Below are positions 1 through 55,786 of a stretch of DNA of 55,786 bases, one piece after another (position 1 is the stretch's first letter; each line of letters opens with the position of its first letter). The notes under the pieces were generated by a model. The model was given only the letters and a program-made list of their open reading frames with translations. It ran no database searches and was not told where the DNA came from. The position numbers and the translations under genes are program-made. This DNA comes from a bacterium (GTDB lineage: Bacteria > Cyanobacteriota > Vampirovibrionia > Gastranaerophilales > Gastranaerophilaceae): assembly GCA_017559905.1 (NCBI GenBank), contig JAFYQF010000011.1:1-55786 (forward strand), read 5' to 3'.

Positions 1-417
1 GGTGCAAAGGATTACTTGGTATCATCAACGTTGTCAGGCGTAATTGCACAACGTTTGGTGAGAAAACTTTGTGATGATTGTAAAGAAGAATATTATCCAG
101 AACACGATGAGGCTGCACAAATCTTGGCGACAGAAGAAGAAGTTCAAGAGATGATGAAGACTCCAATTTATCGTGCTAAAGGATGTAACAAATGTGAATT
201 CTCAGGTTATAAAGGTCGACTTGGGGTTTACGAGATAATGCAAATGAATAAGGAAATCAAAAAACTTATTGCTCAGGGTGAACATGATATAGTGATAGAG
301 GAGGCTGCAATCCGTGCAGGGATGAAGACATTAAATCAATCTTGCTTAAACCATATCAAAAATGGCCAAACAACAATTGAAGAATTTGTACGGGTGTTAG
401 GGATTGTGAATGAGTAG
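1..417 (+). CDS. PilB/GspE-type secretion/pilus ATPase, C-terminal part (5' truncated by window edge)
   Basis: The reading frame is open from the first base, so only the last 138 codons of the gene are present. Visible features are the segment after the ATPase core (TLSGVIAQRLVRKLCDDCK), two CxxC pairs about 40 residues apart (CDDC and CNKC) that form the zinc knuckle of the type II secretion/type IV pilus assembly ATPases, and the GRLGVYEIM motif that follows it. In this family the protein is a cytoplasmic hexameric ATPase that powers pilin or pseudopilin assembly at the inner membrane. The Walker motifs lie upstream of the window. PilB and GspE cannot be told apart from this part; type IV pilus PilB is the more likely role. 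Confidence 0.9.
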   Translation, partial: GAKDYLVSSTLSGVIAQRLVRKLCDDCKEEYYPEHDEAAQILATEEEVQEMMKTPIYRAKGCNKCEFSGYKGRLGVYEIMQMNKEIKKLIAQGEHDIVIEEAAIRAGMKTLNQSCLNHIKNGQTTIEEFVRVLGIVNE

Positions 418-445
418 AAATGTTTAAAGTTGTCATCATCATACT

Positions 446-988
446 TTACATTTTTATCAAATTAAAAAACTTTTCGATTTCTTCGTCAGCATTGTTATCT
501 ATATACAAATCTTTCATCCCATTAGCTCTTGCTATTAAGATTAAAATATTAGCAAAAGTTGTTTGCATAGATGTTCCTATAACCAATAATATAGCCTTTT
601 CATTATTTTCTTTTGCTGATTTTGCAGTATCTTGAATTAATTCTATGGCCTTGCTACTATTGTGCATTTCTTGACCATACAAAACAATGTTGTCTTTAAG
701 ATAATTCCCGTGAAGTTCAATTACATTTTTTGAACCAGCTTTTGAATGCAAGTTATCAACATTCATTGTGATAATTGGGATCTCTAATTCTGCAAGAATT
801 TTGTGGGCTTTTGTTGGTTTTTTATTCTTAACGTTATTAACAAGTAAGTTGATTGCTTCTTTAAATTCATTTGGGTTCTGTTCTTTAAATTCAACTGACA
901 ATTTTTCTTTAATGCCTGGTATTTCTTCAAATGTTGGAATACCAGCTGATTTCGAAATCCCTGCACCTGTAAAAGCTATTATTTTCAT
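446..988 (-). CDS. Compact Sir2-family (sirtuin) NAD-dependent protein deacylase
   Basis: A 180-residue protein with the Sir2 signatures in order: NAD-binding GAGIS (8-12) followed by SAGIPTF, TMNVDNLH (74-81, usual form TQNxDGLH), ELHG with the catalytic histidine (91-94), and GTS (138-140). Sirtuins remove acyl groups from lysines using NAD. The protein is clearly shorter than the usual 230-250 residues and has no CxxC pairs after ELHG, so the small zinc-binding module appears to be missing. Asn replaces Gly in the NVDGLH motif. The start is well supported by the Shine-Dalgarno AGGAGG six bases before the ATG. It is convergent with the upstream pilus ATPase gene. Deacylase activity is inferred from the family; the missing zinc module leaves it uncertain. 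Confidence 0.82.
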   Translation of the reverse strand: MKIIAFTGAGISKSAGIPTFEEIPGIKEKLSVEFKEQNPNEFKEAINLLVNNVKNKKPTKAHKILAELEIPIITMNVDNLHSKAGSKNVIELHGNYLKDNIVLYGQEMHNSSKAIELIQDTAKSAKENNEKAILLVIGTSMQTTFANILILIARANGMKDLYIDNNADEEIEKFFNLIKM

Positions 989-1070
989 AAATTACCTCCT
1001 AGATAAGTTAACTATAAACCACTTTTAGTAAGTTGGCATCCATGAAATTGTCTAGATAAAATTATGTATT

Positions 1071-1214
1071 TTAAAATCTTTTTTCTATAGTATCCCAAAT
1101 TTTTTTTAAGGTTTTAAGATGTGGGTAATCATAAATTTTTAACAGAAGAATAAAGTCATCAATAAGTGTATCGTAGTCTAGATATTGTTCCCATAAAACA
1201 ATGGCATCTTTAAA
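1071..1214 (-). pseudogene. 3' fragment of an unidentified coding gene
   Basis: About 47 codons are open on the minus strand and end in a normal stop. The peptide looks like a real C-terminus (WEQYLDYDTLIDDFILLLK, then a Lys-rich helix), but there is no start codon in frame. The upstream boundary coincides with the repeat that starts at 1209, where a stop codon in the repeat closes the frame. It reads as a gene cut by recombination at that repeat. Family not recognised. Confidence 0.45.
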
Positions 1215-1310
1215 TTAATAGCAAATCAAAACCAACAACTGCAACAGATGCAACAACAATATCAAATGCAACAACAACAAGCAGAAATGCAAGCACAGGC
1301 TATGTCGTGA
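1197..1310 (+). pseudogene. Gln-rich C-terminal coding fragment
   Basis: A short open frame that ends in TGA. It runs through the 24-base partial repeat at 1209-1232 and then encodes a Gln/Met-rich tail (NQNQQLQQMQQQYQMQQQQ followed by AEMQAQAMS). No start codon or ribosome-binding site precedes it. It looks like the 3' end of a coiled or low-complexity protein left behind after the upstream part was lost. The same repeat precedes other fragments at 1794 and 2010. Confidence 0.4.
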
Positions 1311-1533
1311 GGTTAGAGTTGTTTTTATATTTAGCTAAAATTACAAAAATAAACGCAATTATACTTGAAGCTTCAAAAAATATTTTTGACAAAAATTTTA
1401 AAAAATCTGTAATAAAGTTATATCCGATTTTATCGGTCAAAGTACAACAAGCATTAAAAAACAGATTGTCTAAATAAAACAATATTAAAACTATAAAAAC
1501 AAACAAACATATTTTTTTAAAAATATTTTTCAT
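1300..1533 (-). CDS. Small hydrophobic membrane protein, unknown
   Basis: A 77-residue frame beginning MKNIFKK, with two hydrophobic stretches: near residues 6-21 (CLFVFIVLILFYL) and near 55-70 (SSIIAFIFVILAKY). A double-spanning membrane protein is therefore possible. There is no convincing Shine-Dalgarno sequence before the ATG, and an earlier in-frame ATG exists at 1551. It lies inside the decayed region, and its 3' end overlaps the Gln-rich fragment on the other strand. It may be a relic rather than an active gene. Family not recognised. Confidence 0.35.
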   Translation of the reverse strand: MKNIFKKICLFVFIVLILFYLDNLFFNACCTLTDKIGYNFITDFLKFLSKIFFEASSIIAFIFVILAKYKNNSNLTT

Positions 1534-1568
1534 AGTTATAGTGTGATACAAACATTGGAGGAAAGCAA

Positions 1569-1775
1569 ATGTATGACAAAGAATTTAATAAACCTTTAGC
1601 CTTTAACAGTATTAAAGACATTGGGAACTTAGGAAATATTTTTTATTACAATAAATTAAATAATTAATTAGACCAAGAAGTTGGCGACTTTTTGCGTGCA
1701 AATACTAATAACCCCCAATTATATTCTAATGCTTTAAGACATCAATATGTAAGTGCTTATTATAACATATTTTAA
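1569..1775 (+). pseudogene. Short gene interrupted by an in-frame stop
   Basis: A good ribosome-binding site (GGAGGAAAGCAA) precedes the ATG at 1569. The frame reads 32 codons, meets TAA at 1665-1667, then continues protein-like for another 35 codons (LDQEVGDFLRANTNNPQLYS, then ALRHQYVSAYY) to a second TAA at 1773. Both halves are in the same frame, so a single nonsense change in a gene of about 68 codons is the simplest reading. The downstream end falls inside the 35-bp repeat, so the original gene may have been longer. The family is unknown to me. Confidence 0.5.
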
Positions 1776-1793
1776 ATTAATAGTAAATCAAAA
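1759..1793 (+). repeat. 35-bp direct repeat, copy 1
   Basis: This 35-base sequence is identical to 1975-2009, 216 bases downstream. A shorter copy (24 bases, one mismatch) lies at 1209-1232. Each copy borders an unrelated coding fragment, which fits recombination or deletion events having used the repeat. Read in one frame it encodes the FKLIVNQN peptide. Confidence 0.85.
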
Positions 1794-1822
1794 CTACTGG
1801 GCATCACGTGTCAACAAAAACA

Positions 1823-1909
1823 ATGGCACCTGCTGCCAATGGTTTTTCGTCCGACAACACAGATGCCATTTACATTTTAACAGATGTTTTAAAACTTTTC
1901 AACTCTTAG
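1823..1909 (+). pseudogene. C-terminal coding fragment of unknown gene
   Basis: The frame from ATG 1823 to TAG 1907-1909 encodes a plausible protein end (MAPAANGFSSDNTDAIYILT, then DVLKLFNS). There is no ribosome-binding site and the preceding DNA belongs to the repeat region, so this is more likely the last 28 codons of a lost gene than an independent gene. No family recognised. Confidence 0.35.
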
Positions 1910-1917
1910 GAAGTCAA

Positions 1918-2067
1918 ATGAACAGAGAACCTGAAACAATTCTTAAAGATATTATATTACACGAGCTAGGATTGATTATAACATATTTTAAATTAATAGT
2001 AAATCAAAATATAATTTTGGTTTACATGCTGATTGAACAGATTAAAATCTATTTTGATATTTATTAG
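1918..2067 (+). CDS. 49-residue hypothetical frame fused across a repeat
   Basis: ATG 1918 is preceded by AGGAAG at suitable distance. The first 18 codons (MNREPETILKDIILHELG) look like a genuine protein start. The frame then enters the second copy of the 35-bp repeat and ends in an Ile/Tyr-rich tail. It is probably a truncated gene whose 3' part was replaced at the repeat. No family recognised, and expression is doubtful. Confidence 0.3.
   Translation: MNREPETILKDIILHELGLIITYFKLIVNQNIILVYMLIEQIKIYFDIY
1975..2009 (+). repeat. 35-bp direct repeat, copy 2
   Basis: Exact copy of 1759-1793. It lies between the decayed fragments and the 3' flank of the tmRNA gene. Confidence 0.85.
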
Positions 2068-2097
2068 ACTGTAATTCAGTCTCTGTCTTTTAAAAAT

Positions 2098-2129
2098 GGT
2101 GATGACGGGAGATAACTCGAACACCCGTC
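2098..2129 (-). other. tRNA 3'-end-like hairpin, possible remnant
   Basis: Read on the minus strand, GACGGG (2129-2124) pairs with CCCGTC (2109-2104) around a 14-base loop that contains GTTCGAG, the hallmark of a T loop. The strand then ends ATCACCA (2104-2098), like an acceptor 3' end with CCA. The stem geometry is not that of an intact tRNA T arm, and no other tRNA arms are present upstream. It may be a degraded tRNA or tmRNA 3' end of the kind left by element integration. Confidence 0.3.
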
Positions 2130-2153
2130 GTTTTAAACTTAAAAAATCGAACA

Positions 2154-2181
2154 TCTTAAAAACCTTGAAAATTCAAGGTTT
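2154..2181 (-). terminator. Rho-independent terminator of ssrA
   Basis: A 10-bp stem (2160-2169 with 2172-2181) with a two-base loop is followed on the minus strand by a short T run. It lies 33 bases beyond the mature tmRNA 3' end. Confidence 0.75.
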
Positions 2182-2213
2182 AAGGCATAAAAAATCGTTA
2201 AAAATTAAAAATC

Positions 2214-2606
2214 TGGAGACGAGGGGAGTCGAACCCCTGTCCAAAATGGATTGTAACTAACATCTACGTGTGTAGGTTTATATTCGCTCAACTGATTCAG
2301 GAATAAACCTAAACCCTATAAATCAGCCCTAGGTTTTTTATTAGGAAACTCTAAACCCTTTACGGTCGTCTTGATACGTCTACCGTCATCAACGTACTGC
2401 GGCTTGCATAATGGACCCGTAAAATCGGCAAGCTGGACTCTACGAGTAGCTAGTTACAAACTAAGCAACACGAGCATATGCTCTGTTGAAGTCTGCTTCA
2501 ATTACATTGTTAGCATTTAATTTAGTTGCTCGTTGATAACCGAGAACAGCGCTCGGACACGCAGTCAATCCCAACCGAAACATCCTGTCAAATCCAAAAC
2601 GTCCCC
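2214..2606 (-). ncRNA. ssrA: Transfer-messenger RNA (tmRNA)
   Basis: tmRNA rescues stalled ribosomes by acting first as an alanyl-tRNA and then as a short mRNA. The 5' end GGGGACGTTTTGGATTTGACA (first bases 2606 downward) is the standard tmRNA start. Its first seven bases pair with CGTCTCC at the 3' end (one G-U), giving the acceptor stem. The T arm AGGGG-TTCGACT-CCCCT is intact just before it. The base after the acceptor stem is A and the following DNA is GAT, so CCA is not encoded and must be added. The proteolysis tag frame is at 2461-2514. Length is about 393 nt, normal for a one-piece tmRNA. The promoter lies about 180 bases upstream, across a structured leader. Confidence 0.95.
2461..2514 (-). 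other. tmRNA proteolysis-tag reading frame
   Basis: The resume codon GCT follows the usual A-rich lead-in ACTAAATTAAAT. The frame encodes ANNVIEADFNRAYARVA and ends in TAG. The ANN start matches cyanobacterial tags, but the end (ARVA) departs from the usual LAA or VAA ending recognised by ClpXP. Confidence 0.88.
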
Positions 2607-2623
2607 ATAAGAATTGATTGTTT

Positions 2624-2753
2624 GGGTCCGTTTTAGCTCCTGTTGAGTTTTCTTCAAAAACTCTTACGTCGCTGATATTATGTTCACCTGCTTGTCTTTG
2701 TCTTCACAAAGCCAACCTGTGAACATCGGCTTACGCCTTTTCAAAACGTCCCC
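2624..2753 (-). ncRNA. Structured RNA leader between the ssrA promoter and tmRNA
   Basis: On the minus strand this 130-base stretch is closed by a long-range stem: GGGGACGTTTT (2753-2743) with AAAACGGACCC (2634-2624), six A-U/G-C pairs, a tandem G-A mismatch and three G-C pairs. Inside are a GGC-GUAA-GCC hairpin (2737-2728), an 8-bp stem AUGUUCAC/GUGAACAU (2726-2719 with 2687-2680) topped by CUUUGU-GAAG-ACAAAG (2711-2696), and a 7-bp hairpin GAGUUUU-UGAAG-AAAACUC (2663-2645). All pairings are perfect apart from the G-A tandem. It also contains a possible 20-codon frame (2664-2726) after AAAAGG. I do not recognise it as a known riboswitch or RNA class. It may be a processed 5' leader of pre-tmRNA or a separate small RNA. 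Confidence 0.6.
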
Positions 2754-2782
2754 ATATTTAATTTTGAAAGTTCTGTTCTTCC

Positions 2783-2810
2783 ATTATAACCGCTATTTTG
2801 GATTTTTCAA
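2783..2810 (-). promoter_or_regulatory. ssrA promoter
   Basis: TTGAAA (2810-2805), a 16-base spacer and a perfect TATAAT (2788-2783) on the minus strand. The expected start is near 2776, about 170 bases before mature tmRNA. No other good -10 box is seen closer to the tmRNA. Confidence 0.75.
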
Positions 2811-2817
2811 GCCCATT

Positions 2818-3921
2818 TTATTTTTTAAAATTGTTTTTAACTATTTCAATTTCGTTTTCAATTGTTAATTCAGGATTTTTAATTTTTTCTCTTAATATAA
2901 AATCGAAAATTTCTTTGTATTTTGCAGAAGGTGGAATTCCTAATTTCGCTAAATGCTCTCCTGTCACTGAAATTTTTATATTGCATAAATTGTTCAAATA
3001 ATGTTCTGCAATTTCTGTGCAAACAAGGATTCCGTACAAAACTATACTTTCGGTTTCTTTCCCCTCGAAATTTTTATAAATTTCGTAGTCATTGTCACTT
3101 TTGAAATTCCTAATTTCTTCAAAGTCGTTAAGGATTTTTTGTTCTTTTTTTGTTAGTTCTAATCTTGTTAAATCACCTAAAATTCCAGCATAAATCAACC
3201 AAATATTCTCTGATTTTGGTGCAAATTTATTTATTAAATTTTCGATATTATTGTTTGGAATTTGAACTTCGTTAGGTGTTACTAGTTTATAAATTCCAGC
3301 ATAAATAAATTCTTCGAAAAGTTCTTGAGAATTTAGTCCCAATGTTTCGATTAATTCTTTTTTTATTCTTTTGTAGCACATATCATAGTTGATATTTTTC
3401 AAATATTCCTCACGAAGTTTTTTTGTATTTTCTTCTAATTCAAAGCCAAATCTATGCGCAAATTTTAGTGCACGAATAATCCTTGTTGGGTCGTCTATGA
3501 AACTTTGGTTATGTAAAATTCGTATTTTTTTATTTTTTAAATCTTCTAATCCGCCTGTAAAATCTAAAATTTCTCCACTGGAAATAGATTTGTATAACGA
3601 ATTGATTGTGAAATCACGTCTTTTTACATCTTCATTAAGACTACAACCAATATTTTCAACTTGTGGCAGATGTCCTTTTCTATCATATCGTTCGGTTCTT
3701 GTTGAAGCGAAATCAGTTTCGTTCCCGTCAATATTTACTCTTACTGTCCCAAAATCAGGGTTTGTGCGGACAACTTCTCCGAAAGCAGAACATTTTTCAA
3801 TAGCATTCCCTTCGTAAACGATATCGATATCAAGAGAAGTTTTTCCTAATAATTCATCTCTTACAACACCGCCTACATAGTATAATTTATGTGAAGTATC
3901 CTTTATATTGACGATTCCCAT
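2818..3921 (-). CDS. cca: tRNA nucleotidyltransferase/poly(A) polymerase family (CCA-adding type)
   Basis: A 367-residue class II nucleotidyltransferase. The N-terminal head shows GGVVRDELLG, the catalytic DIDIVYEG (metal-binding Asp pair) and the RRDFTINSLY motif, followed by the GGLEDLKNKKIRIL and DDPTRIIRALKFAHRFG segments typical of this family. In cells it adds or repairs the 3' CCA of tRNAs. A role in 3' polyadenylation cannot be excluded because the two activities share the fold. I chose ATG 3921 over the upstream ATG at 3957 because AGGGAAC sits just before it and the longer form would run through the promoter. It lies directly upstream of ssrA in the same direction, and that tmRNA lacks an encoded CCA. 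No HD domain is visible at the C-terminus. Confidence 0.85.
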   Translation of the reverse strand: MGIVNIKDTSHKLYYVGGVVRDELLGKTSLDIDIVYEGNAIEKCSAFGEVVRTNPDFGTVRVNIDGNETDFASTRTERYDRKGHLPQVENIGCSLNEDVKRRDFTINSLYKSISSGEILDFTGGLEDLKNKKIRILHNQSFIDDPTRIIRALKFAHRFGFELEENTKKLREEYLKNINYDMCYKRIKKELIETLGLNSQELFEEFIYAGIYKLVTPNEVQIPNNNIENLINKFAPKSENIWLIYAGILGDLTRLELTKKEQKILNDFEEIRNFKSDNDYEIYKNFEGKETESIVLYGILVCTEIAEHYLNNLCNIKISVTGEHLAKLGIPPSAKYKEIFDFILREKIKNPELTIENEIEIVKNNFKK

Positions 3922-3922
3922 G

Positions 3923-3951
3923 TTCCCTATTTTAGCGTAAAATGCTATAAT
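3923..3951 (+). promoter_or_regulatory. Promoter of the helicase gene (divergent with cca)
   Basis: A perfect TATAAT at 3946-3951 lies 54 bases before the chosen helicase start, with a weak -35 (TTCCCT 3923-3928, spacer 17). A minus-strand TATTAT overlaps it, so the divergent cca and helicase promoters probably share this spot. Confidence 0.5.
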
Positions 3952-4004
3952 AGACAAGTTAGTATGACTTGATGAAAGTCAGGTGTAAATATCCGGAGAA
4001 AATT

Positions 4005-7000
4005 ATGCTACAAGAAGCCACAAGAGCACTAAATTCAGCGTTTAACAACAGTTTTATAAAGAAAATTAGCCAATATCTTCATGACTGTGTGCGTGAGGAA
4101 GTAAAAAGTTCCACTTTTAGAAACCTAAAGGGTGATAAAGATAACAAGTGGATTTTTCTTCAAGGAGAAGAAGAACTTTTTACTCACAACAAAGAATACA
4201 TTTCTTTGGATGGCAAAGATAGCAAACTGACTGAATTGATGTTGCAAAGTGAACTTGGGTCAAAGGATAAGTATTTAATTTACGGATATTTGTTTTTGGT
4301 TGGTAAAAGTAGCAAATCAAAACGCCAAAATGAGTTTTTGACACCGCTTTTATATATGCCTTGTAAATTAGAAAGAAATGGTGTAAACATCAATTGTCTT
4401 CCGTTAGATGAAATGTTGTCGTTGAACACAGGTGCTTTAGCGGCATTAATGAGAAAAACGGATGATGAAGATGAAGCTGATATAATGCTTGAGGGCTTGT
4501 TGGATGTTGTTCCAGATTTGCCTATCACAGACGAAAAATTAAACATTTTCTTAACTACTTTAAAATCGCTTGTTCCAGAAGTTGAAATTTCATACAACAA
4601 GTCTGATTATGAAACTGAAGATAATGTTTCTAAAACGGTAGAAAAAGAGTTTTACAAGGAAAAAATTGACGGTGATAATGTTGAAGAAGTAATTGAGGAA
4701 GAAGAAAATGCGCAAAAACAGCGTGTGAAATTGGAAAAAATATCAGTTACTTATCAGAATGCAATAATTTTGACTAAACGTCCGTCAATGACAGCGGGGG
4801 TTTTGCACGAGTTAACAAGGATTGCAGAACAACCAAGTGGAATTTACAGAGAAACAGCTTTGGGGATTATTAACGAAGAATTTGCTCAAAGCAAAGAAAA
4901 ATCTGTACCAATCAAGGATATTAATAGTATAAAAGAATTTTATCCAATAACACCGTTATCGTTGTCTGATACACAACAACAGGTGATAAAGAATATTGAT
5001 AACTGTAAATTTGTAGCGGTTCAAGGTCCTCCAGGCACAGGTAAATCGCAAACTATAGTTAATTTGGTTTCTCACCTTGTTGCAAATGGTAAAACGGTTC
5101 TTGTTGCATCTCGTATGGACAAGGCTGTTGACGTTGTTGCGGATCGATTGAATGAATTGGGCGCAAGCCATATGGCACTTCGTGCAGGGCGTTTGAATTA
5201 TCAACGTTCTTTAAGTAATGAATTAAATGCGCTTATTGCAGAACATTCTTCATTGGATGATGGTGTTGAAGATATTCTTTTTGCAGACACTGATGATATG
5301 AAAAATCATTTGAATATCCTTTGGGATACTGAAAACAAATGTGAAAAGATTATCAAATTGGAAAAGAGCTGGCATGATAAGTCACTTGAAGTTGAGGAAG
5401 AAAGTGCATTACAGCCAAAACCTGTTTACATCAAGAAAAATCTTAAAAAAGCAGAAGTTGAAGCTATTAGAAATACGTTGAGAACTTTGCGTGAAAATTC
5501 TCAAAAATCAGGATTGTTGAGTAAGTTTTCTAATTTTACAACGATTTCGCAGTTGAAGAAAATACTTGAGGTTAACGACTTTGACGCTAATACTCAAAAT
5601 CTTGCAAAGCTTGCTGAAGAATTACAATTTGCTTCAAAAGTTTGCGAAATGAACACATTAGAAGAAGAAATCCAAAATCTTGGTAATCTTCATATTATGT
5701 CTGAACAAATTAGACAAATGAAGAAAAAACAACCAAAGTTGGCGGTGAATATCTTGAAGAACAAGCGCCGTGAAGCTTTGAGAGCTTTGTTGAGAGATGA
5801 AAATAAACGCAGAAGACTAAAAGTTCACGCAAAATCTTTGGTTTCAAACAAAAAACGTCAACAGACAAATATTATGGAAGAAGAAGATTTTAAACCATTG
5901 TTAGAGGCATTTCCTTGTTGGTGTGTGACGACTTATGCGGTTTCAGATTCTTTGCCATTAAAACCAGGAATGTTTGACGTTGCAATTATTGATGAGGCTT
6001 CTCAATGTGATATTGCAAGTTGTTTCCCTATTTTGTTCCGTGCAAAACGTGCAGTAATCGTTGGTGATGATAAACAACTTCCGCACTTGTCATTCTTGGA
6101 AAAAGCGAAAGAACAATCTTTCTTGAGCCAGTACGGAATTCCAGATAAATATCAGTTAATTTGGCGTTTTAGAACAAATTCGATGTTTGATTTGGCGGAT
6201 TATTATTCAATAAATTCAGTTATGTTGGATGAGCATTTCAGAAGTTTACCGCCGATTATCAACTTCTCAAATCATGAATATTATAACGACAGAATTCGTG
6301 TTATGAAAAAAGACACAGTCGATGATTTTGTTCTTGAGCTAGAAGAAGTAAAAGATGGCAAAGTTGATGCGGATGCTACAAGAAACATCCCTGAAGTTGA
6401 GGCTGTTGTAAAAAGAGTTCATGAAATTGTAATTGAAGATGAGCGCAAAAACCCTGACAAACCTGTTTCAATTGGTATAATTTCGCCTTTTAGAGCGCAA
6501 GTTGAACAATTAAAAGTATCGTTGTCAAAAGTTTTGTCAGACCACATGATAAGAAAACACCAGATTGAAATCGGTACAGCTCACACATTCCAAGGTGATG
6601 AAAGGGATGTAATACTTATCAGTTGGGCGATTGCAAATAATAGTTTCCCACAAAGTTTGATATTTTTGCAGAAACCAAACTTGTTTAATGTTGCAGTTAC
6701 GAGGGCAAGACATAAGGCTATCAACTTTATTTCTAAAGATCCGACAGAACTCCCTGAAGGTCATTTCAGAAATTATATAAATTTCATTAAACATTACCAA
6801 AACACAAGACAGGCAATGCTTTCTGGTGAAATTGAAGAAAATACATACAAGAATAATCTTGAAAAAACTATTGCTACTCAAATAAGAGAACTTGGTCACA
6901 AAGTTCAAGCAGGAGCAGATATTGCAGGTTTGAGCGCAGACTTGTTAGTTGATAATAAAGTTATAATTGAAATTGACGGTCTTGAGGATAGTATGCAAAC

Positions 7001-7130
7001 TCATATGCATAATATGAAAAAACAGGCAATTTTAGAACGTTGTGGATATAAGGTTAATAGAATAACTTATAGAGAATGGCATTATTCGCCAAAAGCTTGT
7101 TTAGATAGAGTCTTGAGAGATTTACAATAA
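4005..7130 (+). CDS. Superfamily 1 (UPF1-like) helicase fused to a C-terminal nuclease-like domain
   Basis: A 1041-residue protein. An N-terminal region with a charged linker (about 200-240) precedes the Walker A motif GPPGTGKSQT near residue 340. Walker B/DEAS is near 663, GDDKQLPH near 686, an LDEHFRSLP motif near 747, and the C-terminal helicase motifs HTFQGDERD and VAVTRAR lie near 865-905. This order is that of UPF1/AAA_12-type SF1 helicases. The last 110 residues contain LSADLLVDNKVIIEIDG and KKQAILERCGYKVNRI, resembling the Vsr/DUF559 restriction-endonuclease fold. ATG 4005 is preferred because GGAG lies six bases before it; a TTG at 3969 would give a longer form without a ribosome site. 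Its cellular role is unknown; nucleic-acid repair or defence are both possible. It is a single-gene transcript ending in a terminator. Confidence 0.8.
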   Translation: MLQEATRALNSAFNNSFIKKISQYLHDCVREEVKSSTFRNLKGDKDNKWIFLQGEEELFTHNKEYISLDGKDSKLTELMLQSELGSKDKYLIYGYLFLVGKSSKSKRQNEFLTPLLYMPCKLERNGVNINCLPLDEMLSLNTGALAALMRKTDDEDEADIMLEGLLDVVPDLPITDEKLNIFLTTLKSLVPEVEISYNKSDYETEDNVSKTVEKEFYKEKIDGDNVEEVIEEEENAQKQRVKLEKISVTYQNAIILTKRPSMTAGVLHELTRIAEQPSGIYRETALGIINEEFAQSKEKSVPIKDINSIKEFYPITPLSLSDTQQQVIKNIDNCKFVAVQGPPGTGKSQTIVNLVSHLVANGKTVLVASRMDKAVDVVADRLNELGASHMALRAGRLNYQRSLSNELNALIAEHSSLDDGVEDILFADTDDMKNHLNILWDTENKCEKIIKLEKSWHDKSLEVEEESALQPKPVYIKKNLKKAEVEAIRNTLRTLRENSQKSGLLSKFSNFTTISQLKKILEVNDFDANTQNLAKLAEELQFASKVCEMNTLEEEIQNLGNLHIMSEQIRQMKKKQPKLAVNILKNKRREALRALLRDENKRRRLKVHAKSLVSNKKRQQTNIMEEEDFKPLLEAFPCWCVTTYAVSDSLPLKPGMFDVAIIDEASQCDIASCFPILFRAKRAVIVGDDKQLPHLSFLEKAKEQSFLSQYGIPDKYQLIWRFRTNSMFDLADYYSINSVMLDEHFRSLPPIINFSNHEYYNDRIRVMKKDTVDDFVLELEEVKDGKVDADATRNIPEVEAVVKRVHEIVIEDERKNPDKPVSIGIISPFRAQVEQLKVSLSKVLSDHMIRKHQIEIGTAHTFQGDERDVILISWAIANNSFPQSLIFLQKPNLFNVAVTRARHKAINFISKDPTELPEGHFRNYINFIKHYQNTRQAMLSGEIEENTYKNNLEKTIATQIRELGHKVQAGADIAGLSADLLVDNKVIIEIDGLEDSMQTHMHNMKKQAILERCGYKVNRITYREWHYSPKACLDRVLRDLQ

Positions 7131-7135
7131 AAAAG

Positions 7136-7161
7136 AAAGTCCGATTATTCGGACTTTTTTT
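7136..7161 (+). terminator. Terminator after the helicase gene
   Basis: A 9-bp stem AAAGTCCGA/TCGGACTTT with a TTAT loop is followed by a T run. Confidence 0.9.
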
Positions 7162-7169
7162 ATAGAAAA

Positions 7170-7199
7170 TAAAAAGCAGGTTATTAATAAAACCTGCTT
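7170..7199 (-). terminator. Terminator of the small acidic protein gene
   Basis: A 9-bp stem AAGCAGGTT/AACCTGCTT is followed on the minus strand by a T-rich run. It lies 29 bases beyond the stop codon. Confidence 0.8.
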
Positions 7200-7228
7200 A
7201 AAATCTTGCTTTGGTAGTAATTCTATAA

Positions 7229-7453
7229 TTATGCAGCTAGTGCAAATGTAACTTCTTGTAATTCACAGCAAATTTCAGGAAGTTCAATCTTAATTTCTTC
7301 TAATTCAGCCTCAACTTCAGGTAATTCATATTTTGCATCGAAGTTTAATTCGTTTGCTTCTGTTGTTGTGCTAACAAATTTTATTGTAACAGGTGTTGTT
7401 AAACATTTTTCAAGAAATTCAATTACGTTTGTTATTTTTGTGTTAATACTCAT
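7229..7453 (-). CDS. Small acidic protein, unknown
   Basis: A 74-residue protein with a strong ribosome site (AAGGGGG) and its own terminator, so it is very likely expressed. The first half is ordinary (MSINTKITNVIEFLEKCLTT). The second half is strongly acidic with alternating Leu/Glu/Pro (KYELPEVEAELEEIKIELPE), possibly a beta-rich or extended binding segment. There is no signal peptide or membrane segment, and two adjacent cysteines lie at about 61-62. A palindrome (7482-7498) lies upstream and could be an operator. No family recognised. Confidence 0.7.
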   Translation of the reverse strand: MSINTKITNVIEFLEKCLTTPVTIKFVSTTTEANELNFDAKYELPEVEAELEEIKIELPEICCELQEVTFALAA

Positions 7454-7481
7454 TTTTAATCCCCCTTAATAGTTATCTCTT

Positions 7482-7498
7482 ATACTTTAATAAAGTAT
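7482..7498. promoter_or_regulatory. Perfect 8-1-8 palindrome, candidate operator
   Basis: ATACTTTA-A-TAAAGTAT is a perfect inverted repeat 29 bases upstream of the small acidic protein start, in its promoter region. It is also 116 bases upstream of dut on the other strand. It has the geometry of a dimeric repressor site. Confidence 0.4.
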
Positions 7499-7613
7499 TT
7501 GCGTATTTAAAAATTGCATAAAATGTATATACTCGTTACATAACTTTACAAACCTTTTTAATTTTACAAAATAGTATAAATGTTTTAAGATTAAATTAAA
7601 TAAGGAGAATGAG

Positions 7614-8051
7614 ATGACAGTATTGAAGATAGAAAGATTACCACACAACAAGTTTTTGCCTGAATACAAAACAGAAGGTGCTGCAGGAATGGATTTGTGT
7701 GCCGCTATAGCAGAGCCTATTGTTCTAAAACCGTTAGAAAGAGCGTTAGTTCCGACTGGTATAAAAATTGAATTGGAACACGGTTACGAGGCGCAAATAA
7801 GACCTCGTTCAGGGCTTTCTATTAAGCACGGAATTACTTTAATCAACTGTGTTGGTACAATTGATGAAGACTACAGAGGTGAAGTTTGTGTGCCTATTGT
7901 TAATTTATCAAATGAAATATACGCAATTCAACCTGACGAAAGAATTGCACAGATGATTATTGCGCGTGTTGAACAAGCTGAAATAGAAGTTACTCTTGAA
8001 TTAACTACAACTGCACGTGGTGCTGGTGGGTTTGGTTCAACAGGCAAATAA
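7614..8051 (+). CDS. dut: Deoxyuridine 5'-triphosphate nucleotidohydrolase (dUTPase)
   Basis: A 145-residue trimeric dUTPase that splits dUTP into dUMP and pyrophosphate, keeping uracil out of DNA and supplying dUMP for thymidylate synthesis. All five family motifs are present in order: AAGMDLCA (23-30), [12 protein letters not shown] (62-73), [13 protein letters not shown] (78-90), RIAQMII (108-114) and the C-terminal [11 protein letters not shown] that closes over the substrate. The ribosome site AAGGAGAATGAG precedes ATG 7614. Length is normal. Its stop codon abuts the stop codon of the convergent small gene at 8052. Confidence 0.97.
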
Positions 8052-8237
8052 TTACTTTTTAGCACGGAATAAAGACAGATTTTTAAGATTTTCTATATCA
8101 AAGTTTGTATTAATCATATTATCAAACAATGTAATAGGCTCTGTTGGCTTGCTGGTTTCGTGTTGAGATTTCCAGTAATCCTTGTCCAATTGAGGTTTGC
8201 CTTTATTGTTTGAGTAATCTGAAAAAAAGTCTGCCAT
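8052..8237 (-). CDS. Small hypothetical protein
   Basis: A 61-residue hydrophilic protein (begins MADFFSDYSNNKGKPQLDKD) with a clear ribosome site AAAGGAAAAT before the ATG. There is no signal peptide, membrane segment or recognisable motif. The composition (Asn, Lys, Asp, aromatic residues) fits a short cytoplasmic or partly disordered protein. The 3' end abuts dut. I do not recognise a family. The start codon and ribosome site make it a likely real gene. Confidence 0.55.
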   Translation of the reverse strand: MADFFSDYSNNKGKPQLDKDYWKSQHETSKPTEPITLFDNMINTNFDIENLKNLSLFRAKK

Positions 8238-8329
8238 TTATTTTCCTTTAGTTTTTCTTTTTCAGTTAAACGGTTGAAAATTTTAAAACTTTACTACGTA
8301 CGTAATTCTTTTTTACAATTCGTAATAAA

Positions 8330-10561
8330 TTATTCTCTGTTAATCGTGAGTAGCATATCGTTTGGAATAAAGAAATCTTTAATCCCGTAGTTGGCATTAA
8401 CAAAACAGAATTCCATAGTTTCTTCGTTTGCAATGTCTAGAAGGTCGAAAGGCACACTCAAATCAATAACATTGTCATAAACTGATTTTATGTCTTTTGT
8501 AGATTGAAGTACCCAAAGGTTGTTAGGGATTGATTTGATTAATCTCAAAAGTTGGATTTTTCCACCTTGTACAGCGATTTGGATTTCGTTGTGGAATTTT
8601 TCTTTTGAAATCGGTAGAATGCTTTCGGTTTTGTTAATCAAACGCATTGGAGAAAGTGATTGTTTTCTTTCTGCGTTTCTTGTGTAAACATAAATTTGGA
8701 AAGTTTTTTCGATTAGTTCAGGATTTTTTTGGATATATTCATTGATATAAAATCTTAAATATAAGTTTTCTTTGTCATAGCCAAAACAAATTCGGTCAAA
8801 GAATTTTGATTCACTCAATAGAGGCCCGTCAGGAATATCAATACAACCTGCGTTGAGCCAAGAATCATCTTGAGAATCAAAACCTGTCATGTGTGGAGTA
8901 ATTTCACCTTTCGGATATCTTGAAGGTTTAGCGATTGCAGAAATCAATGGAGTATCAAGATATGCTGGTGGTTCTAAATCTAAATTATAATAAATATTTT
9001 TCAAATGTTCTCTGAATAAATAATCAAAAATATTATCTCGTCCAGAATCATTCGGTTCGCCATACCACCAGAACCAGTCGCTACCTTCGCAGATGAAAAG
9101 TTCTCTGCGTGCGTTTTCTATATTCGGGTGGAGTGGATTTTCTTTTACAAAGTTTGAAAAATCATCTCTAACTTGTTTTACATACGTCCAAGCAAGATTT
9201 TTTAATGGTTCGTCAATCCATAGTTTGAAATTTTTATTAATCCAAGAGCCAGCATGAATTTTTTTCAGCGGTTTGTGGTATTTTTCTCTTGCAATGTAAT
9301 CACTAATCAAAACAGTTTCTAATGTGTTATCTTCTTCGATTAATTTGTATAATGTTTTTAAGAAAGAAAAACCATCTTGTGGATAATTTTCCCAACAATT
9401 TTCACCGTCCATAGCAATAGTGATTAAATGTTCTGCATCAGGTGATGTTAAAAGTTTTCCTTGTGCAACTTTTATACGGTCATACAAATCGTTTGCAGCA
9501 AGTTCAGAATCGTGGTTTGGATATTCAAAGCTGATAAGATTTGGAATAACGGCATCTCTAAAAATCATTTTTAATCCGTTTTTGTATTCATAAGATTTCA
9601 ATAAATGATATGGGTCTTCCAAATATCCTTTGAAATCTCTAACAAATTCAAAATCAATACTGCTTGATAAAATTCCTTCATCAGAAATAGACCACTCAAT
9701 GCCCAAATTTTTAAACATTTCAAGAGTTTTTGAACTAACGCAATGTTCTGATGGCCAAATCCCTTTAGGACGTTTTCCAAAAAGTTCTTCTATTCTTGAT
9801 AGCGCAAGTTCGGTTTGAAGTTTTGCATCAAGTTCCATTTTTAATTCGATTGGCAAATCTTGTGAAAAAGATTTTTTAATCCCGCTCATATCTGACAAGA
9901 TTGGCAGAATCGGGTGATAATATGGGCTTGTTGTAATTTCAATCCGATTTTTTTGAGCAAGTTTTTTGTAAGTAGGAATTATTTTTCTGATGATATCTCG
10001 TTGAATTTCTATTATTGTACGTCTATCATTTTTATCGTAATTTTTTCCTTTTTTAATGAGTTTTTTTAGTTCAGGATATTTATTTTTATGAGAAGGTGAG
10101 AACCAAACAAGGTTGAAATACGCCATCAAGTCTGAATATTCTTGATCTGTAAAAATATCTAGAGAACATTCTGCACTAGAAATTCTTTTTTGATAAAGTT
10201 TGTTATATTCTTCGTGTGGAAATATCATTGTTTGATAATTTGCATCAAAGAAATTATTCAAAATAAATTCTTTGTCATCATCATCCAAATCTTCTGTATC
10301 TTTGATACTAATCCTTGAATGTAAATCGTGAAAACCTTTCTCTCCGTAGTTGATTAGCGCATCAAGGAGAACTGGTACTAGGTTAAAGTTAAGCTTAATC
10401 TTCTTAAATTTGTCAAGGATAGTTGCCATATCAAGATAGTCTTTTATAGCATGGAGTCTAACCCATGGCATCAAAAAATCACCTTCAGGTGTAAGTTGAT
10501 AAACTGGTTGGTGCATATGCCAGTAGAAAGCTATTGATAATTTTTTAGTTTGGCTCATCAT
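8330..10561 (-). CDS. Glycoside hydrolase family 57 protein
   Basis: A 743-residue cytoplasmic protein (no signal peptide) with GH57 hallmarks: FYWHMHQPVY near residues 8-17, GIWPSEHCVS near 268 where the family's catalytic Glu sits, and ITIAMDGENCWENYP near 380 carrying the second catalytic Asp. After the (beta/alpha)7 domain there is a C-terminal region (about 520-743) that looks beta-rich. GH57 enzymes act on alpha-glucans (amylase, branching enzyme, amylopullulanase), so glycogen or starch turnover is likely; the exact specificity cannot be read from sequence. A GTG at 10579 would extend the frame, but the -10 box TATAAT (10596-10591) would place the transcript start only a few bases before it, so ATG 10561 is chosen. 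Confidence 0.88.
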   Translation of the reverse strand: MMSQTKKLSIAFYWHMHQPVYQLTPEGDFLMPWVRLHAIKDYLDMATILDKFKKIKLNFNLVPVLLDALINYGEKGFHDLHSRISIKDTEDLDDDDKEFILNNFFDANYQTMIFPHEEYNKLYQKRISSAECSLDIFTDQEYSDLMAYFNLVWFSPSHKNKYPELKKLIKKGKNYDKNDRRTIIEIQRDIIRKIIPTYKKLAQKNRIEITTSPYYHPILPILSDMSGIKKSFSQDLPIELKMELDAKLQTELALSRIEELFGKRPKGIWPSEHCVSSKTLEMFKNLGIEWSISDEGILSSSIDFEFVRDFKGYLEDPYHLLKSYEYKNGLKMIFRDAVIPNLISFEYPNHDSELAANDLYDRIKVAQGKLLTSPDAEHLITIAMDGENCWENYPQDGFSFLKTLYKLIEEDNTLETVLISDYIAREKYHKPLKKIHAGSWINKNFKLWIDEPLKNLAWTYVKQVRDDFSNFVKENPLHPNIENARRELFICEGSDWFWWYGEPNDSGRDNIFDYLFREHLKNIYYNLDLEPPAYLDTPLISAIAKPSRYPKGEITPHMTGFDSQDDSWLNAGCIDIPDGPLLSESKFFDRICFGYDKENLYLRFYINEYIQKNPELIEKTFQIYVYTRNAERKQSLSPMRLINKTESILPISKEKFHNEIQIAVQGGKIQLLRLIKSIPNNLWVLQSTKDIKSVYDNVIDLSVPFDLLDIANEETMEFCFVNANYGIKDFFIPNDMLLTINRE

Positions 10562-10590
10562 ATTTAAACTTAACTCCACACTGTAAAATG

Positions 10591-10618
10591 ATTATATCAT
10601 TGAATATTTGATTTGTGA
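10591..10618 (-). promoter_or_regulatory. Promoter of the GH57 gene
   Basis: A perfect TATAAT (10596-10591, minus strand) lies 29 bases upstream of the chosen ATG. The -35 region is weak (TCACAA). Confidence 0.5.
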
Positions 10619-10624
10619 AGTAAA

Positions 10625-10660
10625 ATTAAAAACACCGAACTTGTAACGGAGTTCGGTGTT
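10625..10660 (-). terminator. Terminator after the AGCS-ACT operon (could act both ways)
   Basis: An 11-bp stem AACACCGAACT/AGTTCGGTGTT with an 8-base loop, flanked by A and T runs on both sides. It separates the ACT-domain gene from the GH57 promoter. Confidence 0.88.
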
Positions 10661-10713
10661 TTTCTTTTTTTGTAATCAAGAAAGGTGGTATAAAATATAT
10701 TTGAGTTTTAATG

Positions 10714-10992
10714 TTAAATTTTGTGCATATTATCAACAATCTCTTTTCTTTGAACCCAAACTTCCATTCCAAGTTCTTTTCCTGTATTTGTTAATGCGTC
10801 TTTGATTTCTTTGAATGAAAAGTTTGATTTTTCGATATTGCCTAGCAAAAACATTACGAAATGTCCTTGCATAAGAGTTTGTTTTATATCTTCGATGTTG
10901 ATTTGATATTCAGCAAGTACGGTTGTTACTTTAGCTACGATACCAACTTTATCAACACCTGAAACTGTTACGATTATTTGTTGACCTGACAT
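10714..10992 (-). CDS. ACT-domain protein (UPF0237/GcvR-like)
   Basis: A 92-residue protein made of one ACT domain: IIVTVSGVDKVGIVAKVTTVLAEYQINIEDIKQ is split here by its strand-helix-strand pattern, then a second beta-alpha half follows. ACT domains bind amino acids and usually regulate enzymes or transporters. The gene overlaps the stop codon of the upstream AGCS symporter by one base (TAATG), so the two are translationally coupled. This makes control of amino acid uptake or glycine/alanine metabolism a reasonable inference. The length fits the UPF0237 family, whose function is not firmly known. Confidence 0.85.
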   Translation of the reverse strand: MSGQQIIVTVSGVDKVGIVAKVTTVLAEYQINIEDIKQTLMQGHFVMFLLGNIEKSNFSFKEIKDALTNTGKELGMEVWVQRKEIVDNMHKI

Positions 10993-12650
10993 TATGCAAT
11001 GTCCTCCTCTGTAGAATCTGTGTCTTTTTGAGTAACTTCTTTAGATGAAGTTGTAGCAGTTGTTGTAGTTGTTGAAACAGAAGGTGTTGCGCTAACAGCT
11101 TCGATTGCTAAAGGAGCTACAGGAGTTACTGATTTAATCCAATCAGGTACCATGTATTTTCCGATATTATATTTTTGGCAATATTGTTTTAATTCTTCTT
11201 TAATTTCAGGACACAAAATATACAATGCAATAATGTTTGGTACGCACATTGCAATCATCATTGCGTCAGTGATATCAATAATTGATTGAACGTTCATTGC
11301 TGAACCAATAATGATAAATAAGCAATAAATTAAGTTGAATGCCATAACTCTTTTCTTACCTTCACCAAGTAAGAAAGTCCAAGCTTTTTGTCCGTAATAT
11401 GCCCAAGAAATTAGTGTTGACATTGCAAATAGTACTGCAATAACTGATAAAATAATTGGGAAGAAAGAAATTACAGATTGGAATGCGTTTGAAGCAAGTT
11501 CAATACCAGAAATTTCTCCGATTTGAGTTTTGTCCAAAACTCCTGAAAATACAATCGCAAAAGAAGTGAATAAACAAAGAATACCAGTCAAGAAAGTTTC
11601 TAATAATGCAATGAAACCTTGAGAGATATGTTCTTTTGTTTGAGCTGCAGCGTATACAATAGCAGCGGCACCAGTTCCAGCTTCGTTAGATTGTACAGAA
11701 CGTCTTAAGCCTAATATGATTACACCAAACACACCGCCTGCAATAGCTGTAGGATGAAATGCTTCTCTAACAATCAATGCTAATGCGCTTGGAATATTTG
11801 CTACGTTAGCGAAGATTACAATTAATCCAGATATAATGTATAAACCACACATTGTTGGAGTTAAAACAGTTGTAACTTTAGCTATACCTTTGATACCGCC
11901 AACAACAACTAATCCGATTAATACAGCTGCTATTGTACCTAATACCCAAGCATAACCGTGGAAAATACTATTTTCGCCACCAGTGATAAATATAATTTGG
12001 TGTGCAGTTTGGTTGATTTGAATCATGTTTCCACCAGTGATACCGCCACCAATACAAAGAATTGCGAATAGAACTGATAATGGTTGACCTAACCATCTCA
12101 TTTTCTTTCTTGTTAAACCGTGAGCGATATAGTGCATAGGTCCACCTGATACAGTACCATCAAGGTTGAATCTTCTGTATTTTACTGCCAATGATGCTTC
12201 TACGAATTTAATAGACATACCTAAAATTGCACCTACAAAAATCCAGAATGCAGCTCCAGGTCCACCTATAGAAATAGAAATTGCAACACCTGCAATACTT
12301 CCTATACCAATAGTTCCAGATAATGCAGTTGCTAAAGCTTGGAATGAAGAAACTTCACCGTTACCATCTCCTGATTTGTCTGATGGTTTTGAAACAACTT
12401 CGATAGCATGCTTTAGACCCCATACAGCAATTCCTCTGAAAAATACCGTGAAAAAAATCCCTGCGGCTAAAACCCACAAAATAATTAAAGGCACTTCTGA
12501 CGAACCAAGTTTGATTGGTACAAAAATCCATGATGCAACAGCATCTGAAATAGGTGCAATGTGTTTGTCCATAAATGCGTCTACGTTCATAGCGCTTGCT
12601 TGTTGTACATTAAATAAAAGTGTCAAAAGTACGATTAATAGTTTGTTCAT
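10992..12650 (-). CDS. AGCS family sodium/amino acid (alanine/glycine) symporter
   Basis: A 552-residue inner-membrane transporter. The AGCS signature region LSGTIGIGSIAGVAISISIG (about residues 110-130) and GGPGAAFW are clear. Other family segments are GTVSGGPMHYIAHGL and SNEAGTGAAAIVYAAA. About ten hydrophobic helices are visible. These carriers import alanine, glycine or related amino acids with sodium. Two oddities stand out: the N-terminus starts with what looks like a cleavable signal (MNKLLIVLLTLLFNVQQASA), and the C-terminus ends in a Thr/Ser-rich tail of about 40 residues. The ribosome site AAAGGA lies 11 bases before the ATG. It is the first gene of an operon with the ACT-domain gene. 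I looked for a glycine riboswitch upstream and did not find one. Confidence 0.92.
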   Translation of the reverse strand: MNKLLIVLLTLLFNVQQASAMNVDAFMDKHIAPISDAVASWIFVPIKLGSSEVPLIILWVLAAGIFFTVFFRGIAVWGLKHAIEVVSKPSDKSGDGNGEVSSFQALATALSGTIGIGSIAGVAISISIGGPGAAFWIFVGAILGMSIKFVEASLAVKYRRFNLDGTVSGGPMHYIAHGLTRKKMRWLGQPLSVLFAILCIGGGITGGNMIQINQTAHQIIFITGGENSIFHGYAWVLGTIAAVLIGLVVVGGIKGIAKVTTVLTPTMCGLYIISGLIVIFANVANIPSALALIVREAFHPTAIAGGVFGVIILGLRRSVQSNEAGTGAAAIVYAAAQTKEHISQGFIALLETFLTGILCLFTSFAIVFSGVLDKTQIGEISGIELASNAFQSVISFFPIILSVIAVLFAMSTLISWAYYGQKAWTFLLGEGKKRVMAFNLIYCLFIIIGSAMNVQSIIDITDAMMIAMCVPNIIALYILCPEIKEELKQYCQKYNIGKYMVPDWIKSVTPVAPLAIEAVSATPSVSTTTTTATTSSKEVTQKDTDSTEEDIA

Positions 12651-12887
12651 TAAGTCTTATTCCTTTCGGTTTTTAGTGTAAGGCTCTCAGGGTAAACATA
12701 CCGTAAATCACCAACTTATTCTATAGTAGCAAAAACATGCCAATCTGTTGTCAAATCGTTACAAAATCTTAAAATTTTGTTGCAAATTTTGAAAAACTAA
12801 ATCGCTAGAATTAAAGTATAGTGATAGTTTTCGTTGCATGTTGTTTCGTTTACATAATTTATGTTTTTAGGATGACAGAATATATTA

Positions 12888-13859
12888 TTAACTTTCAAAA
12901 AAAACATTTTTAAATTTGGTTATTTTTTCATAAGAAGCTTCAATTTTATTTTGAAGTTCGATATCGTTTTTTGCAAGTTGTGCTAATTGTTCAATTATAG
13001 AGATAGTTTCAGGGGTAGAATCTCTGTAGATAAACATATCCAATCCTGCTTTAATTCCCATAGAGCATGCCTCAACTGCACCGAAAGCTGAAACTCCTTT
13101 CATAATCATATCGTCTGAAATTATTAACCCATCATAACCTAATTTGTTTTTCAAATATGATATTGCATTTTTACTTAAGGAAGTTGGGATTACTTCTTTG
13201 TCAAAACAGGTGCAATGAAGATGAGCTACCATAATCATTGGGATTTTATTTTTGATTGCGGATTTGAACGGCGAGATGTGAAATTTTTCCATTTCATCAA
13301 GTGGCAAATCTATTCTGGGAAGACTCAAATGGCTGTCAGCGTTAGCATCTCCGTGTCCTGGGAAATGCTTCGCGCAAGGAATTATTCCGTTAGCTAAATA
13401 AGCTTCGGAAACTATTTTTTCTCCTCTAATAACTTCTTCTGGATTGTTAGAAAAAGCTCTTTCTCCAATAATTGGATTGTTAGGATTTGTGTTTGTGTCA
13501 ATGCAAGGTGCAAAGTTTAAATTTATTCCGAAATCTTGTAACTCTTTTGCGATTTCTTCAGTTTGTTGTTTTAAAAAATTTTCACCTTTTTCAAATGCAA
13601 ATTTTGCTGATAAATATTTTTTCCCGTTGTGGATATTTTCAGTTCTTTCTACTCGTCCACCTTCTTGGTCGATTGACAAAAAAAGCGGATAGGAAGATTT
13701 TGCTTTGATATTTTTTATTAATGCTTTGAACTGTTCTTTTGATTGAATGTCTTTTGTAAAAAATATCAAACCGCCAAGAGGGTGGGTAAGAATTTTTTCG
13801 TACCCACCGCCTTCGCATCCTAATATAAACATTGAATATAATTTATCTTTAATGTCCAT
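12888..13859 (-). CDS. nagZ: Beta-N-acetylhexosaminidase, GH3 family (NagZ type)
   Basis: A 323-residue enzyme that removes N-acetylglucosamine from peptidoglycan fragments in cell-wall recycling. Clear GH3 motifs are SIDQEGGRVERT (about 62-73), KHFPGHGDANADSHLSLPRI (about 163-182, containing the His-Asp pair that serves as acid/base in NagZ), and LIISDDMIMKGVSAFG (about 244-259) with the nucleophilic Asp. There is no signal peptide, so the site is cytoplasmic, as for NagZ. The start lies two bases after the stop of the upstream gene at 13862, so the two are co-transcribed. Length is normal for single-domain NagZ. Confidence 0.92.
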   Translation of the reverse strand: MDIKDKLYSMFILGCEGGGYEKILTHPLGGLIFFTKDIQSKEQFKALIKNIKAKSSYPLFLSIDQEGGRVERTENIHNGKKYLSAKFAFEKGENFLKQQTEEIAKELQDFGINLNFAPCIDTNTNPNNPIIGERAFSNNPEEVIRGEKIVSEAYLANGIIPCAKHFPGHGDANADSHLSLPRIDLPLDEMEKFHISPFKSAIKNKIPMIMVAHLHCTCFDKEVIPTSLSKNAISYLKNKLGYDGLIISDDMIMKGVSAFGAVEACSMGIKAGLDMFIYRDSTPETISIIEQLAQLAKNDIELQNKIEASYEKITKFKNVFFES

Positions 13860-13861
13860 TT

Positions 13862-14467
13862 TTATACTGTAGCTGCAAAAAGTGTATCATTAAGCGGATA
13901 AAGAACTTTGAAATCTCCGTTTTCGATAACTTCTGCAATTTTTTCTAAAATAATATCTGATTCTTTTTCTGTTAAAGATTTTGCGCTTTCGTTTACTTTG
14001 ATGTCAGAAGTTTCTTTTACTTCAACAAAGCCTTTGTTAGCTTTCAAGAATTCTTCATATTCATCAAGAATTTTTGTTTGAAGTTCGCTAATTTCGTAGT
14101 TTTGACCCATATAATATTTAACATCTTTTTGGAATTGTTTTAGGTATAATCTTACGAAATTTACTTCAGCTACAGTTTCTTTTTCATCGAACTCTCCGCC
14201 AAAGCAAAGGTTGTTCAAAACAGGCTTGTTCAAATCTTTGATGCAAGCCGCCCAAAGAATGCAACCAAGATAAAATCCGATGTATGTGTCTATTAAGTTT
14301 TGGATTTTATTATAATACATTTTAAATTTCATTTTCTTCTGGTTGAAGTTTGAAACTCTGTAAAGTTCAGAATAAATGTAATCAATAGTTGGTACAAATG
14401 CGCTTAAGTGTCCGATAAATCCAGGGTCAAACTGTGCGCCTTCTGTAAAGTCAAATTTTGTTGTCAT
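13862..14467 (-). CDS. Hypothetical protein upstream of nagZ
   Basis: A 201-residue, mostly helical, acidic protein with no signal peptide. A moderately hydrophobic stretch (YIGFYLGCILWAACIK, about 62-77) could be a buried helix or one membrane segment. The C-terminal third is Lys/Glu-rich (EVKETSDIKVNESAK). It directly precedes nagZ with a two-base gap, so the two are probably in one transcript with the secreted hydrolase gene at 14495 upstream. The ribosome site (rc AAGAGGAAAAAAC) is good. I do not recognise the family. Confidence 0.6.
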   Translation of the reverse strand: MTTKFDFTEGAQFDPGFIGHLSAFVPTIDYIYSELYRVSNFNQKKMKFKMYYNKIQNLIDTYIGFYLGCILWAACIKDLNKPVLNNLCFGGEFDEKETVAEVNFVRLYLKQFQKDVKYYMGQNYEISELQTKILDEYEEFLKANKGFVEVKETSDIKVNESAKSLTEKESDIILEKIAEVIENGDFKVLYPLNDTLFAATV

Positions 14468-14494
14468 TGTTTTTTCCTCTTAATATTTCTACTG

Positions 14495-15667
14495 TTAATC
14501 TAAAATTTTTTGTCTATAAAGTTGGTCATATTGAAATCTGTAACCATCTATAAAACTTTTCACTACTGCTTTTGCAAATCGTTTTCTTGCTGACCAGTAT
14601 GATGTGTGTGCAAGAAAGAATGGTCGCCAACTCCATACTCCAGAATTGTCATAAATAAAACCGTTAGGGTCAGTGAATTCTTGTCCTACCATCTGTTCCA
14701 TTTCTTGGTAAGTTAAGTTTCTTGTTGTTGGAAACGCAAGTGGATCTTCTCTAAAGTTTACTGATAACATAAACATATGATTTTCCATTATATATTTAAG
14801 CATAAGTTTGTTGTAAAAATTCAAATTGTAGTTTTTGTCAGCCAAATCTGAATAGAAAAGAACTAAAGGACTTGCAAAGTTTACTATTCCTTTTACTGCA
14901 CCTTCTGGAGAGCAAACTTTTTGGGTTGCTTCATCAAGTGCAAGGTAATGCTCTTTCAAGCTTTCTACATTACTGTCAAAAACCAAATGACCTGCAGATG
15001 TGACGGCACCTAGTTTTGCTTCGGATAATGCCATTAGACAGGTGTTTGGTCGTGGGTTTTCGGCAACAAATTCTCTCATTTCATTAGGGACATCAATATT
15101 GTTGAATAAATGTTGCAAATTTAGATAAGGTAAAGTGTTGAATAAGTATTCATAAGTTATGAATGTTCCTGCGGAATACCCGTATAAAATAGTTGAATTG
15201 CCTTGCTCATATTCTTTTTTTACAACTTCATTCAAGTTTCTTACAATAGGAAGCATGTGGTGCGTTTTTTGAACCCAAATAGCGTCATGCATAAATTGAG
15301 TTATTAAGCTTCTTACGTGGTAAGCAATTGTAGGGCTAAAATCTTTTGACATATCTAGATGTTCAGATACAAAATCGAAATTGTTTTTACTATTGTAGCC
15401 CCAGAAAAAGATATTTGGTTCATCATCAATGGTTATACCTTCAGGGTTAAGCATTAGTTGATGGATTTGTTCATTGGTTTCAAATTGTTTTTTCATTTCA
15501 GGGTGAAGTTTTTTTACACCTTCTTCAAACCAAGTACGCATTTTTTCGTTGTTGTTGTTAGAACCATTTATGTATGTGAAATTTACAGTTGTTTCTGCCA
15601 GCGAAACATTTTGGCTTGAAATCAACAGTAGTAAAGCACATAATCCCTGTAAAATCTTCTTTTTCAT
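14495..15667 (-). CDS. Exported protein with alpha/beta-hydrolase-like GYSAG motif
   Basis: A 390-residue protein with a typical signal peptide (MKKKILQGLCALLLLISSQN, cleavage after VSLAE or nearby). The key feature is STILYGYSAGTFITYEYLF (about 160-178), a hydrophobic strand followed by G-x-S-x-G, the nucleophile elbow of serine alpha/beta-hydrolases. A later VNFASPLVLFYSD and the C-terminal FFLAHTSYWSARKRF (with a His) could provide the acid and base. A lipase or esterase acting in the periplasm is the best guess, but no specific family is recognised. ATG 15667 is preferred to an upstream TTG because it starts the signal peptide. There is no good ribosome site before it. Confidence 0.6.
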   Translation of the reverse strand: MKKKILQGLCALLLLISSQNVSLAETTVNFTYINGSNNNNEKMRTWFEEGVKKLHPEMKKQFETNEQIHQLMLNPEGITIDDEPNIFFWGYNSKNNFDFVSEHLDMSKDFSPTIAYHVRSLITQFMHDAIWVQKTHHMLPIVRNLNEVVKKEYEQGNSTILYGYSAGTFITYEYLFNTLPYLNLQHLFNNIDVPNEMREFVAENPRPNTCLMALSEAKLGAVTSAGHLVFDSNVESLKEHYLALDEATQKVCSPEGAVKGIVNFASPLVLFYSDLADKNYNLNFYNKLMLKYIMENHMFMLSVNFREDPLAFPTTRNLTYQEMEQMVGQEFTDPNGFIYDNSGVWSWRPFFLAHTSYWSARKRFAKAVVKSFIDGYRFQYDQLYRQKILD

Positions 15668-15785
15668 ATTATAGATATTATCACAAAACAAATTCTGCTC
15701 AAATATTATGTATTTTGTAAAGATTTAAAATAAATGGCAAATTTTTTTTTGTTAGAATTTAATATAAGAAGAAAATGATATCATC

Positions 15786-17777
15786 ATGAAAATAACCCCT
15801 ATATTAAATACAAAATTAATAACTTCAAGACCAATCCCAATGAGTTCTGAAAATACTACAGTGCAGAATTCTAACCGTAATTTGGGATTACCGATGAGTT
15901 ATGCGCCAATGATTAGTTTCATGGCAAAGAAACATCATACTAAAGAGATGAGTTTTGATGACAAATTATTGGCTTTAGATGGGGTAACTTGTCCTTGTTG
16001 TGGTGTTAAAACTATCAATCGTGAAAAGGCGAATTATTTTGTAAATTGTGCAAATAAGGCATATACAGCAAGAGAATTTGCAAATGTTATGGAAGAGGTA
16101 AAACCATATTTAAGACGTCCGTATTTGTTGGCAGTTCAATATGTAGATAATATAGCGAATGAAAATCCAAATTACAGAGCTTCTGATGTTTGTAAAATGT
16201 TAGCTGCTGGTACTGGAAAAATTATTTTAAATAGATTTAAGTATGAAGCGAAACATTTAGAAGGTGTGCTTGAATCATCATATTTTTCAGATCTTGATAA
16301 AGTAAAAATCCAAGGTTTTGTAGAGTATTTGAATTCAGTAGAAGAAGTTCCAAAATGGGTTACTTTCTTGGAAAAATTGCATGAACATTTTGATGAGATA
16401 GAATCTCCTCAAAAGTGGGATATGTACATGCGATTAAAAACAAAGATTAGAGAACCTTATGATTATAGTGCTGCATTAAGATATGACTTAATGAAAGATG
16501 GGCTTAATTATCAAGGTCATGTTATGAAACAATTGTTGTCAGATTCAATTAGTAAGGTTGCAATATACAACAAAGACCAATCTGACAAATCAAGATATAA
16601 TAGATTTATCATTTGTAATAGTTGTTCTGGTAATCCTGCTAGATATTCAATAATGCAAAAATCACCTAAATTTGAAGAGTTTGCTGAATCTCACATTATA
16701 AGTTTATCAAAATGTATTTCTGCAAATCAATTGGAAGGGGAAGCTTCTTATTTGAATGATGTAATAAATTTGATGAATAGAATTAGCAAAAATAAATTGA
16801 ATTTGAATACTAGAATGCTTCAAGGAGCAGCTCGTTCAAAGATATTTACTGAAAATAAAAGTGAGTATGTATTTGACGAATTTGAGGGAATCCCTTGTGC
16901 TACTTGTGGAACTGAAATGCTAACTCATAGGCAGAAAATAGATTTGTTTGATCAAATTAGTAAATGCGAAAATCTTCATGAATTAAATAATTTAGCAAAA
17001 ATGCATTCAAAGAATGTTTCGCCTAAAGGTCAAAGAATCGTTAAATTGTTTGATAAAAATCTTGCAGAAAATCCTAACATTACTGACAAGACTATGTTTA
17101 AACTGTTGCAAAAACAAATTGGTTATGAACTAGCTGTAGATTTAGTAAAACAGCAAATCAAAATAAAAGAGTTTGCTAAAAGGCATGAATTCAATTCCCT
17201 TGATAAAATTTTGTTGGTTGATTTTATGACAAGATTAGACGGTATTGCTGCAAGATGTTTAGCTGGCGAAGAGTTTATTTATGATGAATACGATAAAGCA
17301 ATTCTAGAAACGCTCGATAAAATGCAAAATCCGCATAAAAAGAATTTGATAAATAATGTTAAAGAGAATATAACATCTTTGCATATCCAGGATGGTTTAG
17401 TAAGGCCATTACCGCATGTTGTAAAAAAAGTAGGAAGCCGTTCAAAGGCGATGTTTGAGAATATTTTTAAACTTGCAAGTTTGACCGTTGACCATACTGT
17501 TGCAAAGAGTTTAGGCGGGTCAGATGATTATTCAAACAAGATTGCGTATTGCAAGGATTGTAATCACGAAAAATCTGGGCGAAAATTTAAGTCTTGGGTT
17601 TCTAAACATCCTGAAATAAACAAAAATTTACCACTCCAATTAGAAAAAATTAGCGAAATTATTAAGCATAATGAAAGTTTGAATAGTTATCACGATTATC
17701 CGACTAAAGCTGCTGAAAAAGCTGTAAAACTTGCAAACGGGAAATTGAAAATAAAAACGGAATATAATACTTATTAG
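15786..17777 (+). CDS. Large protein with duplicated zinc/HNH-type modules
   Basis: A 663-residue protein with an internal duplication. Module 1 runs from CPCC (69-72) to CNSC (277-280). Module 2 runs from CATC (371-374) to CKDC (589-592). Between the cysteine pairs the copies share ANKAY/SKCEN helices and a NPNI/NPNY stretch. Module 2 ends as a clear HNH nuclease: DHTVAKSLGGSDDYSNK (569-585) then CKDCNHEKSGRKF. In module 1 the equivalent of the catalytic DH is absent, while the cysteine pair remains. The N-terminal 50 residues are disordered-looking (ends MISFMAKK) and not a signal peptide. Nuclease activity is inferred; the biological role is unknown. Its last four bases overlap the convergent aquaporin gene. 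Confidence 0.65.
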   Translation: MKITPILNTKLITSRPIPMSSENTTVQNSNRNLGLPMSYAPMISFMAKKHHTKEMSFDDKLLALDGVTCPCCGVKTINREKANYFVNCANKAYTAREFANVMEEVKPYLRRPYLLAVQYVDNIANENPNYRASDVCKMLAAGTGKIILNRFKYEAKHLEGVLESSYFSDLDKVKIQGFVEYLNSVEEVPKWVTFLEKLHEHFDEIESPQKWDMYMRLKTKIREPYDYSAALRYDLMKDGLNYQGHVMKQLLSDSISKVAIYNKDQSDKSRYNRFIICNSCSGNPARYSIMQKSPKFEEFAESHIISLSKCISANQLEGEASYLNDVINLMNRISKNKLNLNTRMLQGAARSKIFTENKSEYVFDEFEGIPCATCGTEMLTHRQKIDLFDQISKCENLHELNNLAKMHSKNVSPKGQRIVKLFDKNLAENPNITDKTMFKLLQKQIGYELAVDLVKQQIKIKEFAKRHEFNSLDKILLVDFMTRLDGIAARCLAGEEFIYDEYDKAILETLDKMQNPHKKNLINNVKENITSLHIQDGLVRPLPHVVKKVGSRSKAMFENIFKLASLTVDHTVAKSLGGSDDYSNKIAYCKDCNHEKSGRKFKSWVSKHPEINKNLPLQLEKISEIIKHNESLNSYHDYPTKAAEKAVKLANGKLKIKTEYNTY

Positions 17778-18421
17778 TAGTTAGTGTCAATTTTAATTTT
17801 ATTTAAATATTTAAAGATAAATCCTGCACAGATAGCACCTAACAAGTTTGCGCCAATAGTCACAAAGACGCTTTGCCAGCAAGCCAAGTGCATCATCCCT
17901 AAACTAACGGCAACGGCAGGATTAAAAGCTCCATGGCAAAGTATGCTTCCTACTGTAAATATTCCAGTGGAAACAGTTGCACCTATCGCAAATCCATAAT
18001 AAGAATTTTCTTTAGCTTTGCTTGTTGTAGTCATCAAAACTACATAACATAATGCAAATGTAAATAAAAATTCGCCGACAATCATAGGAAATATGTTAAA
18101 TGCACACCCTTCGTAATTTGCCAAATGCCCTGAAAAATGGTTAATCATTAAGCAAGCTGTTGTGCCACCTAGTGTTTGCGAAATTACGTATGGAATAAAT
18201 TCTTCTCTAGGCAAAGAGTTTCTTATAACCGCAGCTAATGATACTGCAGGGTTATAATGTCCTCCGCTTATGTATCCGCCAGAATAAACCATAACCATAA
18301 GAGCAAAACCTATTGCGATAGCATTAATAACTCCATCTCCTCCTAACAGTAATACTGCTCCGATTGTGAATACAAGGTAAAATGTTCCTATAAACTCGAC
18401 TAAATATTTTTTATAACTCAT
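17774..18421 (-). CDS. MIP-family channel (aquaporin-like) with altered second NPA motif
   Basis: A 215-residue protein with six membrane helices and the internal twofold symmetry of aquaporins. The first NPA is in GGHYNPAVS (57-59), the second in GAFNPAVAVS (167-169). MIP channels conduct water, glycerol or small neutral solutes through the inner membrane. In nearly all of them the residue after the second NPA is Arg, which forms the selectivity filter. Here it is Val (170), so the pore should be wider or less polar than in AqpZ or GlpF. The ribosome site TAGGAG precedes the ATG. The substrate cannot be assigned. Confidence 0.85.
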   Translation of the reverse strand: MSYKKYLVEFIGTFYLVFTIGAVLLLGGDGVINAIAIGFALMVMVYSGGYISGGHYNPAVSLAAVIRNSLPREEFIPYVISQTLGGTTACLMINHFSGHLANYEGCAFNIFPMIVGEFLFTFALCYVVLMTTTSKAKENSYYGFAIGATVSTGIFTVGSILCHGAFNPAVAVSLGMMHLACWQSVFVTIGANLLGAICAGFIFKYLNKIKIDTNY

Positions 18422-18521
18422 ATATTTAAACTCCTAACTTGTTCGAGTTATCATAATGTATTTAATATTAAGAGTTTTTGCTATTAGATAAGTGGGTAAA
18501 TTTTTGCGGTAAAATATTTGT

Positions 18522-19259
18522 ATGTTCTATTTTGAAAAAATTAATAACAAAACAATAATGAAATCGGACTTGTTAGGTGGTGTTGAACATTTTTTTACGA
18601 CAAGAGAAAGCGTAATAAAAACGAAAGAAGAAGATTATAAGGCTCTTGTTGATGAAAACAAAAAAATGTTTGCAGATTATCTAAAAATTAGTTTAAAAGA
18701 TTTGGTGAATCCTTCGCAGACCCATTCTGTTAATATTGAAGTGGCAGAAGTCGGGAAGTCTGATTATCCGGAATGTGACGGGTTGATATTAGCGAATAAA
18801 GAGCAAGGAATATTTTTAAATTTTGCGGATTGCACTCCTGTTATTATTTATGATGAAAATCTTAAAATAGGTGCAGTATCTCATGCAGGGTGGAGAGGCA
18901 CTGCGGGGAAAATATCAGCTTTGACTGTGGAAAAGTTGGTGAAAGATTTTTCTTCCAATCCAAAAGATATAAAAGTAGCGATAGGTCCAGCAATTTCTAT
19001 GTGTTGTTATAATGTTGGCGAAGATGTTTTAAAAAAACTTATATCGACAATTAAGAATTCTGACGGTGTTTACGAAATCCGTAATGGTGAGTTTTATGTT
19101 GATTTGAAAGAAATTAACCGTAGGCAGTTGTTGGAAGTAGGAGTTGAAAATGTCGATGTATGTCCATATTGCACAGTGTGCGACAATGATTTATTTTTTT
19201 CATACAGAAAAGAGAATGCGACAACAAACAGGCATAGTGCTTTGTTAAGATTATTCTAA
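18522..19259 (+). CDS. pgeF: Multicopper-oxidase-like laccase-domain protein PgeF/YfiH (purine nucleoside phosphorylase family)
   Basis: A 245-residue cytoplasmic protein of the YfiH/LACC1 family. Family motifs are NPSQTHSVNI (about 65-74), NFADCTPVIIYD (about 105-116), SHAGWRGTAGKI (about 124-135), GPAISMCCYNVG (about 162-173) and the C-terminal FSYRKENATTNRHSALL. The His and Cys of these motifs bind the metal. Members act as purine nucleoside phosphorylases or adenosine deaminases; PgeF-type proteins correct misincorporated L-Ser in peptidoglycan precursors. There is no ribosome site before the ATG. A -10 box TAAAAT (18510-18515) lies six bases before it, so the transcript may be leaderless. 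Confidence 0.9.
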   Translation: MFYFEKINNKTIMKSDLLGGVEHFFTTRESVIKTKEEDYKALVDENKKMFADYLKISLKDLVNPSQTHSVNIEVAEVGKSDYPECDGLILANKEQGIFLNFADCTPVIIYDENLKIGAVSHAGWRGTAGKISALTVEKLVKDFSSNPKDIKVAIGPAISMCCYNVGEDVLKKLISTIKNSDGVYEIRNGEFYVDLKEINRRQLLEVGVENVDVCPYCTVCDNDLFFSYRKENATTNRHSALLRLF

Positions 19260-19312
19260 TAATTTAAAATATGATATAATGAGAAAAATTAAGTAAAAAG
19301 TAAGAGGGTTTT

Positions 19313-20509
19313 ATGAAAAATACAGTTATAGTTGCAATATCTACACTAGTGTTAATTGTAGTATCTTATTTTTTAGGTTGTAGAAGTGCTTCTGCAGCTG
19401 TAACTGTTGGAAGTGAAAACTTGGATAAAGCAATAAATCTTGCGATAAATTATCTTTCAAAAAACACAATGCAAGATGGAAGATTTGTGTATAATGCAAG
19501 TGCAGACCCTAATATTAAATATGGCAATGCTCAATATAATGTGTTGCGTCATGCTGGAACATTATATTCTATGTACTTGTGTGAAAGGGTGTTGAAAAAT
19601 TACACACTGAAAGAAAAACGTTTGCTTGCGTCAGAATATTTGTTGAAAAATTATGTGCGAGAAATAAAACCAAATGTGTATGCAGTTGTTTCAAAGCCTG
19701 AAGAAGAAGGCTTGAAAACTGAACAGGCAAAACTAGGCGGAACAGGTTTAGCGTTAATTGGGTTGTCGAACCTTTACACAGAAGGGAAAATTGATTTAGA
19801 AATTCTTCGTGGATTAGGTGAGTTTGCATTATTTATGCAAAATGAAGATGGGAGTTTTGTGGCTAAATATGATGTTACAAAAGGGAAAAAAGACACAGAA
19901 TTTGAATCGTTATATTATCCTGGTGAAGTTGCGTATGGTTTGTTGTTCTTGAACGAAGTTGACCCTCAAAAAAAATGGGTTGATTGTGCTAAAAAAGCGT
20001 TGATGTATTTAGCATATTCAAGAAAAGATAGTGGTTTGAAAGTTCCATTCGACCATTGGGCGATGCTTGCAACAAGAAAACTTTTTGAAACGCCTAATAA
20101 TGGATTGACTGCGGTAGAAAAAATATGGTTACAACGCCACGCAGAGCAAATGGCATATTCAAAAATTAACACGCAAATAGTTGACGACGGGCATGTTTAC
20201 CAAGGCGGATTGTTTGACAATTTAAGATTATGCAGTTTGGGAACTATTATGGAAGGTTTTGTGGCAATTTATTACATAACTGATGATGTGCAATTGAAAC
20301 AAAGAGTGTACAATTTCCTAAAACGTGGTACAGCATTCTTAAGTCGATATCAGGTAAAAGAAGGTGCTATGCAAGGCGGAATTCCAACAACTGCATATTG
20401 GTGTTTAACAAATTCTTTAGAATCAACAAAAGTAATTCGTATCGATAACGTACAGCACGTAATTTCAGCATGGATAACTTTTGTTGAATTGGAAAATTCT
20501 CTAAAATAG
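19313..20509 (+). CDS. Exported alpha/alpha-toroid-like protein
   Basis: A 398-residue protein with an N-terminal hydrophobic signal (residues 3-24) ending in YFLGCRSASA. It could be cleaved after ASA, or the Cys could be lipid-modified, although the lipobox is poor. The rest is helical with repeated patterns of hydrophobic helices and aromatic turns (GTLYSMYLCERVL, GGTGLALIGLSNLY, GEFALFMQNEDGSF, GEVAYGLLFLNEV). This matches the alpha/alpha-toroid fold of terpenoid cyclase-like and six-hairpin glycosidase-like proteins. The D/E residues needed for catalysis cannot be fixed from sequence alone. The ribosome site AAGAGGG precedes the ATG. Function is unknown; a periplasmic polysaccharide role is possible. 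Confidence 0.6.
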   Translation: MKNTVIVAISTLVLIVVSYFLGCRSASAAVTVGSENLDKAINLAINYLSKNTMQDGRFVYNASADPNIKYGNAQYNVLRHAGTLYSMYLCERVLKNYTLKEKRLLASEYLLKNYVREIKPNVYAVVSKPEEEGLKTEQAKLGGTGLALIGLSNLYTEGKIDLEILRGLGEFALFMQNEDGSFVAKYDVTKGKKDTEFESLYYPGEVAYGLLFLNEVDPQKKWVDCAKKALMYLAYSRKDSGLKVPFDHWAMLATRKLFETPNNGLTAVEKIWLQRHAEQMAYSKINTQIVDDGHVYQGGLFDNLRLCSLGTIMEGFVAIYYITDDVQLKQRVYNFLKRGTAFLSRYQVKEGAMQGGIPTTAYWCLTNSLESTKVIRIDNVQHVISAWITFVELENSLK

Positions 20510-20574
20510 AGTGTAGTTTTGTTCTAAGTGGTATTTTATATGACTGGACTTTAGTACAGATGTGGTTCAACCAC

Positions 20575-20608
20575 AAAAAAAGACCTCTTATTTTGGTTAT
20601 CAGAGGTC
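20575..20608 (-). terminator. Orphan terminator on the minus strand
   Basis: A 7-bp stem GACCTCT/AGAGGTC (20582-20588 with 20602-20608) is followed on the minus strand by seven T. No minus-strand gene precedes it. Next to it lies a second hairpin GTGGTT-C-AACCAC (20562-20574). The rest of 20510-20769 shows only a repeated TTATTTTGGTTAT. Confidence 0.6.
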
Positions 20609-20769
20609 AAGGTTGGTTATTTTGGTTATGTTATAGTATGTTTTTTAAGTTTCTTATTTAAGGGGTACATTCTTTTTAATTCACGTGAAGATTTTTATTT
20701 GCCATGTTTAGTTTAAATGTTTACAAAAGTTTATAATCCTGTAATTAAAAAGTCTGTTATTATATAGGT

Positions 20770-21195
20770 ATGTTTACGAGAATAAAAAAGTGGTTTTTGG
20801 CAACGGTATTAAAGCGAAAGTATTATAGGACAGGCAAGTGTAATGCTTGCGGGAAGTGTTGCACCCAGATTTATGTGAAGCATTTCAGGCATGTTGTGGA
20901 TGACGAAAAAGAGTTTGAGAAGTTGCAGTACATACACAGTTTTTATGCGGGTTTAAGGGTAATTGGCAAGGATGATATCGGCTTAATATTTGAGTGTACG
21001 CATTTAGACCCTGAAACTCACAAGTGCAAAATCCATAAAACCCGTCCAGCTATATGCAGAAGGTATCCTCAAGAGGAGTTGTTTTCGATGGGTGGAGCGT
21101 TGTCAGATGATTGTGGATACAGGATGGAGCCGATAATTTCGTTTTCAGAAGTATTTGAGAAAGTTCAAAAGAAGAATTCTAAATTAATAAGATAA
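20770..21195 (+). CDS. YkgJ-family cysteine-cluster protein
   Basis: A 141-residue protein with the YkgJ/CxxCxxCC pattern: CNACGKCCTQIYV (about 20-32), CTHLDPETHKCKIH (about 77-90) and TRPAICRRYP (about 92-101), plus a final DDCGYR. The eight-cysteine cluster probably binds an Fe-S centre or zinc. The first 15 residues are basic and amphipathic. The molecular role of the family is not established. The start ATG 20770 has no ribosome site, but an extended -10 box TGTTATTAT (20755-20763) ends six bases before it, so a leaderless transcript is likely. It sits just upstream of the rubrerythrin gene, which has its own promoter. Confidence 0.85.
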   Translation: MFTRIKKWFLATVLKRKYYRTGKCNACGKCCTQIYVKHFRHVVDDEKEFEKLQYIHSFYAGLRVIGKDDIGLIFECTHLDPETHKCKIHKTRPAICRRYPQEELFSMGGALSDDCGYRMEPIISFSEVFEKVQKKNSKLIR

Positions 21196-21227
21196 AAATA
21201 AAGAGAAATAATAAAATTTTACAAAAA

Positions 21228-21242
21228 TAGGAATAATTCCTA
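21228..21242. promoter_or_regulatory. 7-1-7 palindrome upstream of rubrerythrin
   Basis: TAGGAAT-A-ATTCCTA is a perfect inverted repeat with the 7-1-7 layout of Fur/PerR family boxes, but not their usual sequence. It lies one base before the -35 element of the rubrerythrin promoter. Confidence 0.45.
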
Positions 21243-21243
21243 C

Positions 21244-21272
21244 TTTACAAAATTAAAGATATGTAGTATAGT
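21244..21272 (+). promoter_or_regulatory. Promoter of the rubrerythrin gene
   Basis: TTTACA (21244-21249), a 17-base spacer and TATAGT (21267-21272). It is followed by a leader of about 40 bases with the ribosome site AAAGGTGG. Confidence 0.7.
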
Positions 21273-21320
21273 AATAAATGTAAAAGATAAAAGCATATAG
21301 TATAAGAAAGGTGGTAAAAG

Positions 21321-21860
21321 ATGGCAAAATTTGTATGTACAGTATGCGGATGGTCAACAGAGGCTGACAAAGCTCCAGAGAGATGCCCATTATGTGGAGC
21401 AACAACATTTAAAGAAGTAGGTGGCGGTGCAAAAACATACGCTTGTGAACATAAAATTGGTGATGGTGTAGTAGAAGATAAAGAAATTATGGATGGATTA
21501 AGAGCTCATTTTGCTGGAGAATGTACAGAAGTAGGTATGTACTTGGCAATGTCAAGAGTAGCAGAAAGAGAAGGATATCCTGAAGTTGCAGAAGCATACA
21601 AAAGATATGCATTTGAAGAAGCAGAACACGCTGCAAAATTTGCTGAATTGTTAGGAGAAGTAGTAACAGATTCAACTAAAAAGAATTTGGAACTTCGTGC
21701 AGAAGCAGAGCATGGTGCTTGCGAAGGCAAGTTAGCAATTGCAGTAAGAGCAAAACAATTAGGATATGATGCAATTCATGATACAGTTCATGAAATGGCA
21801 AAAGACGAAGCTCGTCACGGCAAAGGATTTGACGGACTATTGAAAAGATATTTTTCATAG
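21321..21860 (+). CDS. Reverse rubrerythrin (N-terminal rubredoxin domain plus ferritin-like diiron domain)
   Basis: A 179-residue protein with domains in the reverse order of classic rubrerythrin. The rubredoxin-like iron site comes first: CTVCGW (6-11) and CPLCGA (22-27). The four-helix ferritin-like domain follows with [32 protein letters not shown] and [14 protein letters not shown], giving the E, ExxH, E, E and ExxH ligands. Such proteins reduce hydrogen peroxide or oxygen to water in anaerobes. A strong promoter, a palindromic site just upstream and a strong ribosome site suggest controlled high expression. It is a single gene closed by a bidirectional terminator. Confidence 0.95.
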
Positions 21861-21877
21861 TGGCAGAAAAGTCAAAT

Positions 21878-21905
21878 AAAAAAGCTCCCAATCGGGAGCT
21901 TTTTT
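21878..21905. terminator. Bidirectional terminator between rubrerythrin and the coiled-coil protein gene
   Basis: A 12-bp stem AAAAAAGCTCCC/GGGAGCTTTTTT with an AATC loop serves both convergent genes. Confidence 0.93.
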
Positions 21906-21906
21906 A

Positions 21907-22989
21907 TTATTGTTGTATTTGAATACCTTGATTTTTGTAATTAACTTGTTTTCGTTGTTGTTCGTAAATTTCGTTTCTTTCAGTTTCTGTTTTACGTAAG
22001 CTTTCAAAGCAGTAGTTTCTTGTGCTTCCTTCGAGTGAATTGCAGTGATTTACTGATTTTTCAAAGTTTGCACGACGTTCTGCCCAGTAGTTACTTTTAG
22101 TTCTTTCAGCGTCAACGAAATTGATAATATTCAAAATATTTTCTTTTTCTTTAAGGGTAGCGTTTTCGTAACCTGATTCACAAAATTCTTCCCATTTAGG
22201 GATGTTGAAATTATCATCAGAAGAATTGTTAGATGTTACTTCTATTGAATCAAGAGTAATTTCTTCATTATTGTCAGCGCTATCCACAGTTTGAGCTATT
22301 TTTGCCACTTCTTCAGTTTTAGCTTCAGGAGCAACAGTTTTAGCTTCTGGCAGGTCTTGGATGGGTGCAATTGGTGTAAGTTGAGGCGGTTCAACTTTAG
22401 TTGCTTCTTCTTTTATTTCTTGTTTAACTTCTTCAACCACTTCTTTGACTTCTTCAACTTTTGCGTCAGTTGCGTTTTGAATTTTTTCTATTTCTTTGCT
22501 TGTATTTTCAATAGATTCATTTAATTTTTGAGTATTTTCTTCAATTTTTTCTTCACTATTTTTAGCAGAGTCTTCGATAGCTTCGAGTATGTCTGTTACT
22601 TCGTCAGGATTTGGGTCTGCATAATTTTGAGTAGTATCAATTTTTTCTTCAATTTTTTGTTGAATATCTTCTTGAGCTTTTTCTACTGTTTCTGAAACTT
22701 CTTCGACTTTTTCTTCAATTTTGTTTGAAATTTCTTCAGTTTTTTGAATTATTGTTTGGTCGATTTTTTCAGTTTTTTCCTGAACTTTTTGGTCAAGCAA
22801 GTTTTCCACTTTTGGCAGAGAATCCAATGTTGAGTCGAATTCAAGAACCATAGGTGAATGATTATTTGACCTTTGAATAGTGTTGTTAAGATTTAAATCA
22901 ATAGTATTTTCTTCAAGTTTAACTTCAGCGTTAGCCGAAATTGTGATTAAACTCAATAAAAATAATGATAAGATAATCTTTTTAGTCAT
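21907..22989 (-). CDS. Periplasmic long coiled-coil protein, unknown
   Basis: A 360-residue exported protein: signal peptide at 1-21 (MTKKIILSLFLLSLITISANA), then a long Glu/Lys/Ile-rich coiled coil (about 65-200, with repeats such as EKIEEKVEEVSETVEKAQ). A Pro-rich spacer (about 205-230) and a C-terminal region of about 90 residues with three Cys (CESG, HCNS, YCFES) follow. The C-terminal part contains regular Arg/Asn/Glu helices. A structural envelope or tether role is possible. It follows the acyl-CoA ligase gene by 16 bases and shares its transcript. Ribosome site GGAGT. Family not recognised. Confidence 0.65.
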   Translation of the reverse strand: MTKKIILSLFLLSLITISANAEVKLEENTIDLNLNNTIQRSNNHSPMVLEFDSTLDSLPKVENLLDQKVQEKTEKIDQTIIQKTEEISNKIEEKVEEVSETVEKAQEDIQQKIEEKIDTTQNYADPNPDEVTDILEAIEDSAKNSEEKIEENTQKLNESIENTSKEIEKIQNATDAKVEEVKEVVEEVKQEIKEEATKVEPPQLTPIAPIQDLPEAKTVAPEAKTEEVAKIAQTVDSADNNEEITLDSIEVTSNNSSDDNFNIPKWEEFCESGYENATLKEKENILNIINFVDAERTKSNYWAERRANFEKSVNHCNSLEGSTRNYCFESLRKTETERNEIYEQQRKQVNYKNQGIQIQQ

Positions 22990-23005
22990 AAATACTCCGT
23001 TAACA

Positions 23006-24682
23006 TTACGCCTTAATCAATTCTTTAACTTCTTTACGTTTAACTTTGCGAGTTGTAGTTCTTGGGAGTGGTTCTTTTGATACAACAATGTTGATAGGAC
23101 GTTTGTAAGGTGTTAATTGAGTAGACAAACGTTTGATTTCATCTTTGCAAAGTTTTTCGATAGTTTCATCATCGTATTTTGAAGTAAGTTCTGCGCTTGG
23201 AACAACAACGGCTGCGATATCTTCAGTACCATCTTTAGCGCCGAAAGTTCTAGAAACTCCAAGTACACAAACTTCAGCGAAGTAAGAGCTTTTTTCCAAT
23301 ACAGCTTCAACTTCTTCAGGGAATACTTTTTTACCACCGTTAAGTACAATCATGTTTTTAATTCTACCAGTGATGTAAACGTGTCCATCAGGAGTGATTT
23401 TAGCTATATCTCCAGTATGAAGCCATCCATCAGCGTCAATAACTTCGGCAGTTAATTCAGGTTGGTTGTGGTAACCTTTCATAATACAAGGACCTTTTAC
23501 CATAAGTTCGCCAGTATCAGGGTCTGTTTTGTATTCGTAACTTTTGAATGGTCTTCCTACAGAAGCCAAATCATTACGTTTATCAACGTTAACAGAAATT
23601 ACAGGGCTTGTTTCTGTTAAGCCGTAGCCTTGGTAAACTTTGATACCAATTCTTTCAAAGAAGTTACCTACAGAAACATCCAATGGTGCTCCGCCTGAAA
23701 TACATCCCATAAAATGACCACCAAATTTGTCGTGGATTTTTTTGAATAATAATTTTCTTACTCCGTAAGATGGAATAAATTTAGCAATGAAATACATAAA
23801 GTCAAAAATTGCTTTTTTGTATTTTGGTAAAGCGTTCAATTCTGTTTCAATACCTGATTTTAACAGTTTTAAGAATGCAGGTACTACAATCATGAAGTCG
23901 ATTTTTTTAGCACACATAACGCCAAGGATATCTTTTGGTTTTAAACTTGGAGTGTAATAAACGCTGAAACCAAAGTTCAAGAATGTACTGAAACCAACAG
24001 TCATTTCGAACAAGTGGTTCATAGGTAATATTGAAAGAATATTTACACGTTTATTTTTCAAGATTGCATCAAGTGGATATTGCAAGTCATCCAATTGCGC
24101 CATTATGTTGCCAAAAGATATTTCAACACCTTTAGGGTTTCCTGTTGTTCCTGAAGTGTAAATAATGAAAGCGGTTGCTTTAGAAGAACGAGGTCTCCAT
24201 TTAGCTTCATAATTTTCAGGAATGTTGTATAAACTTGTGTATGGGCTTCCTACAGGAGGTTCATCCATAACAATAATATCTTTTATAAATGGCAATTCTT
24301 TTTGCAATTCCAATGCTTTTGGAAGACAAGCAAGAGAAACTAACATTACTCTTGGTTCACAGTCTGAAAGAATGTTAATTAATTCGTATTTTGTTAATTT
24401 AATATCAAGTGGAACTGTTTCCATACCAGCCATTGCTGATGCGAATACGCAAGCTCCATATTCAGGTTTTGATTCAGATAAAATAGATAGTCTTTCGCCT
24501 TTTTGAACTTGCAAATTGTCAATCAAATAACACGCAAGTCTTCTTGATAAAAGCCCGATACCTTTGTAGGTGAATTCTTGCCAACCCATAGCATTTTTTG
24601 CACCTAGTGCTACTGTTTCACCGTAAAGTTTCGTTCTCTCATCTAATAACGAAAGAATATTTTTTCTTCTGTATCCTATCAT
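23006..24682 (-). CDS. AMP-forming acyl-CoA synthetase (long-chain fatty acid-CoA ligase type)
   Basis: A 558-residue ANL-superfamily enzyme that activates a fatty acid with ATP and joins it to CoA or another carrier. Visible motifs are IIYTSGTTGNPKGVEIS (AMP-binding P-loop, about 175-191), QGYGLTETSPVIS (about 340-352), GWLHTGDIAKI (about 424-434), and the C-terminal GRIKNMIVLNGGKKVFPEEVE and TRKVKRKEV with the catalytic Lys. The N-terminal 120 residues are normal for the family. Membrane lipid or lipopolysaccharide acylation are plausible uses; the substrate cannot be fixed. It is the first gene of an operon with the coiled-coil protein gene. Confidence 0.9.
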   Translation of the reverse strand: MIGYRRKNILSLLDERTKLYGETVALGAKNAMGWQEFTYKGIGLLSRRLACYLIDNLQVQKGERLSILSESKPEYGACVFASAMAGMETVPLDIKLTKYELINILSDCEPRVMLVSLACLPKALELQKELPFIKDIIVMDEPPVGSPYTSLYNIPENYEAKWRPRSSKATAFIIYTSGTTGNPKGVEISFGNIMAQLDDLQYPLDAILKNKRVNILSILPMNHLFEMTVGFSTFLNFGFSVYYTPSLKPKDILGVMCAKKIDFMIVVPAFLKLLKSGIETELNALPKYKKAIFDFMYFIAKFIPSYGVRKLLFKKIHDKFGGHFMGCISGGAPLDVSVGNFFERIGIKVYQGYGLTETSPVISVNVDKRNDLASVGRPFKSYEYKTDPDTGELMVKGPCIMKGYHNQPELTAEVIDADGWLHTGDIAKITPDGHVYITGRIKNMIVLNGGKKVFPEEVEAVLEKSSYFAEVCVLGVSRTFGAKDGTEDIAAVVVPSAELTSKYDDETIEKLCKDEIKRLSTQLTPYKRPINIVVSKEPLPRTTTRKVKRKEVKELIKA

Positions 24683-24799
24683 ACACTATACCCCTCTCTT
24701 TTAATCCCAATAAATTCTAACTTTAGAATATAATTAATGTTGCCAAAAGTCAAGACTGTAAAGGAAAAAGCATTATATTTTGTAAATATTTTATTATGT

Positions 24800-24830
24800 A
24801 AAAAAAGCGCCAGTGATGGCGCTTAAAAAA
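24800..24830 (-). terminator. Terminator of the small exported protein gene (A and T runs on both sides)
   Basis: A 7-bp stem AAGCGCC/GGCGCTT with a six-base loop, followed by seven T on the minus strand, 15 bases after the stop codon. Confidence 0.88.
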
Positions 24831-24844
24831 TGACTATAGAAAAA

Positions 24845-25156
24845 CTACTCTTCACCTGATTGAACACCTGGTAGACATACTCCAAATTGACAATTTGAGT
24901 TGTAGTTATTTGATTTTTTAATATTGGATGCAGTATTTTTATCCGTGTTTATCATTTCGTCGTAATAGGGTTTAATATATTGTGGTCTAAATGCATCGGG
25001 TTTTTGAATATTTTCAACGTTGTTTGGAAGATATTTGTCTTGAAGTGAGTCTGATGGTGAGATTGTGAATGCACAAACTTCTCCGTTGATAGGGCAAGTT
25101 GAAAATGCAGGTATGCCAATAGCTATTACAGAAATTATTAACAAAAATTTTTTCAT
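24845..25156 (-). CDS. Small exported cysteine-containing protein, unknown
   Basis: A 103-residue protein with a signal peptide (MKKFLLIISVIAIGIPAFST), then CPINGEVC near the new N-terminus and CQFGVC near the C-terminus. The two C-x4/5-C pairs probably form disulfides in the periplasm. The middle is Pro/Tyr/Asn-rich and likely extended. ATG 25156 is preferred to 25183 because it starts the signal peptide and has AAAGGCG before it. Single gene with its own terminator. Family not recognised. Confidence 0.65.
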   Translation of the reverse strand: MKKFLLIISVIAIGIPAFSTCPINGEVCAFTISPSDSLQDKYLPNNVENIQKPDAFRPQYIKPYYDEMINTDKNTASNIKKSNNYNSNCQFGVCLPGVQSGEE

Positions 25157-25237
25157 AATTAAATCGCCTTTCATAATATCCAACCATCTATATCGTAAGG
25201 GATATTACAAAAAGTTTCATTGCCGCAAAGTGGTATA

Positions 25238-26254
25238 TTATTTAAATAAAATACTCAAAGCTTTTTCTATAACATCTTCTGCTTTTGGAACGTTAGCGCA
25301 AGCATTTTTGATTTCTGATTTTTGGCAAGTTCTAGCTCCACAAGGTTGGCAAGGCAAGTTCCCTGTCATTGTGAAATATTTTTCATCGTTACCAAAACAT
25401 CCAAAATATTCTGTCCAAGTACAGCAGAATATTTCAATTAAAGCAGGTTTTGCGCTTGCCCATGCAATGTGCGCGCTACCTGAATCAGGAGCAATTACTA
25501 AATCTGCTCTTGAAAATAATTCTATTAAATCTTTTAGGTTCGTTTTTCCTACCAAGTTGATGCAATCTTTTGGGAAAACAGATGCGTCTAATTTAACTCC
25601 AGTTAATATAATATTACATCTGTCTTTTAATTTTTCTGCAACCTTAATCCAGTTTTCAATATTCCAATGTTTAGGTTCCCAAGTTGTTTCAGGTGCTAAT
25701 ATTACAGTCGGTTTTGTCTTGTCTAAATCTTTTGTTAAATCGTTAATTTTTTGTTTTATTTCTTCAGGTTGGTTTGGTAATGACATTTTTATCTCTGATG
25801 TATCATATCCAAGATATGTTGCATAATCTAAATTCCATAAAACCATGTGGTTTGAATCAGGTGAGGTCGGCAAAATTTCGTTTGCACCATATTTTGCACC
25901 CTCTGTCGAAAAATGTGAAAGAATTCTTCTTTTTGCTCCGCAAAAACGCATAAATGGCAAACTCTTTATTCTTCTTTGACAGTCAAATGCAATATCAAAT
26001 TTTTCTTTTCTTAAATCAAACAAAACTTTAATCATTTGAAAAAGATATTTCAACTTAAGTTTATTTTTTCTCCAAGTGTACATCGGTAAAAAATGAACTT
26101 TATCTGCGCAAGGGTTTCCATCTAAAATGTCAAACCCTTTTTCTGTTGTAAGCCAATGAACTTCCCATCCGTTTGCCTTTAAATTGTTTGCAAGCGGAAT
26201 TGTGAAAATAACGTCCCCTAAAGCTGAAAGTTTTATTAATAATACCTTTTTCAT
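25238..26254 (-). CDS. Glycosyltransferase family 9 (ADP-heptose:LPS heptosyltransferase type)
   Basis: A 338-residue GT9 protein with the two-domain GT-B fold. The N-terminal KKVLLIKLSALGDVIFTIPL (2-21) is the family signature. The second domain shows VILAPETTWEPKHWNIENW and the nucleotide-sugar region FSRADLVIAPDSGSAHIAWA (about 253-272), followed by CQPCGARTCQKSEIKNAC, a cysteine-rich stretch common in this family. These enzymes add heptose to the inner core of lipopolysaccharide at the cytoplasmic face of the inner membrane. There is no ribosome site: TATAAT (26266-26261) lies six bases before the ATG, so the mRNA may be leaderless. Confidence 0.87.
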   Translation of the reverse strand: MKKVLLIKLSALGDVIFTIPLANNLKANGWEVHWLTTEKGFDILDGNPCADKVHFLPMYTWRKNKLKLKYLFQMIKVLFDLRKEKFDIAFDCQRRIKSLPFMRFCGAKRRILSHFSTEGAKYGANEILPTSPDSNHMVLWNLDYATYLGYDTSEIKMSLPNQPEEIKQKINDLTKDLDKTKPTVILAPETTWEPKHWNIENWIKVAEKLKDRCNIILTGVKLDASVFPKDCINLVGKTNLKDLIELFSRADLVIAPDSGSAHIAWASAKPALIEIFCCTWTEYFGCFGNDEKYFTMTGNLPCQPCGARTCQKSEIKNACANVPKAEDVIEKALSILFK

Positions 26255-26436
26255 AACTTGATTATATTCCTAATAATTTTATAAGTAAAGTATAATGTTA
26301 TGAGTTTCGCTCACTTTGTACGTTCTACTTCATTGACTTCTCAATGTTATTTCGAAGTTATATTTTACTAGCGTTCGAGCCTTTGTTCGGGAAATATTAA
26401 TTTTTTGTTTATTTTTTAAAGAATTTCAAAAAACGA

Positions 26437-26445
26437 TGTTATAAC
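26437..26445 (+). promoter_or_regulatory. dnaK promoter (extended -10)
   Basis: TGTTATAAC (26437-26445), about 47 bases before the dnaK ATG. No CIRCE inverted repeat or sigma-32-type sequence is present. The rest of 26255-26491 shows nothing else I can name. Confidence 0.45.
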
Positions 26446-26491
26446 TATAATGTCGAATGAAATATATTCAAAAATAAGGAGATAATAAATT

Positions 26492-28324
26492 ATGGCAAAA
26501 ACAATTGGTATCGACTTGGGTACAACAAATTCAGTTGTTGCAGTTATGGAAGGTGGTAAACCTACAGTTATCGCTAACGCAGAAGGTTCTAGAACAACTC
26601 CTTCTATCGTTGGTTTTTCTAAAACTGGTGAAAAATTAGTTGGGCAGTTAGCTAAACGTCAAGCTATTCTTAACCCAGACAAAACTATTGCTTCAATCAA
26701 AAGACACATGGGCGATGATTATAAAGTAAACATCGAAGGCAAAGATTACACTCCTCAAGAAATTTCAGCTATGATTTTGAGAAAATTAGCTGATGATGCT
26801 TCTGCATACTTGGGCGAAAAAGTTACTTCTGCAGTTATTACTGTTCCTGCTTACTTTAACGATGCTCAAAGACAAGCTACTAAAGATGCTGGTAAAATCG
26901 CTGGTTTAGACGTGCTTCGTATCGTTAACGAACCTACTGCGGCAGCTCTTGCTTACGGTATGGAAAAAGAAAAATCTGAAAAAGTTCTTGTATTCGACCT
27001 TGGTGGTGGTACATTCGACGTTTCTATTCTAGAAATTGGCGATGGCGTTCACGAAGTTCTTTCAACTTCTGGTGACACTCACCTTGGTTGTGATGACTTC
27101 GACAAAAAAATCATGGATTGGATTTGTGATGAATTCAAAAGACAAGAAGGCATCGACCTTTCTGGTGATAAACAAGCTATGCAACGTGTGAAAGAAGCTG
27201 CTGAAAAAGCTAAAATTGAACTTTCTTCTGTTATGGAAACTTCTATCAGCTTACCTTTCATCACTGCTGATGCTAACGGTCCAAAACACTTGGAATTGTC
27301 TTTGACAAGAGCTAAATTCGAAGACCTTTCAAGAGATTTGTTAAACAGATGTAAAGTCCCTGTAGAAAATGCTCTTAAAGATGCTGGCGTTTCTAAATCA
27401 GATCTTGATGAAGTTGTATTAGTTGGTGGTTCTACTCGTATCCCTGCTGTTCAACAACTTGTTAAAGAATACACAGGCAAAGAACCTAACCAATCTGTAA
27501 ACCCTGATGAAGTTGTTGCAGTTGGTGCTGCTGTTCAAGCTGGTGTTCTTGCTGGTGAAGTTAAAGATATCGTTCTTTTAGACGTTACTCCTTTGACTCT
27601 TGGTATTGAAACTCTTGGTGGTGTTATGACTCCATTAGTTCCTCGTAACACTACAATCCCTGTTTCTAAATCTCAAGTGTTCTCTACAGCAGAAAATAAT
27701 CAAACTGCAGTTGATATCCACGTTCTTCAAGGTGAAAGACCAATGGTTTCCGATAACAAATCATTAGGTATGTTCAGACTTGACGGTATCGCTCCTGCTA
27801 TGCGTGGCGTTCCTCAAATCGAAGTTACTTTTGATATTGACGCTAACGGTATTGTAAATGTTAAAGCTAAAGATAAAGCTACTAACAAAGAACAAAAAAT
27901 TACAATCACAAATTCTTCTAACCTTTCAGATGAAGATATCGACAAAATGGTTAAAGAAGCAGAAGCAAATGCTGCTGAAGATAAAAAGAAAAAAGAAGAA
28001 GCAGATGCTAAAAATAATGCAACTAGCTTGATTTCTTCTGCAGAAAGAATTGTTAAAGACTTCGAAGGCAAAATTGATTCTGCTGACCAAGCTAAACTTG
28101 ATGAACAAAAAAATGCTCTACAAAAAGCGCTTGATGAAAACAAAACTCCAGACGAAATCAAAAAACTTTCTGATGAGTTACAACAAACTATGTTTGCAAT
28201 TTCTCAAAAAGCATACGAGGCTGTTCAAAAAGAAGAACAAGCTACTGCTTCAAGTGATAGCGCATCTTCTTCTACAGAAAACAAAGACGATGATGTTATT
28301 GATGCAGAATATGTAAAAGAATAA
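26492..28324 (+). CDS. dnaK: Chaperone protein DnaK (Hsp70)
   Basis: A 610-residue Hsp70 that binds and releases unfolded proteins under ATP control. The ATPase domain begins [20 protein letters not shown], followed by [20 protein letters not shown] (about 112-131), [17 protein letters not shown] (about 168-184) and [15 protein letters not shown] (about 311-325). The substrate-binding domain starts after the linker [14 protein letters not shown] (about 360-373). The C-terminal tail ends [12 protein letters not shown], the usual acidic end. Ribosome site AAGGAGATAAT. It stands alone: grpE and dnaJ are not adjacent, and no CIRCE element precedes it. Codons are unusually rich in C-ending forms compared with neighbours, as expected for a highly expressed gene. 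Confidence 0.98.
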
Positions 28325-28349
28325 TCGCTTACATAAATCTAGTTTATAA

Positions 28350-28383
28350 AATGCGGAGCTTTATTAAAAGCTCCGCATTATTA
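28350..28383 (+). terminator. dnaK terminator
   Basis: A 13-bp stem AATGCGGAGCTTT/AAAGCTCCGCATT with a four-base loop. The following T run is weak. Confidence 0.8.
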
Positions 28384-28401
28384 TGGTTATAACTATCAAT
28401 T

Positions 28402-28433
28402 AAAAAAGCAAGGTTATTAAAACCTTGCTTTTT
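28402..28433 (-). terminator. Terminator of the exb/ton operon
   Basis: A stem AAAAAGCAAGGTT/AACCTTGCTTTTT lies 17 bases after the stop of the last exbD on the minus strand, with T run. Confidence 0.9.
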
Positions 28434-28449
28434 AATATTAATTTTACTA

Positions 28450-28839
28450 TTACACTTGAGAAACAGAAATGCTTTTTATGCCAGAATTTCTTGCGCTATC
28501 CATAAGCTTTACGACTGCGCCGTGTGTAGCATCGCCATCAGATTCAATCATTAAGCCGTCGGGGTAATCTTTAGCTAATTCTGCAATGGTTTTTTCTAAA
28601 TCAGTAACCTGAACTTCTTCTCCGGCAATAAAATATCTGTCATCAGAGCTAACTGTTACCGTTAAAATTTTTACATCATCTTTCACTTGTTCTTGAGCAA
28701 CATTTTCTGGCACTGTCAAGTTCAAACCTTGTTGGTCTAATAATGGAGCTATTACCATCATAATAATCAGTAATACCAAGAAAATATCTGTTAACGGTGT
28801 GATATTAATTTCGTTGAATTCTGTACGGTTATGACTCAT
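28450..28839 (-). CDS. ExbD/TolR family protein, second copy
   Basis: A 129-residue inner-membrane protein. The N-terminus EINITPLTDIFLVLLIIMMV (8-27) contains the single membrane helix with the proton-conducting Asp of ExbD/TolR. A periplasmic domain of about 95 residues follows. With ExbB it forms the proton-driven stator that energises TonB- or Tol-type envelope work. It is the last gene of the operon, three bases after the upstream exbD paralog, whose membrane segment is nearly identical while the periplasmic parts differ. Ribosome site AAGGAG. Whether the system is Exb or Tol cannot be told from this gene. Confidence 0.9.
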   Translation of the reverse strand: MSHNRTEFNEINITPLTDIFLVLLIIMMVIAPLLDQQGLNLTVPENVAQEQVKDDVKILTVTVSSDDRYFIAGEEVQVTDLEKTIAELAKDYPDGLMIESDGDATHGAVVKLMDSARNSGIKSISVSQV

Positions 28840-28842
28840 TTT

Positions 28843-29292
28843 TTAGACTCCTTGATTATTTTCTTTAAGGTCTTTTTGTTCTTTTTTTGATAAAGGTTCG
28901 CCTGCGACAATTAGTTTTTTGTATTCTGCGTCTTGAGCTGCGTTCATAACTTTCATTATTTCAGCACTCTTAACTTTTTCGTCGGCTTTAACTACAACTT
29001 CTGGTTTTTCCAGATAATATCTTATGGCAACCAATTCCTCAACAAGTTTGTCTTCTTCAATTGGTGCGCCGTTCAAATACATTTGCCCGTCTTTAGTTAT
29101 TGCGACAACCGCTTTTTCTTCTTCGATTGCGACCCCACTGTTAATTTCTGGAACGGTTATTGCGTTATCCATTGATTGAAAAGTCGGAGCAACAACCATC
29201 ATAATAATTAGCAATACCAAGAAAATATCGGTTAATGGTGTTATATTGATTTCGGTAAACATTTTACCTTTTTTGTTTGTACTAATTGCCAT
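28843..29292 (-). CDS. ExbD/TolR family protein, first copy
   Basis: A 149-residue protein with the same layout: a short cytoplasmic N-terminus, EINITPLTDIFLVLLIIMMV at about 14-33 with the conserved Asp, and a periplasmic domain (about 45-135), here ending in a charged Lys-rich tail (KKEQKDLKENN). It partners ExbB in a proton channel of the inner membrane. Having two ExbD copies in one operon suggests a mixed stator ring or two alternative partners. It starts 26 bases after exbB. Ribosome site AAAGGGAAA. Confidence 0.9.
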   Translation of the reverse strand: MAISTNKKGKMFTEINITPLTDIFLVLLIIMMVVAPTFQSMDNAITVPEINSGVAIEEEKAVVAITKDGQMYLNGAPIEEDKLVEELVAIRYYLEKPEVVVKADEKVKSAEIMKVMNAAQDAEYKKLIVAGEPLSKKEQKDLKENNQGV

Positions 29293-29318
29293 AATAATTT
29301 CCCTTTGTTGGAATGTTT

Positions 29319-29960
29319 TTACATAGATGCGCTAGTTGCTTTTTTTGTTTCATCTTCAGAGTCTACGAAGCTTAAGAACAATAATTTGATTAGGTTAAAG
29401 TCATCTTCGTAATGTTTTACAATTGATTGGAATGAGTTGTAGAAAATTACTGCAACAATCGCAACGCCTAAACCAAATGCAGTTGCAATCAATGCTGAAC
29501 CGATACCCATAGCAACTGCTGCAGATTGGTTACCTTGAGTTGCCAAATCTTGGAATGTGTACAAGATACGAACAACTGTACCAAACAAACCTAAAAATGG
29601 AGCAACACCACCAATAGTACCTAATATTGTTAGGTGGCTTTCTAGTTTTCTTGTTGCAAGTGCTGCTGCGATATCAAATGATCTAGAGAAACCTTTTCTT
29701 TGTTCTGAAAAAATTCTAACAGCTTCTTCTGTCACTTCGCCGATAACACCACCGCAATCCTGTGCAACTCTTTCTGCAGCTTGAAGATTGTTTTTTGCTA
29801 ATTCTCTTTGAATTTTTGGAATGAAAAGAACAACATCACGTTTGTTTTCTTTGTAAAATAATGCTCTGTTCATAACTACACCAGCAACAAGGATTGAGCA
29901 TACTAAAATAGGCAACAATACTGGCCAGTCTAGTTTAATTGAGTGTAATAGTAATTCCAT
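29319..29960 (-). CDS. ExbB/TolQ/MotA family proton channel
   Basis: A 213-residue inner-membrane protein. A first membrane helix lies near 10-30 (LPILVCSILVAGVVMNRALF). A cytoplasmic helical region follows. A second pair of helices near 108-130 (LTILGTIGGVAPFLGLFGTV) and 150-175 (GIGSALIATAFGLGVAIVAV) carries the conserved Thr/Gly/Pro pattern of ExbB. It forms a pentamer around ExbD and uses the proton gradient to drive TonB or TolA. Operon order is tonB, exbB, exbD, exbD. Ribosome site AAAGGAG. Confidence 0.93.
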   Translation of the reverse strand: MELLLHSIKLDWPVLLPILVCSILVAGVVMNRALFYKENKRDVVLFIPKIQRELAKNNLQAAERVAQDCGGVIGEVTEEAVRIFSEQRKGFSRSFDIAAALATRKLESHLTILGTIGGVAPFLGLFGTVVRILYTFQDLATQGNQSAAVAMGIGSALIATAFGLGVAIVAVIFYNSFQSIVKHYEDDFNLIKLLFLSFVDSEDETKKATSASM

Positions 29961-29996
29961 TTTTTTCTCCTTTATAATGATTGCTTGTTTATTTTT

Positions 29997-31220
29997 TTAT
30001 TGGTAACCTGCAGCCCCAAATACGTTGTAGTCAAACGTAAATTGAATATCAATACTTTGTCCTTTATAATCAGGAGGCAACGGTCTGAATGGTGCTGTTA
30101 ATTTAACTGCATCAACAGCAGCCTTGTCTGCATTTGGTAGTCCTGATGACTTGTAAACACTGCAAGATAGTAATCTGCCATCTTTTGCAATTTTGAATAA
30201 AAGAACAACACGTTTGCTTTCGTTACCTTTTGGAGGGTCCCAATTCATTTTAATTTTTCTTTGGAGTTCTCTCATGTAAGGTCCAAAATCGGGTTCTCTA
30301 ATAGTGTCTATACCAGGTGCGCCGTTTGGATTTCCAGGTCCTGGGTTTCCAGGGCTACCAGTGCCTCCTCCGCCACCTTTTGCAAGTTTTTGTCCAGAAG
30401 GGTTTCCGCCACCTGTAGGTGCTAATGATGGAGCTGGTGCATATTTTGCTGAACTGCTACCTGTAACAGGTCCGCCTGTACTTCCGCCAGAAGTTGCAGA
30501 ACCTGAACCGCTTATAGGTCCAGTTGCGTATGTTCCTGATTTTGTTCCTCCGCTTGGAACAGGAACTTGGAATGCAGAACTTGGTTTTGCAACTGATTTT
30601 GGTGTTAATGGTGGTTTTATTGAAGGTTTTGCTGTTGGCGGATTTGGTTTTGAAACTTCTTTAGCCTTTGGCGCAGGTGGTTGCGGTTGCGGTTTTGGCT
30701 GTTGAGTTGGTTTTGGTGGAGTTGGTTGTGCAACCTGTTTTTGAGGCTCTGGCTTATTCACCGGTTGTTGTTGTTTTGGTTGAGGTGAAGGTTTTGGAGC
30801 TTGAGCTTGTGGTTGCGGTGCTGGTGAAGGTTTTTGGACTTGTGCTGGTGCAGGTGATGGCATTGATACTTTTTTATTCGGATCGTGATGTCCACCCGCT
30901 TGAGAATCAATGTCTGCTCGATATTTTGTGTTTTTATTTATAGGAGTACCTTCTTTTTCTACAAGCACGAATTCAATATCGTTCATTTTGGGTTTTGGTC
31001 TTTCAAAAAGGCTGAACGAAATTCCAAAGAATAGCAATATCAATGATACCAAATATACTGATCCCAAAACTGTTGGGTGAAGAATTGCAGAAATAGTAAT
31101 ATCTCTACCCAAGGTATCTTTGTTATTTTTTCTCACCATCGCAGGTATTGTGTATCCTGTGGTTTCTCTATTATCTTCGTCCCTTGTGTATCTATCGGTA
31201 TATTTTCCTAGAATTGACAT
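29997..31220 (-). CDS. TonB-family energy-transducing protein with long Pro/Gly-rich spacer
   Basis: A 407-residue protein with a single membrane helix at about 49-72, a Pro/Gln/Lys-rich periplasmic spacer (about 120-230), a Gly/Ser-rich segment (about 235-320), and a C-terminal TonB/TolA-like domain of about 85 residues (IREPDFGPYMRELQRKIKMN, then SSGLPNADKAAVDAVKLTAPFRPLP). That last motif is typical of the TonB C-terminal fold. It transmits energy from ExbB/ExbD to outer-membrane partners. ATG 31220 has the same AAAGGAT ribosome context as the next upstream gene; a TTG at 31283 would add 21 basic residues. The length and Gly-rich section are unusual, making TolA-like use equally possible. 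Confidence 0.85.
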   Translation of the reverse strand: MSILGKYTDRYTRDEDNRETTGYTIPAMVRKNNKDTLGRDITISAILHPTVLGSVYLVSLILLFFGISFSLFERPKPKMNDIEFVLVEKEGTPINKNTKYRADIDSQAGGHHDPNKKVSMPSPAPAQVQKPSPAPQPQAQAPKPSPQPKQQQPVNKPEPQKQVAQPTPPKPTQQPKPQPQPPAPKAKEVSKPNPPTAKPSIKPPLTPKSVAKPSSAFQVPVPSGGTKSGTYATGPISGSGSATSGGSTGGPVTGSSSAKYAPAPSLAPTGGGNPSGQKLAKGGGGGTGSPGNPGPGNPNGAPGIDTIREPDFGPYMRELQRKIKMNWDPPKGNESKRVVLLFKIAKDGRLLSCSVYKSSGLPNADKAAVDAVKLTAPFRPLPPDYKGQSIDIQFTFDYNVFGAAGYQ

Positions 31221-31304
31221 ATCCTTTGGTAAACCTTTCACTCTATTGTTTTTATTTCGATTTAATTTTATTTTAAATTTCAAATAAAATTATCACCTGA
31301 CTTA

Positions 31305-32090
31305 CTAATAATTAGTATTATATATTGCAGGGTTAACAGTAATTGCTTGGGTAAGCACAAGTTCAATACCTGCATTAACAGGGATTTCTACGTTGTCGCC
31401 TTTGTCCCAGATAGATTTTACTAAACCGCCACCTGCACCGACTGCAGTGCCTAATGCTGTTCCTTTACCTATTTTGCCATCTGACATTGCACTCATAATA
31501 AGACCCGCTGTTGCGCCTGCTGCAGAACCTACTGCAACATCTTTTGCGTAATCTTTTGCAACATCAAGTTTTGTTCCGCCAACAAGTAATCCTGAATTGT
31601 CATCAGTTTTAATAACTGCTGAAATAGGGATTTGTGTTCCGCTTGGTGTTATTATTTGAGTAAATCTAACCAGCAATTTGCCGTTAATGCTTCCTCTTTT
31701 AGCTCTTGATACTTCTAAAACCTGACCAACTACGGAACTTCCAACAGGTGCAATTATGTCACCCTGATAATGGTAATCAGCACCAAGTGCAACTGTTACG
31801 TTTTGTCCTAGAGTAAGGTTATCTGAATTAAGTTCCATCATAGTAATTGCAGGAATTTTTTCGCCTGCAGGAACTGTAATGATGTGTCCTTTTAAAGTTG
31901 TCGCTGTGTTTGGCATAGTTTGACCTTGCCCATAATATTGTCTTTGGTAAGCAGTGTTGCCTATACCAAAGTTTGGTTGTTGATATTGCTGTTGATATGT
32001 TGGGGTTTGGGGAGTATAACCAAAATTGCTACCTGCAAAAGAAACATTTGCTCCCAACAAAACTGCTACTAATACAAGACTAATACGCAT
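31305..32090 (-). CDS. Exported protein with VirB10/TrbI-like beta domain
   Basis: A 261-residue protein with a signal peptide (1-19, ending SFAG). After a Gln/Tyr/Pro-rich stretch (25-62) there is a beta-rich domain with the pattern HIITVPAGEKIPAI, LTLGQNVTVAL, IIAPVGSSVVGQVLE, RFTQIITPSGTQIPI and AVIKTD, which resembles the C-terminal domain of VirB10/TrbI outer-membrane core proteins. A Gly-rich segment (about 185-220) follows. The gene just upstream encodes a shorter relative. It precedes tonB in the same direction, so it may form part of the same envelope complex. Ribosome site AAAGGAT. No conjugation genes are present, so a transfer role is unlikely. Confidence 0.6.
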   Translation of the reverse strand: MRISLVLVAVLLGANVSFAGSNFGYTPQTPTYQQQYQQPNFGIGNTAYQRQYYGQGQTMPNTATTLKGHIITVPAGEKIPAITMMELNSDNLTLGQNVTVALGADYHYQGDIIAPVGSSVVGQVLEVSRAKRGSINGKLLVRFTQIITPSGTQIPISAVIKTDDNSGLLVGGTKLDVAKDYAKDVAVGSAAGATAGLIMSAMSDGKIGKGTALGTAVGAGGGLVKSIWDKGDNVEIPVNAGIELVLTQAITVNPAIYNTNY

Positions 32091-32153
32091 ATCCTTTATT
32101 CTCCCTTCTGTATTACATAGTTAATAATATTCTATTTTAGAATTCAAACATTG

Positions 32154-32750
32154 TCAATCTGTTAATATATGTGTAATTTCCATCGGTTCTGTTAGCACAA
32201 TAATTAAATCCAAGCCCGATTGCAAAGTTGTATGTTCTCCCATTTTTCTGTTTAGGCTAGGGCGAAGTTGAATTGTGCCAATGCCTTTTAGGCGACCTTG
32301 ATAATGAGGCATTTTTTCCCATTTTTGAGGTGCAGAAATCCCACCTCCGATAATATTATTATTCGAAGTATAAATATATGCCTTCATCGGGAATTCATAT
32401 CCATCGGGTAATATTGCTTTAGCTATGCGGATAACCATAGATGCGTTAGTTCCTTCAACAGGTTCGTGCATTTTTTCTATGTACCCTTCAAACAAGGTGT
32501 TTTCAGGTAGAATTTTTGTATTATACATAAACAAATCGGTTATACCGATAAAACGCACTCTATAACCTTCTGTGCAATATTGAGTTGAAATCTCTTGAGC
32601 GTTTATTACTGGAATAAATGTGCCTGCGCTCAATTCGATTGGGGTGTGGTCTCTGAATTCGATTTGGATGTCGTCAAGTTTTTCAGCAGAATGCACTGCC
32701 ATCATTGGTAGTCCGCATAATATTAATAAAAAGCTCAACAACATCTTCAT
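32154..32750 (-). CDS. Exported paralog of the VirB10-like protein
   Basis: A 198-residue protein with a signal peptide (1-21, ending HSAE). Its mature part aligns with the neighbour at 31305 over the beta domain: IELSAGTFIPVI, KILPENTLFEGYIEK, RIAKAILPDGYEFPM, KAYIYTS and a closing LDLIIVLTEPM that matches its LELVLTQAI-type end. It lacks the Gly-rich segment. Upstream there is no ribosome site at normal distance; TGTTATAAT ends seven bases before the ATG, so it is probably leaderless and the first gene of the envelope operon running to exbD. Function is inferred from context only. Confidence 0.6.
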   Translation of the reverse strand: MKMLLSFLLILCGLPMMAVHSAEKLDDIQIEFRDHTPIELSAGTFIPVINAQEISTQYCTEGYRVRFIGITDLFMYNTKILPENTLFEGYIEKMHEPVEGTNASMVIRIAKAILPDGYEFPMKAYIYTSNNNIIGGGISAPQKWEKMPHYQGRLKGIGTIQLRPSLNRKMGEHTTLQSGLDLIIVLTEPMEITHILTD

Positions 32751-32892
32751 AACCTTTATTATAACAGTTTTTCAGTGAAAATCAAGTTTAGAAGAATTTT
32801 AGAAATGTTAAGAATTTTTCAAATAACGCAATTTTTACATTCAAAAATACTTTATATATATGTGATGTAGTGTTAATAAAGGTTGAAAACAA

Positions 32893-33525
32893 GTGTTTAG
32901 TCCTGTAGCGTCAACAATATTTGCATTTAGGAATGCTGAAAAAACCAAAAATGGTGAAGTCGGCAGAAGTGTTGTAACTGTTGGACAAGGCGTTGGAGTT
33001 TTAAAAGAAGTTGCAAAATACGATAATATTTTTGCAGCAGGTGCAAAAGGTGCATTAGATGCATTTAACACTATGGCAAAAGAAAACAAAGCTTTAAGTT
33101 ATGCTGGCAAATGTCTAAAGTTTACTGCTGATAATGTAAACCCACTAATTTGTGCATCAGGTGTGATTAAGGTTGCAATGTCAGATGATAAAGTTCACGA
33201 TGGAATTGTTGAATCGGTATCTTTGGCAGGGATGTTCGCTGGGGAAGCTCTGATGAAAGATAATTTTAATGATTTCTTTAATGAAAAAACTTTCAAATCA
33301 ATTGCTAAAAAAGCTGAACAGAGTGGGGTTTTGAAAGATTTTGCAGAGTTGGTTCAAAAATCAAAATATACTGGAAAAGTAGCTTCTGTTCTAAAAGGTG
33401 TTGCATTTGTAATGGGTTCAATTGGTTCATATTCTCTTGCGCAAAAGGTCGGAGAGAAGTATGCTGACAATATTATGGATGCTTTCGGGCTTGAAAGAAA
33501 AGAAAAAATCGACCAAAAGGTCTAG
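32893..33525 (+). CDS. Hypothetical protein with Ala/Gly/Lys-rich helices
   Basis: A 210-residue protein starting with GTG (AAAGG lies 12 bases before). It has no signal peptide but repeated short amphipathic stretches (GVGVLKEVAKYDNIFAAGAK, SLAGMFAGEALMKDNF) and a C-terminal helix (VASVLKGVAFVMGSIGSYSL, about 172-191) hydrophobic enough for one membrane passage. It is followed after 33 bases by the SpoIID-like gene, which has its own promoter-like -10. I do not recognise the family. Confidence 0.55.
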   Translation: MFSPVASTIFAFRNAEKTKNGEVGRSVVTVGQGVGVLKEVAKYDNIFAAGAKGALDAFNTMAKENKALSYAGKCLKFTADNVNPLICASGVIKVAMSDDKVHDGIVESVSLAGMFAGEALMKDNFNDFFNEKTFKSIAKKAEQSGVLKDFAELVQKSKYTGKVASVLKGVAFVMGSIGSYSLAQKVGEKYADNIMDAFGLERKEKIDQKV

Positions 33526-33558
33526 CCATAATGCCTGAAGATATGTTATACTTGTATT

Positions 33559-34440
33559 ATGAAGAGGTTAGCGCTTTCATTTGCAGTATTTTTAACGATG
33601 TCAATTTTCGCAAATCCGTGTTATGCGATTAAGATTGGTTTGCAAACAGACGTTGAGAGTGTCGGTATTGGTGCGTCTGCTGAAACAACTTTGGTTGATG
33701 CAAATACTCACAAAACTGTTATGACTTTTGATGCTATGAAAGGTTATGAAATTATTCCTTACAAAAATACCATGGCAATCGCTTTGGATGGCAAGTTTTA
33801 TCAGATTTATTCTGATAACGTGATTTTAAAATGTCCACCAGGTGGCTTTGTTAGTGCAAAGGGCAAATGGTATAGAGGTTTAATTATTGTTCAAAATAAA
33901 AATAAAAAGCTGACTGTAATAAATGATGTCGAATTAGAAGATTACATAAGAGGTGTTGTACCTGCAGAAATGCCTCCTAGTTGGGAATTAGAGGCTTTAA
34001 AGGCTCAAGCGATGGCGGCAAGAAGTTATGCGCTTGCAAACTTGGGTAAAAGAGCAGTTAACGGTTATGATTTGAAAGATACACCTGAAGACCAAGCTTA
34101 TGGTGGAGCTTCTGTTGAAACAGAAAAGACAAATAAAGCGGTGCAAAGTACTTTGGGGCTTGTATTGACTTATAATATGAAAGTTGTACCAGCTTATTAT
34201 ACAGCTTCAGCGGGTGGAAAAACTCTAAACGCTTCGTCTGCTTGGGGAAGTGATTTGCCTTTTATCCGTTCAGTTCCATCTTATGATGATGAAGTTAAGA
34301 AAAAAGGTCACGGGGTTGGAATGTCGCAACACGGCGCTAATAATCTTGCAAAACAAGGTTACAATGCGTTTCAGATTTTGGATTATTTCTATCAAAACAT
34401 AAAATTTGCAAAAGTTAGTGAATATAGTGCAAGTCAGTAA
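33559..34440 (+). CDS. SpoIID/LytB-domain protein (lytic glycosylase/amidase-enhancer type)
   Basis: A 293-residue exported protein. The signal peptide is MKRLALSFAVFLTMSIFANP (cleaved near CYA). The SpoIID domain shows VELEDYIRGVVPAEMPPSWE (about 129-148), LKAQAMAARSYALANL (about 152-167), the VPAYYTASAGGKT motif (about 212-224) and HGVGMSQHGANNLAKQGY (about 253-270). In SpoIID the Glu of the AEM motif cleaves denuded glycan strands. Here a role in peptidoglycan remodelling in the periplasm is likely, and no sporulation genes are around. There is no ribosome site: the extended -10 TGTTATACT (33544-33552) lies six bases before the ATG, so a leaderless message is likely. Confidence 0.88.
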   Translation: MKRLALSFAVFLTMSIFANPCYAIKIGLQTDVESVGIGASAETTLVDANTHKTVMTFDAMKGYEIIPYKNTMAIALDGKFYQIYSDNVILKCPPGGFVSAKGKWYRGLIIVQNKNKKLTVINDVELEDYIRGVVPAEMPPSWELEALKAQAMAARSYALANLGKRAVNGYDLKDTPEDQAYGGASVETEKTNKAVQSTLGLVLTYNMKVVPAYYTASAGGKTLNASSAWGSDLPFIRSVPSYDDEVKKKGHGVGMSQHGANNLAKQGYNAFQILDYFYQNIKFAKVSEYSASQ

Positions 34441-34530
34441 ATACCTTGTAAATAGTGGGTTTTAAGTCTGTTGTATTCCTGAAACACTATATATATTTGA
34501 ATATATCCGAAAAAATTTTCTAAAACCCCC

Positions 34531-34558
34531 TTGTCAAAAGCAAAGAATGTGTTATAAT
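34531..34558 (+). promoter_or_regulatory. hup promoter
   Basis: TTGTCA (34531-34536), a 16-base spacer and a perfect TATAAT (34553-34558). The leader is about 80 bases. Confidence 0.8.
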
Positions 34559-34597
34559 AACTTTGTCGAATACGAAATGCATGCGGAATAAGGAGAG

Positions 34598-34618
34598 ATG
34601 GTTTCTGTATACCCGTAG
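34598..34618 (+). other. Possible leader peptide frame before hup
   Basis: ATG at 34598 follows AAGGAG closely and encodes MVSVYP then TAG. It lies in the hup leader, 28 bases before the hup start, and ends with a Pro codon before the stop. Confidence 0.3.
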
Positions 34619-34646
34619 GCGAAAATAGGTAAGAAGGAGGTTCGTA

Positions 34647-34919
34647 ATGAACAAAGAAGAATTGGTAAAAGAAGTATCAAAAAAAGCAAAAGTTTCTCAA
34701 AAAGCAACTGGTGATGTTATTGCAGCTACATTAGAAACAATTGAAAAAGCAGTTTCTAAAGGCAAAAAAGTTACTTTAGTTGGTTTCGGTACATTTGAAC
34801 CTAGAAAAAGAGCAGCTAGAGTTGGTAGAAACCCACAAACTGGTAAAGAATTAAAAATCGCTGCAAAAACAGTACCTGCATTCACAGCTGGTAAAAAATT
34901 CAAAGAACTTGTAAAATAG
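34647..34919 (+). CDS. hup: HU-family DNA-binding protein
   Basis: A 90-residue histone-like protein that bends and compacts DNA as a dimer. The family pattern is complete: an N-terminal helical half (MNKEELVKEVSKKAKVSQKA), then the beta-arm signature VGFGTFEPRKRAARVGRNPQ (46-65) with the intercalating Pro, and the C-terminal helix ending FKELVK. Promoter and ribosome site (AAGGAGGT) are both strong, which fits an abundant protein. The roughly 80-base leader holds a possible mini-ORF. It ends at a clear terminator. Confidence 0.97.
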   Translation: MNKEELVKEVSKKAKVSQKATGDVIAATLETIEKAVSKGKKVTLVGFGTFEPRKRAARVGRNPQTGKELKIAAKTVPAFTAGKKFKELVK

Positions 34920-34945
34920 TTTTTGTAACGGATAAATTTAAACAA

Positions 34946-34979
34946 GAGGCGAAATCAAAACTGATTTCGCCTCTTTATT
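34946..34979 (+). terminator. hup terminator
   Basis: A perfect 12-bp stem GAGGCGAAATCA/TGATTTCGCCTC with a four-base loop, then TTTATTATTG. Confidence 0.9.
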
Positions 34980-35014
34980 ATTGTTATACCTGAATTATAA
35001 ATTAACAAAGTTAT

Positions 35015-35578
35015 TTACAATTGAATAGTTCTAAAAATTGTGTAATATCTGTAATTACCCCAGTAGATTACTAAAGACAAATAGTGGTGTTCCAAATCTG
35101 TTGATTCCAAGTAGGCTTGTGGGGTTGGTTTGCGTTGAGATGATGGGAAAACTTTTCCTATGGTATCTAGCGCCTTGAGGTGTAGTTTTTGTGAAATTGT
35201 CATTTTAGGTTGTGGAATATGGTCTTCGTAAAATCCCATTGGTACAATCTCTCTGTTGTATGTTGGGATTATGTATTTAATCTTGCCGTTATCTTTAAAT
35301 AGAATGTACCATTCACCTTTGTGTTCTCGAGGTGTGAGGGAATAGTAGCCAGGTTCTATTGTTATTGATTTAAAATAAATAGGGCTTGCAAGTCTAAAAA
35401 GTGGGTATGGTGACCAACTCGTTGATTGGATGTCGTAGTATTCTCCAGGGTCAACATTGTGAACGTATTTGTGAGTCGGAACTTCTAAATCTCTGTAAAC
35501 TTGTTCGAAATCTACATTCTTTGCAAATACGCTTGAGCCTAAAAATAATATTAAAGATAACAATAACAATTTTTTCAT
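35015..35578 (-). CDS. Exported hypothetical protein
   Basis: A 187-residue protein with a signal peptide (MKKLLLLSLILFLGSSVFA). The mature part is Tyr/Pro-rich with beta-like segments (SPIYFKSITIEPGYYSLTPR, EWYILFKDNGKIKYIIPTYN) and a motif SLVIYWGNYRYYTIF at the end. No family is recognised. The ATG has no ribosome site, while TAAAAT lies six bases before it. It is convergent with hup and divergent from the agmatinase gene. Confidence 0.55.
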   Translation of the reverse strand: MKKLLLLSLILFLGSSVFAKNVDFEQVYRDLEVPTHKYVHNVDPGEYYDIQSTSWSPYPLFRLASPIYFKSITIEPGYYSLTPREHKGEWYILFKDNGKIKYIIPTYNREIVPMGFYEDHIPQPKMTISQKLHLKALDTIGKVFPSSQRKPTPQAYLESTDLEHHYLSLVIYWGNYRYYTIFRTIQL

Positions 35579-35617
35579 ATCAGTATTTTAATGTTTTTAA
35601 TTTAAAAATCAATCATT

Positions 35618-35647
35618 TGGATAGATTAGTTATTTGTATGCTATAAT
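35618..35647 (+). promoter_or_regulatory. Promoter of the agmatinase operon
   Basis: TTGGAT (35618-35623), an 18-base spacer and an extended -10 TGCTATAAT ending at 35647. Thirty bases precede the ATG. Confidence 0.65.
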
Positions 35648-35676
35648 CAAAAAGTACAGAGAATAAGGAGAAAACA

Positions 35677-38536
<2,860 letters not shown>

Positions 38537-38552
38537 AAAAGAGTGTGTTTAA

Positions 38553-38984
38553 ATGAAAAAGACTTCAAAAATAATTGAAATATCAGGGATTTCAGGACTT
38601 ATAATGTTATTGTTTTCGATAGTATGTTTGTTTGTAGGTTTTGTATTATTTCCAGGATATCTTGCAATGACTTTGTGGAACAAAGCGTCGTCAGGAATTT
38701 TGGGATTTCCTGTACTAAATATATTTCAAGGCGTTTTGCTTTGGGTGATTGTTGCATTAGGAATTTATCTTGCACGTGGAGCAAAAAGTCCAATTGCTTT
38801 CAGGACAGCATCTCAATTAGATGAAAGAGAAATTGTAGATTTAATGGCAAGAATAAGAGAAAAAGCTATTGCCAAAAGAAATCAAGCTATGCTTTCAAAC
38901 AAAGAAGAATTGAATGATGTTGAAATTTTTGATAGGGCTGAAGAAGAACGCTTAAAAAATGAAAATAATAAGGAGAATTTATGA
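38553..38984 (+). CDS. Two-helix membrane protein, unknown
   Basis: A 143-residue protein. Two hydrophobic segments lie near 15-40 (GLIMLLFSIVCLFVGFVLFP) and 55-72 (VLNIFQGVLLWVIVALGIYL), followed by a charged cytoplasmic tail (about 85-143) rich in Arg, Lys and Glu (EEEERLKNENNKEN-like). Its stop codon overlaps the start of the next gene (ATGA), so the two are translationally coupled. The family is not recognised; linkage to the SIMPL protein suggests an envelope role. Confidence 0.65.
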   Translation: MKKTSKIIEISGISGLIMLLFSIVCLFVGFVLFPGYLAMTLWNKASSGILGFPVLNIFQGVLLWVIVALGIYLARGAKSPIAFRTASQLDEREIVDLMARIREKAIAKRNQAMLSNKEELNDVEIFDRAEEERLKNENNKENL

Positions 38985-39730
38985 AAAAGATTTTATTGGG
39001 GGCATTAATCGTTTCAATTATTGCAGGTGTTGCAGCTACTTCTGGCACAGCATCAACAATACAAACTGTAGAAGAACGTGGATATGTTAGTGCTAACGCT
39101 TCTACTGATAAAGAATTAGTTCCTGATACTGCTGAAATTTCAATTTCTGTAGTTACTTATGATAGAACATCTTTGCAAAATGCAACTGATGAAAACAAAT
39201 TGATTTCAGACAAAGTTATTTCAGAATTGAAAGGGATGCTAAATACTGTAGCTGGAGATTATGTTAAAACAGCTAATTTCCGTGCTAATCAACTTTACAA
39301 GTACAACAATGGCAAAAGAACATTCGACAAGCACCAAGTTTCTAATTCAATAATAATTCATACAAAATCAATAGACAAAGTTGGTACAATGATAGACAAA
39401 GCTATTTCATTGGGTGCAACAGATGTTAGCAATTTGAACTTTACTGTTTCAAAATACGATAATGAATGTGACGAAATTTTAGCGGCAGCAACTAAAAAAG
39501 CTCGTGCTCAAGCTGAAATTATGACAAAAGCTGCAGGCTCTGAAATAACTGGTATCAAGGCTTTGAGCGGAAGCTGTTCAGCATCTGGCGCTCCAAGACG
39601 ATACAAGTATGCAACAAACATGGTTATGGCGGAATCAGCGTCTATGGATGCTGCTGGTCCTTCTACTCCAATCGAAGTTGGAACTGTAAAAATTTATGCA
39701 AATGTTGATGCAAGCTTTTTTGTTAAATAG
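38981..39730 (+). CDS. SIMPL-domain (DUF541) exported protein
   Basis: A 249-residue periplasmic protein. The signal peptide covers about residues 1-22 (LLGALIVSIIAGVAATSGTA). The SIMPL domain follows: YVSANASTDKELVPDTAEIS (about 34-53), then repeats of helix-strand units ending KARAQAEIMTKAAGSEI and VEVGTVKIYANVDASFFVK. Bacterial SIMPL proteins are of uncertain function and are often linked to envelope stress or oxidative damage. The ribosome site AAGGAGAA lies inside the previous gene, and the starts overlap by four bases. Confidence 0.88.
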   Translation: MKKILLGALIVSIIAGVAATSGTASTIQTVEERGYVSANASTDKELVPDTAEISISVVTYDRTSLQNATDENKLISDKVISELKGMLNTVAGDYVKTANFRANQLYKYNNGKRTFDKHQVSNSIIIHTKSIDKVGTMIDKAISLGATDVSNLNFTVSKYDNECDEILAAATKKARAQAEIMTKAAGSEITGIKALSGSCSASGAPRRYKYATNMVMAESASMDAAGPSTPIEVGTVKIYANVDASFFVK

Positions 39731-39811
39731 TTAAATTATGTAAAAATTATAAACTTTTTAGCAAAAAAAAATCTTTAGGGATTTTAATCTATCAGGCTAA
39801 AAAGGTTGACC

Positions 39812-42367
39812 ATGAATATAGTAAAAACGAATTTAATTAACACGAATAAAATAGGGGTATTGCCATTTAGTGGCGATACTCCTGTTTCTGAAAATAAGGA
39901 ATATTATTCAAGAGAGAACAAACCTGCAAAACATTTTTTGTATGGTGCGTTGGTTGCGTCTGCGGGAATTATAGGGTTATCAATAGCGGCTAGAAATGGG
40001 CTTTTTGCTAAAAAAGCAAGCAAGGCTGTCGACGAAATTAAAGACCTTGATGTTCTAAAAAACAATCCGATAGTAAAAGCTAAAAAAGCTTCAGAATCTT
40101 TTGCGCAAGTCGCAATTGGTGGTTCGAGAGAAGAACGTCTTAAATCTCATGCCGTAAATCCATTGATTTTGCAAACAAACATAAAATATCCAAAATCTTT
40201 AGCGGATGTTGATTCTATTACCCAGCGATATTACTTGGATAGAGCAATGCAACAGATAAGCGGAATGTCATACGAAGATCAATATGATGAGTTTAAGTTT
40301 TTGCTTGGCGTGTTAAAAGAACAACCTTCAGGGAGTTTGCATTGGGAGTTTGGTGGTATTCCTAAAGGCTTGAAAAGGGATAATTACGACAGATATGTTA
40401 ATGAAATTAATGCGCTAACAAAAGAAGTTCCTGAATTAAATGACACTGTATTTTATCAATATAGATTTAATGAAGCTGTTGATAAAATGGATTTTTCTTG
40501 GTCTAACAATTTAGAAGATAATGCAGAAAAAACAAGATTTTTCACAAATGCTGTGAACAAAATTTATGGAATGTCTTACGAAGATCAGCCAAAAGCTTTG
40601 AATGAAATGTTTGGAGCATTGAAATCTCAAGATTTGAAAACTTTTGATTGGACTTTTGTTCCTTATAGAGATAGATTACATGGTGACAACTATGACAAGG
40701 CTGTAAATCTTATCAATGCAACTTCTGGAGAAGTTCCTGATTTGAACAAAACGGTGTTTTATAATTATAGAATAGCGGAAGCTTTTGACAAAAATGACTT
40801 TGTTTCTTGCAAGGACTATATACGTGAAAATGACAAGTTTAAGTTCTTCTCTAATTTTACTCAAAAAATGCATGATATGTCTTATGAAGACCAACCAAAT
40901 GCTATGAGAACTTTGTTAGAAGCTTTGAAACAGGAAGATTTGAAAGTTTTTGATTGGACTTATACACCTGCAAGATGGAATTTCAAAGGCGATAATTTCG
41001 ACAAAGTCGCAAATATTATTGATGAGTTTTCTAAAGAAAAACCTGAACTTAATGAAACTGTATTTAAAAGATATAGAGTTGAAGAAGCGCTTGATAAGTG
41101 GAATTTCGAGTTTTGTGATGGATTAAAAACTAGCGAAGAAAAATCAGGATTTTTCTCTGATTTTTTAAACAGAATTTATGGAATGAATTATCACGACCAA
41201 CAAAAAGGAATGAGTACTTTATTAGAAGCTTTGAAAAAACAAGATTTGAAAACATTTACTTGGAATTGTATGCCAATGGCTGAAAAATTGCACGGCGATA
41301 ATTACGGAAAGTTTATGAATTCAATCAATGAAGTTTCAGCTCAAATTCCTGAATTGAATGATACTGTTTTCTATAAATTAAGAATGAAAGAAGCTTTGGA
41401 TAGAGAAGATTTTTCATTCTACAAAAAACTTAAATCAGAGGCTGACAAAACTAGCTTTTTCAATTCTTATATGCATAAAATCTATGGAATGTCTTCTGAT
41501 GACCAACCAAAAGCATTCGATGCAGTTTTAACTGCTGTAAGAGAAGAAAATCCAAAGACTTTTGCTTGGAGTTTTAGTTTGTTGCCACAGAATTTGAAAG
41601 ATGATAATCACAAAAAATTTGTTGATGCTATAAATAAACTAACTGCAGAAAAACCTGAATTAAACGACACTGTATTCTATAAATATAGAGTGGCAGAAGC
41701 TTTAGAGAAAAAAGATTATTCTATTTACCACAGACTAAAAACTGAAGGTGAAAAAGCGGGATTTTTAACAAATATATTCAATAATTTGACTAAAGTCGAT
41801 GCTGACAATTTAGGAAATGAGTTCACTAGATATTTGCATTTTATAAAAACGCTTTCTCCTGAACAAATTCAAAATAAAGTATTGTTTATAATGGGACATT
41901 TCCCTCACGGTAAAAATATAGATATGGCAAAGATTGCGGTTAACTTCGCAAAACAAAACCCAGCTTACAGCCCAGTTATAGTGAGACATTTGGTTAAATA
42001 TCATGCAAATGATGCTAACAAATCCAAGGATATTATAGAAATTCGTCAATTATTGCTAACAAATAAATTGAAAGCTGATGAAACCTCTCGCATTATAAAC
42101 CGTGCAGATTGGTTTGTTGGGCATAGTTCAAACTTCAATAATTTAGATGCAATTTATAAAAATAATTCGAAGCTGGTTGATATTAGAAAAACAGCGTTTG
42201 AGTATGATGTATTCAACGGATTTACTTCTCAAGAAGCGCAAGAACTTGTTAGAAGATTAACTGACCTTCATGAGACATCTCAAGGTTCTCAAATGGAAAA
42301 ATATCTTGGAATGTCATTAAAAGATGTTGTTGGCAAAATTAACGGCGCAATTAATAGACAAGCATAA
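39812..42367 (+). CDS. Giant repeat protein with five 102-residue units
   Basis: An 851-residue protein. After an N-terminal basic region there is one membrane helix (about 43-65, LYGALVASAGIIGLSIAARN). Five tandem units begin at residues 151, 253, 355, 457 and 559, each exactly 102 residues. Each carries (K)IYGMSYEDQPKA near its start, then LKTFDW, a GDNYDK segment, and PELNDTVFYKYR near its end. The rest of the protein (about 660-851) is unrelated helical sequence. ATG 39812 is chosen because AAAGG sits before it; a TTG at 39806 is also possible. No catalytic motif is visible. Its last 17 bases overlap the convergent gene. I do not recognise the family; a structural or binding role is inferred. 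Confidence 0.65.
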   Translation: MNIVKTNLINTNKIGVLPFSGDTPVSENKEYYSRENKPAKHFLYGALVASAGIIGLSIAARNGLFAKKASKAVDEIKDLDVLKNNPIVKAKKASESFAQVAIGGSREERLKSHAVNPLILQTNIKYPKSLADVDSITQRYYLDRAMQQISGMSYEDQYDEFKFLLGVLKEQPSGSLHWEFGGIPKGLKRDNYDRYVNEINALTKEVPELNDTVFYQYRFNEAVDKMDFSWSNNLEDNAEKTRFFTNAVNKIYGMSYEDQPKALNEMFGALKSQDLKTFDWTFVPYRDRLHGDNYDKAVNLINATSGEVPDLNKTVFYNYRIAEAFDKNDFVSCKDYIRENDKFKFFSNFTQKMHDMSYEDQPNAMRTLLEALKQEDLKVFDWTYTPARWNFKGDNFDKVANIIDEFSKEKPELNETVFKRYRVEEALDKWNFEFCDGLKTSEEKSGFFSDFLNRIYGMNYHDQQKGMSTLLEALKKQDLKTFTWNCMPMAEKLHGDNYGKFMNSINEVSAQIPELNDTVFYKLRMKEALDREDFSFYKKLKSEADKTSFFNSYMHKIYGMSSDDQPKAFDAVLTAVREENPKTFAWSFSLLPQNLKDDNHKKFVDAINKLTAEKPELNDTVFYKYRVAEALEKKDYSIYHRLKTEGEKAGFLTNIFNNLTKVDADNLGNEFTRYLHFIKTLSPEQIQNKVLFIMGHFPHGKNIDMAKIAVNFAKQNPAYSPVIVRHLVKYHANDANKSKDIIEIRQLLLTNKLKADETSRIINRADWFVGHSSNFNNLDAIYKNNSKLVDIRKTAFEYDVFNGFTSQEAQELVRRLTDLHETSQGSQMEKYLGMSLKDVVGKINGAINRQA
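40262..41791 (+). repeat. Five tandem coding repeats of 306 bases
   Basis: The unit starts are at 40262, 40568, 40874, 41180 and 41486, all 306 bases apart with no insertion or deletion. The units are diverged in DNA, so the repeat is old but strictly kept in length. Confidence 0.9.
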
Positions 42368-43157
42368 ATGATTTTAAACTTCTGCCTGCACCATCGCCTT
42401 TTGTTGAGATGACTTTGATTTTGTTTTTGTAATTCAAAGAAGTAGAACTTCCGCCATCGAAAGCCATAGCTCTTTCAAGTCCAATTTTCTTGCAATATTC
42501 TTGTACTTCAAATAATGTTGCAGGATGTTTGTCCGTAAAAATTAGTATATGCGCGTTTCCGTCTTTTATTCCAATTATAGTTCTTGCAACTTGATGGAGT
42601 ACGGAACAAGATTCTCTAATTATTTCATCATCTTTTTTTACAATAAAAAATTCTTCTTCCAAACGTAATTCTGGCAAAATCAACGGCCCGCCTTGCGCTG
42701 AAGCTTTGATGTTGCACCCGAATGCAACAGGTGCATTGTGTGGTGCAATTTCGTATTTTAATTCGTTAGTGTCATCGCAACGAATAATTCTAAATTCTGT
42801 GCGGTTGTAAATTTTGTCTAAATGTTTTCTTAATACAGGATTTGTTGTCAAAGCTTCGTTGAAATGCGGGTCTTCTATAGTTACGTTGTCAGACACTATA
42901 TAAGAAATCGTTTTTTCGTTATTAGGGTCAAAATATCCAGCATTTATGGTTAATTGAGCTCCTGAAGTTTTGTGAATTTCTTCGTTTGTGCGTAGGCTTG
43001 TGCTTGCGTAAAATTCGATTTTCTTTTTTATTTTCTCTCCGCTTAAAACAATATGATAAATCCCGTCATCATAAGAAATATCAATTGGTTTCTGTTTGAA
43101 AGCAAAGCTTGGTGTGCCAATTAACATGAGTATGAATATTATCAATAATTTTTTCAT
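42351..43157 (-). CDS. Exported phosphodiester glycosidase-domain protein (NAGPA/DUF2233 type)
   Basis: A 268-residue protein with a signal peptide (MKKLLIIFILMLIGTPSFA). The NAGPA-like domain shows AQLTINAGYFDPNN (about 65-78), QVARTIIGIKDGNAHILIF (about 190-208) and the C-terminal RAMAFDGGSSTSLNYKNK (about 231-248), the DGGGS-like motif of this family. Members cleave phosphodiester-linked sugars or act in cell-wall polysaccharide processing. It starts six bases after the lptF stop and is probably in the same transcript. Its 3' end overlaps the repeat protein gene by 17 bases. Confidence 0.85.
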   Translation of the reverse strand: MKKLLIIFILMLIGTPSFAFKQKPIDISYDDGIYHIVLSGEKIKKKIEFYASTSLRTNEEIHKTSGAQLTINAGYFDPNNEKTISYIVSDNVTIEDPHFNEALTTNPVLRKHLDKIYNRTEFRIIRCDDTNELKYEIAPHNAPVAFGCNIKASAQGGPLILPELRLEEEFFIVKKDDEIIRESCSVLHQVARTIIGIKDGNAHILIFTDKHPATLFEVQEYCKKIGLERAMAFDGGSSTSLNYKNKIKVISTKGDGAGRSLKSFMLVY

Positions 43158-43163
43158 AAATTT

Positions 43164-44276
43164 TTAAATATCCTTTGATTTGTAAAAACCAACAATACCT
43201 AAAGAAAATGCTAAAGGCGGGAATATTGCAGTAATAAATGGATGCAAAATCCCTTTTTCTGCCAATAAATCGAATAGTGGTAATGTTATGTAATACAAGA
43301 AAATACAACCGATTGCAATAACAAACCCTACTAGTTTTTGTTCTCTTGGTTTGCTAAAGCCTAGTAATGTACCCATAATCGCTAATAATACGCATACAAA
43401 AGGATGGAAATATCTCTGTAGATATTTGTTTAGCATATCACGGTATTCTTCATCCATTTGTTCAATCTTAAGCAAATTAACATATTGTTTTAATTCTGTG
43501 TTGGTGATATCTCTGTCACGCTTTGTACTGTATGTCATTAATGTATATGCGTTTTTTGCACTTTGACCTTCAAGAGCAGTCATATCTGCATATTTTTCTA
43601 TACCTTCGAAAATCCCGTCAGAGGAAATTTGATATTTTGTAATATCTTTCAAAAGCCATTTTTCGTCTTCATATTTCCCTGTTTCTGCAACGTAAATTTC
43701 AGATAACTGATGAACGTCATCATACATTTTTTTTGAAAAATCTAATACAATAACATTCGACATTTTGTCTTTTGTGAATTTTGATACAACAACCGCTTTT
43801 TTAGGGTGTCCACCTTCGTCTTTTTGGGTGTAAATATATTGAGTTGTCGCAACTTTGCCTTTAATCTCAAGTAATTTGTTGCAAGAATATGGAATTAATT
43901 TGTCGCAAGTGATAAAACATAATCCAGTGACGATTAAACTCAAAACCAACACAGGTGCTAAAATTCTTGCAAACGACATCCCTGCTGCACGGAAAATTGT
44001 TAATTCACTATCCTTGCTCAATTTGTCAAATGTAAATAATGTTCCAAGCAACAAACCTACTGGGAATGCTTTACCTAAAATTTTTGGCAATTCATACAAA
44101 AGAACAAGTCCTGCAGTTTTTAGAGTATAAACTCCAGTCAAAGCCTTTTTAATTGTACTCAAAAGCATTTCTGGTGCAATCCAAACTACAGTGAATAGCA
44201 ATATCGCAATGAAAGTTGCCATAAATACTTGTGAGAAAATATATTTGTCATAAACAGTAAGTTTAGGAAGTTTCAT
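43164..44276 (-). CDS. LptF/LptG-family lipopolysaccharide export permease
   Basis: A 370-residue inner-membrane protein of the YjgP/YjgQ family. Six membrane helices are visible: three near 10-105 (FMATFIAILLFTVVWIAPEM and following), a large periplasmic beta-jellyroll domain (about 125-265), and three more near 275-365. Together with LptB it extracts lipopolysaccharide from the inner membrane for transport outward. Its stop/start overlaps lptB by one base. Only one permease gene is present here; the partner (LptG or LptF) is not in the window. Confidence 0.93.
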   Translation of the reverse strand: MKLPKLTVYDKYIFSQVFMATFIAILLFTVVWIAPEMLLSTIKKALTGVYTLKTAGLVLLYELPKILGKAFPVGLLLGTLFTFDKLSKDSELTIFRAAGMSFARILAPVLVLSLIVTGLCFITCDKLIPYSCNKLLEIKGKVATTQYIYTQKDEGGHPKKAVVVSKFTKDKMSNVIVLDFSKKMYDDVHQLSEIYVAETGKYEDEKWLLKDITKYQISSDGIFEGIEKYADMTALEGQSAKNAYTLMTYSTKRDRDITNTELKQYVNLLKIEQMDEEYRDMLNKYLQRYFHPFVCVLLAIMGTLLGFSKPREQKLVGFVIAIGCIFLYYITLPLFDLLAEKGILHPFITAIFPPLAFSLGIVGFYKSKDI

Positions 44277-45001
44277 TATAATGCGAAATCCTTTCCTAGA
44301 TAATATTTTCTAGCGTCTGGGTCATTAGCAACATCGACGCTTCTGCCTTGAATTTTGATTTGACCGTCAAAAATAACGTAAGCTCTATCAGTGATTGATA
44401 GTGTTGCTTTAGGGTTGTGGTCTGTGATTAATACGCCCAATCCTTTGTCTTCTGAAATCTTTTTGATATTGTCTTTGATTTCGCCAATTGCAATAGGGTC
44501 GATACCTGCAAAAGGTTCATCTAACAACATAAAATCAGGGCTTGCAGCCAAGGCTCTTGCGATTTCAACACGGCGTCTTTCTCCGCCTGACAAAGAAACT
44601 GCCGCGTAAGAACGAAGTTTCAAGATACCGAATTCGCTTAAAAGTTCTTCTAATTTGCGTCTTTTTTCGTCAACAGTGAGTTTTTCGTTCATTTCAAGAA
44701 CAAGTTTAATATTATCTTCAACAGAAAGTTTTCTGAAAATAGATGCTTCTTGTGGTAGATATCCGATACCCATTTTTGCACGGATGTTCATTGGGCTAGC
44801 TGTAATATCTCTGCCATTCAACAAAATTTGTCCGCCATCAGGTCGAACAAGTCCTACTACCATATAAAAAGTTGTGGTTTTCCCAGCACCATTTGGACCT
44901 AATAAACAAACGACTTCTCCCTTTTTAATATTAAATGAATTGTCGTTTACAACACGTCTATCGCCATATATTTTTATAAGGTTTTTTGCTTGTATCTCCA
45001 T
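44276..45001 (-). CDS. lptB: Lipopolysaccharide export ATP-binding protein LptB
   Basis: A 241-residue ABC ATPase. Walker A GPNGAGKTT (35-43), Q-loop LPQEASIFRKLSVEDNI (about 84-100), ABC signature LSGGERRRVEIARAL (about 139-153), Walker B FMLLDEPFAGIDP (about 157-169) and the H-loop ITDHNP are all present. The LSGGERRR motif and FAGIDP are typical of LptB. It energises lipopolysaccharide extraction with LptF/LptG. Ribosome site GGGGTAGGAT lies just before the ATG. It forms an operon with lptF and the NAGPA-domain gene. Confidence 0.97.
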   Translation of the reverse strand: MEIQAKNLIKIYGDRRVVNDNSFNIKKGEVVCLLGPNGAGKTTTFYMVVGLVRPDGGQILLNGRDITASPMNIRAKMGIGYLPQEASIFRKLSVEDNIKLVLEMNEKLTVDEKRRKLEELLSEFGILKLRSYAAVSLSGGERRRVEIARALAASPDFMLLDEPFAGIDPIAIGEIKDNIKKISEDKGLGVLITDHNPKATLSITDRAYVIFDGQIKIQGRSVDVANDPDARKYYLGKDFAL

Positions 45002-45146
45002 ATCCTACCCCGCTCTTCAGTAATAATATTTTACTTTAAATAATTTGGTATTGCAATTTATTATTAAGCTTTGAAAAGTTGCAAATAGTAAAATTCCATA
45101 TTTAAGATATGTTAAGTATATATAATTTATATGTTATAAACTTTTC

Positions 45147-45257
45147 TATGCTGGGCAAGACATGTTTATAAAACCATTTTCTTTTTCTTTATTTTCTCCT
45201 ACACACTAACCTTTTACATAATTGGCCGCCCCGAAAAAGCGGCTATTATTTTTTTAT
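45147..45257 (+). ncRNA. Candidate small RNA between lptB and trpS
   Basis: No plus-strand gene lies here, yet a clear terminator ends at 45255. An extended -10 box TGTTATAAA (45132-45140) precedes the predicted start near 45147, giving about 110 nt. A long pyrimidine-rich single-stranded stretch with TTTTCTCCTACACAC lies just before the terminator. CTCCT is complementary to Shine-Dalgarno sequences, a layout also seen in the cyanobacterial Yfr1 RNA (ACTCCTCACAC), but this is not Yfr1 by sequence. Boundaries are estimates. Confidence 0.5.
45223..45255 (+). terminator. Terminator of the candidate small RNA
   Basis: GCCGC/GCGGC stem (45225-45229 with 45239-45243, extendable by a G-U and a T-A pair) followed by seven T. 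It has no associated coding gene. Confidence 0.75.
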
Positions 45258-45274
45258 GGGTGCGTGTTTATAGC

Positions 45275-45365
45275 AAATAAGCGAATAAGCTTGTTTTAAA
45301 AGTAATATTGGTAAAATCTTCTAATATTACTTTTGACTGATAAGTACTCACTCATTCGCTTATTT
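45275..45365. repeat. Nested perfect inverted repeats after trpS
   Basis: Outer arms AAATAAGCGAAT (45275-45286) and ATTCGCTTATTT (45354-45365) enclose inner arms AAAAGTAATATT (45298-45309) and AATATTACTTTT (45323-45334). Both are 12 of 12. The outer arms share 11 bases with an element after bioB (54885-54932). It lies 17 bases after the trpS stop. No coding potential. Confidence 0.85.
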
Positions 45366-45382
45366 CCTAATTAACTTTAAAT

Positions 45383-46384
45383 TTAGTACATATTAACTAA
45401 ATTTCTAACTTCTTTGATAACTTTTTGGGCTTCTACTCTAGCTTTAGCTGAACCCTCTTTAATTATTCTGTGAACTTCTTCAGGGTGAGCTTCGTAGTAA
45501 GCGCGTTTTTCTCTGATGTCAGCAAGTTTTTCGTTGATTTTGGCGCCTAATTGACGTTTGCAATCTGCGCAACCTCTCAAGCCTTTTTCGCATTCACATT
45601 TTACTGTAGCAACTTCTTCTTCTGTGCCGAAGATTTCCCAATATTTGAATGCAACTTGGCAATCTTCAGGATGTCCAGGGTCGTCTTTTCTCATACGGCT
45701 TCTGTCAGTAATTGCAGACATAACTTTTTTAGCAGTAACTTCGGCAGTATCAGATATTTTTATGTCATTGCCGTAAGATTTACCCATTTTATTGCCGTCT
45801 AAACCGCAGATTAGTGAGCAGTGGTTTAGGATTGGCTTTGGTTCGTTGAAGAATTCACATTTGTAGATGTTGTTAAATCTTCTTGCGATATCACGAGTGA
45901 TTTCAATGTGTGCAACCTGATCCATACCAACAGGAACAAATGATGAATTAAACATCATAATATCTGCGCTCATCAAAACAGGATAACCCATTAGACCGTA
46001 GCTAATTTGAGAATTTGTACCCTCTTTTGAGTGCAAAATTTTTGCCATATCTTTCAAGGTTGGGTCACGTTCAACCCAGTTTTGCGGAGTTACCATGCTT
46101 AAATAAATGTTTAATTCCGCAATTTCAGGGACTAGAGATTGAACATAAATAGTTGATTTGTCAGGGTCTATACCACAACTTAACCAATCTGCTACAACAT
46201 CAACAACATCGTTTTTAAGATTTTCTGTTTTGTCATATTTTGTGGTCAAGGCGTGCCAGTCAGCAACAAAGAAAAAACTTTCGTATTCGTGTTGCAACTT
46301 TACCCAGTTCTGAATTACGCCCAAGTAATGTCCTAGGTGAAGTTTTCCTGTTGATCTCATTCCTGATACTATTCTTTTGTTCAT
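45383..46384 (-). CDS. trpS: Tryptophanyl-tRNA synthetase with Fe-S-type cysteine motif
   Basis: A 333-residue class I synthetase that charges tRNA-Trp. The HIGH region is GKLHLGHY (13-20), the KMSKS equivalent KMGKS (199-203), and DIMMF and QVAHIEITRDIARRFN mark the Trp pocket. Cys242, 265, 272 and 275 form C-x22-C-x6-C-x2-C, the exact spacing that holds a 4Fe-4S cluster in Thermotoga maritima TrpRS; an additional Cys263 is present. Length fits that type. Ribosome site GGAAGAAAGGG. There is no visible T-box or leader. It is a single gene. Confidence 0.96.
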   Translation of the reverse strand: MNKRIVSGMRSTGKLHLGHYLGVIQNWVKLQHEYESFFFVADWHALTTKYDKTENLKNDVVDVVADWLSCGIDPDKSTIYVQSLVPEIAELNIYLSMVTPQNWVERDPTLKDMAKILHSKEGTNSQISYGLMGYPVLMSADIMMFNSSFVPVGMDQVAHIEITRDIARRFNNIYKCEFFNEPKPILNHCSLICGLDGNKMGKSYGNDIKISDTAEVTAKKVMSAITDRSRMRKDDPGHPEDCQVAFKYWEIFGTEEEVATVKCECEKGLRGCADCKRQLGAKINEKLADIREKRAYYEAHPEEVHRIIKEGSAKARVEAQKVIKEVRNLVNMY

Positions 46385-46475
46385 ATATTTATACCCTTTC
46401 TTCCTGCTCTATTATATTGCGAAGAACTCAAGATGTAAATACAGCTTTTTAAAATGGCAAAAGGGAAATGAGATT

Positions 46476-49022
46476 TTAGAATTTTTTCAATTTAGCATAA
46501 GCTGCGTCCATAGCTTTGACGCCTTGTTTTCCAAAATCAATAGTATACATCATGCTATCTCCAACATTTATGACTTCTTTGATATGTCCTATGCCAAGTT
46601 TGTCGTGGAAAACTCTTTCACCTTCTGAAAAAACGTATTCAACAATAGTTGATTGTTGTTCTTTTTCGATTTTTTCAGCCTCAATTTTTACTTGTTCTTC
46701 GGTTTGGCGTTTGCGTTCTTCTAGCATTCTTTTGATTGCGTTGTCTTTGAAAAACTCTTTTACTTTTTCATCGTCACGCTCTTTGTTAGCCTTGCTTTTT
46801 ACTAAAATTGTGCGTTGAGCTGTTCTTTGAGGTTGTGGGTAACCGTAATTGTTGTTTGACTTTTGTACGTTACGGTTAGGGTTGTTGTTGCCACCGCTGG
46901 CAAGCCCTTTTGTAGGTGCAACAAACCCTTTGCCAAATCCGCTTGATGGTTTTACAAATCCGTAGCTGTCAGATTGTGCGGCTGCATAATTATATTTTGA
47001 TTGACCCGTTTTTGCTTTAGAAACAGCATTTTGGAATGTTGAAGACCCGCTTGTTGAGCCTTCAAATGAAGTCATTTCTAATAGTTGACGTGGAATTTCT
47101 TCAATAAATCTTGATGGAGTGTAATACTTGTATTCACCCCACATTTGGCGACGTTTAGCTGATGAAAGATATAATTTTTCTTCTGCACGAGTTACTCCTA
47201 CGTACATCAAGCGTCTTTCTTCTTCCATTTCTGATGGAATGTTTAATGTTCTTTGGTGTGGGAAAATCCCTTCGTCGCATCCTGCCAAAAATACCACAGG
47301 AAACTCCAAACCTTTTGCGGCGTGAAGTGTCATAAGGGTTACGTTGTTTGCAATGTTGTCCAAGTTGTCTGTGTCAGAAACCAGTGCAACTTGTTGCAAG
47401 AATTCGCCAAGTATATTGTCCATATCTTCTGGCTCATATTCTCCTGCTACGTTAACAAGTTCTTGTAAGTTTTCAATATCAGCTTCACTTTCAGGTGTGT
47501 TTTGAGCTTGAAGTTCTGCAAGATAACCTGTTTTTTCGATTACTAAAGTTACAAATTCTTGTAGACCGTAGCTTTTTTGCGCATCTCTAAATTTCAAGAT
47601 TAGTTCAGAAAATTCTTTGATTTTTGCTTTTGTTCTTGGTGGCATATCATCGAATTCGTCAATTCTTTGCGCTGCCTCGAACAAGCTTATGTCAAGACTG
47701 TCTGCAAAATCTTGTAAGTTTTTGACAGAAGTATCTCCAATAGCACGTTTTGGTACGTTTACTATTCTTCTGAAACTTTGACTGTCGTCAGTGTTATAAA
47801 TAAGCCTTAAATATGCAATGATATCTTTGATTTCTTTTCTGTCGTAGAACTTTAGTCCACCATAAATTCTATATGGAATTCCTGCAGCCATACAAGCTTC
47901 TTCTAGTGCACGTGATTGTGAATTTGTGCGATAAAGGATTGCGTATCTGTTGTAATCTCCGCCTGAATTCTGCTTTATTTTACTTACGATAAAGTTTGCT
48001 TCATCGGCTTCATCTTGAGCTTCAAAGTAATCAATTTTTTCGCCTTCGCCTTTGTTTGAATACAATACTTTGTCAACACGTTCAGTGTTGTTTTCGATAA
48101 TTGCGTTTGCAACGTTTAGAATATTTGCAGTAGAGCGGTAGTTTTGTTCAAGCTTAATCAGTTTAGTATTTTTGAAATCTTTTTGGAAGTTCATAATGAT
48201 TGTATAATCAGCTCCACGCCAACTGTAAATTGATTGGTCAACATCACCTACGACACAAAGCGAACGTTCTGGTGGGAGTTCTTCCAGATTGTTTGTGTAC
48301 AACATTTTGACAAGTCTGTATTGAGCAAGGTTTGTATCTTGGTACTCATCGACCAGAATGTGTTGGAAACGATTGTAATAATAGGCTCTTACTTGTGCGT
48401 TTTGTTCAAGTAATTTAACCGTTAACATTAACATATCGTCAAAATCGATTGCGTTGTTGTTGTTTAGTGTATTTTCGTATTCTTCGTAGATTTGAGCAAT
48501 TTTTTGGGATTTAAAATCTCTTGCGAATGTTGCAAATGTATATGCGTCTTGCATTTTGTTTTTTGCGTTTGAGATAACTGCTTTTACAAGTTTTGGAGCA
48601 TAAACTTTGTCATCAAGGTTTAACTTTTTAACTGCTTGTTTGATGACTGCATTTGCGTCTGTTTCGTCGTATATTGTGAAATTTTTGTCTAATTTTTTCC
48701 CTGATTGGAAGTTGTAATTGTCAATGTTCTCTCTTAAAATTCTTCCGCAGATGCCGTGAAAAGTCCCTACCCACATATATTTAACAGTATTTTCGCCAAT
48801 CATTTTGCCAAGACGTTCTTTCATCTCTTTTGCAGCTTTGTTGGTAAATGTAACTGCCAAAATATCTTTTGGTCGAACTCCGTTTTGAACTAAATATGCA
48901 ATACGTGAAGTTAAAACTTTAGTCTTGCCACTACCTGCGCCAGCTAAAATTAACAGCGGTCCTGCGATAGTTTGAACAGCTTCTTTCTGCTCCTTGTTAA
49001 GATTTTCAAGTAGATTTTCCAT
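46476..49022 (-). CDS. pcrA: ATP-dependent DNA helicase, UvrD/PcrA type
   Basis: An 848-residue superfamily 1A helicase. Motif I is LILAGAGSGKTKVL (about 24-37), TFTNKAAKEMKER follows (about 59-71), then DEYQDTN (about 222-228), GDVDQSIYSWRGAD (about 259-272), LEQNYRST, LMTLHAAKGLEFPVVF (about 568-583) and VGVTRAEEKLYL (about 614-625). Such enzymes unwind DNA in repair and remove proteins from DNA. The C-terminal 180 residues are a Ser/Gly/Asn-rich linker followed by a small domain (GERVFHDKLGIGHIKEV), common in PcrA. Ribosome site AGGGGAG. Assignment between UvrD and PcrA is by linker and C-terminus only. Confidence 0.94.
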   Translation of the reverse strand: MENLLENLNKEQKEAVQTIAGPLLILAGAGSGKTKVLTSRIAYLVQNGVRPKDILAVTFTNKAAKEMKERLGKMIGENTVKYMWVGTFHGICGRILRENIDNYNFQSGKKLDKNFTIYDETDANAVIKQAVKKLNLDDKVYAPKLVKAVISNAKNKMQDAYTFATFARDFKSQKIAQIYEEYENTLNNNNAIDFDDMLMLTVKLLEQNAQVRAYYYNRFQHILVDEYQDTNLAQYRLVKMLYTNNLEELPPERSLCVVGDVDQSIYSWRGADYTIIMNFQKDFKNTKLIKLEQNYRSTANILNVANAIIENNTERVDKVLYSNKGEGEKIDYFEAQDEADEANFIVSKIKQNSGGDYNRYAILYRTNSQSRALEEACMAAGIPYRIYGGLKFYDRKEIKDIIAYLRLIYNTDDSQSFRRIVNVPKRAIGDTSVKNLQDFADSLDISLFEAAQRIDEFDDMPPRTKAKIKEFSELILKFRDAQKSYGLQEFVTLVIEKTGYLAELQAQNTPESEADIENLQELVNVAGEYEPEDMDNILGEFLQQVALVSDTDNLDNIANNVTLMTLHAAKGLEFPVVFLAGCDEGIFPHQRTLNIPSEMEEERRLMYVGVTRAEEKLYLSSAKRRQMWGEYKYYTPSRFIEEIPRQLLEMTSFEGSTSGSSTFQNAVSKAKTGQSKYNYAAAQSDSYGFVKPSSGFGKGFVAPTKGLASGGNNNPNRNVQKSNNNYGYPQPQRTAQRTILVKSKANKERDDEKVKEFFKDNAIKRMLEERKRQTEEQVKIEAEKIEKEQQSTIVEYVFSEGERVFHDKLGIGHIKEVINVGDSMMYTIDFGKQGVKAMDAAYAKLKKF

Positions 49023-49051
49023 GCTCCCCTATTCCCAAAATTAAATTTTTG

Positions 49052-49060
49052 TGTTATAAT
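49052..49060 (+). promoter_or_regulatory. Promoter of the SLOG-protein operon
   Basis: Extended -10 TGTTATAAT (49052-49060), 57 bases before the ATG at 49118. Confidence 0.55.
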
Positions 49061-49117
49061 CAGCATAATCGAAAAAAATATTTATTGCAATTGTGATTTA
49101 TCAAGAAAGTAGGAAAA

Positions 49118-49714
49118 ATGGCAGATTTAGACAAAACAATTTTAATGAATACAGACGATACAAACAGAGAAGAACAACCATCAATTATGGTTCCTATGGA
49201 TGAATTAGACAGAGTTAGTTCGGATTCTCCAGATACAATTGATGAATTGGCTCAAGAATTAGCTACAATCAGACAATCTGCCAAAAAAATTGCGATTATC
49301 GGTAGCCGTAATCTTCCGATTACTCACCAACAAATGATTGAAACTCTTGCGACAGCACTTGTTCGTCAAGGGAATACAATCATCACTTCTGGTGGTTCTT
49401 CAGGTACTAACGCTGCAGCGATTCGTGGAGCAATGAAAGCTAATCCTGATAAATTGAAAGTTATTTTGCCTCAAACAATTGGTCAACAGCCAAGTGATGT
49501 TCAAGATCAATTGATTGGCGTTCCAAATATTGTTGAGCATTCAGATAGAGCTATGATGACATTGGCTGATGCTTCAAGAGTTTGCAACAGAGAGATTATT
49601 GATGATTGTAATCAATTGATATGTTTCTTATCTCATACAAGTAAAACTCTACATAATGCAGTTCAATATGCAGAAGAAGGACACAAAGTTATTACTGTGT
49701 TCTACCTCGATTAG
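49118..49714 (+). CDS. SLOG/DprA-like Rossmann-domain protein
   Basis: A 198-residue protein. After an acidic N-terminal tail (about 1-50) there is a nucleotide-binding Rossmann core: KKIAIIGSRNLPITHQQMIE (about 55-74), QGNTIITSGGSSGTNAAAIRGA (about 88-109, split here into its SGGSSGTN core), then IVEHSDRAMMTLADASRVCN. The GS-R and SGG-x-GTN motifs are those of the SLOG superfamily that includes DprA and LOG. It is much shorter than DprA and lacks its other domains. It could bind a nucleotide ligand or DNA. It precedes the HEAT-like gene by 17 bases. The function is unknown. Confidence 0.6.
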   Translation: MADLDKTILMNTDDTNREEQPSIMVPMDELDRVSSDSPDTIDELAQELATIRQSAKKIAIIGSRNLPITHQQMIETLATALVRQGNTIITSGGSSGTNAAAIRGAMKANPDKLKVILPQTIGQQPSDVQDQLIGVPNIVEHSDRAMMTLADASRVCNREIIDDCNQLICFLSHTSKTLHNAVQYAEEGHKVITVFYLD

Positions 49715-49731
49715 TGCTATCGGATAGGGTT

Positions 49732-50904
49732 ATGACTGAAGATTTAATTAAAAAGTTAACGGGTAAAAACAAGCCTGACTTTGAATTTGCGGCTCAACAT
49801 TTAGTTGATTCTGCTGATGTTGAAATGTTCAAGGCGTTGGTAGAAAAGGACGATTTTCTATTTGATTTTGTAAAAGAAAATGTTGCTCAAAGAATTGCGA
49901 ATGCTGTTAATGAGGGTAATTATGAAAATTTACTCAAGTTTTTAGAATTTTATTCGCCATCTTATGATGAGGTTATCATATCTTCGCTTGCAAAGTTTGC
50001 AGATGAAGATTTGACTGATGAGATGTTAGAGCTTTTTGAAAATGGTAACAATGCTCAAAAAACTTACTGTGCAAAATATTTTGCGTATATTCAAGACCCA
50101 TTGGCGATTGAACTTTTAAAAAAGAATTCGTATACAGAAGATGATTTTTTGAATTCAAATTGTGCATCAACTTTAGGGGTAATGAATGAGGAATCTTCTT
50201 ACAAAGAGGCTTTGGGAAAACTCAAAACAGGTGATGAGTTTGAACAATTGAAAGCAGTCAAATTTTTAGGTGCTTATGGAAATTCTGAAGCTATTCCATA
50301 TTTGATAGAAGTTATGAAGACATCGACAATGTCGGAAAATATTGCGGGTGAAATTCCTTATTTAGCTGATATTTTTAGTATTTTGGAACAGGATAAAGAA
50401 GGCGGTTTGTTAATTATAAATAATATAGTTAACGGATTGGGAGAAATTATTCCTTTGTCTTCAGTTTTTGATTATGAGCTTTATGAAGTTTTTGAGCGTT
50501 TAATGCACAATGCTGAAGATAGTTGTACTGCGATTGTGTTATTAAATGCTAACGAAAAATTCGATACTCTAACAGAAAATGATGAATACTTGTTTGATGA
50601 AGATAAAAATACTAAAAAAGAAATTCTTGATATCAAAAAATTATTGGGCAATATTCATAAGAAAGAACTTTTGGGCTTTGTTAATGCAGAATTGCGTGAA
50701 GATAGTCCGTTTGTGTATACTGCGCTTGACTTTGCTCAAGATATGTTTGCCGTGAGAGAACTTCTTAAATGTAGTAATCAAACGGTTATTGTAAAAACAG
50801 CAGAAGTGTTAAAGGCACACAATGAGTTGGATGATACATCTCGTCAGGTTGCACTTTTGAAAATTACTGATGATAATATAAAATCAATAATAAGAGCCCT
50901 TTAG
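49732..50904 (+). CDS. HEAT-like repeat protein, unknown
   Basis: A 390-residue acidic helical protein made of repeated helix pairs such as DDFLNSNCASTLGVMNEESS, FEQLKAVKFLGAYGNSEAIP and YLIEVMKTSTMSENIAGEIP, which look like HEAT/armadillo repeats for protein binding. There is no signal peptide. ATG 49732 (after AGGGTT) is preferred to GTG 49714, which has no ribosome site. It follows the SLOG gene closely and precedes a NUDIX gene by 43 bases, so the genes may be one unit. Family not recognised. Confidence 0.6.
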   Translation: MTEDLIKKLTGKNKPDFEFAAQHLVDSADVEMFKALVEKDDFLFDFVKENVAQRIANAVNEGNYENLLKFLEFYSPSYDEVIISSLAKFADEDLTDEMLELFENGNNAQKTYCAKYFAYIQDPLAIELLKKNSYTEDDFLNSNCASTLGVMNEESSYKEALGKLKTGDEFEQLKAVKFLGAYGNSEAIPYLIEVMKTSTMSENIAGEIPYLADIFSILEQDKEGGLLIINNIVNGLGEIIPLSSVFDYELYEVFERLMHNAEDSCTAIVLLNANEKFDTLTENDEYLFDEDKNTKKEILDIKKLLGNIHKKELLGFVNAELREDSPFVYTALDFAQDMFAVRELLKCSNQTVIVKTAEVLKAHNELDDTSRQVALLKITDDNIKSIIRAL

Positions 50905-50947
50905 TATTATCAATTATGCTATTGCGACTCAAAAAGGGAGTTAAGAT

Positions 50948-51487
50948 ATGGAATTGTTTGAAAAAAAATTAGAGGGTGAAATTGTTTTTGACGGCAAGGT
51001 TATGACTGTTCACAGGGACAAAATAGAGTTGTCAAATGGCGATACTTCTTTTAGGGAAGTTGTTGAACATTCTGGTGGTGTTGTAATTTTGGCATCGTGT
51101 TTGGAGAATAATGTTGAGAAAATTTTAATGGTTAAACAATACCGTTACCCAATTCAACAAGCTTTGTTAGAGTTGCCTGCAGGTAAACTTGAGAAAGGTG
51201 AAGACCCTTTTGGTGCTGCTAAACGTGAATTGGTTGAAGAAACAGGTTTTGAAGCTGATGATTGGCAAAATTTAGGGTTTATACATACTTCTGCGGGTTA
51301 TAGTAGTGAAAAACTATATTTGTACAAAGCTAAAAATTTAAGGTTTGTTGGTGAGCGCCCTGATGATGGTGAAATTTTGAAAAATTGCAAGTATTCTAAA
51401 GATGAAGTTATAAATATGATTACTTCTGGCGAAATTACTGATGCAAAAACAATTTGTGCAATGATGAAGGGACTAATTAATGATTAA
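50948..51487 (+). CDS. NUDIX hydrolase (ADP-ribose pyrophosphatase type)
   Basis: A 179-residue NUDIX enzyme. The box is GKLEKGEDPFGAAKRELVEETGFEADDW (about 79-106), fitting G-x5-E-x7-REVxEEx-GU, and the preceding VKQYRYPIQQALLELPAGKL is typical of ADP-ribose pyrophosphatases (NudF). The enzyme would split ADP-ribose into AMP and ribose-5-phosphate, limiting toxic ADP-ribose. Ribosome site AAAGGGAG. Its end overlaps the next gene by eight bases, so translation is coupled. Confidence 0.9.
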   Translation: MELFEKKLEGEIVFDGKVMTVHRDKIELSNGDTSFREVVEHSGGVVILASCLENNVEKILMVKQYRYPIQQALLELPAGKLEKGEDPFGAAKRELVEETGFEADDWQNLGFIHTSAGYSSEKLYLYKAKNLRFVGERPDDGEILKNCKYSKDEVINMITSGEITDAKTICAMMKGLIND

Positions 51488-52274
51488 GCTTGTTGCAACT
51501 GATATTGATGGAACAATATTAGGCGGAGATTTTGAGTTTAAGGATTCCGTTAAAAACTGCATCAATGAATTGCAAAAAAAAGGTATAAAAGTTGTTCTTG
51601 TAACTGGCAGAATGCATTGTGCTGCGGTGAAAATTGCTCAAGAACTTGGAATTACGACTCCAGTTGTTTCCTATCAGGGTGGTATGGTTAAAGAAATAGA
51701 GTCTTGTGAAAAAGTTCTTTATCAAAGTGATGTAAATCCGCAAACTGCTAAAAAAATTATTGAATGGGCAAGAGAAAATAATGCCCATATTAATCTTTAT
51801 ATGGATGATGTTTTGTATGTTGAAGAAGACAACGAAATTATTCAAAAATACACTCAAGCACGCTTTATTGACTACAAAGTTTGCTCATTTGATGATTTAG
51901 AAATCAAAAACGTAAATAAAATTTTGGGTATTGATTATCAAGACGCACAGAGGGTTACAGGTTGGGTGGATGAATTAAAGCAGAAATATCCAAATCTTTA
52001 TATTGTGAAATCAACTCCGTATTTTTGTGAAATTGCCGAAAATACTGCCACAAAAGGCTGTGCAGTCAAATTTTTGCAAGAAATGTGGGATATTAAAACA
52101 GAAGAAACTCTTGCAATAGGCGATCAGGATAATGATATTGAATTGTTAAAATCTGCAGGTGTAAAAGTTGCTATGGGTAATGCGTCTGATGCTCTAAAAT
52201 CTTGTGCAGACTATATTACCGACCATGTTGATGAAGATGGTTGGGTCAAGGCAATGGAAAAATTCTGCTTGTAA
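51480..52274 (+). CDS. HAD-superfamily (Cof-type) sugar-phosphate phosphatase
   Basis: A 264-residue Cof/YidA-type HAD hydrolase. The nucleophile motif is LVATDIDGTIL (3-13), followed by KVVLVTGRM (about 37-45), the cap domain (about 85-190) and the final motif EETLAIGDQDNDIELLKSAGVKVAMGN (about 217-243), with the two Asp that bind magnesium. Such enzymes dephosphorylate sugar phosphates or flavin mononucleotide; the substrate is unknown. It overlaps the NUDIX gene by eight bases. Confidence 0.92.
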   Translation: MIKLVATDIDGTILGGDFEFKDSVKNCINELQKKGIKVVLVTGRMHCAAVKIAQELGITTPVVSYQGGMVKEIESCEKVLYQSDVNPQTAKKIIEWARENNAHINLYMDDVLYVEEDNEIIQKYTQARFIDYKVCSFDDLEIKNVNKILGIDYQDAQRVTGWVDELKQKYPNLYIVKSTPYFCEIAENTATKGCAVKFLQEMWDIKTEETLAIGDQDNDIELLKSAGVKVAMGNASDALKSCADYITDHVDEDGWVKAMEKFCL

Positions 52275-52275
52275 A

Positions 52276-52635
52276 TTACCTTAATAAATTGTACAAATCA
52301 GCGTTTTTATTCATAAAGTTTGTCATCCAAGGTGCAAAACATTTGATGGCAAGTTCTTTTTCCCTTGCTTTAATTTCAGCAACGCTGTATTTAGAGATGC
52401 AACCCCAAGTTTGTTGTTCCAACTGTTTGCGATTTAATCTTGTTTTGAGGGCGGCAGTGTATTTGTTTGCTTTGTCTCTGGAATGCCCATTGGCAACTAA
52501 TGAGTTTGGTAAATCTCCAAAAAGTCCAATTACAAAGCCGTCGTAAAACTGTTTTTTCTCTGCATCAGTGTATGCAAAAGCTGTACTGGACGTAAACATC
52601 ATTAATGCACAAACAAGTATTAAAAATTTTTTCAT
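52276..52635 (-). CDS. Small exported protein, unknown
   Basis: A 119-residue protein with a signal peptide (MKKFLILVCALMMFTSSTAF, cleaved near AYT). The mature part is helical (KKQFYDGFVIGLFGDLPNSL, NKYTAALKTRLNRKQLEQQT) with two Cys (WGCIS and IKCFAPW) that may form a disulfide. Ribosome site GGTGGAT. Its stop codon lies two bases from the stop of the convergent HAD gene. Family not recognised. Confidence 0.6.
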   Translation of the reverse strand: MKKFLILVCALMMFTSSTAFAYTDAEKKQFYDGFVIGLFGDLPNSLVANGHSRDKANKYTAALKTRLNRKQLEQQTWGCISKYSVAEIKAREKELAIKCFAPWMTNFMNKNADLYNLLR

Positions 52636-52684
52636 AAATCCACCAAAATAACTAATAACGTTCTTTATTATAACTCATTTTTCT

Positions 52685-53167
52685 TTAAGCTTCAATCCTT
52701 TTTAAAAGAACTACTGCGTGTGCTTCGATTGCAAGTTTCTGCCCGACCGCATCCATTTTTTCATTAGTTTTAGCCTTAATACTGATATTTGATTGTCCAA
52801 TTTCTAGGATATTATCTAAAGCTTCTCTCATTTTTGGTATATAAGGCATCATTTTGGGTTCTTGAGCAATGATGTTGCTGTCGATATTAACAATCCCGTA
52901 GCCTTTTGCGTTAATTTTTTCGTATACTGATTTTAACAACAGAGTGCTATCTGCATCCTTGAATTTTTTATCTGTGTCAGGAAATAATGTCCCAATGTCG
53001 TTCAAAGATAATGCACCTAACAGGGCATCTATTATTGCGTGTATCAAAACATCAGCGTCAGAATGTCCCATCAAACCTTTTTCGTGAGTAATTTTTACAC
53101 CACCGATTATTAAATCTCTACCGCTGACAAGTGTGTGTATATCGTAACCAAGACCTATTCTGTACAT
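52685..53167 (-). CDS. ispF: 2-C-methyl-D-erythritol 2,4-cyclodiphosphate synthase
   Basis: A 160-residue trimeric enzyme of the non-mevalonate isoprenoid pathway. It cyclises the CDP-methylerythritol phosphate intermediate. Signature regions are GLGYDIHTLVSGRDLIIGGV (5-24, zinc-binding Asp and His), GLMGHSDADVLIHAIIDALL (about 31-50), and SNISIKAKTNEKMDAVGQKL near the end. Length is normal. It starts 27 bases after the PH-domain gene stop. No other isoprenoid gene is adjacent. Confidence 0.97.
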   Translation of the reverse strand: MYRIGLGYDIHTLVSGRDLIIGGVKITHEKGLMGHSDADVLIHAIIDALLGALSLNDIGTLFPDTDKKFKDADSTLLLKSVYEKINAKGYGIVNIDSNIIAQEPKMMPYIPKMREALDNILEIGQSNISIKAKTNEKMDAVGQKLAIEAHAVVLLKRIEA

Positions 53168-53194
53168 TATAATCTCTCCGTTGAGGTTGTGGCG

Positions 53195-53869
53195 CTAGTT
53201 CAAATATTCTTTGATATAAGCAGAAGGGTTGTTCAAAATAAATTGAACGTCATCTGGTTCTTGAATATATCTGTAAGTAATTTCTTTGTCCGAATTTTCT
53301 CTTTCCACGACTAAATGTCCATAACCAGCAAGTCTGCCAAGATAACTTCTTCTAACTCTTACTAGGTGAATTTTCTTGAGTGGAATTCTGATTTCTTCAA
53401 TATTCACAAAACCTCGTGTGATGTATAAATTGTTTGTTGTGATAACAATTCGGTCTGAAAAATATCTCAAAATCGGATGAATAATTGGGATTAAGAACAA
53501 TAAAGCGATTATAAATCCCCAAAGACCAGGAATCATTACATAAAATTTCCAAAAATAAACGATAAATATTGGAGAAAATACGCAAGGCCAAAACATTGAC
53601 ATAAAATGCTTTTTGATTTCATAAACGACAATTTCTTCGTCTTCGCTTGTGTAATCATTATTTTCTTCTTCAAAGAAATCGTCCATTCGGGTTTCTACAG
53701 CCGTTTCTGTTTCTGTTGAAGATGGCTCTGGAGATTTTATTACTTCTTCAGTTTGGTTTGAAGGTAATGTATTTTTTTTCTCTGTGAATTCGTTTCTTAA
53801 ATCTCTCCCGCAATATTTGCAGAAGTTGTCAGAATCGTTTACTTGTTTACCGCAATTTGGACAAAACAT
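53195..53869 (-). CDS. Zinc-ribbon plus bacterial PH-domain membrane protein
   Basis: A 224-residue protein. The N-terminal zinc ribbon is MFCPNCGKQVNDSDNFCKYC (1-20, two CxxC). An acidic linker follows (about 30-75). Two membrane helices (about 93-140, FWPCVFSPIFIVYFWKFYVM and IPGLWGFIIALLFLIPIIHP) precede a bPH2/YdbT-like domain (about 145-215, VITTNNLYITRGFVNIEEIR, YGHLVVERENSDKEI). Such proteins are membrane-anchored and of unsettled function. ATG 53869 is chosen over 53902 because AAAGGATTA lies directly before it and the zinc ribbon starts there. Confidence 0.82.
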   Translation of the reverse strand: MFCPNCGKQVNDSDNFCKYCGRDLRNEFTEKKNTLPSNQTEEVIKSPEPSSTETETAVETRMDDFFEEENNDYTSEDEEIVVYEIKKHFMSMFWPCVFSPIFIVYFWKFYVMIPGLWGFIIALLFLIPIIHPILRYFSDRIVITTNNLYITRGFVNIEEIRIPLKKIHLVRVRRSYLGRLAGYGHLVVERENSDKEITYRYIQEPDDVQFILNNPSAYIKEYLN

Positions 53870-53951
53870 AATTAATCCTTTTTTTATTCTGTATTTTATC
53901 ATATAATGAAGAAACGGTCAATTAATTTAATTAGGGAAAGGGCTGAAATAT

Positions 53952-54875
53952 ATGACTACAACTATAAATTTGGATAAAGAAGAACTATTAGATTTGTATA
54001 ATTCTGATTTGAAACTTTTATTGGAACTTTCATCACAGTATTTGAAAGATGAAGTTGAATTTTGTTCTTTGGTGAATGCTCGCAATGGAAAATGTTCTCA
54101 AAATTGCAAATATTGCGCACAAAGTTCTCACTACAGAACTGATATAGAAACTTATCCGCTTGTTGACAAAGATACTGTAAAAAAAGCAGCGCTTGAAGCA
54201 AAAGAAAATAAAGCGACAAGGTTTGCGATAGTTACATCAGGCAAAACACCAGATGAAAGTAGTTCAGATGATATTATTGATTTGATAAAAGAAGTAAATC
54301 AAATTGATGGTTTAAATAGTTGTGCTTCAATCGGGATTTTGAATGAAGAATTGGCTAAAAAATTAGCAAATAGTGGTCTAAAACGTTTTCACCACAATAT
54401 AAACACTTGTCGTTCTTATTATCCTGAAGTTTGTACTACACATACTTACGAAGATAGAATTAACACCTGTAAGCTTGTAAAAAAATATGGAATGGAGCTT
54501 TGTTGTGGTGTTATTTTGGGAATGGGTGAAACTGTAGAACAAAGAGTCGAAATGGCTATGGAATTGGCAGAAATTCAACCGGATTCTATTCCGATTAATA
54601 TCTTGATGCCAATACCTCAAACTCCGTTTGAAAATTACCATGACAAAATTGATGAAGAAAATATTTTGAGAACTCTTGCGGTGTTTAAAATCGCAAACCC
54701 AAATTCAATCTTGCGTTTTTGCGGTGGTAGAATGAGGTTGTCTGAAAAAAATCAACGTTTAGCTATGAAAACTTGTGTAGAAGGAATTCTTACTGGAAAT
54801 TACCTTACAACAACTGGCAAATCTCCAGAAGAAGACATTGCCTTGGTTGAAGAATTGGGTAAAAAAATAGTTTAA
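53952..54875 (+). CDS. bioB: Biotin synthase
   Basis: A 307-residue radical SAM enzyme that inserts sulfur into dethiobiotin. The 4Fe-4S motif is KCSQNCKYCAQSSHY (about 47-61, C-x3-C-x2-C). FAIVTSGKTP, HHNINTCRSYYPEVCTTHTY (about 142-161, a Cys ligand of the second cluster) and the final RFCGGRMRLSEKNQ are typical. Length is normal for BioB. Ribosome site GGGAAAGGG. No other biotin gene is adjacent. It is followed after ten bases by an inverted repeat and then by ftsH. Confidence 0.95.
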   Translation: MTTTINLDKEELLDLYNSDLKLLLELSSQYLKDEVEFCSLVNARNGKCSQNCKYCAQSSHYRTDIETYPLVDKDTVKKAALEAKENKATRFAIVTSGKTPDESSSDDIIDLIKEVNQIDGLNSCASIGILNEELAKKLANSGLKRFHHNINTCRSYYPEVCTTHTYEDRINTCKLVKKYGMELCCGVILGMGETVEQRVEMAMELAEIQPDSIPINILMPIPQTPFENYHDKIDEENILRTLAVFKIANPNSILRFCGGRMRLSEKNQRLAMKTCVEGILTGNYLTTTGKSPEEDIALVEELGKKIV

Positions 54876-54884
54876 ATTGGTTAA

Positions 54885-54932
54885 TAAATAAGCGAATTTG
54901 GGATTTGGTATATTCTCATGTTCGCTTATTTA
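54885..54932. repeat. Inverted repeat after bioB, arms shared with the trpS element
   Basis: TAAATAAGCGAA (54885-54896) and TTCGCTTATTTA (54921-54932), a perfect 12-bp inverted repeat with a 24-base loop. Eleven arm bases equal the outer arms at 45275-45365. The right arm overlaps the likely -35 of ftsH. Confidence 0.85.
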
Positions 54933-54956
54933 CTATATCTATTTTTGCGATATAAT
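54929..54956 (+). promoter_or_regulatory. ftsH promoter
   Basis: TTTACT (54929-54934), a 16-base spacer and a perfect TATAAT (54951-54956). The ATG is 40 bases downstream. Confidence 0.65.
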
Positions 54957-54995
54957 AAACATAAGAAATGTGTATTAATTAAGAGGGAGAATTTA

Positions 54996-55786
54996 ATGAA
55001 CAAAAGCCAATCAGCGGGGTACGTTATACTTGGAGCAGTTATACTTTTGTTTACTGGGACTGTGTTGTTTAACAGCCCAACTACAGAAACAAAAGAATTG
55101 TCTTATTCAAATTTTTTGGAAAGATTAAGTAACAAAGAGTTTCGCAAAATTGAAAAAGCTGACGAATATTTGATTGCAATTCCAAAAGAGCAACCAAAAC
55201 AAGATAATGAAACAAAAACTTCTGTTCCACAAAGTCCTTTTTTGCAACTAGATAAGCAAGTTCCGACAGTTCAATATAAGGTTTTGACACCTTACGACCC
55301 AGAGATTATGAAAAAGTTAGAAGCTTCAGATGCAGAAATTGCAGTGAAGAAGCCTAGTGAATCTTCTCAATTACTAGGTCTTTTAGGCTCAATGTTTTTG
55401 CCTTTGTTGTTCATTATTCTTTTAATTGTTACTGCAAAAAGTATTCAAGCCGGCGGTTCGCAAGCTATGTCTTTTGGCAAAAGCAAAGCTAAACTTATGC
55501 TTGATAGCAAAGTAAAAACAACATTCAAAGATGTTGCAGGTATCGATGAAGAGAAAAAAGAATTAGAAGAAATTGTTGACTTTTTGAAAAATGGTGACAA
55601 ATACATAAAATTAGGTGCAAAAATTCCAAAAGGAGTGCTTTTGGTTGGTTCCCCAGGTACTGGTAAAACATTGATGGCAAAAGCTGTAGCTGGCGAAGCT
55701 GGTGTTCCTTTCTTCTCAATAAGCGGTTCAGATTTTGTTGAAATGTTTGTTGGTGTTGGTGCAAGTCGTGTTAGAGATTTGTTTGA
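54996..55786 (+). CDS. ftsH: ATP-dependent zinc metalloprotease FtsH, N-terminal part (3' truncated by window edge)
   Basis: The first 263 residues of FtsH, which degrades misfolded and regulatory proteins at the inner membrane. Membrane helix 1 is at about 9-28 ([17 protein letters not shown]), the periplasmic segment runs to about 125, and helix 2 is at about 128-148 ([20 protein letters not shown]). The AAA domain starts at [20 protein letters not shown] (about 172-191). Walker A is GSPGTGKT (about 217-224), where most FtsH have GPPGTGKT. Walker B, the HEXXH zinc site and the C-terminus lie outside the window. Ribosome site AGAGGGAG. Confidence 0.96.

Follow-up and report, generated by a model that had tools for sequence, protein, structure and literature searches.

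The element between the ssrA promoter and the mature tmRNA of this genome is a copy of a previously undescribed structured repeat with a core of ~110 nt, which is scattered through the Gastranaerophilales gut bacteria. The element is clearly a real structured RNA, the fold of which has been kept by evolution. Its best explanation, with a probability of roughly 0.6, is a lineage-specific, MITE-like family of structured repeats, one copy of which lies at the 5' end of ssrA in the window—the whole analyzed stretch of 55,786 nt—and is flanked there by a direct repeat of 15 nt. Among the titles and abstracts listed in literature searches on repeats and structured RNAs of Gastranaerophilales and Melainabacteria, none describes the element. 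The features of the locus are collected in Table 1.

Table 1. Features of the ssrA locus and of the structured element in the window
Feature	Position	Strand	Basis or remark
Whole element, match of covariance model R1	2624..2753	minus	model search
Element core, match of core model R2	2744-2633	minus	model search
P1 5' arm GGGGACGUUUU (strand a)	2743..2753	minus	identical to tmRNA 5' end
P1 3' arm AAAACGGACCC (strand b)	2624..2634	minus	complementary to strand a and to tmRNA 5' end
P2 hairpin GGC-GUAA-GCC	2728..2737	minus	predicted
P3 AUGUUCAC/GUGAACAU, inner UUG-G-CUUUG/CAAAG-A-CAA	2680..2726	minus	strong covariation
P4 AGC-GA-C / G-GA-GCU (tandem G.A) and hairpin GAGUUUU/AAAACUC	2635..2673	minus	covariation
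tmRNA (ssrA), tag ANNVIEADFNRAYARVA*	2606-2214	minus	ARAGORN; RF00023, 110 bits
ssrA promoter, -35 hexamer TTGAAA	2805..2810	minus	same TTGAAA-16-TATAAT arrangement upstream of relatives' ssrA
ssrA promoter, -10 hexamer TATAAT	2783..2788	minus	sequence
Direct repeat copy 1, TATGGGGACGTTTTG, copy of tmRNA 5' end	2742..2756	minus	sequence match
Direct repeat copy 2, spans mature tmRNA 5' end (start 2606)	2595..2609	minus	sequence match

Fold and covariation

The window copy features a closing stem, P1, around three inner parts, P2, P3, and P4. P1 is formed by GGG-GA-CGUUUU and AAAACG-GA-CCC and contains the tandem G.A that the initial annotation had pointed out. P3 comprises 8 bp plus inner helices of 3 and 5 bp, and P4 consists of AGC/GCU, a tandem G.A, and then a hairpin of 7 to 8 bp; the earlier description of the inner parts, three perfect stems of 6, 7, and 8 bp, roughly holds for P2, P3, and P4. 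The tandem G.A of the closing stem is peculiar to the window copy, its relatives carrying ordinary pairs of the GGGACG/CGUCCC type, and a conserved tandem G.A is present in P4. On the minus strand, positions 2753-2624 fold with -47.4 kcal/mol versus -25.1 +/- 3.3 kcal/mol in shuffled sequences (z of -6.8), a value reached in 0 of 200 shuffles. With its flanks, the minus-strand element has a folding z of -7.9, and the plus strand of the flanked stretch folds less well (z of -4.3). The covariance model R1, built from the window sequence and nine relatives, returns exactly 2624-2753, in agreement with the structured RNA that had been proposed for these positions. The shuffles together with the covariation described below rule out a chance fold, as had been claimed. 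A cmscan search of the 4227 families of Rfam 15, relaxed thresholds included, gives no match of the element to any family or known riboswitch aptamer class; this rules out a known Rfam family and bears out the earlier statement that no riboswitch class could be recognized.

Among 10 copies from tmRNA leaders, 92.7% of the cells are paired and double-sided changes occur in 19 of 42 pairs, a level that 0 of 500 shuffles reach; slid versions of the same alignment yield at most four pairs with double changes. Because this structural alignment was padded and fitted by hand, the later sets of model matches are the better test. The 44 model matches show double changes in 35 of 42 pairs (286 cells versus 85 in shuffles), and the 67 copies outside tmRNA leaders, for the core alone, in 28 of 31 pairs (405 cells versus 108 shuffled and 43-77 slid)—both alignments being fitted to the covariance model and, hence, leaning toward its structure. 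In P3, double changes are found at 17 of 17 modeled pairs (helices 2-4) among the 67 copies, and P2 is tested little by covariation since its GC/GC pairs hardly vary. A subtype has G-C/C-G in place of the tandem G.A/A.G of P4, the two forms being exchanged en bloc (87 copies with the tandem and 33 with the replacement; few are mixed). The covariation of paired columns exceeds both the shuffled and the slid controls, as is expected of a structured RNA, and the compensatory changes among relatives, which the initial annotation had proposed as a check, are strong. The element carries a conserved G-U position on one strand; the counts of 57 G-U versus 35 A-C do not by themselves tell the strands apart.

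Position in the ssrA leader

The element was correctly placed between the ssrA promoter and the mature tmRNA 5' end. The promoter, TTGAAA-16-TATAAT at 2810-2783 on the minus strand, is strong, and the transcription start predicted from it would be near 2776. The distance from the -10 box to the mature tmRNA end is 176 nt in the window versus about 28-32 nt in relatives free of the insert, in keeping with the claim that normal leaders are short. A transcription start between element and tmRNA, which had been named as an argument against a leader RNA, has no counterpart in the sequence: no promoter-like site was found between the two, and one weak site (9-of-12) lies inside the element. The description in the initial annotation lacked a direct repeat of 15 nt: the opening 15 nt, TATGGGGACGTTTTG (2756-2742), have an identical second copy over the mature tmRNA 5' end (2609-2595). 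Two sites in the window, versus zero expected, match the 14-letter pattern GGGGACGTTTTGRA, and in relatives of the same genus that lack the insert, TATGGGGACGTTTTG is present once. The tmRNA downstream of the direct repeat is left intact. A degenerate duplicate of the tmRNA is ruled out, as just the first 15 nt match and the remainder is the dispersed core.

The tmRNA leaders of most relatives are without the element. Scattered species have longer ssrA leaders with inserts, the shortest below 60 nt and the longest above 250 nt. Leaders clearly related to the window's element occur in genera g1, g2, g6, g7, and g56, and further ones in g8 and g54 come from the model search. The tmRNA copies of genus g6 have the duplicated strand a intact, and the matching 3' arm is mostly lost. 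The ssrA leaders of relatives also hold inserts unrelated to the element. One of these, type B, is a second structured insert of ~160 nt, which begins GGGACGTTTGCC, occurs in L036, L037, L040, L044, L045, L104, and L111, and is arranged in tandem in L040 and L044. Compensatory changes are seen at 9 of its 29 predicted pairs; it is found in other species of the window's genus, with full-length matches at ssrA (14 genus genomes). Three genomes of genus g11 (L106, L108, L109) have an ssrA leader insert of ~220 nt that contains a long and almost perfect hairpin. In addition, the contigs of many relatives stop within or just past the tmRNA 3' end, which suggests repeats or integrated elements there.

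Dispersal and genomic contexts

Of 383 family genomes searched with the model built from tmRNA leaders, 193 contain the element, mostly away from tmRNA. With the core model, it is found in 89 of 146 genomes of an order-wide sample, often in tandem; the copy number rises to 24 per genome in genus g10, and the window's own genome holds a single copy. In a sample of the phylum (244 genomes, 108 genera), the element is confined to two families of a single order, one of them the window's own. When 84,980 species were scanned for an exact pattern, 78 contigs matched, mostly labeled Candidatus Gastranaerophilales or Melainabacteria, and the sole contig labeled Deltaproteobacteria gives no covariance-model match. 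With most copies at other loci, an RNA specific to the tmRNA leader is ruled out; on this point the initial annotation, which regarded the element as a tmRNA-leader RNA, has to be revised, as the same core lies at many unrelated loci. The element is also seen next to or between genes on the viral contigs L306 and L307 (IMG/VR). The mean identity of copies is 0.68 within a genome and 0.62 across genomes, and some pairs that share an operon are almost identical; because this excess is only modest, an old or slow spread fits better than active transposition.

Copies usually sit directly behind stop codons, prophage operons included, or ahead of RNA genes, in one case before 16S rRNA and in some cases in tmRNA leaders. 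The genes ahead of them, read from protein ends, are presumably groEL, ssb, rpsF, rplC, rpsK, nrdJ, skp/ompH, and prophage tail genes. Copies abutting a gene 3' end are oriented 37 in sense versus 2 in antisense, a count that includes repeated orthologues (e.g. several groEL). In the high-copy genome G134, copies between same-strand genes run against the genes about as often as with them; universal sense orientation is thereby ruled out, and the sense bias is confined to gene-abutting copies. A consistent tie to functionally linked genes, as would be expected of a riboswitch, was not found among groEL, ssb, ribosomal-protein, nrdJ, prophage, rRNA, and tmRNA contexts. The conserved 3' end ACAGGAGC, which in some prophage operons is separated from the next start codon by just a few bases, could be a candidate ribosome-binding site there. 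In L353 of genome G134 (about 1594-1725, reverse strand), an array of the element is apparently located inside an open frame of 523 aa, so some copies may be translated.

The rpsK-rpsD gap of genus g6 measures 25-26 nt in three species and is occupied by the element in four; in most others, different sequence follows the stop codon directly. As regards target duplications, a 15-nt direct repeat is present at ssrA, and no clear one was seen in this gap. In sister species (L389-L409), the site immediately after the rpsK stop is taken by members of two or more further insert families, one beginning CGGATTTT and another carrying CGTCATTCC. Filled and empty orthologous sites exist at both the rpsK-rpsD gap and the ssrA leader. 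This turnover and the similarities among copies fit the spread and replacement of small, presumably mobile repeats.

The closing stem at tmRNA

The pairing of the flanking arms averages -15.0 kcal/mol at tmRNA versus -6.5 kcal/mol elsewhere and -6.1 kcal/mol for shuffled arms, the sites elsewhere including L164, a tmRNA copy whose first G is T. Because arms elsewhere average no better than shuffled ones, the closing stem is ruled out as a family-wide feature; complementary arms are nonetheless present in a few genuine non-tmRNA copies. The 5' arm at tmRNA is the host's own tmRNA 5' end, host-specific variants included—C-to-U in L140 and L151, UUUU-to-UCC in L166 and L168—and the 3' arm changes in step. 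Strand b, being complementary to both, has two possible partners, strand a and the mature tmRNA 5' end (strand c), and strand a can also pair with the tmRNA 3' strand (strand d). The pairings a:b, b:c, and a:d are mutually exclusive and are in competition in the ensembles predicted. For five species—five of eleven loci, the other six having been missed by the strand-b pattern—partition functions yield mixtures of a:b, b:c, and a:d that differ between species, and because pseudoknot-free programs handle tmRNA poorly, these ensembles show competition and not outcome. Minimum free energy folding as a means to decide among a:b, b:c, c:d, and a:d was dropped, its results being species-dependent and the pseudoknots of tmRNA lying outside the model.

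Comparison with known systems

ERIC/IRU, RUP, and Correia/NEMIS are MITE-like repeats of bacteria (reviewed in PMC2229807). The element resembles them in being about 100-200 bp long, non-coding, intergenic, presumably co-transcribed, folded, multi-copy, and lineage-restricted. However, most of these repeats form long stem-loops bounded by terminal inverted repeats, and target duplications are known for several, whereas the element combines a multi-branched core with conserved unpaired bases, lacks terminal repeats common to its copies, and is often found immediately behind a stop codon in sense orientation. The Rickettsia palindromic elements (RPE) set a precedent for small repeats within a tmRNA gene; according to that review, they inserted into the genes for tmRNA and RNase P RNA (Ogata 2002, cited in PMC2229807). 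Going by this citation, RPE are likewise small repeats that reached the tmRNA locus, but they are fused within RNA genes and lie in frame in protein genes, whereas the element is part of the leader and does not reach into the mature tmRNA. Intergenic repeats of Borrelia plasmids have an RNA fold kept by compensatory changes (PMC2674063) and in this respect are similar to the element; they belong to another lineage and form stem loops in contrast to its multi-branched fold, a distinction drawn by description and not by sequence. The precursor tmRNA of B. subtilis is reported to bind FMN, a precedent for metabolite sensing by a tmRNA precursor (PMC5876405). In both cases, the 5' part of a tmRNA precursor is proposed to affect maturation, but no Rfam match ties the element to the FMN riboswitch or any other class.

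Origin and possible functions

In Gastranaerophilales, the family of ~110-nt-core repeats appears to colonize intergenic DNA that is transcribed, such as the space directly behind stop codons, the leaders of rRNA and tmRNA, and prophage operons, and tandem arrays are frequent. Its most probable mode of spread is that of a non-autonomous, MITE-like element, which would be co-transcribed with its surroundings. The tmRNA precursor would then carry the element fold as an independent 5' domain, which RNase P should remove at the second GGGGACG, and the closing stem at tmRNA plausibly keeps the duplicated 5' strand off the tmRNA 3' acceptor strand. As expected of MITE-like repeats, the family is dispersed, multi-copy, short, and non-coding. 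The conserved unpaired bases and the multi-branched fold, which exceed what most MITE-like repeats have, speak against this assignment; terminal inverted repeats common to all copies were not found, strong arm pairing being the rule at tmRNA sites alone. The copies of genus g6, with strand a intact and the 3' arm mostly lost, are left unexplained by a protective closing stem.

The sense bias of 37:2 at gene ends, the conserved unpaired bases, and the occurrence in ribosomal-protein, groEL, ssb, rRNA, and tmRNA transcripts would also suit a general intercistronic regulatory RNA—acting, for example, in anti-polarity, mRNA stability, or RNase processing behind stop codons—that is kept by selection and not by mobility. 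This is unlikely, given that the presence per gene is sporadic among sister species and that the G134 copies between same-strand genes show no preferred direction. The same bias at gene ends, together with the conserved G-U position on one strand, argues against a fold acting as single-stranded DNA in transposition, REP- or IS200/605-like, and not as RNA; short dispersed hairpin repeats and tandem arrays are in line with such a role, which is nonetheless highly improbable.

As the 5' strand of the closing stem copies the tmRNA 5' end, a switch of tmRNA folding is conceivable. In such a cis-acting switch for tmRNA maturation, a ligand or protein bound to the core would decide between the pairings of strand b: with strand a, it forms the closing stem and leaves the tmRNA free to fold; with strand c, it forms a local hairpin over a linker of roughly 15 nt and blocks the acceptor stem. 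The b-a pairing is strong at the tested tmRNA copies outside genus g6 and not as a rule at other loci, strand a tracks the host variants in L140, L151, L166, and L168, the alternative pairings exclude one another and compete in predicted ensembles, and FMN binding by the B. subtilis tmRNA precursor reportedly promotes maturation (PMC5876405). However, the core occurs without the closing stem at dozens of unrelated loci, genus g6 retains strand a without a matching b, most relatives have no element at ssrA, and the partition functions, from pseudoknot-free folding poorly suited to tmRNA, are inconsistent between species, so that such a switch is improbable. A combination, in which a mobile structured RNA was captured at ssrA as a strand-exchange switch for ligand- or protein-dependent control of ribosome rescue, is more doubtful still. 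The strand arrangement is compatible with a regulatory switch as well as with a lock that ties up the duplicated strand protectively, and the g6 copies fit neither of them neatly.

The element adds an undescribed, strongly covarying structured repeat to a poorly studied gut lineage, in which it recurs in ribosomal-protein, chaperonin, rRNA, tmRNA, and prophage transcripts. A clean natural experiment is provided by sister species that differ in whether a given site carries it. If the copies at tmRNA do act as a switch, they would represent a rare case of control of ribosome rescue at the RNA level.
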